Shown in pieces: positions 1-32,592 of a stretch of DNA of 32,592 nucleotides; position 1 is the stretch's first letter; every line of letters starts with the position of its first letter. Source of the stretch: Aeromicrobium sp. (lineage in GTDB: Bacteria; Actinomycetota; Actinomycetes; Propionibacteriales; Nocardioidaceae); NCBI GenBank assembly GCA_025964895.1, contig JAOPXY010000115.1, forward strand, positions 1 through 32,592, given 5' to 3'. The translations under genes and the position numbers were made by a program. Below the pieces are notes generated by a model that saw only the letters and a program-made list of their open reading frames with translations, did no database searches and was not told the origin of the DNA.

Positions 1-133
1 GCAGGGTCACCGAGACGCCGGCGGGGAGGTGGTTCGCGACGAGCGTCGGGATGCCGATGCCGAGGTTGACGTAGTCGCCGTCCTTCAGCTCGCGAGCGGC
101 GATGGCGGCCATCTCGTCCCGGGTCCAGCTCAT
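1..133 (-). CDS. scoB: 3-oxoacid CoA-transferase subunit B (5' end only)
   Basis: Only the first 44 codons are in the window; the gene runs off the left edge. The peptide starts [20 protein letters not shown] and continues with a [15 protein letters not shown] stretch, which is typical of the N-terminus of class I CoA-transferase beta subunits (succinyl-CoA:3-oxoacid type). With subunit A it would move CoA from succinyl-CoA to a 3-oxoacid such as acetoacetate in the cytosol. The ATG overlaps the stop of the upstream subunit A gene as ATGA, so the two are probably translationally coupled. The catalytic glutamate lies outside the window, so substrate choice (acetoacetate versus 3-oxoadipate) cannot be read here. 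Confidence 0.9.
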
Positions 134-852
134 GCGGGGGCTCGCTCAGGGGCGGAGACGGGGAGGGGACGGGTCGTGCGCTGCTCGATGTCCTTGACCC
201 GGTCGGACGCCTGCACGACCCGGGTCACGTAGACGCCGGGGGTGTGGACGAGCTCGGGGTCGACGGCGTCGACCAGGTGCTCGACCTCCGCGACCGTGAC
301 CCGGCCCGACGTCGCGACGGCGGGGTTGAAGTTGCGGGCCGCGAGCCGGTACCGCAGGTTGCCGTACCGGTCGCCGGTGTGGGCGTGGACGAGGGCGAGA
401 TCGGCCACGATGCCGCGCTCCTGCACGTACTCGATGCCGTCGAACACGGCGGTGGGCTTGTCCTGGGCGATCTGGGTGCCGACGCCGGTGCGGGTGTAGA
501 ACGCCGGGATGCCGGCCCCTCCGGCCCGGAGCCGCTCCGCGAGCGTGCCCTGCGGGTTGAACTCGACGTCGAGGACTCCGTCGAGATACTGCCGGGCGAA
601 CAGTTTGTTCTCGCCCACGTACGACGCGACGACCTTGGCGACCTGCCGGTTCTCCAGCAGCACACCGAGCCCGAGGCCGTCGACACCCATGTTGTTCGAC
701 ACGATCGTCAGCGATCGCACGCCCGAGTCGCGGACGGCCTCGATCAGGTCGGACGGGATGCCGCAGAGGCCGAAGCCGCCGACGGCGATCGTCATGCCGT
801 CGTGGAGCAGGTCGGCGACCGCCTCCGCGGCGGTGGTGCTGGTTGCGCGCAT
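130..852 (-). CDS. scoA: 3-oxoacid CoA-transferase subunit A
   Basis: A 240-residue class I CoA-transferase alpha subunit, about the usual length for the family. Residues 25-33 are GGFGLCGIP, the family's glycine-rich CoA-binding signature, and a [20 protein letters not shown] segment with the TGVGT that follows is the second conserved block. I start at the ATG at 852 because GAGGAGAA lies just upstream; the open frame extends to 915 but without a ribosome site. It pairs with scoB through a 4-nt overlap. The IclR regulator starts divergently about 145 bp away, and IclR proteins commonly control adjacent aromatic or ketoacid catabolism genes. So 3-oxoadipate CoA-transferase (pcaI-like) is an alternative assignment, though no other aromatic genes are visible. 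Confidence 0.9.
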
Positions 853-960
853 GGGTTCTCCTCGTGAGTCCGTGCTGTGACGGTAGGACCGTCCGGCTGG
901 TGGAGTCAATGGCATGCGGTGTCGTCAGCGCGAAGTGGTCGACGACCGGACGCGGCTTCG

Positions 961-989
961 ATAGTCGTCCGCTCAGCGGACGCTATGAT
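961..989 (+). promoter_or_regulatory. Palindromic operator and -10 box between scoA and the IclR gene
   Basis: CGTCCGCTCAGCGGACG (966-982) is a perfect 17-bp dyad around one central base. It extends on both sides as ATAG (961-964) and CTAT (983-986) with a single unpaired base. A TATGAT -10 box (984-989) touches the right arm and lies 7 bp before the ATG at 997, which fits leaderless transcription of the regulator. No good -35 is visible. The position suits autoregulation by the IclR protein and control of the divergent scoAB genes; this is inference. Confidence 0.6.
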
Positions 990-996
990 AAGCGCC

Positions 997-1761
997 ATGG
1001 TCGATGGCGCGAAGGGTCCCGAGGTGGTCTCCCGCGTGGCCGATCTCCTGCGCGGCGTGGGTGCCTACGAGCCCGACGGCGGCACGACCACACGGCTTGC
1101 CCGCCACACCGGGATGACGCGCCCCACGGCTCACCGGCTGCTGTCCTCCCTCGCGCGGGAGGGGCTCATCGACCGCGACGACGAGACCGGCACGTGGCAC
1201 CTCGGCCCTGAGCTGTACCTGCTCGGCAGCGCTGCGGCGACGCGGTACGACATCAGTCCGCACGCCCGGGCGGTTGTCCATTCCCTGGCGCGCGAGACCG
1301 GTGAGAGCGCCTTCCTGTCCGCCCGGCGGGCCGACGAGACGGTCTGCCTCCTGGGCGAGGACGGCAGCTTCCCGCTGCGCTCGCACGTCCTTCGCGAGGG
1401 GATCCGCTTCCCACTGGGCGTCGCCTCCGCCGGGCTGGCGATCCTCGCCCACCTCCCCGACCGTGACATCGCCGACTACCTGCGACGCTGCGACCTGACG
1501 GGCGCCTGGGGTGCGGCTCACGGCACGGACGAGCTCCGTCGCCGGGTCGACGAGACGCGTGCCGCGGGCTACTCGACGAATCCGGGACTGATCGTCGAGG
1601 GGAGCTGGGGCATGGGGGCCGCGGTGTTCGACCGCTCCGGCGCACCCGCGTGGGCCCTGAGCCTGACCGGCGTCGAGTCGCGCTTCCGCGCCGAGCGCCG
1701 CGCCGAGCTGGGTTCTCTCCTGCTCGACGCAGCGCACCGCCTGACGACACTGCTCACCTGA
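997..1761 (+). CDS. IclR family transcriptional regulator
   Basis: A 254-residue IclR-type repressor or activator. The N-terminal winged helix covers about residues 5-65, with the recognition-helix region LARHTGMTRPTAHRLLSSLA. The rest is the GAF-like effector domain, including the typical RFPLGVASAGLAILAHL and GYSTNPGLIVEGSWGMGAAVF segments. I chose the ATG at 997 because a TATGAT box ends 7 bp upstream; in-frame ATG 985 lies inside that box and no ribosome site precedes either. It is divergent from scoAB and probably controls it through the palindrome at 966-982. The effector is unknown. It ends 86 bp before the convergent GH3 gene, and a repeat element fills that gap. Confidence 0.88.
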   Translation: MVDGAKGPEVVSRVADLLRGVGAYEPDGGTTTRLARHTGMTRPTAHRLLSSLAREGLIDRDDETGTWHLGPELYLLGSAAATRYDISPHARAVVHSLARETGESAFLSARRADETVCLLGEDGSFPLRSHVLREGIRFPLGVASAGLAILAHLPDRDIADYLRRCDLTGAWGAAHGTDELRRRVDETRAAGYSTNPGLIVEGSWGMGAAVFDRSGAPAWALSLTGVESRFRAERRAELGSLLLDAAHRLTTLLT

Positions 1762-1763
1762 CC

Positions 1764-1841
1764 CCCCAAGGTCTGGCCCCCCATGAACCATTCTTTCCAC
1801 GATCCACCGCGAACTACGTTGATCTGAGGCCAGATTTTGGG
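1764..1841. repeat. Palindromic repeat element, left copy
   Basis: A 78-bp imperfect inverted repeat between the convergent IclR and GH3 genes. The arms carry GGTCTGGCC near 1771-1778 and CTGAGGCCAGAT at 1824-1835. It aligns without gaps, in the same orientation, to 4729-4806, which is 2,965 bp away on the other side of the GH3 gene; my hand count is about 56/78 identical. It may also end transcription here, but the second copy lies in a divergent region, so a terminator alone does not explain both copies. Confidence 0.6.
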
Positions 1842-1846
1842 TCGCG

Positions 1847-4489
1847 CTAGCGCACTCGGACTGAGCCGATGAGGGCGCTGTCCAGCGCAGACGAGCCCAC
1901 GAACACGCGCGTGCGTCCAGCCGGCGTGACCCACTCGTCGCGGTCGGTGTCCCAGTACGACAGCGCCTGCCGCGGGATCCGCACCGTGACGCGTCGCGAC
2001 TCGGCCGGATCGAGCTCGATCTTGGCGAAGCCCGCGAGCTGTCGCGGCGGCGTCCGGACCTCGTCGGTGGGGAGCCGGCCCACGTACACCTGAGCCACCT
2101 CGGCCCCGCTGCGCCGTCCCGTGTTGCGCACCGTGAACGTCGCGGTGACCGTGCCCGCGCCGCGACCGCCCACATCGGTGTCGAGGTTGCGGTAGCGGAA
2201 GTCGGTGTACGACAGCCCGAAACCGAACGGGTAGCTGGGCCGGACGCCCTCCTCGAGGTATCCGCGGTACCCGACGAACACCGACTCGGTGAGCTCGGCG
2301 ACTCCGGCGGGCGTGTCCGGCACCTGCCCCTCGTCGCGCGGCAGCGTCGCCGGCAGCTTGCCGGACGGGTTCACGTCGCCCCACAGCACGTCGGCGATCG
2401 CCGAGCCCTGCTCCTGGCCCGGGTACCACGCCTGGACGATGCCCCGGGTGCGGCGCGACCAGTCGCTCGTCGTGCCGACCGCCCCCGTCTCGACCACCAC
2501 GATCGTGCGCCGGTTGACCCGCGCGACCTGCCGGATGAGCTGCTCCTGCTCCTTCGGCAGTGTGAGGTCGGGACGGTCGACGCCCTCGGTCTCGTAGTCC
2601 CGCACGACCACGACGGCGGTGTCGGCGTCGCGGGCGGTGTCGACGGCCTCGGCCATCGCTGGAGAGAGGACGCTCTCGGGGTGCTCCCAGAACAGGCGCA
2701 GCTGCCCGCCCTGGTACGTGTTCAGCGCCGGGGCGCTGTACTCGATGCGGACGTCGTGCGCCTCGCCCTGCGTCAGTCGCACCCGCTCGCCGACCGACGA
2801 CAGGTTGCCGGTGTGCTCCACCAGGAGCTCGCCGTCGAGGAAGAGGCGGGCATCGCCCCGTGCCGTGAGGCCCAGCGTGTACGTCGCGGTTTCCGGTGCC
2901 GTGATCGTTCCTGTCCATGTCGCCGAGAGATCGCCCGTGAGCCCGAAGTCGCCGCGCGACGTCGGGATCTTGGGCGATGCCGCGTTGAATCCCGGGAAGT
3001 TCTGGAAGCCGAAGTTCACATTGGCGTTGGGATCGACCTGCGTCAGGTGCGGGTCGCCGGAGAAGCCGGTGTTGCTCCAGTACGTCGCGGTGAGGCCCTG
3101 ACCCGTCCCGGCGGACGGGGTCAGCACCGACGACGGGACCGGCGCCGGGCCCGGCAGGAGGTCACCCTCGGAGATGCCGTCCGTGCCCGGTGAGTACGTC
3201 ACCTCGGCAGATCCGGCGCGCTCGGTGATGCCCGCGAGCGGTGACACCGCGGCGGTCGGCACCGAGACCGTCGCCGATCCGCCGCCCTGCGCCGACGTGT
3301 TGTCGGCGTCGGGTCCGATGACCGCGATCGACCGGTTGCGGCGCCCGAGCGGGAGGACGTCGTCTCTGTTCTTCAGCAGCACCATGCCCTCGGCCGCGAC
3401 CTCGCGCGCGATCGCCCGGTCGCGTCCGACGTCGATCGGGCCGATCTGCGGCGGGTTCTCGAACAGGCCGAGCCCCACCATGGGCCGCAGGATGCGCCGG
3501 GCCATGTCGTCGAGCCGGTCCATGCTGACCTCTCCGGCCTCGACCGCGGCCACGAGCCGTTCACCGAAGTTGGCGCTGCCGGGCCCCTGGTCGCCGGGCT
3601 GTTCCTGGTCGAGCCCGGCGTTGGCGGCTTCAGCCGTGCTCGGCGTCGCGTTGTAGTCGCTCATGACGAAGCCGCGAAGCCCGAGCTGGTCCTTCAGCAG
3701 CGACGTCATGAGCGGGTTCTCGCACGCGTACACGCCGTTGATCTTGTTGAAGGCGCACATCGCCGCGCCGGGCCGGCCCTTCTTGATGCCGATGCCGAAC
3801 GCTCGCGCGTAGATCTCCTGCAGGGCGCGCTCGTCCACCCGCGCGTCGACATTGAAGCGGTCGGTCTCCTGGTTGTAGACGAACGCGTGCTTGATCGTCG
3901 CGATGACGGGGTGCTCCTGGATTCCCCGGATCACCTCGCCGGCCATCAGTCCGACCAGCAGCGGGTCCTCCCCGAAGCCCTCGAACGACCTGCCCCACAG
4001 GGGCGTGCGGGTGACGTCCGCCGACGGTGCGAGCTGGACGTTGTGCCCCGTGGCGAACGTCTCGCGGCCGAGCAGGTCGCCGTAGACGCGGGCCAGGCCG
4101 AGGTCGAAGCTCGCTGCCAGCGCGGACGCCGACGGCAGCTGCGTCGACCGCCGGTCGATCGTGGGATTGGCGACCCGCACGCCGACAGGGCCGTCGGCCA
4201 TCGTCTGGGCCGGGATGCCGAGCCGCTCGATCGGGTTGTTGTAGAAGCCGTAGTTGTTGTTGATCTGGCCCGTGGCCAGATCGGCCTTCTCCTCGGTCGT
4301 CATCCGCGCGAGGATCTCCTCGACGCGCTGCTCGACCTGTGGCGACTCGTCCCACGACGTCTCGGCCGGCGGGCGGTCGCCCCCGGGCCGGGCCTCGGCG
4401 GGCAACCCTGTGAGGACGATGAGGATCGACGCGATGACGCCGATGACGACGGCCCGGTTCGTCCGGGCGCGCTGAAGAACTGTTGACAT
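1847..4489 (-). CDS. Secreted GH3 beta-glucosidase-like glycosidase with PA14 domain
   Basis: An 880-residue exported glycoside hydrolase family 3 enzyme. Residues 1-33 form a signal peptide (basic start, a VIGVIASILIVLTGL core, AEA cleavage site). The GH3 catalytic barrel covers about 55-340, and GFVMSDYNAT places the predicted nucleophile at Asp278. The second alpha/beta domain begins near VLLKNRDDVLPL and is interrupted by a PA14 domain (GLTATYWSNTGF through LRLFWEHPES). A fibronectin-III-like domain (about 760-870) closes the protein. This order matches known PA14-bearing GH3 beta-glucosidases, where PA14 shapes substrate access. KHAFVYNQE stands where KHFxxNxQE is usual. The likely role is extracellular release of glucose, xylose or similar sugars; substrate cannot be read. 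The gene stands alone, with a possible promoter about 180 bp upstream and repeats on both sides. Confidence 0.9.
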   Translation of the reverse strand: MSTVLQRARTNRAVVIGVIASILIVLTGLPAEARPGGDRPPAETSWDESPQVEQRVEEILARMTTEEKADLATGQINNNYGFYNNPIERLGIPAQTMADGPVGVRVANPTIDRRSTQLPSASALAASFDLGLARVYGDLLGRETFATGHNVQLAPSADVTRTPLWGRSFEGFGEDPLLVGLMAGEVIRGIQEHPVIATIKHAFVYNQETDRFNVDARVDERALQEIYARAFGIGIKKGRPGAAMCAFNKINGVYACENPLMTSLLKDQLGLRGFVMSDYNATPSTAEAANAGLDQEQPGDQGPGSANFGERLVAAVEAGEVSMDRLDDMARRILRPMVGLGLFENPPQIGPIDVGRDRAIAREVAAEGMVLLKNRDDVLPLGRRNRSIAVIGPDADNTSAQGGGSATVSVPTAAVSPLAGITERAGSAEVTYSPGTDGISEGDLLPGPAPVPSSVLTPSAGTGQGLTATYWSNTGFSGDPHLTQVDPNANVNFGFQNFPGFNAASPKIPTSRGDFGLTGDLSATWTGTITAPETATYTLGLTARGDARLFLDGELLVEHTGNLSSVGERVRLTQGEAHDVRIEYSAPALNTYQGGQLRLFWEHPESVLSPAMAEAVDTARDADTAVVVVRDYETEGVDRPDLTLPKEQEQLIRQVARVNRRTIVVVETGAVGTTSDWSRRTRGIVQAWYPGQEQGSAIADVLWGDVNPSGKLPATLPRDEGQVPDTPAGVAELTESVFVGYRGYLEEGVRPSYPFGFGLSYTDFRYRNLDTDVGGRGAGTVTATFTVRNTGRRSGAEVAQVYVGRLPTDEVRTPPRQLAGFAKIELDPAESRRVTVRIPRQALSYWDTDRDEWVTPAGRTRVFVGSSALDSALIGSVRVR

Positions 4490-4518
4490 GAGGCCCCCCG
4501 CCTCGCGGTACGCGCGAC

Positions 4519-4560
4519 ATGTCCGCCGAGCGCCGTCAGGCGTCGGGGCTCATGGCGGAC
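4519..4560 (-). promoter_or_regulatory. Nested inverted repeat in the probable GH3 leader
   Basis: GTCCGCC (4521-4527) pairs with GGCGGAC (4554-4560). Inside these, GAGC and GCTC, then GCC-GTCA-GGC, can pair too. It lies 30-70 nt before the GH3 start codon, within the leader expected from the promoter at 4677-4706. It could be a repressor operator or an mRNA structure. I see no riboswitch signature. Confidence 0.35.
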
Positions 4561-4676
4561 ACGCACCCGCAGATGATGGCCCCTGCCGGCACTCCCTCCG
4601 GCCTCAGTGGAGCCACGATTGTGGTTCTCGAACTGGGACGGTGCCGAGTCGCCGCCGTGTGGTGCTGAAGAAGCTC

Positions 4677-4706
4677 AACGTAACCCCGGTCGCGCAGGAG
4701 TGTCCA
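4677..4706 (-). promoter_or_regulatory. Possible promoter of the GH3 gene
   Basis: On the minus strand TGGACA (4706-4701) is followed after 18 bp by TACGTT (4682-4677). The first hexamer matches TTGACA at 5 of 6 positions and the second fits TANNNT. Transcription would begin near 4670, leaving a leader of about 180 nt. Confidence 0.35.
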
Positions 4707-4728
4707 CCCCATGGGTCAGCCGCGCGAG

Positions 4729-4806
4729 CCCCGAGATCCGGCCGCACATCAACCGTCCTAGAGACGATCCGACGCGGATTCGGTTGGTCTGGGGCCAGAT
4801 CTCGGG
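4729..4806. repeat. Palindromic repeat element, right copy
   Basis: Arms 4730-4755 and 4781-4806 are 26 bp each and complementary at 22 positions, around a 25-bp centre. Both arms carry the CCCGAGATC...GGCC core. The element is colinear and ungapped with 1764-1841 on the other side of the GH3 gene. It ends 19 bp before the threonine-aldolase start codon, so it could also affect that gene's expression. Confidence 0.65.
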
Positions 4807-4825
4807 CACGTGAAAGACTTCCGCG

Positions 4826-5890
4826 GTGAGACGTCATGACACGGGCCGCCGGGGATTCGCGAGCGACAACTACGCCGGAGCGCACCCGGAGGTGCTGGCG
4901 GCGATCGCGGACGCCAACGGCGGCCACCAGGTCTCGTACGGCGCGGACGAGTACACCGCGCGCCTCGTCGAGGTCATGCGCGGCCACCTCGGCGACGGTG
5001 TCGAGGTGTTCCCCGTCTTCAACGGCACGGGCGCCAACGTCACGGCGCTGACCAGCGTCCTGCCCCGATGGGGAGCCGTCGTCACGACCAGCACGGCCCA
5101 CGTCCACACCGACGAGAACGGCGCGCCGGAGCGGATCGGCGGGCTCAAGCTGCTGACGGTCGACACGCCGGACGGCAAGCTGACCCCCGAGCTGATCGAC
5201 CGCGAGGCGTGGGGCTGGGGCGACGAGCACCGCGCGCAGCCGCTGGCGGTGAGCATCACGCAGACCACCGAGCTCGGCACGCTCTACACGGTCGAGGAGA
5301 TCCGGGCCATTGCCGATCATGTCCACGCGAAGGGCATGACCCTGCACATGGACGGCGCCCGCATGTCGAACGCCGCGGCGGCACTGGGGGTCCCGTTGCG
5401 CGAGTTCACGTCCGATGCCGGCGTCGACGTCCTGAGCCTCGGCGGTACCAAGAACGGGACGCTGTACGGCGAGGCGGTCGTGGTACTGACCCCCGGTGCC
5501 TCCGACGGCGTGGTCTACCTGCGCAAGCTCATGATGCAGCTCGCGTCGAAGATGCGGTTCGTCAGCGCGCAGCTGCTGGCGCTGTACGAGGACGACCTGT
5601 ACCTGCGGTCGGCGGGCCATGCCAACGCCATGGCGGCGCGGCTGCGGGCCGCGCTCGAGGACCTGCTCGCGCGCGGCGAGATCTCGGGCCTCTCGTTCTC
5701 GCAGCCGACCCAGGCCAACGGCGTCTTCGCGGTGCTCGACAACGCCGCGGCCGATCGCATCCGCGAGTCGGCCGGCTTCTACGACTGGGACCGCGCCGCG
5801 GGCGAGGTGCGCTGGATGACGGCGTTCGACACGACCGAGGCCGACGTCGACGCCTTCGTGTCCGCGATCCGCCACGAGCTCGCGACCTGA
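4826..5890 (+). CDS. Low-specificity threonine aldolase / beta-eliminating lyase family
   Basis: A 354-residue fold-type I PLP enzyme. The start GFASDNYAGAHPEVLAAI matches threonine aldolases and related beta-eliminating lyases. HMDGARMSNAA (Asp176, Arg179) and SLGGTKNGTLYG with predicted Schiff-base Lys209 are the PLP-site motifs. Family members cleave L-threonine or L-allo-threonine to glycine and acetaldehyde in the cytosol. The GTG at 4826 is used because the conserved N-terminus begins about 10 residues later; only a weak GAAAG precedes it. The flavin reductase begins 7 bp downstream on the same strand and is probably co-transcribed, though a biochemical link is not obvious. Confidence 0.87.
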   Translation: MRRHDTGRRGFASDNYAGAHPEVLAAIADANGGHQVSYGADEYTARLVEVMRGHLGDGVEVFPVFNGTGANVTALTSVLPRWGAVVTTSTAHVHTDENGAPERIGGLKLLTVDTPDGKLTPELIDREAWGWGDEHRAQPLAVSITQTTELGTLYTVEEIRAIADHVHAKGMTLHMDGARMSNAAAALGVPLREFTSDAGVDVLSLGGTKNGTLYGEAVVVLTPGASDGVVYLRKLMMQLASKMRFVSAQLLALYEDDLYLRSAGHANAMAARLRAALEDLLARGEISGLSFSQPTQANGVFAVLDNAAADRIRESAGFYDWDRAAGEVRWMTAFDTTEADVDAFVSAIRHELAT

Positions 5891-5897
5891 CCGCCGC

Positions 5898-6584
5898 GTG
5901 GCACACCAGAACGTCTCGATCGAGCTGACCGTCCGGTCCGTCCGCACCGAGACCCCGCAGCACCTCAGCGTCGTCTACGACCGTCCGCGCGGCTTCGAGT
6001 ACGAGCCGGGCGACTGGATCGACCTCGATCTCGGCGGCGAGCTGAAGGGCGGGCGGACGTACTCGCTGTCGTCATCGCCCACCGAGCCAGATCTCATGAT
6101 CACGTTCAAGGAGGGGCTCAGCGAGGTCAAGCGCGCCCTGGCCGGCTCGCGGCCGGGGGACCGCGCGCGGATCATCGCGTGCGGCAACGACTACGACTTC
6201 CAGCTCGACGAGCGGCGCGTCAGTCAGCTCATCGCCGGCGGCGTGGGCGTCGCGCCGTTCCGCAGCATGCTCAAGGAGATGGTCGACACCGGCAGCCGCG
6301 CCTCGGCCGATCTGCTCTACCTCAACCAGGGGCCCGACTTCCTGTTCAGGGACGAGCTCGACGCGTGGCAGTCCGTCCTGCCCGACACCACGGTCACCTA
6401 CCTGCAGACCCGGGGGATGAAGCGCAAGGAGCGCGAACGGCTGCTTCGGACGTTGATCCCCACCGACGCCCACCTGTACTACATCGCCGGTCCCGCGGGC
6501 ATGATCGAGACGACCGAGGAGCTGCTCGACGCGATGGGCGTCGACCACGACAACATCCGCATCGACAGCTTCGACGGGTACTAG
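5898..6584 (+). CDS. Ferredoxin-NADP reductase-like flavin oxidoreductase
   Basis: A 228-residue single-unit FAD/NAD(P)H reductase of the FNR superfamily. RTYS (53-56), in GGRTYSLSSSP, is the flavin-binding RxYS motif. GGVGVAPFRS (114-123) is the pyridine-nucleotide loop, AGPAGM (197-202) is the next nucleotide-site motif, and the protein ends DSFDGY, like the C-termini that stack on the flavin. There is no iron-sulfur or oxygenase domain, so it should pass electrons between NAD(P)H and a separate carrier; the partner is unknown. The GTG start lies 7 bp after the aldolase stop. Its stop overlaps the convergent esterase stop by 4 bp. Confidence 0.85.
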   Translation: MAHQNVSIELTVRSVRTETPQHLSVVYDRPRGFEYEPGDWIDLDLGGELKGGRTYSLSSSPTEPDLMITFKEGLSEVKRALAGSRPGDRARIIACGNDYDFQLDERRVSQLIAGGVGVAPFRSMLKEMVDTGSRASADLLYLNQGPDFLFRDELDAWQSVLPDTTVTYLQTRGMKRKERERLLRTLIPTDAHLYYIAGPAGMIETTEELLDAMGVDHDNIRIDSFDGY

Positions 6585-7732
6585 CGCGAGCAGCGCGGGC
6601 GAGCCATCTTGACCGTGTAGGTGCCGGTCTTGTCCGGGAGGACGAGCTTGACCCGCGCCGTGAGGTGGCCCGAGCGCTTCTTGAGCGCCTTCTTCGACGT
6701 CAGGATCGAGAACGGAGCCCGGGCGTCGCGGCCGAGGAACTTCCGGTTCACCTTGAAGTCGGCTCGCACGACGGGGCTGCCCTTCGTCAGGACCCGCAGA
6801 CGCACCTTGGAGCCCCGGCACACGGCCTCACCGCGGACGGCCTTGACCAGACGCGTGTCGCGCCGGGCGGCCGCCCGGCGGGCCGCGGTGGTGACGACGG
6901 GCGCCGCGGCCTGCATGCCGATCGCGGTCGGGTGGAAGGAGATCGCTCCGTCAGCGCTGGCCGGGACGAGTCCCTCGATCCACCGCTGGCCTGGCGCCGC
7001 GCAGGCGGTGTGGTCGATCGCTCCGGGCGTCGCGTGCAGATCGGCGAACGTCGACCCGGACGAGCGCGCCGCGTCGCGCAGCACGCCGCTCATGTGATCG
7101 ACGAGGCTCTGGATGTAGTCGGCGTCGGCGGGCGTCAGGGGCTGGACGAGCGGGCAACCGCCCGGCGGGATGTAGAGGCCGTAGCCGACGATGACGATGG
7201 CCGCGTTCGGCGCCTTCTTCTTGATCGCCGCGAGGGCCGCGGCCAGCTCGGTGCGGGTCGCCTCGATCTTGTCGTGGATCGTGCGACCGTCGGCCTGCGC
7301 GCAGCCGGGAGACGTGATGCACCGCGTGACTGTGCTGACGATCCCCGCGTCGTTCGCGCCGATCGGCCCGACGGTCACCAGCGTCGTGTCGCGACGCAGC
7401 GCGTCGATCTGCGCGGGCTCGGAGTCCTGGGGTGTCGTGATGTTGTCGATCGTGGCGCTCGAGCACGTCGCGTCGGTGAATGCACGGACGCCGACGGCCG
7501 CTGCGGTCAGCGTCGCGAAGTTCCGCTCGCTGCGATAGCACGGCCCCCCGCCGGGACGCTGCGGGAGGAGAATCGGTCCGGCCGCGACGGAGTCGCCCAT
7601 CGACACGTAGCGCTCGCCGCCTGGGCCGTTGTCGAGGACCGGGACGGCGGCATTCGCCCCCACCGCGGTCAGGGCCATCGCCACCGCCATCGCCAATGCC
7701 GTCGCGAGCGCCAGAGCCGCCGGTCGTCTCAT
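6581..7732 (-). CDS. Secreted SGNH/GDSL-type esterase or lipase
   Basis: A 383-residue exported hydrolase. A signal peptide covers residues 1-29 (MRRPAALAL start, ANA cleavage). The SGNH blocks are visible: GDS with Ser48, GAND with Asn127 and FHP with His267. Cysteines at 65, 90, 138, 144, 193 and 244 could form three disulfides, as in secreted actinobacterial lipases of this family. From about residue 300 a basic, beta-rich tail (VRLRVLTKGSPVV onward, ending RPRCSR) looks like a small Ig-like or wall-binding module; that is inference. Substrate is unknown (acyl esters, lipids or acylated glycans). A CRP-like site and a candidate promoter lie upstream. Confidence 0.87.
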   Translation of the reverse strand: MRRPAALALATALAMAVAMALTAVGANAAVPVLDNGPGGERYVSMGDSVAAGPILLPQRPGGGPCYRSERNFATLTAAAVGVRAFTDATCSSATIDNITTPQDSEPAQIDALRRDTTLVTVGPIGANDAGIVSTVTRCITSPGCAQADGRTIHDKIEATRTELAAALAAIKKKAPNAAIVIVGYGLYIPPGGCPLVQPLTPADADYIQSLVDHMSGVLRDAARSSGSTFADLHATPGAIDHTACAAPGQRWIEGLVPASADGAISFHPTAIGMQAAAPVVTTAARRAAARRDTRLVKAVRGEAVCRGSKVRLRVLTKGSPVVRADFKVNRKFLGRDARAPFSILTSKKALKKRSGHLTARVKLVLPDKTGTYTVKMARPRCSR

Positions 7733-7776
7733 GCTGATCCCCGTCCACCATGCGGCAACACCGCGTTACCTCCGGG

Positions 7777-7806
7777 TATGAAAGTGCACGCGGGACCCGA
7801 AGTCAA
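7777..7806 (-). promoter_or_regulatory. Candidate promoter of the SGNH esterase gene
   Basis: On the minus strand TTGACT (7806-7801) is a near-consensus -35. TTCATA (7782-7777) follows after 18 bp as a weak -10. The leader would be about 40 nt. The CRP-like site lies just upstream of the -35. Confidence 0.4.
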
Positions 7807-7814
7807 TGGTTTGG

Positions 7815-7830
7815 GGTGATCTGGATCACA
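7815..7830. promoter_or_regulatory. CRP/GlxR-type binding site
   Basis: The sequence GGTGATCTGGATCACA matches the actinobacterial CRP consensus TGTGA-N6-TCACA at every fixed base but the first. It lies about 90 bp before the esterase start codon, next to the candidate -35, where CRP-family proteins usually activate. It also sits just past the stop of the small acidic-peptide gene. Confidence 0.6.
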
Positions 7831-7840
7831 GCCTGTGTGT

Positions 7841-8005
7841 TCAGCCGGCCTCGGCGGGCTGCGTCGCGGGCTCGCGATCGGGCTCCTGGCCCGGCTCGGC
7901 GTCGGGCAGCACCTCCGGGAACGCTGGATCGGGGAGAGCCGGCGACGGGCTGCGCTCCGGGGTGTCCTCGTCGGGAGTGGCGGGCTCGGGCGGGGCGACG
8001 GTCAT
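7841..8005 (-). CDS. Small acidic proline-rich protein, 54 residues
   Basis: The frame encodes 54 residues beginning MTVAPPEPATPDEDTPERSP and ending in an Ala/Glu-rich tail. It is almost entirely Pro, Ala, Glu, Asp and Ser/Thr, with no hydrophobic core, so it is probably disordered. A strong GGAGGA site 4 nt before the ATG is the main support for real translation. I recognise no family. It lies between arfB and the esterase on the same strand. It could be a genuine small protein or a fortuitous reading frame with a good ribosome site. Confidence 0.55.
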   Translation of the reverse strand: MTVAPPEPATPDEDTPERSPSPALPDPAFPEVLPDAEPGQEPDREPATQPAEAG

Positions 8006-8076
8006 GGTTCCTCCGGTGCGTCGAGACAGTGTCACTGATCCGGGTACCCGGTGGCGGTCCGGCCAATCGACGCGGC

Positions 8077-8499
8077 CTACTCCCACCCCTTGCCGGCGCC
8101 GCTGCCGCGGCCCTGCTTGATCTCGCTGCGCCGCTTCTTGCCGTCGAGTCGGCGCTGCCGGGCGGCACGGCTGGGCTTGGTGCGGTGGCGCGTGCGGGGC
8201 GGGACGATCGCGTCGGCGACAAGCTCCTCCAGGCGCACGCGTGCCGCCTCGCGGTTGCGGTGCTGCGACCGGTACTGCGACGACACGATCGTGATCGTCC
8301 CGTCGACCAGCCGGTTGGCCAGCCGGGTCGCGGCGAGCTCCTTCTGGGCGGGGGAGAGGGCGCCGGTGTCGGCGAGCGACCAGATCAGCTCGACGCGGGT
8401 GTCGGTCGTGTTGACGTGCTGGCCGCCGGGACCCGAGGAGCGGGAGAACCGCCACGTGAGCTCGCCCTCGGGTAAGGGGCGTCGTCGATCGGGCGTCAC
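8077..8499 (-). CDS. arfB: Peptidyl-tRNA hydrolase ArfB (ribosome rescue)
   Basis: A 140-residue ArfB/YaeJ-type release factor. SSGPGGQHVN carries the catalytic GGQ at 25-27, which hydrolyses peptidyl-tRNA on ribosomes stalled at mRNA ends. The basic tail after about residue 100 (RHRTKPSRAARQRR, KKRRSEIKQGRG) is the element that enters the empty mRNA channel. The length matches ArfB, and there is no codon-recognition domain, which excludes RF1 and RF2. The start is the GTG at 8499. It lies 25 bp downstream of the PadR gene on the same strand and may share its transcript. Confidence 0.92.
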   Translation of the reverse strand: MTPDRRRPLPEGELTWRFSRSSGPGGQHVNTTDTRVELIWSLADTGALSPAQKELAATRLANRLVDGTITIVSSQYRSQHRNREAARVRLEELVADAIVPPRTRHRTKPSRAARQRRLDGKKRRSEIKQGRGSGAGKGWE

Positions 8500-8524
8500 G
8501 CCACCAGACTAGTCATCGGCACGA

Positions 8525-9121
8525 CTAGTCGTCGGCGAGAATCTGGTACATCGCCTTGCGCGCGTCCTCCACCACGGCGGTGGCCTTCTCTCGCTGTGCC
8601 GGGGTGCCGGCCTGGGCGACCTGCTTCCAGGCGGTCAGGAATCCCTTGAGGCTGCGGGCGAGCTCGTGCATTTCGTGCGGCTGGTCGCCCCCGGCGGCTT
8701 CCCACGGGGTGCCGAGCTCCTCACGGTGCTCGGTGACGTAGGCGGTGCCCTCCTCGGTGAGGGTCGCGGTCTTGCGGCCGTCGATCCGCTCGAAGGTGAG
8801 CAGCCCCTCGTCCTCCAGCTGCTGCAGCACGGGGTAGATCGAACCGGGGCTCGGGTTCCAAGCCCCCTCGCTCTTCTCCCCGATCTCCTGGATCAGCTGG
8901 TAGCCGTGCTTGGGGCCCTCCGCGAGGAGCACGAGAGCCGCGGCGCGGACGTCGCCGCCCCGGCCTCCGCGTCGTCGGCCACGAGGGCGGCCCGGTCCGG
9001 CGAATCCGCCGGGGAAGGGGAAGTCGCGGCCGAAGTCGCCGCCGAATCCGTGATCCGGGTTGCGCCTGCCCCGGCGGCGGTCGTCCGGGTGGCGCTTCTG
9101 GGTGAAGTCGTTGTCTCGCAT
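8525..9121 (-). CDS. PadR family transcriptional regulator
   Basis: A 198-residue PadR repressor. Residues 1-55 are an Arg/Gly/Asp/Pro-rich disordered leader. The winged helix follows (VRAAALVLLAEGPKHGYQLI, then GSIYPVLQQLEDEGLLTFE), and a C-terminal helical region provides dimerisation. AAAGAAG upstream of the ATG supports this start. The family usually represses a neighbouring transporter or stress gene. Here the divergent neighbour is a TetR regulator, and the gap holds a 30-bp dyad with a CGATATATCG core. The ABC exporter at 19170-22624 is too distant to assign as a target. Confidence 0.88.
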   Translation of the reverse strand: MRDNDFTQKRHPDDRRRGRRNPDHGFGGDFGRDFPFPGGFAGPGRPRGRRRGGRGGDVRAAALVLLAEGPKHGYQLIQEIGEKSEGAWNPSPGSIYPVLQQLEDEGLLTFERIDGRKTATLTEEGTAYVTEHREELGTPWEAAGGDQPHEMHELARSLKGFLTAWKQVAQAGTPAQREKATAVVEDARKAMYQILADD

Positions 9122-9156
9122 GGGTCAACTTCTTTCGCTATGGTCGACATGTTGTC

Positions 9157-9186
9157 GATGCATTAACGATATATCGGTGACGCATC
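9157..9186. promoter_or_regulatory. Dyad operator between the padR-type and tetR-type genes
   Basis: GATGC-N5-CGATATATCG-N5-GCATC has exact two-fold spacing over 30 bp, and the 10-bp AT-rich core is itself a perfect palindrome. It lies 36 bp upstream of the PadR start codon. CGACATGTTGTCG (9144-9156) forms a second dyad immediately beside it. Autoregulation by the PadR protein is the simplest reading. Confidence 0.55.
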
Positions 9187-9285
9187 GGAAGTCGACCGTC
9201 GCGCGCACGTCCGGATCCAGCAGGCGCACGGACGCCACCATCGTTATCGTGGGGGCACGACGCACGCGAGGGTGAGGATCGGCAC

Positions 9286-9888
9286 GTGACAGCAGGACAG
9301 ATCGCGAAGAGGGGTGCCCTGACGGCGGACGACTGGACGGCGCGAGCGCTTGAGCTGTTGATGGACGAGGGTGTGTCCGCGGTGAAGATCTCTCGTCTCT
9401 GCGGAGATCTCGGGGTCACGAAGGGCAGCTTCTACTGGCGCTTCGAGGACCTTGCGAGCCTCAAGGAGTCCATCGCGGCCAAGTGGTGCGGTGACAGCAC
9501 GCAGATGCTCGCCGGGCTGGCCGAGCTCACGACGCTCGAGCCGTGGGACCGGCTGCGCACCATGACGGTGGCGCTGGTCGACGAGCGGGCCTGGAGCGTC
9601 CAGCGCGCCCTGCGCGAGTGGGCGCGGACGGACGAGCGGGTCGCGGCGACGATCGCCGAGGGCGATGTCCTGGCGTTCGACCTGATCCGGCGGGCGATCG
9701 AGGAGCTCGGCGTCTCGGCGCGCCGCGCCCGACTGCGAGCCGGCCTGCTTGTCTACGCCGGGATCGGGTTCGTTCACGGTCCCTCCGCGCTGTTCCGTCC
9801 CGCGATCGGCGACCTCGACGATCTCATGGACTTCCTCGCCGGCGACGCCCCGACGCACGCCGGCGTCGATCAGCCCCCTGCGACGTAG
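9286..9888 (+). CDS. TetR family transcriptional regulator
   Basis: A 200-residue TetR regulator. The helix-turn-helix is VSAVKISRLCGDLGVTKGSFYWRFEDLASLKESI at about residues 31-64, with the TKGSFYWRF recognition motif. The remainder is an all-helical ligand domain of ordinary length. The start is the GTG at 9286 with AGGA 7 nt upstream. It is divergent from the PadR gene, and its last 19 bp overlap the end of the convergent CBS gene. No target gene is evident. Confidence 0.87.
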   Translation: MTAGQIAKRGALTADDWTARALELLMDEGVSAVKISRLCGDLGVTKGSFYWRFEDLASLKESIAAKWCGDSTQMLAGLAELTTLEPWDRLRTMTVALVDERAWSVQRALREWARTDERVAATIAEGDVLAFDLIRRAIEELGVSARRARLRAGLLVYAGIGFVHGPSALFRPAIGDLDDLMDFLAGDAPTHAGVDQPPAT

Positions 9889-10301
9889 TTGTTGAGCTGA
9901 TCGCGCTCGAACTCGAGCTGCTCCATGCGGTGCTTGACCGCGTCGCCGATGCTGAGCACGCCGACCAGGCGGCCCTCGTCGAGGACGGGCACGTGACGCA
10001 CGCGGTGCTCGGTCATGAGCGCCATCAGGTCGCCGAACGAGTCCTCGGGCGAGCACACGCGGACGTCGGTCGTCATGATGTCGGCTACTGCCATGTCACG
10101 CGCGTTCTCCGTGTCGCGCAGCTTGCGCACGATGTCGCGCTCGGACACGATCCCGAGCATCGTGGCTCCGTCGGAGCTGACGATCAGCGCGCCGATGTTG
10201 CGCTCGGCCAGCACCTCGAGCAGGTCGCGGACCGTCGCGTCGGGTGCGATGGTGTGGACGGCGTCGCTTCCCTTGGACGCCAGGACGTCGTGCACGCGCA
10301 T
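9870..10301 (-). CDS. CBS-domain pair protein
   Basis: A 143-residue stand-alone protein of two CBS domains, at about 5-60 and 73-130. Each shows the NIGALIVSS / VRHVPVLDEG type core and the ending (GIVSERDIVRKL, GVLSIGDAVKHR). CBS pairs bind adenine nucleotides or similar ligands and act as regulators. AAGGAG before the ATG supports the start. It is a single gene convergent with the TetR gene and 67 bp from the end of hisN. A partner protein cannot be inferred. Confidence 0.9.
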   Translation of the reverse strand: MRVHDVLASKGSDAVHTIAPDATVRDLLEVLAERNIGALIVSSDGATMLGIVSERDIVRKLRDTENARDMAVADIMTTDVRVCSPEDSFGDLMALMTEHRVRHVPVLDEGRLVGVLSIGDAVKHRMEQLEFERDQLNNYVAGG

Positions 10302-10368
10302 GCGGAGCTCCTTCGTCGGGTCCTCGCACTGTAACCCCGGTCATACCCACCGAGCGAGGATCCGGCTC

Positions 10369-11286
10369 CTAGGGAGCGTCGTCCGCGGACTCCCGCGTGA
10401 ACTCGAAGGCGCGGACGTTGTCGCGCTCGGCCTTGGAATCGTCCTCGGGCTCGTCGGTCCACGAGAGGTCGGGAGGCCCCTGGTCGGGGAAGTGCCCGAC
10501 GTATGCCATCGCTGCGTCGTGCAGCCGGGTGTTGGTCGCGAGGGCGTTGTCGCCCCACGGCCCGGGGGCGCCGGCCAGGCTCGTGAAGGTGCCGCCCGCC
10601 TCCCGCACGATGATGTCGAGCGCGGCCATGTCCCACACGTTGAGCTCGGGCTCGGCGGCGATGTCGACGGCACCCTCGGCCAGCAGCATGTACGACCAGA
10701 AGTCGCCGTACGCCCGGGTGCGCCAGCACCGTCGCATCAGCGCCGCGAAGGCATCGCCGCGACCGATCGCGTCCCAGCCGCCGAGCGAGGCGTACGACAG
10801 CGAGGAGCTGCCGAGGTCGGAGACCTGTGACACGCGGATCTCCCGCGACGACATGAGCGACTTGCCGGTGTGGGCGCCGGTGCCCTTGCTGGCCCACCAG
10901 CGGCGCCCGAGCGCGGGGGCCGAGACGCAGCCCGCGACGACCTCGCCGTCCTCCTCGAGGGCGATCAGCGTGGCCCACACGGGAACGCCGCGCACGAAGT
11001 TCGCGGTGCCGTCGATCGGGTCGACGATCCAGCGGCGTCCGCCGGGCCCGCCCGGACCGTCGTCCTGGCCGTCCTCCTCGCCGAGGACGACATCGCGCGT
11101 GCGGGCCGAGCGCAGCGTGCGGCGGATCGCCGCCTCGACCGCCCGGTCGGACTCGGTCACGTACGTCATGTCCGGCTTCGTGGCGATCTGCAGGTCGTTG
11201 GCCAGGAACCGCTCCATCGAGAGACTGTCGGCGTTGTCCGCGAGCACGTGGGCGAGGCGCAGGTCATCGCCGTACGAGTGGGCCAT
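10369..11286 (-). CDS. hisN: Histidinol-phosphatase of the inositol monophosphatase family
   Basis: A 305-residue Mg-dependent phosphatase. VLGEEDG (Glu70, Glu71) and WIVDPIDGTANF (Asp89, Asp92) are the metal-binding motifs. LNVWDMAALDIIVREAGG is the C-terminal family signature. In actinobacteria this type lies beside rsgA and aroA and acts as histidinol-phosphatase, the penultimate reaction of histidine synthesis; inositol monophosphatase is the alternative. Compared with the usual length of about 260 residues it has an extra acidic tail (after HFPDQGPPDLSW) of unknown use. It is the last gene of the doxX-aroA-rsgA-hisN unit, 76 bp after rsgA. Confidence 0.83.
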   Translation of the reverse strand: MAHSYGDDLRLAHVLADNADSLSMERFLANDLQIATKPDMTYVTESDRAVEAAIRRTLRSARTRDVVLGEEDGQDDGPGGPGGRRWIVDPIDGTANFVRGVPVWATLIALEEDGEVVAGCVSAPALGRRWWASKGTGAHTGKSLMSSREIRVSQVSDLGSSSLSYASLGGWDAIGRGDAFAALMRRCWRTRAYGDFWSYMLLAEGAVDIAAEPELNVWDMAALDIIVREAGGTFTSLAGAPGPWGDNALATNTRLHDAAMAYVGHFPDQGPPDLSWTDEPEDDSKAERDNVRAFEFTRESADDAP

Positions 11287-11362
11287 GGGGGTCAGACTAC
11301 GGCCTGATGCCGCTCCGGCTTCCGGCGGCGCGCGTGACCCTCGGCTGCCGATGGGAGGCGCG

Positions 11363-12349
11363 CTAGTAGTCGTCCCGCTGGTTCATGCTGGTGAGGATGC
11401 GCCGGAACGACTCGACCCGCTCGCTCGCGAGGGTGCCGTCGGCAACCGCCGCGTCGAGCGCGCACTCGGGCTCCGCCGCGGAGTGCAGGCACCCGCGCGG
11501 GCAGTCGCGGGTCACGTCCTGCAGGTCCGGGAACGCCTTGATGAGGTCGTCGATCTGCACATGGGCGAGGCCGAACGACCGGATGCCGGGGGTGTCGATG
11601 ATCCAGCCGCCGAACGGCAGCTCGAGGCTGATGGCGGACGTCGAGGTGTGCCGGCCGCGGCCCGTGACGGCGTTGACGTAGCTGACCGAGCGTCTCGCGT
11701 CCGGCACCAGCGCATTGACCAGCGTCGACTTGCCGACCCCGCTGTGGCCCACCAGGACGCTTGTGCGGTCGCGAAGGACGTCGCGCACGGCGTCGAGGTC
11801 GCCGTCCTGCCGCGTCACCACGACACGGACCCCTAGCGGCTCGAGCATCGCGACGAGCTCGTCGGCGGGGCCGAGGTCCGACTTCGTGAGGCACACCAGC
11901 GGTTCCATGCCGGCGTCGAACGCCGCGACGAGGCAGCGGTCGATGAGCCCGGGGCGCGGCGGCGGGTCGGCGAGCGCGGCGACGATCACGAGCTGGTCGG
12001 CGTTGGCGACGATGATGCGCTCGATCGGGTCGTCGTCATCGGCGGTGCGGCGCAGGACCGTCCGTCGCGGCGTGACCTCGACGATGCGGGCGAGGGATCC
12101 CTCGTCGCCCGAGACGTCGCCGACCACCCTGACCTCGTCGCCGACGATGACGCCCTTGCGGCCCAGGTTGCGTGACTTCATCGCGGTGATCGTGCGGGTG
12201 TCGCCGGCGAGCCGCACGGTGTACCGGCCGCGGTCGATCGTCACGACCCGGGCGGTGTCCGCCTCGTCGTAGTTGGGGCGCACCTTGGTCCGCGGCTTGG
12301 TGTGCCGTCGCGGACGGTCGAATCGGTCGTGCTCGTCACGCTCCCTCAT
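11363..12349 (-). CDS. rsgA: Ribosome small-subunit biogenesis GTPase RsgA
   Basis: A 328-residue circularly permuted GTPase that checks late 30S maturation. A basic N-terminus and OB-fold (to about 110) come first. Then the G motifs appear in permuted order: TKSD (155-158), GHSGVGKST (201-209) and DTPG (252-255). The zinc site is Cys283, Cys287, His289 and Cys296. All expected elements are present, and the length is normal. It starts 12 bp after aroA ends, so the two are almost certainly co-transcribed. Confidence 0.95.
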   Translation of the reverse strand: MRERDEHDRFDRPRRHTKPRTKVRPNYDEADTARVVTIDRGRYTVRLAGDTRTITAMKSRNLGRKGVIVGDEVRVVGDVSGDEGSLARIVEVTPRRTVLRRTADDDDPIERIIVANADQLVIVAALADPPPRPGLIDRCLVAAFDAGMEPLVCLTKSDLGPADELVAMLEPLGVRVVVTRQDGDLDAVRDVLRDRTSVLVGHSGVGKSTLVNALVPDARRSVSYVNAVTGRGRHTSTSAISLELPFGGWIIDTPGIRSFGLAHVQIDDLIKAFPDLQDVTRDCPRGCLHSAAEPECALDAAVADGTLASERVESFRRILTSMNQRDDY

Positions 12350-12361
12350 GACGGCGCCGCC

Positions 12362-13663
12362 CTACGCGTCGCTCGTCATGAGGTGTTCCCAGACGGGCGC
12401 GAAGTCCGGGTAGGTCTTGATCGTCGTGTTGACGTTCTCGACGAACAGGTCCGGCACCCGCAGGCCCAGCACGACACCTGCGTGCGCCATCCGGTGGTCG
12501 TCGTACGTGCGGAACGTCTCGCCGTGCAGCGGGCGGGGACGGATCAGCAGACCGTCGTCGAGCTCCTCGGCGTCGCCGCCCAGCCGGTTGATCTCGGTGA
12601 CGAGCGCCTTGAGCCGATCGGTCTCGTGCCCCCGCAGGTGTGCGACGCCGGTCAGCCGCGACGGCGTCAGCGCGAGCGCCGCCGTCGCCGCGATGACGGG
12701 CGTCAGCTCGCCGACGTCGTGCAGGTCGAGCTCGACGCCCTGCGGCGAGGAGGCGCCCGCCGCGAAGACCAGGTCGTCGCCGTCCTCGGTCACGGTGCCG
12801 CCGAACGCGGGGACGATCCAGCGCCACGCGTCGCCGGCCTGGTCGGTGCCGGCCGGCCAGCTGCGCACTCGCACGCTGCCGCCCGTGACCAGCGCCGCCG
12901 CGATGAAGACGCCGGCATTCGACAGATCGGGCTCGATGTCGACGCCGAGGGCGCCGATGGGTCCCGGGTGGACGACCCATCGCCCCGGCTCGTCGCTGTC
13001 CACGCGGACGCCCCGGCGGCGCAGCTCGGCGACCGTCATGTCGATGTGCGGCATCGACGGCACGCTGGTGCCGGTGTGCCGCAGGTCGAGTCCGCGCGTG
13101 AACCGCGCACCGACCAGCAGGAGCGCCGAGACGAACTGGCTGGACGCCGAGGCGTCGATCTCGACGGTGCCGCCCTCGATCGTCCCGGTGCCGTGCACGG
13201 TGAAGGGCAGGCTGCCCCGTCCGTCGTCGTCGACCCTGACGCCGAGGCTGCGCAGCGTCTGGATCGTCGTGGCCATGGGACGCACCCGCGCGTGCTCGTC
13301 GCCGTCGAACGTCACGGGCGCGCTGCCCAGCGCGGCGAGCAGGGGCACGAATCGCATGACCGTGCCGGCCAGCCCGCAGTCGATCGTGGCCGCGGCGGCC
13401 CCCAGCACGGCGGGCGGCGTGACGGTCCACGTCGTGTCGCCGCCGCGCACCTCCGCCTCCGCCGTCGCGCCGAGCGCCGTGAGCGCCCGGACCATGAGCT
13501 GCGTGTCGCGCGACGCGAGGGGACGCGTCAGGACCGACGGGCCGTCGCCCAGCGCCGCGAGGATGAGGACCCGGTTGGTCAGCGACTTCGAGCCCGGCAC
13601 GAGGATCTCGCCCACGAAGGGCGAGTCGCGGTGCGGGGCGGGCCAGCGCAGGGAAGTGGTCAT
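12362..13663 (-). CDS. aroA: 3-phosphoshikimate 1-carboxyvinyltransferase (EPSP synthase)
   Basis: A 433-residue EPSP synthase, the sixth step of the shikimate pathway: it joins phosphoenolpyruvate to shikimate 3-phosphate in the cytosol. PGSKSLTNR (23-31) is the substrate-binding signature, CGLAGTVMRF is the LxxAGTxxR motif, and YDDHRMAHAGVVLGL is the C-terminal signature. The ATG at 13663 is preferred. A GTG at 13672 is in frame, but the AGGGTGG there looks more like part of the ribosome site. It lies between the doxX-like gene (34 bp upstream) and rsgA (12 bp downstream). Confidence 0.95.
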   Translation of the reverse strand: MTTSLRWPAPHRDSPFVGEILVPGSKSLTNRVLILAALGDGPSVLTRPLASRDTQLMVRALTALGATAEAEVRGGDTTWTVTPPAVLGAAAATIDCGLAGTVMRFVPLLAALGSAPVTFDGDEHARVRPMATTIQTLRSLGVRVDDDGRGSLPFTVHGTGTIEGGTVEIDASASSQFVSALLLVGARFTRGLDLRHTGTSVPSMPHIDMTVAELRRRGVRVDSDEPGRWVVHPGPIGALGVDIEPDLSNAGVFIAAALVTGGSVRVRSWPAGTDQAGDAWRWIVPAFGGTVTEDGDDLVFAAGASSPQGVELDLHDVGELTPVIAATAALALTPSRLTGVAHLRGHETDRLKALVTEINRLGGDAEELDDGLLIRPRPLHGETFRTYDDHRMAHAGVVLGLRVPDLFVENVNTTIKTYPDFAPVWEHLMTSDA

Positions 13664-13696
13664 CGCAACCACCCTATCGGCGGGCCCGGGGGAGTG

Positions 13697-14182
13697 TCAG
13701 TGACGGATGTGGTCCAGCTGGTCGGCGACGGAGGCCGCGGCCTCGGTGACCTTGTCCTTGGCGCGTCGGCCGATGAACTTCTTGTGCGGCTCCGGGTCCA
13801 ACGTGGCCATCAGCAGGCCGCCGGTCATGGACATGTTCTTGATGAAGTGGATGCGCTGGTTCGCGCGCGCGGCGGGGTCGGTCTCGTTCCAGTACGGGTG
13901 GCCCGTGATCGTCGTCGGCGGCACCGTCGCCGCGAGCACCAGTGCCGACAGGCGCGGCACGTGGCCCGTGGCGAGCGCCAGGCCCGCCGTCACGTGCAGG
14001 GCACCGGTCAACCGGGTCAGGTTCGAGCCGTTGACCGGCAGGTTCGGCGCGATCTTCTTGATGAGGTCGGCCGTGGGCTGGGCCTTCGCCGCCCGGGGAC
14101 CGGGATCCTTGAGCGCCATGGCACCCCCGTAGACGAACATCGAGGCGAGCATCGGGCGGGCCACCGTGCGCAGGAGGGTCAT
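13697..14182 (-). CDS. DoxX family membrane protein
   Basis: A 161-residue DoxX-type protein. It begins MTLLRTVARPMLASMFVYGG, then has a LTGALHVTAGLALATG membrane helix, a VLAATVPPTTITGHPYW segment and IHFIKNMSMTGGLLMATL. This is the usual four-helix pattern. Some relatives work in thiosulfate:quinone or thiol oxidation; the exact role of this subgroup is unknown. A charged tail (KKFIGRRAKDK) faces the cytosol. It leads the aroA operon, an arrangement I recall from other actinobacteria, and its closeness to sigR would fit a redox link; that is inference. Confidence 0.85.
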   Translation of the reverse strand: MTLLRTVARPMLASMFVYGGAMALKDPGPRAAKAQPTADLIKKIAPNLPVNGSNLTRLTGALHVTAGLALATGHVPRLSALVLAATVPPTTITGHPYWNETDPAARANQRIHFIKNMSMTGGLLMATLDPEPHKKFIGRRAKDKVTEAAASVADQLDHIRH

Positions 14183-14207
14183 GACCCATTCATACCCGAC
14201 CCGGCGG

Positions 14208-15893
14208 CTACAGGACCAGCAGGTACGGATCGGCCCGGAACGCCACGGTGTTGTCGTCCGGCCTCGGGTCGCCCTCGGCGGCGATCGAGATCGTGCCGGC
14301 CGGCCGAAGGCCCTTGACCTTCGCGACGAACGTCGTGCCCTGCCCGGCCGGCAGGACGGTCGTGCACGTCAGTGTGCGGACGACCTGGTTGCGGACGGCG
14401 TCTCCGCAGTCCCATCCCGCGCTCACGACGCCCCTGAACCGGACGTCGTGCGTGAACTGCATCGACAGGGTCACCCGCTGGTCGGCGGCCCGTCCGCCGT
14501 TGGTGGCCGTGACGGGGATCGTGAAGCGTCGCTGCAGGAGGGAGTCGTCGTCGGTGATCGCGACCCCGCCGATGCCGTAGTCCGTGGGCAGGACGGGCCC
14601 CGGCTCCGGCTCCGGTTGGGTCTGGTCCGGGGAGGTGAGCACGGCCTCCTCGTCGGCTTCCTTCTCATCGGCGTCCGGCGACGGCTCGGGCTCGGACGGT
14701 TCGGGCTCGGACGCCTGGGCCTGGGTCGGCTCAGTCGGTTCGGGCGACGGCGTGGGGAGAGAGATCGGCGTCGGAAGGGACGGTTGGGGCGACGGCACCG
14801 GGACCTCCGACGGCACGCTGCCGTCCGACGGCCGCGGGGTGGATGGATCGGGCTCGCCGCCGCCGGCGCGTCCCGCTACGGCGGGACCGGGCGACGAGAC
14901 CGAGGTGTCGCCCGATCCGCCGAAGTTGGTCGTCGCGGCGACCGTCCCGGCCGTCGCGACGCTCGTGACGACGGCGGCCGCGACGACGCCCTGCGCGCCG
15001 GCACCGGCGATCGCGGTGCCGGCGATCTTGACCGGCGCGATCGCGACCTTGACTGCCTCGACCGCCAGGAGCTTGGCGCCGGCCACCGACGCGATGCCGG
15101 CGCCCACGCCTGCCCCGGCGCCGGACGCGGCGTAGCCCGCAAAGGCCGCCCCCAGCAGCGCGGGACCGAGGACGCCGGAGAGATGGGAGTTGACCTCGGC
15201 CAGCTCCAGGTGCAACCCGGCGCAGCGGCTGCACTCGTCGAGGTGCTGCTCGACCCGGCCCGTGTCACGCGCCGACAGGCCGTGGCGCACGTACGCGCCG
15301 AGCATGCCGGTCGTCCGGGCGCAGCCGTCGTGCAGCGTGGGGGCGAGGTGGCCCTGCAGGTACGCCTGGCGGAGTCCCTCGCGGGCCCGGTACGCGAGGG
15401 CCGAGACGCTGTTGGCGCTCATGCCCAGCAGGGGCGCGATGTCGGCGGGCTTCTGGCCCTCGACGTCCAGGTGCCACAGGACGAGCTGCCAGCGCTCGGG
15501 CAGGGAGGAGAACGCGGTCGCCGCGGCCGAGTGCTCGAAGCGCACCTCCGCGGGGTCGACGAACTCGACGGTCCGGTCCAGCACGGCGTCGTCGTCGGTC
15601 GACCGCACCTTGCTGCCCGAGCGGATGCGATCGATGTGCAGGCGCCGGATCGCGGTCAGCAGGTAGGCGCGGAACGCCTCGTCAGGCCCCTTGCCGTCCT
15701 GCAGGATCGTCATGACCCGGACGAACGACTCCGCGACCAGGTCGTCGGCGTCGGGCCCGCGCACGAGCTGGCGGGCCATGCGGGCGGCCGCCTCGCGATG
15801 CCGGTCGAACAGGCGGCCGTAGGCGTCCAGATGGCCTCCGCGCACAGCGGAGATCAGGTCGGCATCCGTCGTGCCGGCGGTTGCGTCGAGCAT
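14208..15893 (-). CDS. ECF sigma factor fused to zinc-finger, membrane and exported domains
   Basis: A 561-residue composite protein. Sigma region 2 is about 24-92 (DADDLVAESFVRVMTILQDG) and region 4 about 125-178 (LPERWQLVLWHLDV, ending in the NSVSALAYRAREGLRQAY helix). Next comes a zinc-finger anti-sigma-like motif, His217-x3-Cys221-x2-Cys224, with Cys191 upstream. Two small-residue hydrophobic stretches (about 238-280 and 301-320) can span the membrane. A Pro/Glu/Ser-rich linker (about 330-440) leads to a C-terminal beta-rich domain (about 445-561) with two cysteines (WDCGD, LTCTT), resembling DUF11/CARDB repeats. Actinobacterial ECF groups with C-terminal extensions (ECF52/53 types) share this plan. 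The start at 15893 follows an AGGGGG site. The likely role is surface sensing that sequesters or frees its own sigma domain. Confidence 0.85.
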   Translation of the reverse strand: MLDATAGTTDADLISAVRGGHLDAYGRLFDRHREAAARMARQLVRGPDADDLVAESFVRVMTILQDGKGPDEAFRAYLLTAIRRLHIDRIRSGSKVRSTDDDAVLDRTVEFVDPAEVRFEHSAAATAFSSLPERWQLVLWHLDVEGQKPADIAPLLGMSANSVSALAYRAREGLRQAYLQGHLAPTLHDGCARTTGMLGAYVRHGLSARDTGRVEQHLDECSRCAGLHLELAEVNSHLSGVLGPALLGAAFAGYAASGAGAGVGAGIASVAGAKLLAVEAVKVAIAPVKIAGTAIAGAGAQGVVAAAVVTSVATAGTVAATTNFGGSGDTSVSSPGPAVAGRAGGGEPDPSTPRPSDGSVPSEVPVPSPQPSLPTPISLPTPSPEPTEPTQAQASEPEPSEPEPSPDADEKEADEEAVLTSPDQTQPEPEPGPVLPTDYGIGGVAITDDDSLLQRRFTIPVTATNGGRAADQRVTLSMQFTHDVRFRGVVSAGWDCGDAVRNQVVRTLTCTTVLPAGQGTTFVAKVKGLRPAGTISIAAEGDPRPDDNTVAFRADPYLLVL

Positions 15894-16021
15894 CTGCTGC
15901 CCCCTGTCCCTCCCTGGTACCAACGACCGAATCACGTCCGCGTCACGAAGACCAGTGCTAATCGCGTCATGTTTTGCCGCGGCATCCGTCTCACCTGTGT
16001 CCGGCCAGGAAGGAGAACCGC

Positions 16022-16675
16022 ATGTCAGCCTCGGGAATGAACATTCGGCTCCTTCACGACGCCGTCCGTGACGGCGGGTCGGACGTGATCGGTGTTGCAC
16101 ACGAGGTGGGAGCGAGTGCAGCACATCTGGGCGTCCCGCTCCACGAGGTCCTCGACCTCGTGGAGCGGGCCTTCGCCCCTGACGTGCCCGACTTCCGGGC
16201 GACACGCGAGGCCGCGGTCGCGTGGGCGGAGACCGCGATGCTGCGCGACGCCGACGAGTCGTGCGAGGACCCGTTGACGTCGCTGGCCACGGCCTCGCAC
16301 CTGCGGTCCAGGCTGGGGGAGGTGTACCGGGCAGCCGACCGCGACGGCGTGGGAGTCGCCGGACGGCACGTCCTGGTCGTCGTCGAGCTGCCACGGACCT
16401 CATCTGGTCACGAGCTCGAGCTGTCGCTGCGGGCGCTCGAGCTCGGCGAGATGCTCCGGTCGGTGTTCCAGGGTGATGAGACGATCGCCCAGCTGACGCC
16501 GCGCCGGTTCGCGGTGCTGGCCGAACGCGGCCGCGCCGATGACCTCACCATGGCGCTGCTCGGCATCCTGGTCAGCCGCGCGACGTCCCACGACGGGCAG
16601 GCCCGGTTGTGGGTCGAGGAGCTTCCAGCGACCAGCGACGGCATCGCGCAGGTCATCGCCGGCCTCTGCGAGTAG
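16022..16675 (+). CDS. Degenerate GGDEF-domain protein
   Basis: A 217-residue protein, started at 16022 because AAGGAG (16010-16015) precedes it. DPLTSLATASHLRSRLGEVY at about residue 80 is the unmistakable opening of a GGDEF domain (compare DPLTGLxNRxxLxxxL). At the active-site position, however, the sequence reads AQLTPRRFAVLAERG, where RxGGDEFAVL is expected. The catalytic GG(D/E)EF is therefore gone, and cyclase activity is unlikely. The N-terminal 75 residues are a helical region without a known domain. It could bind GTP or c-di-GMP, or serve as a scaffold. It is divergent from the sigma fusion, sharing a 128-bp gap, which suggests a regulatory tie. Confidence 0.7.
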   Translation: MSASGMNIRLLHDAVRDGGSDVIGVAHEVGASAAHLGVPLHEVLDLVERAFAPDVPDFRATREAAVAWAETAMLRDADESCEDPLTSLATASHLRSRLGEVYRAADRDGVGVAGRHVLVVVELPRTSSGHELELSLRALELGEMLRSVFQGDETIAQLTPRRFAVLAERGRADDLTMALLGILVSRATSHDGQARLWVEELPATSDGIAQVIAGLCE

Positions 16676-16726
16676 CCGCTGCCGCTGCGAGCGACGGCTG
16701 TCGGTGCCCTGTGGCAGGCTGGACGC

Positions 16727-17473
16727 ATGTGCGGCCGCTACGCGACGACCCAGACGTCCTCGACGCTGCACCAGGCCTTCGAGATCGATCTGGCCAACTC
16801 ATTTGTCGAGCTCGAGGCCGACTTCAACATGGCACCGACCAAGCTCGCGCCCGTCGTGATCGGTCGCGCCGCAGACGACGCCGCGACCGAGCGGACGCAG
16901 CCAGGCCGGCCCGTCCAGCGCGAGCTGCTGACGGCGCGCTGGGGGCTCATCCCGAGCTGGGCGAAGGACCCGTCGATCGGCAACCGCATGATCAACGCCC
17001 GGTCCGAGACCGTCGCGGAGAAGCCGGCGTTCAAGAAGGCCTTCGCGTCCCGGCGCGCGCTCGTGCCCGCCGACGGATACTACGAGTGGTACGCCGGCGA
17101 GCCGCGCGAGGGCGAGAAGAAGCCGGCCAAGCAGCCGTTCTACATCACCCCCAAGGACGGATCCGTCCTGGCGATGGCGGGTCTCTACGAGTTCTGGAAG
17201 GACCGCGAGGCCGATGAGTGGGTCGTGAGCTACACGATCTTGACCACGACGGCGCAGGACGACCTGGGGCACGTCCACGAGCGCATGCCGCTGTTCCTCG
17301 AGCCCGACGCCTACGACGCGTGGCTCGACCCCGCGCCGCACGGAGCCGACGAGCTGCTGGGTCTGCTGGTCCCGGCCGCACCCGGACGTCTCGACGCCTT
17401 CCCGGTCTCGACGGCGGTCAACAACGTCCGCAACAACGGTCCCGAGCTGATCGTGCCGCTCGAGGCCCAGTAG
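16727..17473 (+). CDS. SRAP-domain abasic-site processing protein (YedK/HMCES family)
   Basis: A 248-residue SRAP protein. After Met removal, Cys2 (MCGRYA) is the residue that crosslinks to abasic sites in single-stranded DNA. FNMAPT (33-38), RMINARSET with Asn90, YYEW with Glu120, and GHVHERMP with His184 are the other family motifs. It shields abasic sites at replication forks by a thiazolidine DNA-protein bond. The length is typical. No ribosome site precedes the ATG, and a CAGGCT box ends 7 bp upstream, so the transcript may be leaderless. It lies just ahead of sigR on the same strand; a stress-response link is plausible. Confidence 0.93.
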
Positions 17474-17484
17474 CGGCCTCCCAC

Positions 17485-17510
17485 GGAATAGTCGGCCTCT
17501 CCCGTCGGTT
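17485..17510 (+). promoter_or_regulatory. SigR-type promoter (GGAAT-N18-GTT) upstream of sigR
   Basis: GGAAT (17485-17489), exactly 18 bp, then GTT (17508-17510) matches the SigR/SigH promoter consensus known from Streptomyces and mycobacteria. Transcription should start near 17517, giving a leader of about 13 nt that carries AGGAGG (17520-17525) before the ATG at 17530. This is the expected autoregulated, oxidation-inducible promoter. Confidence 0.8.
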
Positions 17511-17529
17511 GAACCCCGTAGGAGGACAC

Positions 17530-18243
17530 ATGCTGACACACGCACCGGCAGCGGCTGATCGCTCGATCACACCACTGCGCAGGCCCCCGGTCCCGGGAGT
17601 AGGCTGGGAGACGATGACCGTCACCCCTGAGACCCCAGACGTCCCCGATGCGCGGGAGACCGAGAGCCCGGAGCAGAGGCAGATCCGCTTCGAGGTCGAC
17701 GCCCTGCCGTTCCTCGACCAGCTGTACTCGGCCGCGCTGCGCATGACGCGCAATCCGCACGACGCCGAGGACCTGGTCCAGGAGACCTACTCCAAGGCGT
17801 TCAGCGCCTTCCACCAGTTCAGGCCCGGCACGAACCTGAAGGCCTGGCTGTACCGCATCCTCACCAACACGTACATCAACGCGTACCGCAAGAAGCAGCG
17901 CCAGCCGCAGCAGGTCACCGACGAGATCGAGGACTGGCAGATCGCTCGCGCCGAGTCGCACGGCTCGTCCGGCCTCAAGTCCGCCGAGATGGAGGCGCTC
18001 GAGCACCTTCCGGACAGCGACGTCAAGGACGCGCTGCAGGCCCTGCCGGAGGACTTCCGCTACGCGGTGTACCTGGCCGACGTCGAAGGTTTCCCCTACA
18101 AGGAGATCGCCCAGATCATGGACACGCCGATCGGCACCGTGATGTCTCGCCTGCACCGCGGGCGCCGCATGCTGCGCGAGATGCTGGCCGACTACGCCCG
18201 TGACCGCGGCATGGCCGTGACGGGAGTGGGTGAGTCGAAGTGA
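17530..18243 (+). CDS. sigR: Thiol-oxidative-stress ECF sigma factor SigR (with two possible starts)
   Basis: An ECF sigma factor of the SigR/SigH group. From ATG 17614 it is 209 residues: region 2 about 33-95 ([37 protein letters not shown]) and region 4 about 137-192 ([23 protein letters not shown]). It directs thiol-homeostasis and proteolysis genes when its anti-sigma RsrA is oxidised. I annotate the longer form because ATG 17530 is in frame (28 extra codons, 237 residues) and has an AGGAGG site directly below the SigR-type promoter. ATG 17614 has a GGGAG site and a TAGGCT box (17600-17605) 8 bp upstream, consistent with a constitutive, near-leaderless short form. Its stop overlaps the rsrA start (GTGA). 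Confidence 0.92.
17600..17605 (+). promoter_or_regulatory. Possible constitutive -10 box for the short SigR form
   Basis: TAGGCT fits TANNNT and ends 8 bp before ATG 17614, the spacing of a leaderless or near-leaderless actinobacterial transcript. No convincing -35 is visible. It would correspond to the sigRp1 promoter of Streptomyces. Confidence 0.4.
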
Positions 18244-18509
18244 ACAACTGCGAAGGTCCCGACTGCGAGAAGGCACTGCAGAACCTGTACCTGTTCATCG
18301 ACCAGGAGATCGACACCGCGAGCTGCGCCGAGATCCAGACGCACATCGACGAGTGCACGACGTGCCTGAGCGAGTACGACCTCGAGCGCGTCGTCAAGAG
18401 CCTGGTGTCCCGGTCGTGCTCGGAGGTCGCCCCCGATCCCCTGCGCGAAAAGGTGCTGCTGACGATCCGCACCGTGCAGGTGCAGGTCACCGAGCAGCGA
18501 TCGGGCTGA
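18240..18509 (+). CDS. rsrA: Redox-sensing zinc anti-sigma factor RsrA
   Basis: An 89-residue ZAS-family anti-sigma factor. Cys9, His35, Cys39 and Cys42 reproduce the zinc ligands of Streptomyces RsrA (Cys11, His37, Cys41, Cys44) with identical spacing. Further cysteines at 4, 29 and 60 are also like RsrA. In the reduced, zinc-bound state it binds SigR; disulfide formation between the zinc cysteines ejects zinc and frees SigR. The GTG start overlaps the sigR stop by 4 nt, giving coupled, near-equal synthesis. A strong hairpin terminator follows 27 bp downstream. Confidence 0.93.
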
Positions 18510-18535
18510 CCCGCCGGCGACAGCCCCGCGAACGA

Positions 18536-18567
18536 CAGAGCCCCCGTCCACCAGGACGGGGGCTCTG
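18536..18567. terminator. Bidirectional hairpin terminator
   Basis: A perfect 14-bp stem (18536-18549 with 18554-18567, core AGAGCCCCCGTCC) closes a 4-nt ACCA loop between the convergent rsrA and bL37 genes. There is no U-tract, as is common in actinobacteria. Confidence 0.88.
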
Positions 18568-18573
18568 CTGATG

Positions 18574-18648
18574 TCACGAGTTGGGGCGCTTGCCGTGGTT
18601 GGCGCCCTTCTTGCGACGCGCACGACGCTTGCGGCCTGTCTTGCCCAT
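18574..18648 (-). CDS. 50S ribosomal protein bL37 (24 residues)
   Basis: A 24-codon gene, very basic: MGKTGRKRRARRKKG followed by ANHGKRPNS. The ending matches the small actinobacterial large-subunit protein bL37 seen in mycobacterial ribosomes, whose C-terminus is close to ANHGKRPNA. GGAGGA lies 6 nt before the ATG. Its position beside sigR-rsrA is also seen in other actinobacteria. The stop is 7 bp from the bidirectional terminator. It is easily missed by gene finders because of its length. Confidence 0.88.
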   Translation of the reverse strand: MGKTGRKRRARRKKGANHGKRPNS

Positions 18649-18675
18649 GGTTGTTCCTCCTCCGAAGTCGATTCC

Positions 18676-19047
18676 TCAGTCTCCCACAGGCGCGATCCGC
18701 GAGAGGAAGCGCTCCCGGTCGACGACGACCCGGCGCACCTCGCCGCTGGCCAGGAGCGTCCCGGACGAGTCTTGCGCCGCGACCTGGAACCGGACGAGCC
18801 GCCCGTCGGCGTACACCTGCGTCGCGGTCGCGGTGACGGTCGCCCCGACCGGGCTCGCCGCGAGGTGCTCCAGCTCGACCCGGGTGCCGACGCTCGTCCG
18901 GGTCTCGTTCAGCTCGAGGGCGGCACAGGTGGCCTCCTCCAGCCATGCCAGCAGACGCGGGGTCGCCAGCACCTCGAGGTCGCCGCTGCCGAGGGCCCGG
19001 GCCGTGTCGCCGGATGTGACCACGTGCGTGACGCTCGCTGACTCCAT
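18676..19047 (-). CDS. Hotdog-fold thioesterase, FlK-like
   Basis: A 123-residue single hotdog domain. VLATPRLLAWLEEATCAAL and GTRVELEHLAASPVG are the family blocks. Thr29, Glu37 and His61 occupy positions comparable to the catalytic Thr, Glu and His of fluoroacetyl-CoA thioesterase FlK. The substrate is unknown; most relatives are annotated simply as acyl-CoA thioesterases. It lies 27 bp upstream of bL37 on the same strand and may be co-transcribed with it. The long palindrome at 19059-19160 begins 12 bp before its start codon and would sit in any transcript entering from the ABC exporter genes. Confidence 0.82.
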   Translation of the reverse strand: MESASVTHVVTSGDTARALGSGDLEVLATPRLLAWLEEATCAALELNETRTSVGTRVELEHLAASPVGATVTATATQVYADGRLVRFQVAAQDSSGTLLASGEVRRVVVDRERFLSRIAPVGD

Positions 19048-19058
19048 GGCGCCAACCT

Positions 19059-19160
19059 AACGCTGAGGGGGCACTTCCGGCCCCGCGAGGGGGTGGTTCC
19101 GGCCCCTCCGCAGGGGCCGGAACTCTCCCCTCGAGGGGCGACAAGTGCCCCCTCAGCGTT
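19059..19160. repeat. 102-bp near-perfect palindrome
   Basis: Outer arms of 18 bp (19059-19076 and 19143-19160, AACGCTGAGGGGGCACTT) are perfectly complementary. Inner arms of 12 bp (19096-19107 and 19112-19123, GTTCCGGCCCCT) flank a CCGC loop about the same centre. The sequence between pairs at most positions, so about 42 of 49 positions per arm match by hand count. The middle segments can instead fold as two side hairpins (CCCC-GCGA-GGGG and CCCC-TCGA-GGGG), giving a cloverleaf. It fills almost the whole gap between the ABC exporter and thioesterase genes. It may end ABC transcription or be a mobile palindrome. Confidence 0.85.
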
Positions 19161-19169
19161 GAGGGGGGG

Positions 19170-20909
19170 TCAGGTGGACCAGGCGGCCCAGAGATCGGCG
19201 TAGCGACCGCCCGCGGCGACGAGGTCGTCGTGGGTGCCCTCCTCGACGATGCGGCCCTCGTGCATCACGATGATGCGATCGGCCGACTGCGCCTGCGTCA
19301 GGCGGTGCGCCACGACGAGCGACGTGCGCCCGGCCGTCACAGCGATCGCCGCGTCCTCCAGCTCGCGGGCACCGCTGGACCCGGCCTCCGCCGTGGCCTC
19401 GTCGAACACCGCGACCCGTGGGTCGAGCAGCAGGACACGTGCCAGGGCCAGCTGCTGGGCCTGCGACGGCGTCAGCGGGTGCCCGTGACCGCCCACGACG
19501 GTGTCGAGCCCGTTCGGCAGCGCGTCGACCCACGACGCCGCGCGCACCGTGCGCAGCGCCGCGACGATCTCCTCGTCGGTCGCCGTGGGGCGTGCGAGGT
19601 CGACGTTCTCGCGCACCGTCCCCGAGAACACGTGGACGTCCTGCGTCACCAGCGCGATGTCGTCGCGGACGTGGGAGGGCTCGAGCGACGAGATCGGGAA
19701 GCCGCCGACCGCGACCGCGCCGGACGTCGGGGTGAGCAGGCCGGCAGCGATGAGGCCCAGCGTCGACTTGCCGGCACCGGTCGCACCGACCAGCGCCACG
19801 CGTTCACCGTCGGAGATACGCAGCGTGACGTGCGACAGCACGGGCTGTCCGGGCACGTAGGAGTGGTTGATGCCGGTGAGCTCGAACGTGCCCCGTCGCA
19901 CGGGCGAGGCGCCGGTCGACGGCGGCGGGGGCGCCAGCAGCGCGACGCCGGTGAGACGGGCGAGGGAGGCGCCGGCCGACTGCACGTCGTCGAAAATCAT
20001 CAGCAGCGCACCGATGGGGTTGAACAGTCGGTGGAAGTACAGCGCGGCCGCGGTGACGGCACCGACGGTCGCCAGGTCCTCGCGCACCAGGAGGAAACCC
20101 GTCGCGAGCACGAGGCCCAGGCCGATCAACTCCGAGCGGTTGGTGCGCGCGCCGAATCGGGTGTACAGCGTGAAGACGTCGACCCCGATGGTCATCGCGC
20201 GGTGGGAGTGGTGGGTGATCCGGTCGATCTGCGCCTGCTCGCGCGACAGCGCGCGCAGGGTCGCGGCGCCCTGCAGGCCGTTGACCAGGGCCTCGGCCCG
20301 CTCGCCCTGCGCGATGCGCTCGCTGCGGTAGTACGGACCGGACCGGGGGAGGTACCAGCGGAGTCCCAGCGCGTAGAACGGCAGGGACGCGAGGCCGGCC
20401 AGGCCCAGGCGCCAGTCGAGGGCGAACAGGCCGCCGGCGGTGAACACGACCGCGACGAGCGACCCGATCAGCAGGGGAACGATCTGCGTGAGCGACTGCG
20501 CGAGGGTGCGGACGTCGTCGCCGACGCGGGAGAGCAGGTCGCCCGCGCCGGCCTCTTCGAGCCGGTCGCCGTCGAGGTGCAGGGCGTGGTCGAGAGCGCG
20601 TTCCCGCAGGGCGGCCAGCGCCGGCTCGCCCGCCCTGGCCAGGTAGGTCATCGACAGGGACGTCGACGCGCCGGTCACGGCGGCTGCCAGCGCGATGAGG
20701 AGGACGGCGCGGCCGATCTGCGACGAGTCGCCGGACGCGACGGAGTCGACGATGTCCCCCAGGACCCAGGGGGCGACCAGGCCGGCGAGTCCGGTCACGA
20801 CGAAGGCTGCCGCCGCTACTAGCAGGGGGCGCCAGTGGGTCCGCAGCAGCCGGCAGGCGAGGCGGGTGGTCTCGGCCGGCGTGGCGATCGGCAGCAGGGT
20901 GCGGCTCAT
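19170..20909 (-). CDS. ABC exporter subunit, catalytic Walker A/B half
   Basis: A 579-residue fused membrane-ATPase half-transporter. Six membrane helices cover about 25-310 (VAAAAFVVTGLAGLVAPWVL, IVPLLIGSLVAVVFTAGGLF and others). The ATPase domain has an intact Walker A GATGAGKST (375-383), Q-loop Gln423, Walker B VAVFDE with catalytic Glu504, and H-loop His535. The signature is degenerate: LTPSQ (479-483) replaces LSGGQ. That is the expected partner of a half with a good signature but dead Walker motifs, which the upstream gene supplies. The start overlaps that gene's stop as ATGA. Substrate is unknown; multidrug or lipid-like export is typical of the family. Confidence 0.92.
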   Translation of the reverse strand: MSRTLLPIATPAETTRLACRLLRTHWRPLLVAAAAFVVTGLAGLVAPWVLGDIVDSVASGDSSQIGRAVLLIALAAAVTGASTSLSMTYLARAGEPALAALRERALDHALHLDGDRLEEAGAGDLLSRVGDDVRTLAQSLTQIVPLLIGSLVAVVFTAGGLFALDWRLGLAGLASLPFYALGLRWYLPRSGPYYRSERIAQGERAEALVNGLQGAATLRALSREQAQIDRITHHSHRAMTIGVDVFTLYTRFGARTNRSELIGLGLVLATGFLLVREDLATVGAVTAAALYFHRLFNPIGALLMIFDDVQSAGASLARLTGVALLAPPPPSTGASPVRRGTFELTGINHSYVPGQPVLSHVTLRISDGERVALVGATGAGKSTLGLIAAGLLTPTSGAVAVGGFPISSLEPSHVRDDIALVTQDVHVFSGTVRENVDLARPTATDEEIVAALRTVRAASWVDALPNGLDTVVGGHGHPLTPSQAQQLALARVLLLDPRVAVFDEATAEAGSSGARELEDAAIAVTAGRTSLVVAHRLTQAQSADRIIVMHEGRIVEEGTHDDLVAAGGRYADLWAAWST

Positions 20910-22624
20910 CGCAGCACCGTCCGCCGGTACTCGTCGTCGCCGGCGAGCTCGTGGTGCGTCCCCTCGGCCACGACGCGCCCCTCGCGCACCATGACGACGC
21001 GGTCGGCGGCGGCCAGCAGTGCCGGACTGGAGGTCAGGACGACGGTCGTAAGGTCGGACGTGCCGCTGTGCCGCAGGGCCTGGATGCCGTCGGCGATGCG
21101 CTGCTCGGTCATGGCGTCGACCGCGCTGGTCGGCTCCGCCAGCACCAGGATAGGGGCGCCGGTGGCCAGGGCGCGGGCGAGCGCGATCCGCTGACGCTGG
21201 CCGCCGGAGAACGTCGTCCCTCCCGAGGTGATCGGCTGCTGCAGGCCGTCGGGGTGCAGGTCGACGACGTCTGCGGCGCCCGAAGCGACGAGGACGGCGG
21301 CGAGCTGCGCGTCGTCGACGGCGTCGTCAGGGTCGATCGCCGAGCGCAGGGTGCCCTCGAACAGGTCGACGTGGTGCTGGCTCACGACGACCCGCGACCG
21401 GAGCGAGTCGATCGTCAGCTCGTCGATGGGGTGACCGCCGAGGGTCGCGGTGCCGGTGCGCTCGTCGGCCGGGATCTCGCCGCGCACCAGCCGCACGATG
21501 GTGTCGCCGCAGGCCGTGTCGTCGACCACGACGCCCAGCAACTCGCCGGTCCGCGGAGCCAGGTCCAGCCCGGCCAGCGGGCCGGTCGTCACGTCCGTTA
21601 GCTGCAGCCGTGGCCGGGCCGCGTGGAGCACCACGTCGCCGGCGACGGCGAGGGCCGGGGTGTGCAGGAAGTCCGCGACGCGGCGCGCCGAGGCGTACGA
21701 TGCGGCGACCTTGGCGCTGGTCTGCCCGAGGCCGGAGATCGGCTCGGCGAGGAACTGGGTCAGGCCGACGATCGCGATGAGCTCGCCGATCGAGATGTCG
21801 CCGTCGAGGGCGCGGGTCCCCGCGAGGTACGCGACGAGCGCGAGGAACATCCCGCTCAGGACGGCCGTCAACCCGTACATGTAGCCGACCGACTGCGCCG
21901 TGCGGATGCTGGCGTCGCGGGCCGCGGCGCTGTGGACGCGGTACCGGGCGGACGCGACGGCCTCGGCCCCGACGCCCTTGAGCGGTCGCAGCCCCTTCAC
22001 CAGATCGGTCGCGATGCCGGTCGCGGTCGCGATGCCGGCCTGCTGGTCGCTGCTGTGCCGGGCGATGAGCGGGGTCACGACCTGGATCACGACCAGGACC
22101 AGCGGCACCCCGACCAGCACGACGACACCGATCGTCACGTCGATGCTGAGCAGCACCACGGCGCTGACGACCACCCCGAGGAGCCCGGCCAGCGTGTACC
22201 CGATCTGCCACACGAACTCGCCGATCGTGTCGGCGTCCGACGTGGCCACCGAGAGCGTCTCGCCGGGGAGCAGACCCGTGCGGGCTCCGCCGGGTCCCAG
22301 CACGTGCTCGCTGACCTCGACCCGCAGCAGGTGGGTCTCCAGCAGCATGGCCGCGACACCGAGCCGCGACCCGAAGCGGAACGAGTAGCTGAGGACACCG
22401 AAGAGCGCGACCAGGACGGCGCCCCAGACCAGCAGCTCCAGCACCTCGCCGGTCGCGACGGCGCGGTCGATGACGACGCCGATGACGACCGGCACGAGCG
22501 CCTCGCACAGCATCCACGCGGTGATCAGCGCGTAGGACCCGACGAGCCGTCGCCGGTGCCGGACCAACGACCGACGCAGGAGGGCGGTGGCCGTCGCGGG
22601 TGGAGCGGACACAGCGACGGGCAC
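20906..22624 (-). CDS. ABC exporter subunit, degenerate-ATPase half
   Basis: A 572-residue half-transporter. Membrane helices fill about 30-300 (YALITAWMLCEALVPVVIGVV, VVVSAVVLLSIDVTIGVVVL). The signature FSGGQ (472-476) is canonical, but the Walker A region reads VVVDDTACGDT (365-375), without the invariant Gly-Lys-Ser/Thr. Walker B is LVLAEPT with Ala496 in place of Asp, and the H-loop reads LTSSP without His. This domain should not hydrolyse ATP at its own Walker site but completes the active site of its partner. It starts at a GTG at 22624, with only a weak ribosome site, and overlaps the partner by 4 bp. Confidence 0.9.
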   Translation of the reverse strand: MPVAVSAPPATATALLRRSLVRHRRRLVGSYALITAWMLCEALVPVVIGVVIDRAVATGEVLELLVWGAVLVALFGVLSYSFRFGSRLGVAAMLLETHLLRVEVSEHVLGPGGARTGLLPGETLSVATSDADTIGEFVWQIGYTLAGLLGVVVSAVVLLSIDVTIGVVVLVGVPLVLVVIQVVTPLIARHSSDQQAGIATATGIATDLVKGLRPLKGVGAEAVASARYRVHSAAARDASIRTAQSVGYMYGLTAVLSGMFLALVAYLAGTRALDGDISIGELIAIVGLTQFLAEPISGLGQTSAKVAASYASARRVADFLHTPALAVAGDVVLHAARPRLQLTDVTTGPLAGLDLAPRTGELLGVVVDDTACGDTIVRLVRGEIPADERTGTATLGGHPIDELTIDSLRSRVVVSQHHVDLFEGTLRSAIDPDDAVDDAQLAAVLVASGAADVVDLHPDGLQQPITSGGTTFSGGQRQRIALARALATGAPILVLAEPTSAVDAMTEQRIADGIQALRHSGTSDLTTVVLTSSPALLAAADRVVMVREGRVVAEGTHHELAGDDEYRRTVLR

Positions 22625-22658
22625 CGGGTCAGGCTACCCTCAGCGACCCCGCGGACCC

Positions 22659-22802
22659 TCAGAGGGACAGCGAGAACGCGAGCAGGCGCACGGCCGGCTC
22701 GGGCGACCAGTCGAGCTCCGGACGCCGCTGGAATCCCATCGACAGGTACAGCGGGTGCGCCGGCGCCATCTCGTCCTCGCGAGCGAGCCGCACCGTGGTG
22801 TC
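22659..22802 (-). pseudogene. GNAT acetyltransferase C-terminal remnant
   Basis: The frame reads RLAREDEMAPAHPLYLSMGF, then QRRPELDWSPEP and a hydrophobic last strand before the stop. This is the typical end of a GNAT acetyltransferase (APAHxLYxxxGF). The acetyl-CoA-binding core that should precede it is missing: upstream of this fragment lies the ThDP enzyme gene, whose stop codon (22801-22803) sits at the junction. The reading frame runs up to an ATG at 22841 inside that gene, but those residues do not resemble GNAT. I read it as a truncated remnant left by a deletion or insertion. Confidence 0.6.
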
Positions 22803-24492
22803 AGATGCCGGTCGTGGCACGGGGGTACGCGGCATCGACATCGGTCATGACGTTGACCAGGTACGGGACGCCGGATGCGAAGGCGCGGTCGATCGCAGGG
22901 CCGATCTGCCGCGGATCGGTCACCATCTCCCCGCCGCCGCCGAGGGCCGTCACGACCTGGTCGTACCGCGTCTGGGGGGCGAGGTCGGCGGCGACGTCGT
23001 AGCCGTAGATCCACTGCATCGGCCCCTTCTCCAGACCCCATGCGGAGTTGTTGCCCACGATCATGACGACCGGCAGGCCGTGCCGCACGAGCGTGTCGAC
23101 GTCCATCAGCGACATGCCCGCCGCGCCGTCGCCATAGAGCAGGACGACCTGGCTGGACGGTCGCGCGATGCGAGCGGCCATCGCCGCCCCCATGCCGGCG
23201 CCGAGGCAGCCGTACGGACCCGGGTCGAGCCACCCGCCGGGTCGCCTGGGCTCGACGAACTTACCGGCGAAGGACACGAAGTCGCCGCCGTCGCCGATCA
23301 CGACCGCGTCGTCGGCGAGCCGCGGCAGCAGCTCGCCGTAGATGCGCGCGGGGTGGATCGGATCGGCCTCGGCGGTGAGCAGCGCCGTGTCGCGCTCCGT
23401 TGCCGCGGCGACCTCGTCCTGCAGCGCCCGGAGCCAGGGTGTCCAGTCCGGCCGGCTGCCGGTCGTCGACTGGAGGGCGTCGAGCAGGCCCGTGAAGATG
23501 GCCGTGAGGTCGCCGCCGGCGAAGCCGGCGAGATCGGCGTGCGCCGACACCTGACCGGGCGAGTCGGCCAGGTGCACGGTCGTTGCCGGCGTCGTGCCCT
23601 CCTTGCCGCCGAACACGCCGTAGCCGAGCCGGAAGTCCAGCGGAGTGCCGGCGACGATCACCAGATCGGCGGCGTTGAACGACGTCGACCGCGCCTTCGT
23701 CACGAGTTGCGGGTGCCCCCCGGGGACGATGCCTCGGCCCATGCCGTTGGCGATCACCGGGATGCCGGTCTCGGTGACGAAGTGGTGGGCGGCGTCCTCG
23801 GCCCGGTCGGCCCACACGTCCGTGCCGAGCACCAGCACGGGGCGTGAGGCCGCGGCCAGCAGGGCGGCGATGGCGCGCACGGCGTCGGCGTCGGGCTCGA
23901 TGGCGTCGGCGGCCCGTCCGCGCGTCTCGTGTGCCGCGGCGCTGCTGTCGAAGAACGCGTCCATCGGCACGTCGACGAACGTCGGCCCGCGGTGCGACGA
24001 GCCGGCGAGCGTGAAGGCCCGGTCGATCGTCGGGGCGATGTCGTCGACGCCGCGCGCGGTCGTCGCGAGCTTCGAGATCGACTCGAAGATCGGCGGGTGG
24101 TCGATCTCCTGCAGGCTACCGGTACCCCACCGGTTGTTGGGGGCGCGGCCGCCGACGACGACCAGCGGCGAGCCGGAGAAGCTCGCCTGGGCGACGGCGC
24201 TCACGCCATTGGTGACGCCGGGGCCGGCGGTGAGCACGGCGAGTCCGGGGGTGCGGGTCAGCTTGCCGATGGCCTCCGCCGCGAACACCGCGGTGGGCTC
24301 GTGGCGCACGTCGATGATCGGCATGACGGGTTCGGTCTTCACGGCCGCGTCGTACATCGGGAACACGTGAGCGCCCGACAGCGTGAACAGCGCCTCGACG
24401 CCGTGGGCGCGGGCCACGTCCAGGGCGAGGATCCCGCCGTGCTGCGGGGTGGGTGCGGTCTGGTCGGCCTGCGCGGCCCGATCCGTCGTCAT
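22801..24492 (-). CDS. Thiamine diphosphate enzyme, acetolactate synthase (IlvG)-like
   Basis: A 563-residue ThDP-dependent enzyme with the three-domain plan of acetolactate synthase. VRHEPTAVFAAEAIGK carries the predicted cofactor-activating Glu65. The ThDP/Mg motif is GDGAAGM (454-460) through NN (481-482). GGDFVSFAGKF and NNSAWGLEKGPMQW resemble the mycobacterial acetolactate-synthase-like protein IlvG. Related families such as oxalyl-CoA decarboxylase or benzaldehyde lyase are alternatives, and no regulatory small subunit or ilvC lies nearby. So a branched-chain role is doubtful. The start is ATG 24492, after the DUF2785 gene with a 10-bp gap, so the two are likely co-transcribed. Confidence 0.85.
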   Translation of the reverse strand: MTTDRAAQADQTAPTPQHGGILALDVARAHGVEALFTLSGAHVFPMYDAAVKTEPVMPIIDVRHEPTAVFAAEAIGKLTRTPGLAVLTAGPGVTNGVSAVAQASFSGSPLVVVGGRAPNNRWGTGSLQEIDHPPIFESISKLATTARGVDDIAPTIDRAFTLAGSSHRGPTFVDVPMDAFFDSSAAAHETRGRAADAIEPDADAVRAIAALLAAASRPVLVLGTDVWADRAEDAAHHFVTETGIPVIANGMGRGIVPGGHPQLVTKARSTSFNAADLVIVAGTPLDFRLGYGVFGGKEGTTPATTVHLADSPGQVSAHADLAGFAGGDLTAIFTGLLDALQSTTGSRPDWTPWLRALQDEVAAATERDTALLTAEADPIHPARIYGELLPRLADDAVVIGDGGDFVSFAGKFVEPRRPGGWLDPGPYGCLGAGMGAAMAARIARPSSQVVLLYGDGAAGMSLMDVDTLVRHGLPVVMIVGNNSAWGLEKGPMQWIYGYDVAADLAPQTRYDQVVTALGGGGEMVTDPRQIGPAIDRAFASGVPYLVNVMTDVDAAYPRATTGI

Positions 24493-24502
24493 GTGACGCA
24501 GA

Positions 24503-25438
24503 TTACTTGACGGGGGTTTCCCCGCCGAGCGGACGGGCGCGCGTCGTCGGCCGGTAGAGCCACGGCTGCTCCGCGCGGATCTGGTCGAGCACCGCCAACA
24601 GTAGATCTGCCCGGTGGGCCGGTTGCTGTGCGAACAGCTCGGCGTCGGCGCGCAGATCGTCGCGGCCCTGGACGCCGAGCGCCAGCTGTAGGTGCAGCGC
24701 GCGCAGGAACGACGACGTGTTGCGGACCGCCGGCGCGGGCCACTCGGCCTCCAGGTGTCCGCGGGTGCGCGGCGGCTTGATGCCCCCACCCAGCCGCGCG
24801 AGCCAGGGCTCCACGATGCTCGGATCGAGCGCGTTGCGGTGCAGGAGGGTCATGACGGCGTACGCCAGGCGGTCGTCCTCGCCGTGGCGCCAGATGTACG
24901 ACGTGGGCATCAGCACCCGGTCGGCGATGACGTCCAGCAGCACCGTCAGCTCGAGCCGGCCGAAGTGCCTGGAGCGGGCGAGCGCCGCCAGCAGGTCGGC
25001 GCCGTGGGCGATCGCATGGGCCCAGCCCTGCTCCGGGATCCACCCGCGATGGTCCTGCTCGCGGACGTACCAGGCCGTCGCGCGGTCGCCCCAGTCGAGG
25101 ACGGACGCGGCGGGCATCAGGTGCACGTTGTTGTCGCGGCCGATGATCTCGGCCAGCATCAGGGCGCTGTACGAGCGACGCAGCACCGACACGTCGCCGT
25201 CGTGGCCCAGCCCGTGCCGCAGTCCCGGTGCGATGCCGTCGCCGAGTCCCGAGAGAAGCTGGTCGTAGACCCCGCGCGTGACCCACGTCGTGAGCAGGGG
25301 ATAGGCGAGGTCCTCGCGGGTGCGGGGATTGCGGTGCCCCAGCATCTCGACGAGCTCGACGGTGCACTCGCCGAGATCGCGGTCGGCCGGGACGTCCATG
25401 CCGCTCTGCATCACGGACTGCCAGTACGCCTCGGACAC
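24503..25438 (-). CDS. DUF2785 domain protein
   Basis: A 311-residue, largely helical cytosolic protein started at the GTG at 25438 (MSEAYWQSVMQSG), with GGCGGG just upstream. Conserved-looking blocks are TREDLAYPLLTTWV, RSYSALMLAEIIGRDN, GWIPEQGWAHAIAHGADLL and ADRVLMPTSYIWRHGEDDRLAYAVM. These match the DUF2785 family as I know it. No function is established and no catalytic motif is clear, though the repeated His/Asp in AHAIAHGAD could bind a metal. It precedes the IlvG-like gene by 10 bp and is divergent from pdtaS, with 51 bp between start codons. Confidence 0.65.
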   Translation of the reverse strand: MSEAYWQSVMQSGMDVPADRDLGECTVELVEMLGHRNPRTREDLAYPLLTTWVTRGVYDQLLSGLGDGIAPGLRHGLGHDGDVSVLRRSYSALMLAEIIGRDNNVHLMPAASVLDWGDRATAWYVREQDHRGWIPEQGWAHAIAHGADLLAALARSRHFGRLELTVLLDVIADRVLMPTSYIWRHGEDDRLAYAVMTLLHRNALDPSIVEPWLARLGGGIKPPRTRGHLEAEWPAPAVRNTSSFLRALHLQLALGVQGRDDLRADAELFAQQPAHRADLLLAVLDQIRAEQPWLYRPTTRARPLGGETPVK

Positions 25439-25478
25439 CCCGCCATCGTGCCACGGGCGACGGGGCAGGCCACGGCCT

Positions 25479-25484
25479 AGTGTG
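25479..25484 (+). promoter_or_regulatory. -10 box of a probably leaderless pdtaS transcript
   Basis: TAGTGT fits TANNNT and ends 5 bp before the GTG at 25490. No ribosome site precedes that codon, consistent with a leaderless message. A -35 is not evident. Confidence 0.4.
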
Positions 25485-25489
25485 GACGC

Positions 25490-26944
25490 GTGCCCACGCT
25501 GGACGACATCGCCCGCTCCCAGACGTCCCTGACCGCCGACGACCTCGCCTGGCTGCAGGCGGTCGTGACGGACTGGCAGATCATCGCCGACCTGTCGTTC
25601 TCCGACCTCGTCCTGTGGATGCCGGACGCCGAGGCCAAGGGGCTGTGGGCCGGGGCGCAGATCCGCCCGACGACCGGTCCGACGACGCTGCTCGAGGACG
25701 TCGCGGGGACGTTCGTGCCCACGGGCCGGGGCACCCAGCTGGAGACCGCGCTGGCATCGGGCCGTCTCGTGCCGGAGCAGGAGGAGACCCAGCCCGACGG
25801 CACCCGCATCCTGGTCGAGGCCATCCCCGTCCGGCGGCACCGGCGCACGATCGCCGTCATCGCCCGGCGCAGCAGCGCCGCGGGTGTGCGCACCGCCAGC
25901 ACGCTGGAGAAGGCGTACTTCGAGGCCGCCGGCGAGCTCGGCGAGATGATCCGGCGCGGGGAGTTCCCGGTGCCGGGCGCGCGCTCCGACCTCGCCGACT
26001 CGCTGCGCGTGGGGGACGGCTTCGTCCGCACCGACGCGCGGGGGGCGGTCCGGTACGCGAGCCCCAACGCGATGTCCGCCTATCGGCGTCTGGGGCTGGT
26101 CGGCGATCTCGTCGGCACGCACCTCGGCGACGTCACGACGCGCCTGGTCGACCGCCGTCCGACGGACCGGGGCGCGCGCGGCCTCCTCACGAGCGCCGAG
26201 GGCACCGAGGGGGAGGTCGAGAACGCCGCCGCGTCGCTGCTGCTGCGCGTCATCCCGCTGCGCTCGGGCGGGCAGCGCAGCGGATCGCTGATTTTGCTGC
26301 GCGACGTCACCGAGCTGCGGCTGAGGGAGCGCGAGCTCGTCTCGAAGGAGGCGACGATCCGCGAGATCCACCACCGGGTCAAGAACAACCTGCAGACCGT
26401 CGCTGCGCTGCTGCGCCTCCAGGGCCGCCGCATGACGAATCCCGAGGCGCGCGCGGCCCTCGAGGAGGCCGTGCGGCGGGTCGGCTCGATCGCGCTGGTG
26501 CATGAGACGCTCAGCCAGTCGTTCAGCGACTTCGTCGAGTTCGACGAGATCGCCGACCGGCTGCTGCACACCGTGCTCGACGTGTCGGACGGTCCCGCCG
26601 GGGCGAATCGCGTCCGGGCCGAGCGGTTCGGCTCCTTCGGCCTGCTGCCCGGCCAGATCGCGACCCCGCTGGCGATGGTGCTGACCGAGCTGATCCAGAA
26701 CGCGACGGCCCACGCGTACGACGAGAGCGGCGGGACGTTGACGATCGCGGTCAACCGCATCCGCGACAAGATCCGCCTGCGGGTCAGTGACGACGGCATG
26801 GGCCTCCCCGCCGACTTCGACGCCGCCGGCAGCCTCGGGCTGTCGATCGTCACGACGCTGCTGGAGGGCGAGCTCGGCGGCACGCTGGCCTTCGAGGAGC
26901 GCGTCGGCGGCGGCACGACCGTCGCCATCAGCTTCACCGTCTGA
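25490..26944 (+). CDS. pdtaS: Sensor histidine kinase, PdtaS-type (HisKA_2)
   Basis: A 484-residue soluble kinase without membrane helices. A GAF-like domain (about 15-145) and a PAS domain (about 165-275) precede the HisKA_2 motif REIHHRVKNNLQTVAALLRLQ, with phospho-acceptor His at 294/295. The ATPase domain has the N-box ELIQNATAHAY (Asn404), DDGMGLP (434-440) and SLGLSIVTTLLEGELGG. Mycobacterial PdtaS has this order and phosphorylates PdtaR, an ANTAR antiterminator; no such regulator lies in this window. As in mycobacteria, the gene is convergent with whiB1, supporting the name. A bidirectional terminator lies 46 bp after the stop. Confidence 0.9.
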   Translation: MPTLDDIARSQTSLTADDLAWLQAVVTDWQIIADLSFSDLVLWMPDAEAKGLWAGAQIRPTTGPTTLLEDVAGTFVPTGRGTQLETALASGRLVPEQEETQPDGTRILVEAIPVRRHRRTIAVIARRSSAAGVRTASTLEKAYFEAAGELGEMIRRGEFPVPGARSDLADSLRVGDGFVRTDARGAVRYASPNAMSAYRRLGLVGDLVGTHLGDVTTRLVDRRPTDRGARGLLTSAEGTEGEVENAAASLLLRVIPLRSGGQRSGSLILLRDVTELRLRERELVSKEATIREIHHRVKNNLQTVAALLRLQGRRMTNPEARAALEEAVRRVGSIALVHETLSQSFSDFVEFDEIADRLLHTVLDVSDGPAGANRVRAERFGSFGLLPGQIATPLAMVLTELIQNATAHAYDESGGTLTIAVNRIRDKIRLRVSDDGMGLPADFDAAGSLGLSIVTTLLEGELGGTLAFEERVGGGTTVAISFTV

Positions 26945-26990
26945 CCGGCTCGGTGTGGCGACCCGCACCGGCCGCCGCCCGGCAGACAAA

Positions 26991-27020
26991 GAACCCCGCG
27001 GCCATCAGGCCACGGGGTTC
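26991..27020. terminator. Bidirectional hairpin terminator (pdtaS / whiB1)
   Basis: GAACCCCG pairs with CGGGGTTC and GGCC with GGCC around an ATCA loop, with one mismatched pair: 12 of 13 stem pairs. AAA (26988-26990) precedes it, giving a short U-run for the minus strand. It lies between convergent genes. Confidence 0.85.
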
Positions 27021-27038
27021 ACCGATACGTGCGTACGT

Positions 27039-27290
27039 TCAGGCAGTACGAATACGTGCCCGAGCATTGCGGCGCTTCAGCGTACGACGTTCGTCTTCGC
27101 TCAAGCCTCCCCACACACCGTGATCCTGTCCGGACTCAAGTGCCCACTGAAGGCACTGCTCCCGGACGTCACAGCGGCGGCATACGACCTTCGCCTCTTC
27201 GATCTGCAAGATGGCTGGACCCGTGTTGCCGATGGGGAAGAAGAGCTCAGGATCCTCATCGAGGCATGCCGACTTGTGGCGCCAGTCCAT
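27039..27290 (-). CDS. whiB1: WhiB1-type iron-sulfur transcriptional regulator
   Basis: An 83-residue Wbl protein that starts MDWRHKSACLDEDPELFFP, nearly the same as mycobacterial WhiB1. Cys9, Cys37, Cys40 and Cys46 are the ligands of the [4Fe-4S] cluster. GVWGG (58-62) is the turn motif, and the basic tail KRRNARARIRTA contacts DNA. WhiB1 binds region 4 of the principal sigma factor and senses nitric oxide; it is essential in mycobacteria. AAGGAG lies 9 nt before ATG 27290, which fixes this start over an in-frame one further upstream. The leader contains an 8-bp inverted repeat (27318-27325 and 27345-27352). Confidence 0.95.
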   Translation of the reverse strand: MDWRHKSACLDEDPELFFPIGNTGPAILQIEEAKVVCRRCDVREQCLQWALESGQDHGVWGGLSEDERRTLKRRNARARIRTA

Positions 27291-27317
27291 GGGGACACTC
27301 CTTCCCGTTCGGTTTGC

Positions 27318-27352
27318 GCCCACGGGCAGGCCTGTTTGACCGTTCCGTGGGC
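27318..27352 (-). promoter_or_regulatory. Inverted repeat in the whiB1 upstream region
   Basis: GCCCACGG (27318-27325) and CCGTGGGC (27345-27352) are perfectly complementary with a 19-bp spacer that also holds CAGGCCTG. It lies 28-62 bp before the whiB1 start. It may be an operator or a leader hairpin. I could not place the whiB1 promoter with confidence in the AT-richer stretch up to 27411. Confidence 0.35.
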
Positions 27353-27411
27353 ATTGACCACCATGTTTTCAACATTTCAGGTGCTTTACAAGGGCAACGC
27401 GGCGCAGTGAA

Positions 27412-27441
27412 TTGTCGGATCGGTCACACGGTGCCTACGCT
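27412..27441 (+). promoter_or_regulatory. Promoter of the small membrane protein gene
   Basis: TTGTCG (27412-27417), 18 bp, then TACGCT (27436-27441). The -10 ends 6 bp before the GTG at 27448, indicating a leaderless transcript. Confidence 0.5.
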
Positions 27442-27447
27442 GTCGCC

Positions 27448-27843
27448 GTGACGTCTCCCGGACGGCCGTCGGGGACGGCCAGCAACCTGCTCATCACGGC
27501 CGCGGCCATCGTGTCGGTGGAGGCCCTGATCTTCGCTGTGCTCGCAGTGCTGGAGCTGTTCAACGTGTCCTCCGACCGCATCGGACTGGGTGTCGGTGTC
27601 ACCCTGTTCCTGGTCGTGATCGCCGGTGGTCTGCTGTACGCCGGGTGGCGGGTCGCGCACGGCGACGCGTGGGCCAGGAGCCCCCTCGTGTTCGCGCAGC
27701 TGCTCCAGCTGGGGCTCGCCTGGAACTTCCGCGGTGACCCCGCCTGGCTGGCTCCGTCGATCGGAGCTCCGGCGGTCGCGGTGCTGGCCTGCCTGCTGGC
27801 ACCACCGGTGACCCGTGCGCTGACCGACCAGAACCCCGTGTGA
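27448..27843 (+). CDS. Small integral membrane protein, 131 residues
   Basis: A hydrophobic protein with four predicted helices: about 13-36 (LLITAAAIVSVEALIFAVLA), 45-65 (LGVGVTLFLVVIAGGLLYAG), 78-92 (LVFAQLLQLGLAW) and 100-120 (IGAPAVAVLACLLAPPV). The N-terminus and the TDQNPV tail are polar. I recognise no named family, but an integral membrane protein near whiB1 is also found in mycobacteria. The GTG at 27448 is chosen over an in-frame codon at 27412 because that one falls in the -35 box. It is divergent from whiB1, with about 157 bp between the starts. Confidence 0.8.
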   Translation: MTSPGRPSGTASNLLITAAAIVSVEALIFAVLAVLELFNVSSDRIGLGVGVTLFLVVIAGGLLYAGWRVAHGDAWARSPLVFAQLLQLGLAWNFRGDPAWLAPSIGAPAVAVLACLLAPPVTRALTDQNPV

Positions 27844-27981
27844 GAGACTGGCGGCCGGGCACAACCCGTGACATCCCGCCGCACCGCGGCGCAACGACAG
27901 ACAGCGGCCTGACGCCGCACCGGCGACCTGATCGGTCCCGACGAGAAGCTCTACGGATACGTTCCCGAGGACTGCCCACTC

Positions 27982-29184
27982 ATGGTTGCTGACATCGACG
28001 TGCACACTCCCATCGACGCCCCCGATCCCGAGGATCCCGTCTTCGCCCTGCACCGCGGCGGCAAGATGAGCATCACCGCGACGGTCGAGGTGGCCGACGC
28101 CCACGATCTCTCCCTCGCCTACACGCCCGGTGTCGCGCGCGTCTGCGAGGCCATCGCGGCCGACCCCGAGGTGGCCCACGACTTCACGTGGGTCTCCAAC
28201 ACGGTCGCCGTCGTGACGGACGGCACCGCCGTGCTCGGCCTCGGCGACATCGGCCCGGCCGCGTCGATGCCGGTCATGGAGGGCAAGGCCATCTTGTTCA
28301 AGCAGTTCGGCGGCGTCGACGCGATCCCCATCGCGCTCGCGACGACGGACGTCGACGAGATCGTCGACACGATCGTCCGCATGGCGCCGTCGTTCGGCGG
28401 CATCAACCTCGAGGACATCTCCAGCCCGCGCTGCTTCGAGATCGAGCAGAAGCTGATCGAGCGTCTCGACATCCCCGTCTTCCACGACGACCAGCACGGC
28501 ACCGCCGTCGTGACGCTGGCGGCGCTCATCAACGCCGCGCGACTCACCGACCGGTTCCTCGAGGACTTCAAGGTCGTCATCTCCGGCGCCGGCGCCGCGG
28601 GGGTCGCGATCACCAAGATCCTTCAGTCGGCGGGCGTCCGCAAGATCGCCGTCGTCGACCGCGCCGGTGTCATCCACCCGGGCCGTGAGGACCTCAACGA
28701 CGTCAAGCGCTGGCTCGCCGACCAGACGGTCGACTGGGCCCGTCCGGGGTCGATCGCGGACGCCCTCGAGGGTGCCGACGTGTTCATCGGCGTGTCGGGT
28801 GGCACGGTGCCCGAGGAGGCCGTCGCCCAGATGGCGCCGGACGCGATCGTGTTCGCGATGGCCAATCCGCATCCAGAGGTGCACCCCGACGTCGCGAACC
28901 GCCACGCCCGCGTCGTCGCGACGGGCCGCTCGGACTTCCCGAACCAGATCAACAACGTGCTGGTCTTCCCCGGCATCTTCCGCGGCGCACTCGACGTCCG
29001 CGCGACCCGCATCTCCGAGGGAATGAAGCTCGCCGCCGCCCAGGCCATCGCCGACCTCGTCGGTGACGACCTCAGCGAGACGTACGTCATCCCGTCCCCG
29101 TTCGATCCCCGCGTGGCCACCGTGGTGGCCCGCGCCGTCACCGACACGGCCCGCCGCGAGGGACTCGCCCGCCGTCCGTACTGA
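27982..29184 (+). CDS. NAD(P)-dependent malic enzyme
   Basis: A 400-residue bacterial malic enzyme: L-malate to pyruvate, CO2 and NAD(P)H. LAYTPGVARVCEAI (Tyr47) and GKAILFKQFGG (Lys102) hold the catalytic pair. INLEDI (Glu144, Asp145) and HDDQHGTAVV (Asp169, Asp170) include the metal ligands. SGAGAAGVAITKIL (201-214) is the dinucleotide fold. There is no C-terminal phosphotransacetylase domain, so this is the short form. GAGGA lies 11 nt before the ATG. It links the TCA cycle to pyruvate, fitting the nearby kgd. The MDR gene follows by 19 bp. Confidence 0.94.
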   Translation: MVADIDVHTPIDAPDPEDPVFALHRGGKMSITATVEVADAHDLSLAYTPGVARVCEAIAADPEVAHDFTWVSNTVAVVTDGTAVLGLGDIGPAASMPVMEGKAILFKQFGGVDAIPIALATTDVDEIVDTIVRMAPSFGGINLEDISSPRCFEIEQKLIERLDIPVFHDDQHGTAVVTLAALINAARLTDRFLEDFKVVISGAGAAGVAITKILQSAGVRKIAVVDRAGVIHPGREDLNDVKRWLADQTVDWARPGSIADALEGADVFIGVSGGTVPEEAVAQMAPDAIVFAMANPHPEVHPDVANRHARVVATGRSDFPNQINNVLVFPGIFRGALDVRATRISEGMKLAAAQAIADLVGDDLSETYVIPSPFDPRVATVVARAVTDTARREGLARRPY

Positions 29185-29203
29185 CACCACCTCGAGGAGC
29201 CTC

Positions 29204-30172
29204 ATGTTCGCCGCCTATGCCGGTCAGATCACGCCCGACAACCCGCTCGCCGGTCTCGTGGTGGGCGAGCGCCCTGAGCCGGAGGTGCCGGACGGCTGGA
29301 CGACGGTCACCGTCAAGGCGGCCTCGATCAACCACCACGACGTGTGGAGCCTGCGCGGCGTCGGCCTGGGCGAGAAGTCGCTGCCCATGATCTTGGGCTG
29401 CGACGCGGCCGGGTACGACGAGGACGGCAACGAGGTGCTGGTGCACGCCGTCATCAGCGATCCGGCGTGGAAGGGCGACGAGACGCTCGACCCGCGCCGC
29501 TCGCTGCTGTCCGAGCGCCACCAGGGCACATTCGCCGAACGGGTCGCGGTGCCGCGGCGCAACGTCGTGCCGAAGCCAGCCGGACTGTCGTTCGCGGAGG
29601 CCGCCTGCCTGCCGACGGCCTGGCTGACCGCCTACCGCATGCTGTTCACGCAGTCGGGCCTCAAGCAGGGTGACACGGTGCTGGTGCAGGGCGCCGGCGG
29701 GGGCGTCGCCACCGCCGCGATCACCCTGGCACGAGCAGCCGGCTTCCGCGTCTACGCGACGAGCCGCGACGAGGACAAGCGCGCCCGCGCCGTCGAGATC
29801 GGCGCCCATGAGGCGTTCGAGTCCGGCGCGCGGCTGCCGTCGAAGGTCGATGCCGTCATGGAGACGGTCGGCGCGGCGACGTGGTCGCACTCGGTGAAGT
29901 CGATGCGTCCTGGCGGCACGATGGTCATCTCCGGGGCCACCTCAGGCGATGCGCCGTCGCACGCGGAGCTGACCCGCATTTTCTTCCAGCAGATGCGGGT
30001 CCACGGCTCGACGATGGGCACCCGCGACGAGCTGCACGGCCTGGCGCAGTTCCTCGACGTCACCGGCACGCGTCCGCTGATCGACCGCGAGATCCCGATG
30101 GACCAGGTCGCCGACGGCCTGCAGAGCGTCATCGACGGCAGCGTCTTCGGCAAGATCGTCCTGACGCTCTAG
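29204..30172 (+). CDS. Zinc-independent MDR oxidoreductase (quinone-reductase-like)
   Basis: A 322-residue medium-chain dehydrogenase/reductase. The GroES-like part spans about 20-130 (VKAASINHHDVWSLRG, LGCDAAGYDEDGNEV), and LVQGAGGGVATAAITLARAAG begins the Rossmann fold. The structural four-Cys zinc lobe is absent, so a zinc-free quinone or enoyl reductase type is likely, using NAD(P)H. The ATG at 29204 follows GAGGAG. It is 19 bp after the malic enzyme gene and likely in the same transcript. Substrate is unknown. A hairpin follows its stop. Confidence 0.88.
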   Translation: MFAAYAGQITPDNPLAGLVVGERPEPEVPDGWTTVTVKAASINHHDVWSLRGVGLGEKSLPMILGCDAAGYDEDGNEVLVHAVISDPAWKGDETLDPRRSLLSERHQGTFAERVAVPRRNVVPKPAGLSFAEAACLPTAWLTAYRMLFTQSGLKQGDTVLVQGAGGGVATAAITLARAAGFRVYATSRDEDKRARAVEIGAHEAFESGARLPSKVDAVMETVGAATWSHSVKSMRPGGTMVISGATSGDAPSHAELTRIFFQQMRVHGSTMGTRDELHGLAQFLDVTGTRPLIDREIPMDQVADGLQSVIDGSVFGKIVLTL

Positions 30173-30179
30173 GACGCAC

Positions 30180-30245
30180 CAGACCACGAAGGACGATGCA
30201 TCGTGACCGTTATGCGGTCGTGATGCATCATCCTTCGTCAGTCTG
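30180..30245. terminator. Long hairpin between convergent genes
   Basis: Arms 30186-30208 and 30216-30238 pair at 20 of 23 positions around a 7-nt loop and extend outward through CAGACC and CAGTCTG with one bulge. The stem contains two copies of the 8-bp palindrome GATGCATC (30195-30202 and 30222-30229). The stop codon of the DUF1059 gene (30238-30240) lies at the base of the stem. It probably ends transcription from both sides. Confidence 0.75.
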
Positions 30246-30411
30246 GGATCTGGTCGTCCGGGAACGGCTTGGCCATCTGCAGGATCATCGACCCCGGATA
30301 CGTCCGGCCGTCGTGCTTGCTCTGCAGGTGCGCGTCGACGGCGCTCACGAACTCGTCGTCCGTGCGACCGACGAGCTGCTCGCCACACGGACACATCAGC
30401 ATCTTCCCCAT
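30238..30411 (-). CDS. DUF1059-type small protein, 57 residues
   Basis: The frame begins MGKMLMCPCGEQLVGRTDDE and continues FVSAVDAHLQSKHDG. The CPCG, the acidic DDEF and the HxxxxH spacing match the DUF1059 family, small proteins whose Cys and His residues may bind a metal. Function is unknown. It starts 9 bp after the DUF6104 gene on the same strand and is likely co-transcribed with kgd. Its stop lies in the terminator hairpin. Confidence 0.75.
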   Translation of the reverse strand: MGKMLMCPCGEQLVGRTDDEFVSAVDAHLQSKHDGRTYPGSMILQMAKPFPDDQIPD

Positions 30412-30420
30412 GCGCCGAGC

Positions 30421-30600
30421 CTACTCGTCCAGGTCGTCGTCGAGGCGGGCGAGCCACGTCGCGAGGCGCTCGACCGGGATCTCGAAGTCGGGGTTGAGGT
30501 CGACGAACGTGCTCAGCTGCTCCGCGAGCCAGGCGAAGGTGACCTCTTCGTCACCTCGCCGGCTCTGGAGCTCCTCGATACCACGATCGGTGAAGTACAC
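30421..30600 (-). CDS. DUF6104-type small protein, 59 residues
   Basis: The frame starts at a GTG (30600): MYFTDRGIEELQSRRGDEEV, then a TFAWLAEQLSTFVDLNPDFE helix and a very acidic end (LARLDDDLDE). Such proteins are annotated as DUF6104 next to 2-oxoglutarate dehydrogenase genes in other actinobacteria. Function is unknown. GAAGGG lies 7-8 nt upstream. It begins 22 bp after the kgd stop, suggesting an operon and perhaps a role with that complex. Confidence 0.78.
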   Translation of the reverse strand: MYFTDRGIEELQSRRGDEEVTFAWLAEQLSTFVDLNPDFEIPVERLATWLARLDDDLDE

Positions 30601-30622
30601 GCTCAGCCCTTCGGACGAGTCT

Positions 30623-32592
30623 TCAGCTGAATGCCTGCTGCATGAGCGTCGCCTGCTCCTCGACGTGCCGGTTGTGCGAACCGACCGACGGCGCGGACGA
30701 CTCCGGACGCGAGACCCGCAGCAGCGGGAGGCCGTCGAACTCGCCGCTGAAGTGCAGCGCGACGTGCGGCCAGGGGCCCTGGTTCGCCGGCTCGTCCTGC
30801 ACCCAGCGCACCTCGCGGGCGTTGGGGTACTTGGCGACCTCGGCGTTGAGCTCGGCGACCGGACGCGGGTAGATCTGCTCGAGGCGGACGATCGCGGTGC
30901 GGGACTGGCCCGACTCGCGCTTCTCCCGTTCGGCCACGAGATCCCACGTGATGCGGCCCGAGCAGACGAGCACGCGCTCGACCGCCGACGGGTCGGCGAT
31001 CGAGTCGTCGCCGATGACGGGCCGGAACGATCCGGTCGTGAAGTCATCGGGCTGCGAGGCCGCGGCCTTGCTGCGCAACATCGACTTCGGCGTCATGACG
31101 ATCAGCGGACGGTGCTCGCTCTCCAGCGCTTGACGGCGCAGGAGGTGGAAGTACGACGCGGGCGTCGAGGGCTGCGCGACCGTCATGGCGTTGTCGGCGC
31201 ACAGCGTCAGGAAGCGCTCGATGCGGGCCGAGGAGTGGTCGGGGCCCTGCCCCTCGTAGCCGTGCGGCAGCAGCAGCACGACGCCGGACTTCTGCCCCCA
31301 CTTGGTCTCGCCGGCGGAGATGTACTCGTCGATGACCGACTGGGCGCCGTTGACGAAGTCGCCGAACTGCGCCTCCCACAGCGTGAGGGCCTCGGGCCGG
31401 GCGACGGAGTACCCGTACTCGAAGCCGAGCGCCGCGTACTCGCTCAGGAGCGAGTCGTACACGTGGAACGTCGCCTGCTCGTCGCCCACGTTCGCCAGCG
31501 GCGTCCACTCATCGGCGTTCGTGCGGTCTATGATCGTGGCGAAGCGCGACGAGAACGTGCCGCGGCGGGTGTCCTGGCCCGAGATGCGGACCGGACGACC
31601 GTCGAGCAGCAGCGAGCCCAGGGCGAGGATCTCGCCCGTGCCCCAGTCGATCGGTCCCGCCGAGATCGACTGCGCGCGGCGCTGGAGCTGCGGCAGGACC
31701 TTCGGGTGGACCGTGAAGCCCTCGGGGACGTTGGTGTAGGAGTCGGCGATTGCCTTCATCGTCTCGGTGGTGATCGCGGTGATCAGCTCGCCGGTGTGCT
31801 CGGGCTTCTCGGGGTAGTCCGGGGTCCGCGTGTAGTCCGGATCGGACGCGGCTCCCTTGACCTCGGCGAAGTTGCGCTCGAGCTGTGCCTGGTAGTCGGT
31901 GAGGGCTGCCTCGGCCTCCTCGAGCGTGATGTCGCCACGTCCGACCAAAGCCTCGGTGTACAGCTTGCGCACTGACTTCTTGGCGTTGATGACGTCGTAC
32001 ATCAGCGGCTGGGTGAAGCTGGGGTCGTCGCCCTCGTTGTGGCCGCGGCGGCGGTAGCAGACGAGATCGATGACGACGTCCTTGTGGAACGTGCGGCGGT
32101 ACTCGTACGCGAGCTGCGCGACGCGGATGCAGGCCTCGGGGTCGTCGCCGTTGACGTGGAAGACCGGCGCCTGGATCATCCGCGCGACGTCGGTGCAGTA
32201 GGTCGACGAGCGCGACGACGACGGGGAGGTCGTGAAGCCGACCTGGTTGTTGACGATCAGGTGGATCGTGCCACCGGTGCGGTAGCCGCGCAGTTGCGAG
32301 AGGTTGAGCGTCTCGGCGACGACGCCCTGGCCGGCGAACGCCGCGTCGCCGTGGACGAGGACCGGCAGCACCGGGAACTCGCGGCCGCGGTTGAGGCGGT
32401 CCTGCTTGGCGCGGGTGATGCCCTCGAGCACGGGGTCGACGACCTCCAGGTGCGACGGGTTGGCCGCGATCGAGACCTTGACGTTGTCGCCGTTGCCGGA
32501 GGTGAACTCACCCTCGACGCCGAGGTGGTACTTGACGTCGCCCGAGCCCTGGACCGTCCGCGGGTCGATGTTGCCCTCGAACTCACGGAACA
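30623..32592 (-). CDS. kgd: Multifunctional 2-oxoglutarate dehydrogenase E1 (Kgd/OdhA), C-terminal part
   Basis: The last 655 residues of a protein that continues past the right edge; actinobacterial Kgd/OdhA proteins are about 1,230-1,270 residues. Seen are [57 protein letters not shown] and [19 protein letters not shown] from the ThDP-binding part. The transketolase-like domain follows ([48 protein letters not shown]), and the C-terminal domain ends with [16 protein letters not shown]. This E1 unit decarboxylates 2-oxoglutarate in the TCA cycle. The N-terminal acyltransferase-like domain expected in actinobacteria is outside the window. The small DUF6104 and DUF1059 genes follow closely. 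Confidence 0.96.

Follow-up and report, generated by a model that had tools for sequence, protein, structure and literature searches.

A fused ECF sigma factor of Aeromicrobium with a cis zinc finger, a likely membrane anchor and an outer domain, and its conserved pseudo-GGDEF partner

The window, that is, the whole 32,592-nucleotide stretch of Aeromicrobium DNA that was analysed, carries on its minus strand a gene (14208..15893) for a 561-aa protein in which an ECF sigma factor is followed by a zinc finger, a likely membrane anchor, a stalk and an outer domain. Beside it, in the opposite direction, lies a gene for a degenerate GGDEF-like protein that co-occurs with it. The sigma-finger-anchor-outer design is already known in actinobacteria; the conserved pseudo-GGDEF partner is the new part and may be a second component of the switch. 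The reading preferred here, to which a probability of about 0.5 is given, is that of a one-protein envelope sensor that proteolysis would set free, the pseudo-GGDEF protein giving a second input from the cytoplasm. Fusions of the ECF48, ECF52 and ECF53 types have been little explored experimentally, and SCO4117 is the one genetically studied member in the literature surveyed, as far as its openly available text goes. The conserved partner supplies a missing handle on such ECF fusions, a second gene through which they can be studied.

Domain make-up of the ECF protein

All features of this protein lie on the minus strand. The protein matched the sigma70-ECF profile TIGR02937 (E=1.3e-17, above the cut-off). 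Sigma70 region 2 was located at residues 28-94 (15612..15812; Pfam PF04542, E=1.9e-9, above the curated cut-off) and region 4 at residues 125-172 (15378..15521; Sigma70_r4_2, PF08281, E=8.7e-6), the latter match lying, with 25.7 bits, exactly at its cut-off. In a structure comparison, region 4 of the model matched region 4 of SigL in 3hug. An anti-sigma-type finger, zf-HC2, follows at residues 191-225 (15219..15323; PF13490, E=6e-8, above the cut-off) and was found at the same place in the genome search. It has the form Cys-x25-His-x3-Cys-x2-Cys. The earlier note on this DNA had read His217-x3-Cys221-x2-Cys224 together with Cys191, and these positions hold: in a 99-row alignment, the rows of which were preselected by score and length, Cys191, His217 and Cys221 are invariant and Cys224 is present in at least 90 %. 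By these profile matches, the protein is an ECF sigma factor that carries its zinc-finger anti-sigma motif in cis. Overall confidence of the structural models was low (pTM 0.49 for the sigma-finger model and 0.32 for the full-length model), and domain contacts, such as a clamp of the finger on sigma 2 and sigma 4, were not legible in them. A structural search with the sigma-finger model was uninformative on the fold of the finger, the best 50 of 251 rows being sigma-type chains.

The strongest hydrophobic segment, residues 302-320 (14934..14990), is a likely membrane span. Its mean Kyte-Doolittle hydropathy of 1.79, the best of any 19-residue stretch, is moderate only. The charge asymmetry around the segment is regular, the net positive charge being greater before than after the strongest post-finger segment in 99 of 105 proteins, less in 2 and equal in 4. 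This asymmetry supports an N-in/C-out orientation, with the sigma part inside and the outer domain outside, and the membrane segment or segments proposed earlier are retained as a likely anchor. A juxtamembrane hydrophobic segment at residues 238-258 (15120..15182), identified by hydropathy and kept in the alignments, could be a span or an in-plane helix. Since two full spans would place the outer domain inside, it is tentatively read as a helix embedded in the membrane or lying along its surface, not as a full span. By a simple threshold, two hydrophobic segments were counted in 68 of 104 relatives, one in 24, three in 11 and four in 1.

A Pro/Glu/Ser-rich stalk (about residues 322-432; 14598..14930), recognized from its sequence and modelled at low confidence without secondary structure, leads to an outer beta-sandwich with Cys496 and Cys510 (about residues 433-558; 14220..14597). 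The beta-rich outer domain with two cysteines on a Pro/Glu-rich stalk, as described in the earlier note, was thus recovered. AlphaFold2 modelled residues 431-550 confidently as a beta-sandwich (block means 85-97, in a full-length model with pTM 0.32). Foldseek ranked the adhesin CLIPPER domain 9ifr first (E=2.3e-6), ahead of sigma chains, TTHA1873, and domains of complement and integrin; the beta-sandwich rows obtained with VIA-align had Z values of 9.2-10.7. As modelled, the outer domain appears to be an Ig-like beta-sandwich, a common fold from which the ligand is not deducible. A DUF11/CARDB-like domain had been proposed for this part, a label that would depend on resemblance in fold; Pfam gave no match to DUF11 (PF01345) in the protein and, in its outer part, only Ig_GpJ_C, below the cut-off.

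Four residues, Trp494, Cys496, Cys510 and Asp542, do not vary among 25 full-length relatives, namely those of the 45 distinct relatives that have a comparable outer end. When the C-terminal parts of 64 relatives were scanned with Pfam at E 0.001, ricin-type lectin (6), Ig (6), NPCBM (5, a total that is not broken down by row) and Big_6 (5) domains were found, and more rarely DUF11 (2), DUF3344 (2) and DUF642 (1). From these comparisons of sequence, the sigma and finger part is conserved and the outer module is swapped among relatives. With outer domains this diverse, having one of its own is nothing unusual in a protein of this kind. The matches of outer domains to binding or adhesin-like modules in relatives would count in favour of a sensor.

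Some variation was noted around the outer domain. In many of the 25 aligned proteins a hydrophobic tail (PYLLVL, LWPLS) directly follows it, at 14211-14228 in the window. Two Aeromicrobium-type proteins of 807 and 718 aa (L026 and L025, respectively) have very long Pro-Thr-Glu repeat stalks. As judged by eye, L033, L027, L030 and L028, of family f3 (same order, genomes of about 8 Mb), apparently carry three repeats of the Trp/Cys outer domain.

The gene encodes 561 aa plus a stop from an ATG at 15893 to 14208. Its frame is unbroken, as had been reported in the earlier note, from which the strand was absent, and the gene is whole in its genome. A G-rich, RBS-like stretch is present directly 5' of the ATG. 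A longer start, which would give 731 aa from 16403, was ruled out because the frame would cross the partner gene and because the ATG at 15893 has the RBS-like stretch. A frameshift between the sigma part and the C-terminal part, which had been named as the finding that would overturn the claim of a single protein, or an annotation artefact, was ruled out by the recurrence of the fusion: 41 of 45 distinct relatives have at least 466 aa, and from this together with the invariant outer residues it is concluded that the fusion is real. The single protein with sigma factor, zinc finger, anchor and outer domain is likewise upheld by the Pfam matches and the hydropathy. The 45 distinct relatives come from the first 58 loci, in which 56 frames were preselected for a finger-like motif, (H/Y)-x2-3-C-x2-C. 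The four below that length are those of L050 and L024, L002 as a paralogue from the same genome, and, in L046, a short gene from Aeromicrobium. At the last locus (Aeromicrobium sp. 9AM, 4974-7393), the short ECF-zinc-finger gene is placed immediately ahead of a full-length paralogue of the fusion; the partner was not found beside them. The window is one contig of the source assembly (3.44 Mb, 218 contigs), in which one more strong match, to a frame of 397 aa on contig 198, was found along with two weak ones. The closest named relatives of the protein are from Aeromicrobium.

Relationship to described ECF fusions

An ECF match at E 1e-20 or better was present in 46 of 58 related genomes, the own genome included, and 25 ECF loci were obtained by searching genome contigs. 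At E 1e-40, the sigma-finger profile A1 matched in 22 of 396 genomes of the phylum and in at least 138 of 394 of the class; an additional 60 regions were hand-picked from the phylum and class matches listed, to span genera. A rapid maximum-likelihood tree was computed for 105 rows, with SH-aLRT support only and with SCO4117 itself outside the tree. In it, the window ECF falls within a 70-row branch (95 % SH-aLRT) that contains no rows of f11 or of f6, a family inferred to be Streptomyces-like on grounds that include the NPCBM domain.

The earlier note had compared the protein with the ECF52/53 type, and a search for the same architecture showed it to be a known design in actinobacteria, in ECF48, ECF52 and ECF53 (PMC8999054, PMC5826349). 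As far as the openly available text of the sources goes, proteins of these groups combine a zinc finger with one to two helices, their extensions reach up to 400 residues, and their activation is expected to be proteolytic (PMC8999054, PMC5826349, PMC10766802). ECF48 and ECF53 resemble the window protein in their C-terminal anti-sigma-like fusion, which has a zinc finger and either one or two membrane helices (PMC8999054). The studied ECF52 member, SCO4117 of Streptomyces coelicolor, has a carbohydrate-binding module (PMC8999054, PMC5826349, PMC10766802); when it was cut back to its sigma part, the effect was weaker than upon loss of the gene (PMC8999054, PMC5826349). The likeness to SCO4117 comprises the ECF sigma part, zf-HC2, a membrane segment, a Pro-rich stretch, an outer domain and the actinobacterial origin (PMC5826349). 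The transmembrane region and Pro-rich extension of ECF52 were found in the window protein as judged from hydropathy, charge bias and stalk sequence. It differs from ECF52 in its outer domain, in which Pfam gave no NPCBM match, in its sigma part, which groups apart from the NPCBM-bearing proteins of f6, and in its pseudo-GGDEF partner, a search of f6 genomes having shown none in the vicinity of the ECF. On the first two of these features ECF52 membership was rejected, and as the branch of the window protein holds no f6 or f11 rows, it is called a sister variant and not an ECF52 protein. The class comparison in the earlier note is kept for the architecture, which is of the described kind, and is not extended to membership of ECF52 or ECF53.

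A further parallel is IutY (ECF243) of Pseudomonas putida, in which a sigma factor and a membrane-bound anti-sigma factor form one chain that is activated proteolytically; it functions, however, in Gram-negative siderophore signalling, and neither such a zinc finger nor such a stalk is described for it in the openly available text of the source (PMC8999054). In the accessible parts of the openly licensed literature, no description of this architecture in Nocardioides or Aeromicrobium was found.

The pseudo-GGDEF partner

The partner gene (16022..16675, plus strand; 217 aa) starts 128 bases upstream of the ECF gene and runs in the opposite direction. It was missing from the account in the earlier note. 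The window's own partner protein has no Pfam match, and its assignment is based on a family alignment (A3), on the match of that alignment to GGDEF profiles, and on co-occurrence and adjacency. A3 comprises 54 of the 56 partner frames found, the partial frames of L011 and L047 being excluded. Among the 54 members, Pfam recognized GGDEF in 3 and GGDEF_2 in 4. A profile search of the PDB with A3 gave three matches below E 0.05, namely FimX twice and TpbB, and alignment of A3 with five GGDEF domains from the same genome gave an hhalign probability of 94.3 % (P 1.1e-7, 84 columns), compared with 0.3 % and 0.1 % for control alignments. Despite their standing as the top profile matches, the GGDEF domains of FimX and TpbB differ from the partner family, since none of 65 partner frames has the signature GG(D/E)(D/E)F and none of 54 has RxxD just ahead of the signature site. 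In the window partner, Thr-Pro-Arg-Arg-Phe (159-163) occupies this site. An active diguanylate cyclase was ruled out because the signature is missing in 65 of 65 frames; by these alignments, the partner is a GGDEF-related, degenerate and non-catalytic protein.

Proposed mechanism

In the preferred reading, the cytoplasmic sigma domains would be kept inactive by the zinc-finger domain that follows in the same chain. The membrane span would tether the sigma part, and the Pro-rich stalk would lift the outer beta-sandwich into or past the cell wall. Upon gain or loss of a wall or surface ligand by the outer domain, stepwise proteolysis would free the sigma part, which could then drive its own ECF-type promoter as well as others. 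The pseudo-GGDEF protein would act in the cytoplasm as a dedicated partner: by binding the sigma part or the finger, it would provide a second input. This role is modelled on RmdB of Streptomyces venezuelae, whose GGDEF domain binds sigma-WhiG in competition with the anti-sigma factor RsiG, which is thereby blocked (PMC13232838). Sigma-WhiG itself is not known as an ECF sigma factor. According to the available text of the source, RmdB differs in being an active phosphodiesterase, whereas the partner has no enzyme signature. If the partner binds the sigma part, the principle described in 2026 for RmdB and sigma-WhiG would extend to ECF sigma factors and to a signature-less protein. In a wider reading, against which the odds lie somewhat, the two genes might form a widespread actinobacterial module: a dedicated, catalytically dead GGDEF-fold protein would control, from the cytoplasmic side, a membrane-bound, self-inhibited ECF with swappable sensors, and envelope and cytoplasmic, possibly c-di-GMP-related, signals would be joined on one sigma factor.

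The ECF might instead work while tethered, with ligand or tension altering the finger domain and RNA polymerase binding the sigma part at the membrane, without proteolysis. Such a mode of action would suit a finger that sits in cis, 18 residues separating its match from that of region 4, and a Pfam scan found no membrane protease among 20 window proteins, SRAP being the only one named a peptidase. SRAP is of the cytoplasmic SOS-response type. However, protease genes may sit away from the ECF locus, and both the expectation for ECF48, ECF52 and ECF53 and the precedent of IutY favour proteolysis (PMC8999054), which leaves action in the tethered state unlikely.

Linkage of the two genes

The fair count for co-occurrence is that in a family sample of 61 genomes, in which the ECF was present in 33, the partner in 34, both in 32 and neither in 26 (thresholds E 1e-100 for the ECF, chosen after seeing the list, and E 1e-15 for the partner). 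The unpaired cases are G475, with the ECF only, and G494 and G469, with the partner only, a partial and weaker ECF match being present in G469. With a looser ECF threshold (E 1e-40), the partner was found in 33 of 37 ECF-bearing family genomes. Fisher's test on the co-occurrence gave a P of 8e-14, a value that ignores descent. According to the coordinates, 30 of the 32 family pairs are adjacent, 29 being divergent and one tandem (G489); the others are located on two contigs (G454) or about 14 kb apart (G456). A higher count, 42 of 45 loci with a partner, comes from a biased set, because most of 20 regions were chosen after paired zinc-finger matches had been seen. A second, more distant ECF-partner pair in convergent order was observed on contig 4 of G501, at about 235-237 kb.

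On the 105-row tree, the partner is divergent in 57 rows (in L100 by a label assigned by hand, the partner having been found there) and tandem in 7, with none in 41, of which L238 has just 361 bases of upstream DNA. The state of the partner changes 7 times on this tree versus 38 times in shuffles. Within the window's own clade, no partner was found beside 13 of 70 rows. The pair also occurs in other actinobacterial families, divergent or tandem and in surroundings that differ for the most part; in six f94 loci, a diverged partner of the same orientation precedes the sigma match by about 50 bases. The f6 and f11 loci that were inspected show no partner next to the ECF. A search of 23 genomes with the partner profile gave some match in 17, and by position only that of G438 adjoins its ECF; the matches elsewhere in those genomes would be like ordinary GGDEF proteins. 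A subclade of f92 is without partner, and a rebuilt partner profile gave no further match in the 105 loci. In this subclade (L190, L193, L197, L200, L203 and L206), the divergent neighbour reads by eye like an orotate phosphoribosyltransferase. In the accessible parts of the openly licensed literature, no ECF with a GGDEF partner was found described, and a term search of the available text of a 2021 ECF review gave no mention of GGDEF (PMC8103513).

The gene order at 10369-18571 of the window is inositol phosphatase, rsgA, aroA, doxX, ECF, partner, SRAP, a sigR-type sigma gene and finally a short frame with a zf-HC2 match (18264-18365), whose position makes it RsrA-like. A frame at 18230-18571 appears to lie in a different reading frame from this match, and its matches in other loci are disregarded. 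Much of this neighbourhood is conserved within Nocardioidaceae, and adjacency there is therefore weak evidence on its own. In 35 of 45 loci, a partly biased set, the side of the partner also carries SRAP and sigR-type matches, and the pseudo-GGDEF gene could be an unrelated neighbour, retained by general conservation of gene order. The partnerless subclade of f92 would fit this explanation, as would the rsgA and inositol-phosphatase matches retained at L208 (f94) and the inositol-phosphatase match at three of the four Prauserella loci (L052-L054). It is opposed by the result for 22 loci of Prauserella, Cellulomonas and families f92, f94, f95, f101, f114, f115 and f77, in which no SRAP, doxX or aroA was found beside the pair in flanks that mostly extend 2.5 to 5 kb upstream and are shorter at contig ends; the 'sigR' matches in these non-Nocardioidaceae loci overlap the ECF itself. 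Moreover, the orientation is altered in f94 and G489, and 26 of the 28 family genomes without the ECF are also without the partner. Mere neighbourhood is, on balance, an improbable explanation of the linkage. Less probable still is a redox or metal switch in the zinc finger, with the outer part as a mere anchor and the SigR-type locus as a link to thiol-stress control: the zinc ligands are conserved and the ECF gene lies in Nocardioidaceae near a second ECF-type sigma gene ('sigR') followed by the short zf-HC2 frame, but this neighbourhood was not found in the flanks examined around the pair in other families, and the four invariant outer residues are kept in 25 sequences.

Promoter-like element

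A putative promoter-like element, CGTGAC-N16-CGTTG, was located at 15921..15947 on the minus strand, from a footprint in Aeromicrobium-type loci and its match in the window. A loose form of the pattern gave 29 matches in the genome versus 4 for a reversed control. The attempt to derive a regulon from it was dropped, and none is claimed, because the window's own match is the sole one of the 29 that is 27 bases long. The strict pattern (spacer 14-17) was present in 14 of 105 loci, all of Aeromicrobium type, with an expected total of <0.1 in base shuffles. It is plausible that the ECF controls its own promoter.
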